DNA from: Bdellovibrio sp.
Lineage (GTDB): Bacteria; Myxococcota; SpSt-1050
NCBI GenBank assembly: GCA_020725805.1
Contig: DYEF01000101.1
Span: 1 to 6,892, forward strand
Length of the DNA stretch: 6,892 nucleotides
Reading direction: 5' to 3'
Shown here in pieces: positions 1 to 6,892 of this stretch. The translations under genes and the position numbers were made by a program. The notes under the pieces were generated by a model. It saw only the letters and a list, made by a program, of their open reading frames with translations. It searched no databases and had not been told where the DNA came from. Within the stretch, counting starts at the first letter, position 1; the number at the start of each line of letters is the position of its first letter.

Positions 1-67
1 AGTTATTGCAACGGATGTATATGTGGAATACGGTATTTGGTGCAGATAATCTGATAGGTCTTGGCAT
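1..67 (-). CDS. IS200-like / REP-associated Y1 transposase, N-terminal fragment
   Basis: Only the first 22 codons and one base are inside the window; the gene runs off the left edge. The peptide starts MPRPIRLSAPNTVFHIYIRC and continues NN. This matches the start of Y1_Tnp family proteins (usual pattern M-[AP]-R-P-L-R-...-P-x-x-x-[YF]-H-[IV]-x-x-R-x-N-[NA]), the first beta strand of the HUH single-strand transposase fold. The catalytic HUH motif and tyrosine would lie outside the window, so activity cannot be judged. Members cut and join single-stranded DNA hairpins, either as IS200/IS605 transposases or as domesticated REP-associated enzymes. The start is set by the family N-terminus and by GGAGG at 82-78, ten bases upstream. 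An ATG at 74-72 is in another frame and only three bases from that site. The gene is divergent from the protease gene. The identification rests on a short but characteristic stretch. Confidence 0.62.
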   Translation of the reverse strand, partial: MPRPIRLSAPNTVFHIYIRCNN

Positions 68-77
68 AAAGCATACA

Positions 78-82
78 CCTCC
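78..82 (-). promoter_or_regulatory. Ribosome binding site of the transposase gene
   Basis: On the minus strand GGAGG (CCTCC on plus) precedes the ATG at 67-65 by ten bases. The spacing is on the long side, but the motif is a full anti-16S match and supports a real gene starting here. Confidence 0.5.
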
Positions 83-191
83 AAAAAGAAAGCATGATTT
101 TAATAATGACATCAAATTGCGTTCCAGATTTTTGGCAGGCATCTTTATATGACATTTTTATCAAGCATATTTAAAGTTTTTTACAATGGAT

Positions 192-220
192 TTGATAACA
201 GATGTTGTGTATAGTATATA
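192..220 (+). promoter_or_regulatory. Candidate sigma70-type promoter of the protease gene
   Basis: A -35-like TTGATA (192-197, five of six consensus bases) is followed after exactly 17 bases by a -10-like TATATA (215-220, four of six). Transcription would start near 226-228. That leaves about 25 bases of leader before the ATG at 252 and makes the upstream ATG at 234 an unlikely start. The region is AT-rich, so chance matches are possible. Confidence 0.42.
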
Positions 221-225
221 GCCAG

Positions 226-241
226 AAGGCCTTATGGCCTT
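226..241 (+). other. Leader hairpin abutting the protease ribosome binding site
   Basis: AAGGCC (226-231) and GGCCTT (236-241) form a perfect 6-bp, GC-rich stem with a TTAT loop. The stem can be lengthened by two C-G pairs (222-223 with 242-243) across a 2-base bulge, which would cover the first bases of the GGGAGG Shine-Dalgarno sequence. If the promoter at 192-220 is right, the stem sits almost exactly at the 5' end of the mRNA. Possible roles are mRNA stabilisation or control of translation. It could instead be a palindromic end recognised by the neighbouring IS200-like transposase. The pairing is seen in the sequence; the role is inferred. Confidence 0.45.
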
Positions 242-247
242 GGGAGG
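242..247 (+). promoter_or_regulatory. Ribosome binding site that decides the protease start
   Basis: GGGAGG lies four bases before the ATG at 252, while the in-frame ATG at 234 lies upstream of this site, inside the hairpin loop. Starting at 252 also puts Met-Lys-Thr directly before the hydrophobic core of the signal peptide, which is the usual shape, so 252 is preferred. Confidence 0.6.
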
Positions 248-251
248 TTGT

Positions 252-2447
252 ATGAAAACCCTGATAGTATCTGTTTTAATTGTTTTGTTTTCAAATACAA
301 TTTATGCGGGTGGTCTTACCTTGAATGAATTGCAGAAAATTCTAAAGGAGACAAATGCCGGCTGGACTGCCGGTGAAAACAATATTACAAAACTGCCGGA
401 GGATGTGAAGAGGAGGCTGTTTGCCAATGAATTCAGAAGGACCGTAGATGGACCTGACGTCTTTAAGGGTGGACTTGGTGTAGTTCCTTCAAAATTCGAC
501 TGGAGAAATAAAGACGGCAAGAATTATGTTACACCTGTTAAGTATCAGGAGGATTGCGGTGCCTGCTGGGCATTCGCATCCGTTGGCGCAATTGAGTCCA
601 AATATCTTATTCAGACCCAGAAGGCGTTTAATAATCTGCTTGACCTCTCTGAGCAGATACTGGTTTCCTGTAACAGCTTCGGAGGCGGTTGTAACGGCGG
701 TTATCTGGATTCGGCAGCCAATTTTCTAAAAAACTCAGGTACGTACGATGAATCCTGCTATCCTTACAGGGCATCTGATTCTTCCTGCTCCTATGCCTGC
801 AAGTTCTACGGGACCTATGTCTATAAGATTTCATCATATCAGATGGTCAGTCAGTCTGTTACCGCTCTTAAGGAGGCAGTTTACAATTACGGACCAATTC
901 CGGTTGCAATGATGGTCTATGAGGATTTTGAGTATTATCAGAGCGGGGTTTATACACATAAGACAGGATCGCAGACAGGGGCACATGCGGTTCTTATTGT
1001 CGGATGGGATGATTCCCAGAGCTGTTTTATAGTCAAAAACTCTTTTTCAACTGCATGGGGCGAGAGCGGATATTTCAGAATTGCCTATTCCGAAGTGACC
1101 GGTTACAGTGATTTCGGATACTCTGCTGTTGCATACGGAAATGTAACTGCAACCAATTATGTGCAGACTATGCTTGCAACGGACCCGGGCGGGAAATCCA
1201 TCAAATTCGATGGTTACTCAATAACGACACCGGTGATATACAGTCTGCCCTCCGGTTCTTCTCATACGGTAAGCATCAATAATGTTTTTACGGAATCTGA
1301 TGGTAAGACAAGATATTTGTTTGATAGCAGGTCTGACGGGAAAGGTATAAATGACAATGTCGTAATTCCTTCCACAGACTCTTCGATACTCTGGAGTTAC
1401 AAGCTGCAGTATCTCTTCAAGACATCAGTAAATAATTCTGCCTATGGGAGGGTTGAGCCGGACTGTTCTTCGGGCTGCTGGAATGATTACTGGACGAGTG
1501 TTACCTTCTCCGCACTTCCCAATACGGGTTATCAGTTTAAAAACTGGAGTGGCGATATTCAGAGTTCAACAAATCCTCTAAAGTTTACAGTAATGGAGCC
1601 GTTGTCAATTACTGCCAATTTTGACAAGGCGACCGTTAAAACATATACAATTACCGCATCGGCAGGTCCAAACGGAAAGATTACTCCTTCAGGGAATATA
1701 AATGTGCCGGAGAAGGGTTCGCAGGCATTTGATATTACCCCCGACAACGGATATTCGGTCGAGGATGTACTTGTTGACAATCAGACAGTAGGGGCAGTAA
1801 CGAAGTATGTGTTCAGTAACGTAACGGCAAACCATACCATTTATGCAAAGTTTGTTTCGAATACGATTCCTACATATACGATAATCGCTTCGGCATCAGA
1901 GGGGGGGAGAATTCAGCCCGAAGGTTCGATCGTTGTGAGAAGGGGTGCATCTCAGACATTTACAATGATTCCTGACAGCGGCTACATAATCGACAACGTT
2001 ATAGTGGATGGGAATTCTGTCGGGGCAGTAAGCAATTATACATTCAGTAACGTCTCTGCAAATCACGGTATATCCGCAATATTCAAGAAGCAGAGCCAGA
2101 ATAAGGAGTATGTTAAGCTCTCGGTTAAATATTCGGGCGGCGGAGAGGGGGGTGTAGTCAGTAATCCGGCAGGACTCAACTGCAGTGGCGATTGTTCGGG
2201 ATGGTTTGTAAAAGGCAGTACGGTTCAGCTGATCGCAAATCCCAGATCTTCGAGCACATTTGAGGGATGGAATATCGGCAGTTGCGGAAAGAGTCAGGCC
2301 TGCAATATTGTTATGAATTACGATACACCGGTTACTGTATACTTTAAATTGAAGGACGGCGAAAATCCGGACGGGAATACTGACGAAGAGGCACTTCAGG
2401 AGTCCATCAAATCAGCATCAGGTTGTAGCTGCAGTTATATTGATTGA
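252..2447 (+). CDS. Secreted papain-family (C1A) cysteine protease with C-terminal InlB-type repeats
   Basis: The protein is 731 residues. Residues 1-19 are a Sec signal peptide (hydrophobic core 4-13, probable cut after Tyr-Ala19). Residues 22-62 resemble the short C1A propeptide, with the N-A-G-W-T-A-G-E pattern around Trp38. The papain domain begins at about 78 (PSKFDWR) and ends near 296. Its oxyanion-hole Gln99, nucleophile Cys105 (in C-G-A-C-W-A-F), His245 (G-A-H-A-V) and Asn263 (K-N-S, followed by W-G) are all present, so it should be active. C-N-G-G and paired cysteines suggest disulfides, hence function outside the cytoplasm. Residues 297-698 are beta modules of the divergent InlB B-repeat kind. 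The first is degenerate, the second carries W-S-G-D at 432-435, two are near-copies (465-534, 542-611), and the last is Cys-rich (620-698). Such tails usually serve surface display or binding. The chain ends abruptly with a G-C-S-C motif (Cys725, Cys727). An upstream in-frame ATG at 234 would add six residues. The substrate is unknown. Confidence 0.93.
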   Translation: MKTLIVSVLIVLFSNTIYAGGLTLNELQKILKETNAGWTAGENNITKLPEDVKRRLFANEFRRTVDGPDVFKGGLGVVPSKFDWRNKDGKNYVTPVKYQEDCGACWAFASVGAIESKYLIQTQKAFNNLLDLSEQILVSCNSFGGGCNGGYLDSAANFLKNSGTYDESCYPYRASDSSCSYACKFYGTYVYKISSYQMVSQSVTALKEAVYNYGPIPVAMMVYEDFEYYQSGVYTHKTGSQTGAHAVLIVGWDDSQSCFIVKNSFSTAWGESGYFRIAYSEVTGYSDFGYSAVAYGNVTATNYVQTMLATDPGGKSIKFDGYSITTPVIYSLPSGSSHTVSINNVFTESDGKTRYLFDSRSDGKGINDNVVIPSTDSSILWSYKLQYLFKTSVNNSAYGRVEPDCSSGCWNDYWTSVTFSALPNTGYQFKNWSGDIQSSTNPLKFTVMEPLSITANFDKATVKTYTITASAGPNGKITPSGNINVPEKGSQAFDITPDNGYSVEDVLVDNQTVGAVTKYVFSNVTANHTIYAKFVSNTIPTYTIIASASEGGRIQPEGSIVVRRGASQTFTMIPDSGYIIDNVIVDGNSVGAVSNYTFSNVSANHGISAIFKKQSQNKEYVKLSVKYSGGGEGGVVSNPAGLNCSGDCSGWFVKGSTVQLIANPRSSSTFEGWNIGSCGKSQACNIVMNYDTPVTVYFKLKDGENPDGNTDEEALQESIKSASGCSCSYID
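1644..2084 (+). repeat. Two tandem 70-residue beta repeats inside the protease
   Basis: Codons 1644-1853 and 1875-2084 encode two modules of exactly 70 residues joined by a 7-residue linker. By eye 37 of 70 positions are identical, including the shared D-x-G-Y, V-G-A-V and F-S-N-V-[TS]-A-N-H motifs. This is a common bacterial extracellular repeat related to the divergent InlB B-repeat. The DNA copies have drifted, so the duplication is old. Confidence 0.85.
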
Positions 2448-2489
2448 TGCAAGTCCGGATTCTATTTTACCTTACTATACTATCCCTTT

Positions 2490-2515
2490 ATTAACAGCTT
2501 AATCTGTAATTTTTT
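2490..2515 (+). terminator. Weak candidate terminator of the protease gene
   Basis: About 43 bases after the protease stop, ACAG (2494-2497) pairs with CTGT (2504-2507) around a six-base loop. The stem can be extended by three A-T pairs across one bulged A, and a run of Ts follows (2510-2515). It is AT-rich and weak. A second small AT stem (2533-2545) followed by TTTTT (2546-2550) could act with it. No better candidate is visible in the convergent gap, and no clear terminator is seen for the minus-strand operon. Confidence 0.3.
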
Positions 2516-2561
2516 GTGGTTTAACGTAAGGTCTATATTCTATAGTTTTTATTGCCTATCT

Positions 2562-2577
2562 GCTATGGCGCTATGGC
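2562..2577. repeat. 8-bp tandem duplication
   Basis: GCTATGGC is repeated twice in direct succession (2562-2569, 2570-2577) in the convergent gap. It is probably a slippage product with no evident function. Confidence 0.5.
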
Positions 2578-2688
2578 TCTACCTGGCACCTTATAATAGT
2601 GGATTAATTATTTGCCAATGATTTCAACGGGTTAGAAGCATGCCCGGCACCCAAAGCATACGCAAAATGATGATTGCTGATTATATGA

Positions 2689-4752
2689 TTATCTTGAAAA
2701 GAGACCCTTCAGCCAGCTCATAAATCCGTTCTTTTTAGGGCCTTTTTCAGTTCTTGTATCGGTTTTGTCTGATTTTCTGGGAGGCCCGGCATCTCCCGGT
2801 GAATCTTCTAATCTGACTTTGATAAGATCCTTGCGGTTTGTAAAGTTGATAAATCTTACGGGGAGACTCTCTCCGCTCTCAAGGTCGACTGCCTGTATCT
2901 TAAAGATTGATTCCGGGTCAACCGAAAATTTTACGTTTATGCGGGCCTTGCCTTTGGGGACCTGAGGAATATTGAATATGGTAAGTTCGCCTACGATCTC
3001 GTTTGCCTCGATGAAAGGGGATTCTCCCTGATAGATGCCGAGTGTCATCTCCTTTACGAAATCGGCGGGGTTCAAAAGAGTTATCGAACGCTCTGTGGGG
3101 AGCTGTGAATTACGCGGAATTACCTTCAGGTATTTTTTGCCGTCAAGTGATATCCCTACCGACATCGGAAGGACATCAATGAGCAGCACGTTTTCGTTTT
3201 TCAGTATCGAGTCTGCCAGAAGTGCTGCACCAATACCTACTGCCTCATCCGGATGAACTCCCTTATGAGGTTCTTTACCAAAGTATTCCACAATCTTCTT
3301 TTTGACAAGAGGCATCCGGCTCTGGCCGCCAACAAGGAGTATCTCGTCGATACTCTTTATGTCGATATTCTTTGCGTTGAGTACCTCTTCACAGACTATA
3401 ATCGTCCTGTCCACAAGGTCTGATGTCAGCTCTTCTACCTTCTGACGGGTTATCGATTGTCTTATGTCTACTGCCTTTCCGTTTATAAGAGAAACAAACG
3501 GGATATGGACCGCCTTTTCCTGTGCCGAGGATAGTTCTATTTTTGCGTTTTCTGCCGCAAATAAGAGCCTCTGCATTATCACCATATCTTTTGAGAGGTC
3601 TACTCCGTATTGCTTATTGAATTCGTCTACTATGTAGTTGACAATACGGTTGTCAAAATCGACACCACCCAAAAATGTATCACCACCTGTAGAGAGGACC
3701 TCGAAGACATTGTCGTGAATATCCATAATTGAAACGTCGAAAGTGCCGCCGCCGAGGTCATAGACCATTATCCTCTTCTTCATCCCTTTATAGAAGCCAA
3801 ACGCTATTGCAGCCGCGGTTGGTTCATTCAGTATCCGCTCCACTTCCAGTCCGGCGAGTCTTCCGGCCTCTTTGACCGCCTGCCTCTGGGATTCATTGTA
3901 ATATGCAGGAACCGTTATGACAGCGCGGTTTACCTCTTCCGCAAAATATGTCTCTGCAATCTCCTTGAGTTCTTTCAGGATGAAGGAGGATATCTCCTCA
4001 AGCGTAAATTTTGTGTCCGCGATACTGACGATACAGTTTTCATTTTCCCCTTCCAGAATTTCGTATGAGAATCTGCTCTTTATGTCCTGTACTATTTTGG
4101 ATTTGTATTTTCTGCCAATAAGTCTCTTTGCACCGTAGACAGTGTTTCTTGGATTGATAAGAAGCTGCTCCCGCGCAGGGTTGCCAACTAGTAATTTACC
4201 TTTTTCATTGATTGCAACAATGGACGGGACAGTCCTGTATCCCTGCCTCGAAGGAATGACAACAGGTTTATTGTTTACCACAGTTGAAACGCAGGAGAAT
4301 GTTGTACCTAAGTCGATTCCGATTATCTTGCGTGATTTTTTTATTGCCGGGGTCTCTGCCGGTTTGGATGGTTCTATGTCTCTCCCTTCCTTATATTCCT
4401 TTATTGCTCCCGACCTCTCGATTTCCTGTGCGACAATCTCCTCTATAAGACGGGCTGCCTGCGGAGAAAGTTTTGTAAATCTGATACCGCATCCGTGTTC
4501 CTTTTTGTCGTCGCTTTCCGTCTTCTTCCATACAACTGTCCCTTCGCCCGAGAAGAGAATTTCTCCTGTATTCTTCAGTATCTCGAATTTTATTGTCTGT
4601 CCGACTTCCGGCGGGTTATGTGTATGAACAAAGCATCCGCCCTTCGAAATATTTACCGCAAAATCCTTTTTTACGTCAGTAGAATCAGTACTTAGCCTTA
4701 TCAGAAGGGGATATTTTACTCTTTCATCCTTTCGTCTGTTTGAATAATCCAT
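2689..4752 (-). CDS. PilZ-Hsp70 fusion: putative c-di-GMP-binding, lidless DnaK-like chaperone
   Basis: The protein is 687 residues. Residues 5-115 form a PilZ domain of the type expanded in Myxococcus and relatives. Both c-di-GMP motifs are present: R-x-x-x-R (Arg7, Arg11) and N-x-S-x-x-G (Asn34, Ser36, Gly39). A charged linker (116-140) leads to an Hsp70 ATPase domain: I-G-I-D-L-G-T-T at 144-151, Lys209, N-E-P-T-A-A-A at 309-315, D-L-G-G-G-T-F-D at 332-339 (Thr337 equals DnaK Thr199), and the adenosine motif L-L-V-G-G-Q-S-R-M-P at 472-481. The hydrophobic interdomain linker V-L-L-I-D-V is at 522-527, followed by a beta substrate-binding domain to about 648. The alpha-helical lid is absent. 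In its place are a Pro/Lys/Asp-rich stretch and a terminal segment with Trp680, Leu681, Leu684 and Phe685 that could form an amphipathic helix. No signal peptide or membrane segment, so probably cytoplasmic. It lies eight bases after rph with no Shine-Dalgarno sequence, which suggests translational coupling. The start is fixed by the PilZ N-terminus. Function as a c-di-GMP-tuned chaperone is inferred. Confidence 0.93.
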   Translation of the reverse strand: MDYSNRRKDERVKYPLLIRLSTDSTDVKKDFAVNISKGGCFVHTHNPPEVGQTIKFEILKNTGEILFSGEGTVVWKKTESDDKKEHGCGIRFTKLSPQAARLIEEIVAQEIERSGAIKEYKEGRDIEPSKPAETPAIKKSRKIIGIDLGTTFSCVSTVVNNKPVVIPSRQGYRTVPSIVAINEKGKLLVGNPAREQLLINPRNTVYGAKRLIGRKYKSKIVQDIKSRFSYEILEGENENCIVSIADTKFTLEEISSFILKELKEIAETYFAEEVNRAVITVPAYYNESQRQAVKEAGRLAGLEVERILNEPTAAAIAFGFYKGMKKRIMVYDLGGGTFDVSIMDIHDNVFEVLSTGGDTFLGGVDFDNRIVNYIVDEFNKQYGVDLSKDMVIMQRLLFAAENAKIELSSAQEKAVHIPFVSLINGKAVDIRQSITRQKVEELTSDLVDRTIIVCEEVLNAKNIDIKSIDEILLVGGQSRMPLVKKKIVEYFGKEPHKGVHPDEAVGIGAALLADSILKNENVLLIDVLPMSVGISLDGKKYLKVIPRNSQLPTERSITLLNPADFVKEMTLGIYQGESPFIEANEIVGELTIFNIPQVPKGKARINVKFSVDPESIFKIQAVDLESGESLPVRFINFTNRKDLIKVRLEDSPGDAGPPRKSDKTDTRTEKGPKKNGFMSWLKGLFSR

Positions 4753-4760
4753 ATAATCAA

Positions 4761-5468
4761 CTAAATAAGAAAACCTTTTTGCATTTTTATTATACCCAGA
4801 ATTCCTTTCTGGGCAAGTAAAAAGAGTCTGTCGAACTCATCTTTTGTAATTGCCCTCTTTTCTGACGTGCACTGAAGTTCGACAATCTTCAGGTTTTCTG
4901 TCATAACCAGATTCAGGTCGAGCTCTGCATTCGAATCTTCGTAATAATTGAGGTCGAGAAGTGGTTCGCCGTTTACTATACCCGCGGATACGGCAGCGAC
5001 CTGCTCTTTTATTGGCATTGAAGGTATCACTCCCATATTGTAGAGTCTCTTGAGTGCGTGCTGGACGGCAATGAAGGCGCCCGTAATTGCACAGGTGCGT
5101 GTACCACCGTCTGCCTGCAGGACATCGCAGTCGATAATTATGGATTTGTCTTTTAGTGAAACAAGGTCGGTTACTGCACGGATCGACCTTCCGATAAGCC
5201 TCTGGATTTCGTGAGTTCTTCCTGATTTCAGTACAGAATCGCGCGGCGAACGTTTCTGATTTGCCCTTGGAAGCATATTGTATTCGGCTGTAATCCAGCC
5301 CGAGTCCTTTCCGGTCAGCCATTGCGGAAGTTTCTCTTCGAGTGAAACAGTTATCAGGACTCGTGTATCACCAAAGGAGATGATAAGTGAACCCTCTGCA
5401 TATTTGTTGATATCTGTTTCGATCTCTATCTTTCTTAGCTGGTCATTTGCCCTTGCATCTATTCTCAT
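4761..5468 (-). CDS. rph: Ribonuclease PH
   Basis: RNase PH is a phosphate-dependent 3'-to-5' exoribonuclease that trims tRNA 3' ends and also acts on rRNA; it normally forms a hexamer ring in the cytoplasm. At 235 residues this is the usual length. The family start R-x-D-x-R-x-N-D-Q-L-R is present. Phosphate is bound by Arg84 (S-G-R-T-x-E-I-Q-R-L-I-G-R) and by G-G-T-R-T at 121-125. The catalytic acidic residues Asp178 and Asp184 stand in E-D-S-N-A-E-L-D. Toward the C-terminus the usual Q-G-T-A-E-G is Q-C-T-S-E-K (199-204), a mild departure outside the active site. It follows ychF by nine bases, and its Shine-Dalgarno sequence overlaps the ychF stop codon. In many genomes rph precedes the rdgB/ham1 pyrophosphatase gene; here that place is taken by pilZ-dnaK. 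Full-length and apparently functional. Confidence 0.96.
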   Translation of the reverse strand: MRIDARANDQLRKIEIETDINKYAEGSLIISFGDTRVLITVSLEEKLPQWLTGKDSGWITAEYNMLPRANQKRSPRDSVLKSGRTHEIQRLIGRSIRAVTDLVSLKDKSIIIDCDVLQADGGTRTCAITGAFIAVQHALKRLYNMGVIPSMPIKEQVAAVSAGIVNGEPLLDLNYYEDSNAELDLNLVMTENLKIVELQCTSEKRAITKDEFDRLFLLAQKGILGIIKMQKGFLI

Positions 5469-5474
5469 CTGAAA

Positions 5475-5479
5475 CTCCT
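5475..5479 (-). promoter_or_regulatory. rph ribosome binding site overlapping the ychF stop
   Basis: AGGAG on the minus strand ends six bases before the rph ATG (5468-5466) and shares two bases with the ychF TAG stop (5480-5478). Ribosomes finishing ychF therefore end on the site used to start rph. Confidence 0.75.
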
Positions 5480-6566
5480 ATACATTGAATCTGATGCGTA
5501 TTATATCTCCGTCCTGTACGACATAGTCTCTTCCAACAATAAGTATTCTTCCCTTTTTTGCCGCACCTTCCTCCCCGTGACAATCCATAAAATCGTAGTA
5601 ATGAATTACCTCTCCTTTGATAAATCCCTTTGCCATATCCGAATGTATCTTTGCTGCCGCATCAATAATTTTGCTGCCGGCTCTTATGGACCATGCCCTT
5701 GTTTCGGTACCGACTACTGTATAGAATGTCAGAAGGTCAAGAATTTCATAACCTGTTTTGATGATCTTCGATAGTGCACTTTCCTCGAATCCTGCCTCAC
5801 GCAACATCTGAATCTTTTCCTTTTCGTCAAACTCGAGAAGGTCGGCCTCAAACCTGCATGCGATTTTTACATATTTTGCGTTATTACGGCTTATGAAGTT
5901 TTCGAATGAAGATATAACCGACTGATTCTGTTTTGAATCCGAAATATTCAGCACATAAAACATTGGTTTGATAGTTAAAAGAAAGGACTGCCGGGCATAT
6001 TGTTTTATCTCTTTCGGAAGTTTCGAATCTGCAAGAAGGATTCCTTCGCTGAGGCACTTTTCTATCTCATTAAGCATCTCCATTTCGTGAGTGGCCTCTT
6101 TCTCACCGGTTTTAGCGGCATTCCTGACTTTCTCGATTCTGCGGTTTATTGTTTCAAGGTCTGCGAGTATAAGTTCGGTATTGATTATTTCGGCATCTCT
6201 TACCGGATCGGTATCAGGATTTACATTTACTATTCTGTCATCTTCAAAACCTCTTACAATGTGACATATGGCATCGACTTCTCTGATGTGGGAGAGAAAT
6301 TTATTGCCGAGACCTTCTCCCTTTGAGGCCCCTTTTACAAGTCCGGCAATATCTACAAATTCAAGTGTGTTATATGTGATTTTTTCGGGTTTCAGTAATC
6401 TGGTAATATTCTTCAGCCTTTCATCAGGGACAGTTACAATCCCTACGTTTGGTTCTACCGTGCAAAACGGATAATTTTCTGCCGGTACATTGCTTTTGGT
6501 AAGGGCATTGAACAGAGTCGATTTTCCCACATTTGGCAATCCTACTATTCCGCATCTGAAACCCAT
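5478..6566 (-). CDS. ychF: Obg-family ribosome-associated ATPase YchF (bacterial OLA1)
   Basis: YchF is a universally conserved P-loop ATPase of the Obg group that binds ribosomes and affects translation initiation and oxidative-stress responses. At 362 residues it matches E. coli YchF (363). It starts with the family's M-G-F-x-C-G-I-V-G. Walker A is G-L-P-N-V-G-K-S (9-16), the G2 region F-C-T-V-E-P-N is at 34-40, and G3 is D-I-A-G-L-V-K-G-A-S (72-81). A helical insertion covers about 130-195. G4 reads N-I-S-D (207-210), where YchF usually has N-x-x-E, the feature credited with its ATP preference. The TGS domain fills about 278-362 and ends F-N-V. Aligned without gaps to E. coli, position 114 is Asn (codon 6227-6225) where E. 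coli has the His implicated in hydrolysis. It is the first gene of the operon with rph and pilZ-dnaK, and has its own promoter and strong Shine-Dalgarno sequence. Confidence 0.97.
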   Translation of the reverse strand: MGFRCGIVGLPNVGKSTLFNALTKSNVPAENYPFCTVEPNVGIVTVPDERLKNITRLLKPEKITYNTLEFVDIAGLVKGASKGEGLGNKFLSHIREVDAICHIVRGFEDDRIVNVNPDTDPVRDAEIINTELILADLETINRRIEKVRNAAKTGEKEATHEMEMLNEIEKCLSEGILLADSKLPKEIKQYARQSFLLTIKPMFYVLNISDSKQNQSVISSFENFISRNNAKYVKIACRFEADLLEFDEKEKIQMLREAGFEESALSKIIKTGYEILDLLTFYTVVGTETRAWSIRAGSKIIDAAAKIHSDMAKGFIKGEVIHYYDFMDCHGEEGAAKKGRILIVGRDYVVQDGDIIRIRFNV

Positions 6567-6572
6567 ACATTT

Positions 6573-6578
6573 CTCCTC
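6573..6578 (-). promoter_or_regulatory. ychF ribosome binding site
   Basis: GAGGAG on the minus strand lies six bases before the ATG at 6566-6564. A second ATG at 6570-6568 is out of frame and too close to the site, so 6566 is the start; it also gives the conserved family N-terminus. Confidence 0.8.
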
Positions 6579-6586
6579 AGAAATAT

Positions 6587-6615
6587 TTAATACGAAATAT
6601 ATTACATTTTTTCAA
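6587..6615 (-). promoter_or_regulatory. Candidate sigma70-type promoter of the ychF-rph-pilZ-dnaK operon
   Basis: On the minus strand a -35-like TTGAAA (6615-6610) is separated by exactly 17 bases from a -10-like TATTAA (6592-6587). Transcription would start near 6580, giving a leader of only about 14 bases that is mostly ribosome binding site. Spacing and position are good, but the surrounding DNA is very AT-rich, so a chance match is possible. Confidence 0.45.
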
Positions 6616-6652
6616 TATCTTTTTATTAACTACTAACTATTAAAAAACTTTG

Positions 6653-6757
6653 AATATTGTAAGAATCAGAAAGCTTGATAAAATTTTTATGAAAGTTGTA
6701 TTTCTGAGACTGAATTTATATAAGTAAATTGATGTCGAAAACCTGATTCTGAATATT
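6653..6757. repeat. Spaced inverted repeat in the operon upstream region
   Basis: The left arm AATATTGTAAGAATCAG (6653-6669) and the right arm CTGATTCTGAATATT (6743-6757) are reverse complements apart from two extra bases in the left arm, and are separated by 73 bases. Nested within are TCAGAAA (6666-6672) against TTTCTGA (6701-6707). Sites of this sort can be paired operator half-sites or remnants of an insertion; neither can be shown here, and AT-rich DNA yields such arms easily. Confidence 0.4.
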
Positions 6758-6847
6758 TTGTTAGCCTTTTATGTTTTGTATGTTTTTGTACCTGTATTTA
6801 TGAAAGGTGGGTTGTCCTCCATATTTTTTTGTGGTCAAATGCCACAT

Positions 6848-6889
6848 TCATTTATTAGAGGTCAACGATGGTCGTTGCCTCATTTATTA
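6848..6889. repeat. 10-bp direct repeats flanking a strong hairpin
   Basis: TCATTTATTA occurs at 6848-6857 and again at 6880-6889. Between them GAGG-T-CAACGA (6858-6868) pairs with TCGTTGCCTC (6872-6881) to give a 10-bp stem with one bulged T and a TGG loop. Neither strand has a T-run after the stem, so it is not a standard intrinsic terminator. Hairpin plus flanking direct repeats is the form of a small palindromic or mobile element, a repeat-array unit, or a recombination site. The window ends three bases further on. Confidence 0.5.
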
Positions 6890-6892
6890 ACA

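Follow-up and report, generated by a model that had tools for sequence, protein, structure and literature searches.

Of the 15 DnaK proteins of Myxococcus xanthus, two, CsdK1 (Mxan_3778) and CsdK2 (Mxan_6605), are PilZ-DnaK fusions acting as chaperones for the PilZ protein CdbS, which they stabilise; they redundantly raise its level on depletion of CdbA and at 37 degrees, speeding cell death (PMC10313047). According to the genetic and two-hybrid data, CdbS contacts the DnaK part and not the PilZ domain; the PilZ domain of CsdK2 alone did not bind CdbS, and the PilZ-motif mutation R38A left the interaction unaffected (PMC10313047). The first half of the c-di-GMP motif is missing from CsdK1; in CsdK2 the motif is complete, and the authors write that this protein "might" bind c-di-GMP (PMC10313047). 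An earlier paper had already pointed out DnaK or DnaJ domains in four PilZ proteins of this species (PMC8316039). An earlier note on the present DNA, which was not aware of any characterised example of such a fusion, is corrected by these findings. That note had also proposed flagellar, pilus, or exopolysaccharide components as clients, against which it speaks, in M. xanthus, that motility, exopolysaccharide synthesis, and development do not require CsdK1 and CsdK2 (PMC10313047).

The window analysed here, a stretch of 6,892 bases that makes up an entire contig of a Myxococcota genome (3.29 Mb, 98% complete), encodes another member of the PilZ-DnaK proteins, which are widespread in myxobacteria. 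In agreement with the definition of the CsdK proteins (PMC10313047), an N-terminal PilZ domain and the NBD, linker, and substrate-binding domain (SBD) of DnaK are combined in one protein.

Architecture and conservation of the fusion

The PilZ-Hsp70 fusion described in the earlier note was confirmed at the coordinates given there, in a single frame on the minus strand (Table 1). The match to PF07238 extends over the full profile (positions 1–102; 57.5 bits, with a cut-off of 22.5), and that to PF00012 over residues 143–630 (E, 4.1e-168; 560.8 bits); the TIGR02266 match (61.0 bits) is under its cut-off of 68.7. Both halves of the c-di-GMP motif are kept, exactly as had been claimed. The ATPase and beta substrate-binding domains, said to be complete, are both present, but of the SBD only the beta part is complete, the alpha-helical lid being absent.

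Table 1. Features of the pilZ-dnaK gene and its neighbours in the window
Feature	Position	Strand	Evidence or remark
pilZ-dnaK gene, 687 aa	2689..4752	-	ATG start, single uninterrupted frame
PilZ domain, residues 5–109	4426..4740	-	PF07238 E 1.9e-15, genome search, motif table
RxxxR (R7..R11) and NxSxxG (N34/S36/G39)	within PilZ domain	-	both halves intact
PilZ-NBD interdomain linker, residues ~110–139, poorly conserved	4336..4425	-	50% identity to congener
Hsp70 NBD, residues 140–517, DnaK type	3202..4335	-	ATPase and J-protein-site residues intact
Hsp70 interdomain linker VLLIDV, residues 522–527, conserved	3172..3189	-	alignment with E. coli DnaK VLLLDV
SBD-beta, residues 526–634, without SBD-alpha lid after it	2851..3177	-	HSP70 profile end, C-terminal lengths
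C-terminal linker, residues 647–673, unconstrained	2734..2814	-	4% identity to congener, pN 0.63
Amphipathic basic C-terminal tail, residues 674–687, KNGFMSWLKGLFSR, conserved	2692..2733	-	57% identity, dN/dS ~0.15; recurrence in most relatives
Stop codon of pilZ-dnaK	2689-2691	-	
rph, ribonuclease PH	4761..5468	-	TIGR01966 E 2.3e-94; same order in congener
ychF GTPase/ATPase	5478..6566	-	TIGR00092 E 1.8e-128; same order in congener

An orthologue with 83% identity, the same length (687 aa), domain order, and start, and the same flanking genes, is encoded in a congener, a "Deltaproteobacteria bacterium" MAG of the same genus, which the NCBI ranks place in Myxococcota; the gene order ychF-rph-pilZ-dnaK is common to both genomes. 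Identity to the congener amounts to 77% in the PilZ domain and 92% in the NBD, and pN to 0.15 in the PilZ domain, 0.05 in the NBD, 0.08 in SBD-beta, and 0.22 in the tail. Synonymous sites are saturated between the two genes while replacement sites are constrained, showing purifying selection. Together with the conserved order and the high identity of the orthologue, this indicates that the join is genuine and selected; the fusion is old and real.

The rph gene lies upstream in the same direction, separated from the fusion gene by 8 bases, and ychF is probably the first gene of an operon with rph and pilZ-dnaK. We considered this operon as a clue to function and set it aside; because ychF and rph adjoin the fusion only in the window's genus among the loci compared, it carries little functional information. 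No RNA or tRNA elements were found in the window, and a promoter scan gave no more matches than expected by chance. Convergent to the fusion gene, and kept there in the congener, is a gene (234-2447, plus strand) whose product is a secreted cysteine protease of the papain family (PF00112) that carries three InlB B-repeat-like domains (PF18998).

Hsp70 half, missing lid, and C-terminal tail

The alignment with E. coli DnaK covers the ATPase, linker, and SBD-beta over residues 142–664 (453 bits). The DnaK residues K70, P143, R151, R167, N170, E171, and T199 correspond to K209, P282, R290, R306, N309, E310, and T337 of the window protein, respectively, and the linker residue D393 to D526 within VLLIDV; these positions, the proline switch and the J-protein and linker sites among them, are assigned to catalysis and allostery by established work. 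Such residues are mostly invariant across 16 sequences, in all of which V522, L524, D526, and V527 of the linker are conserved. The protein thus has the features of the Hsp70 superfamily, namely an actin-like ATPase with phosphate and catalytic motifs, a VLLxDV linker, and SBD-beta. J-domain proteins and GrpE are also encoded in the window genome, and in view of the intact J-protein and linker residues, ordinary control by J-proteins and exchange factors is probably kept; c-di-GMP would add to this control rather than replace it. At the position of DnaK V436, within the substrate pocket, the same alignment places a bulkier residue (M569), which could narrow the clientele.

The match to the HSP70 profile ends at position 492 of 599, and only 58 residues (linker and tail) follow the core, versus 114–151 in those Myxococcota DnaKs that have a lid. 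As judged from the end of the match and these lengths, the window protein is without the SBD-alpha lid. It scores under every NCBIfam DnaK equivalog cut-off, including those of TIGR02350/NF001413 (561.5 versus 822.55 and 583.3 versus 648). The absence of the lid excludes it from canonical DnaK, but not from the Hsp70 superfamily, the ATPase and SBD-beta being present. In E. coli DnaK the alpha lid is present and PilZ absent, the reverse of the window protein.

After the unconstrained linker, the C-terminus is formed by a conserved helix, basic and amphipathic (GFMSWLKGLFSR). The last 14 residues (KNGFMSWLKGLFSR, aligned with KKGFINWLRKLFSK of the congener) have been conserved beside a linker that has drifted (Table 1), and relatives have similar C-terminal ends (GFMGWLKGLFGRA, GLLGKLFGRKK, FWGKLKKVLGRGK, and GLRGLLSRLFGR). 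By a simple rule, such a tail was detected in 61 of 73 fusions and in 25 of 33 lidless Hsp70s without PilZ; as controls, 8% of random internal stretches of the fusions passed and stretches of the C-terminal linker never did, and the 4 of 17 lidded DnaKs that passed did so through the lid helix. The tail therefore accompanies the loss of the lid and not the presence of PilZ. A structure prediction from two sequences (pLDDT, 34) gave weak support for a helix at residues 674–686, and was otherwise uninformative. Amphipathic helices that target proteins to the membrane, for example the one in FtsA, are similar to the tail, a likeness that we treat as a lead only. The tail would probably dock the protein to the membrane or to a partner. 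Neither "lid" nor "amphipathic" occurs in the main text of the 2023 paper (PMC10313047), and the missing lid and the conserved C-terminal helix are the less-described parts of these proteins.

Relatives in Myxococcota

A protein match at E <=1e-145 was found in 136 of 193 Myxococcota genomes, a count that reflects similarity in Hsp70 and not the fusion. The loci retrieved from Myxococcota contain 73 distinct PilZ-Hsp70 fusions, a set biased to top matches and heavily to family f9, of which 25, including the window protein, have both half-motifs, 8 only the second, and 40 neither in complete form; several of the degenerate PilZ matches score marginally. With both halves lacking in 40 of the 73, the architecture in general does not depend on the binding of c-di-GMP. 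The reservation of the earlier note that the motifs might be generally degenerate in homologues is half justified: they are degenerate in one large lineage, and intact in several others, that of the window protein among them. RxxxR has been lost in the CsdK1-like clade of f9, and fusions with the complete motif are present in the genus of the window, in an f5 clade of 11, in most of f13, and among the long CsdK2-like f9 proteins.

The window protein resembles CsdK2 in having an N-terminal PilZ domain with the full motif fused to the NBD and SBD of DnaK. Two CsdK2-like proteins (L082 and L084), matched to CsdK2 by length and motif, are also without a lid and have a basic amphipathic tail. However, CsdK2 is ~1146 aa long with a very long linker, whereas the window protein has a linker of ~30 residues, and the CsdK2-like proteins and the window protein take different positions in the Hsp70 tree. 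The CsdK1-like f9 copies (L019 and L021, matched to CsdK1 by description and not by sequence) are ~50% identical to the window protein across the Hsp70 part, their tails being SLMGWLKGLFGRA or GFMGWLKGLFGRA; unlike CsdK1, the window protein keeps RxxxR.

In the Hsp70 tree, built by a quick method, the lidded DnaKs lie close together, and the window protein is located away from them among lidless myxobacterial DnaKs, many of which are PilZ-fused. At least 7 changes of the PilZ label are required on this tree, in which the window branch is not fixed relative to the f5/f9/f13 clade; it is possible that one ancient fusion was followed by losses, or that several fusions occurred, both being compatible with the tree. 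A tree of PilZ alone holds too little signal. A lidless Hsp70 paralogue in the window genome (L014:1444-2988, minus strand; 51% identical, without PilZ or tail) groups with the window protein on a long branch.

A second, distant PilZ-Hsp70 architecture was found at L091, L092, L093, and L094 (f12, f15, f20), in which RxxxR is lost, NLSxGG is kept, and the protein ends right after SBD-beta without a tail. In f5 genomes, a conserved, apparently secreted protein of ~210 aa is encoded directly downstream of pilZ-dnaK (L099:9457-10086, plus strand; also L023, L024, L026, L028, L029, L030, L051, and L053). It contains VEVYLNGVxITGAxDQVIDKAKVxLDKNGNVHISAPDYKVREVG and has no Pfam match, and is possibly a partner or client of PilZ-DnaK.

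Possible roles of the PilZ domain and c-di-GMP

We consider it rather probable that the window protein is a CsdK-type PilZ-DnaK, in which an ATP-driven lidless Hsp70 would be tuned in activity or location by c-di-GMP bound to PilZ, and docked by its tail. Served by a J-protein and GrpE, the chaperone would bind a few dedicated clients in its lidless pocket and release them quickly, thereby holding or stabilising them, as proposed for CsdK1 and CsdK2 on CdbS. Binding of c-di-GMP to PilZ would change the activity or the location of the chaperone, and the tail would hold it at the membrane or on a partner. The intact motif and the 13 GGDEF matches in the genome, together with its J-domain and GrpE genes, are consistent with this scheme, as are the pattern of selection, the place of the protein among lidless DnaKs in the Hsp70 tree, and the M. 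xanthus data on CsdK1 and CsdK2; the interpretation of the earlier note is partly supported, although characterised homologues exist. Against the scheme, some or all of the motif has been lost from 48 of the 73 fusions, so that the architecture can work without it, R38A in CsdK2 did not affect the interaction with CdbS (PMC10313047), and the Hsp70 part is only ~50% identical to that of the CsdK1-like group. Our search turned up no measurement of c-di-GMP binding by a PilZ-DnaK. A candidate for a CdbS-like client, as suggested by sequence, is a stand-alone PilZ protein of the window genome (L007:1468-1863, plus strand; 131 aa, full motif, 93 bits against the fusion-family profile), whose gene is followed by one for a rhomboid-like membrane protein.

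It is less likely, if well worth weighing, that PilZ is a targeting or scaffold module for protein-protein contact, in which c-di-GMP plays no regulatory part despite the intact motif. The many PilZ domains that remain fused after losing one or both half-motifs, and the CsdK2–CdbS contact that survived mutation of the PilZ motif (PMC10313047), point in this direction. On the other hand, the retention of both half-motifs in the window protein, its congener, the f5 clade, most of f13, and the CsdK2-like proteins is more than drift would leave, and the failure of the isolated CsdK2 PilZ domain to bind CdbS also argues against a scaffold.

Direct gating of the Hsp70 ATPase or of client binding by c-di-GMP through PilZ seems improbable. 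The covalent fusion, the intact motif, the constraint on PilZ, and the presence of GGDEF proteins would fit such gating, but the PilZ-NBD linker, ~30 aa here and ~100 or more in many f5 relatives, varies so widely in length and sequence that a fixed allosteric interface is not suggested. In CsdK2, the only case tested, the client was bound whether or not the PilZ motif was intact (PMC10313047), which does not favour client binding among the functions that the earlier note would place under c-di-GMP; of all the steps proposed, direct gating of client binding has the least support. That two genes were joined by a sequencing or assembly error can be dismissed, as nothing was found in favour of this, the congener has the same fusion, and dozens of related genomes share the architecture.

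Returning to the CsdK-type reading, we extend it only tentatively to a Myxococcota-wide family of membrane- or partner-tethered lidless Hsp70s, in which a C-terminal amphipathic anchor may have replaced the lid, and PilZ may make activity or position dependent on c-di-GMP. The loss of the lid and the conserved tail add a testable part beyond the main text of PMC10313047. The window protein is compact, with short linkers and the complete motif, and so lends itself to experiments on the action of c-di-GMP. If c-di-GMP does act on an Hsp70, the signalling that governs bacterial lifestyle would have a direct hold on protein quality control.
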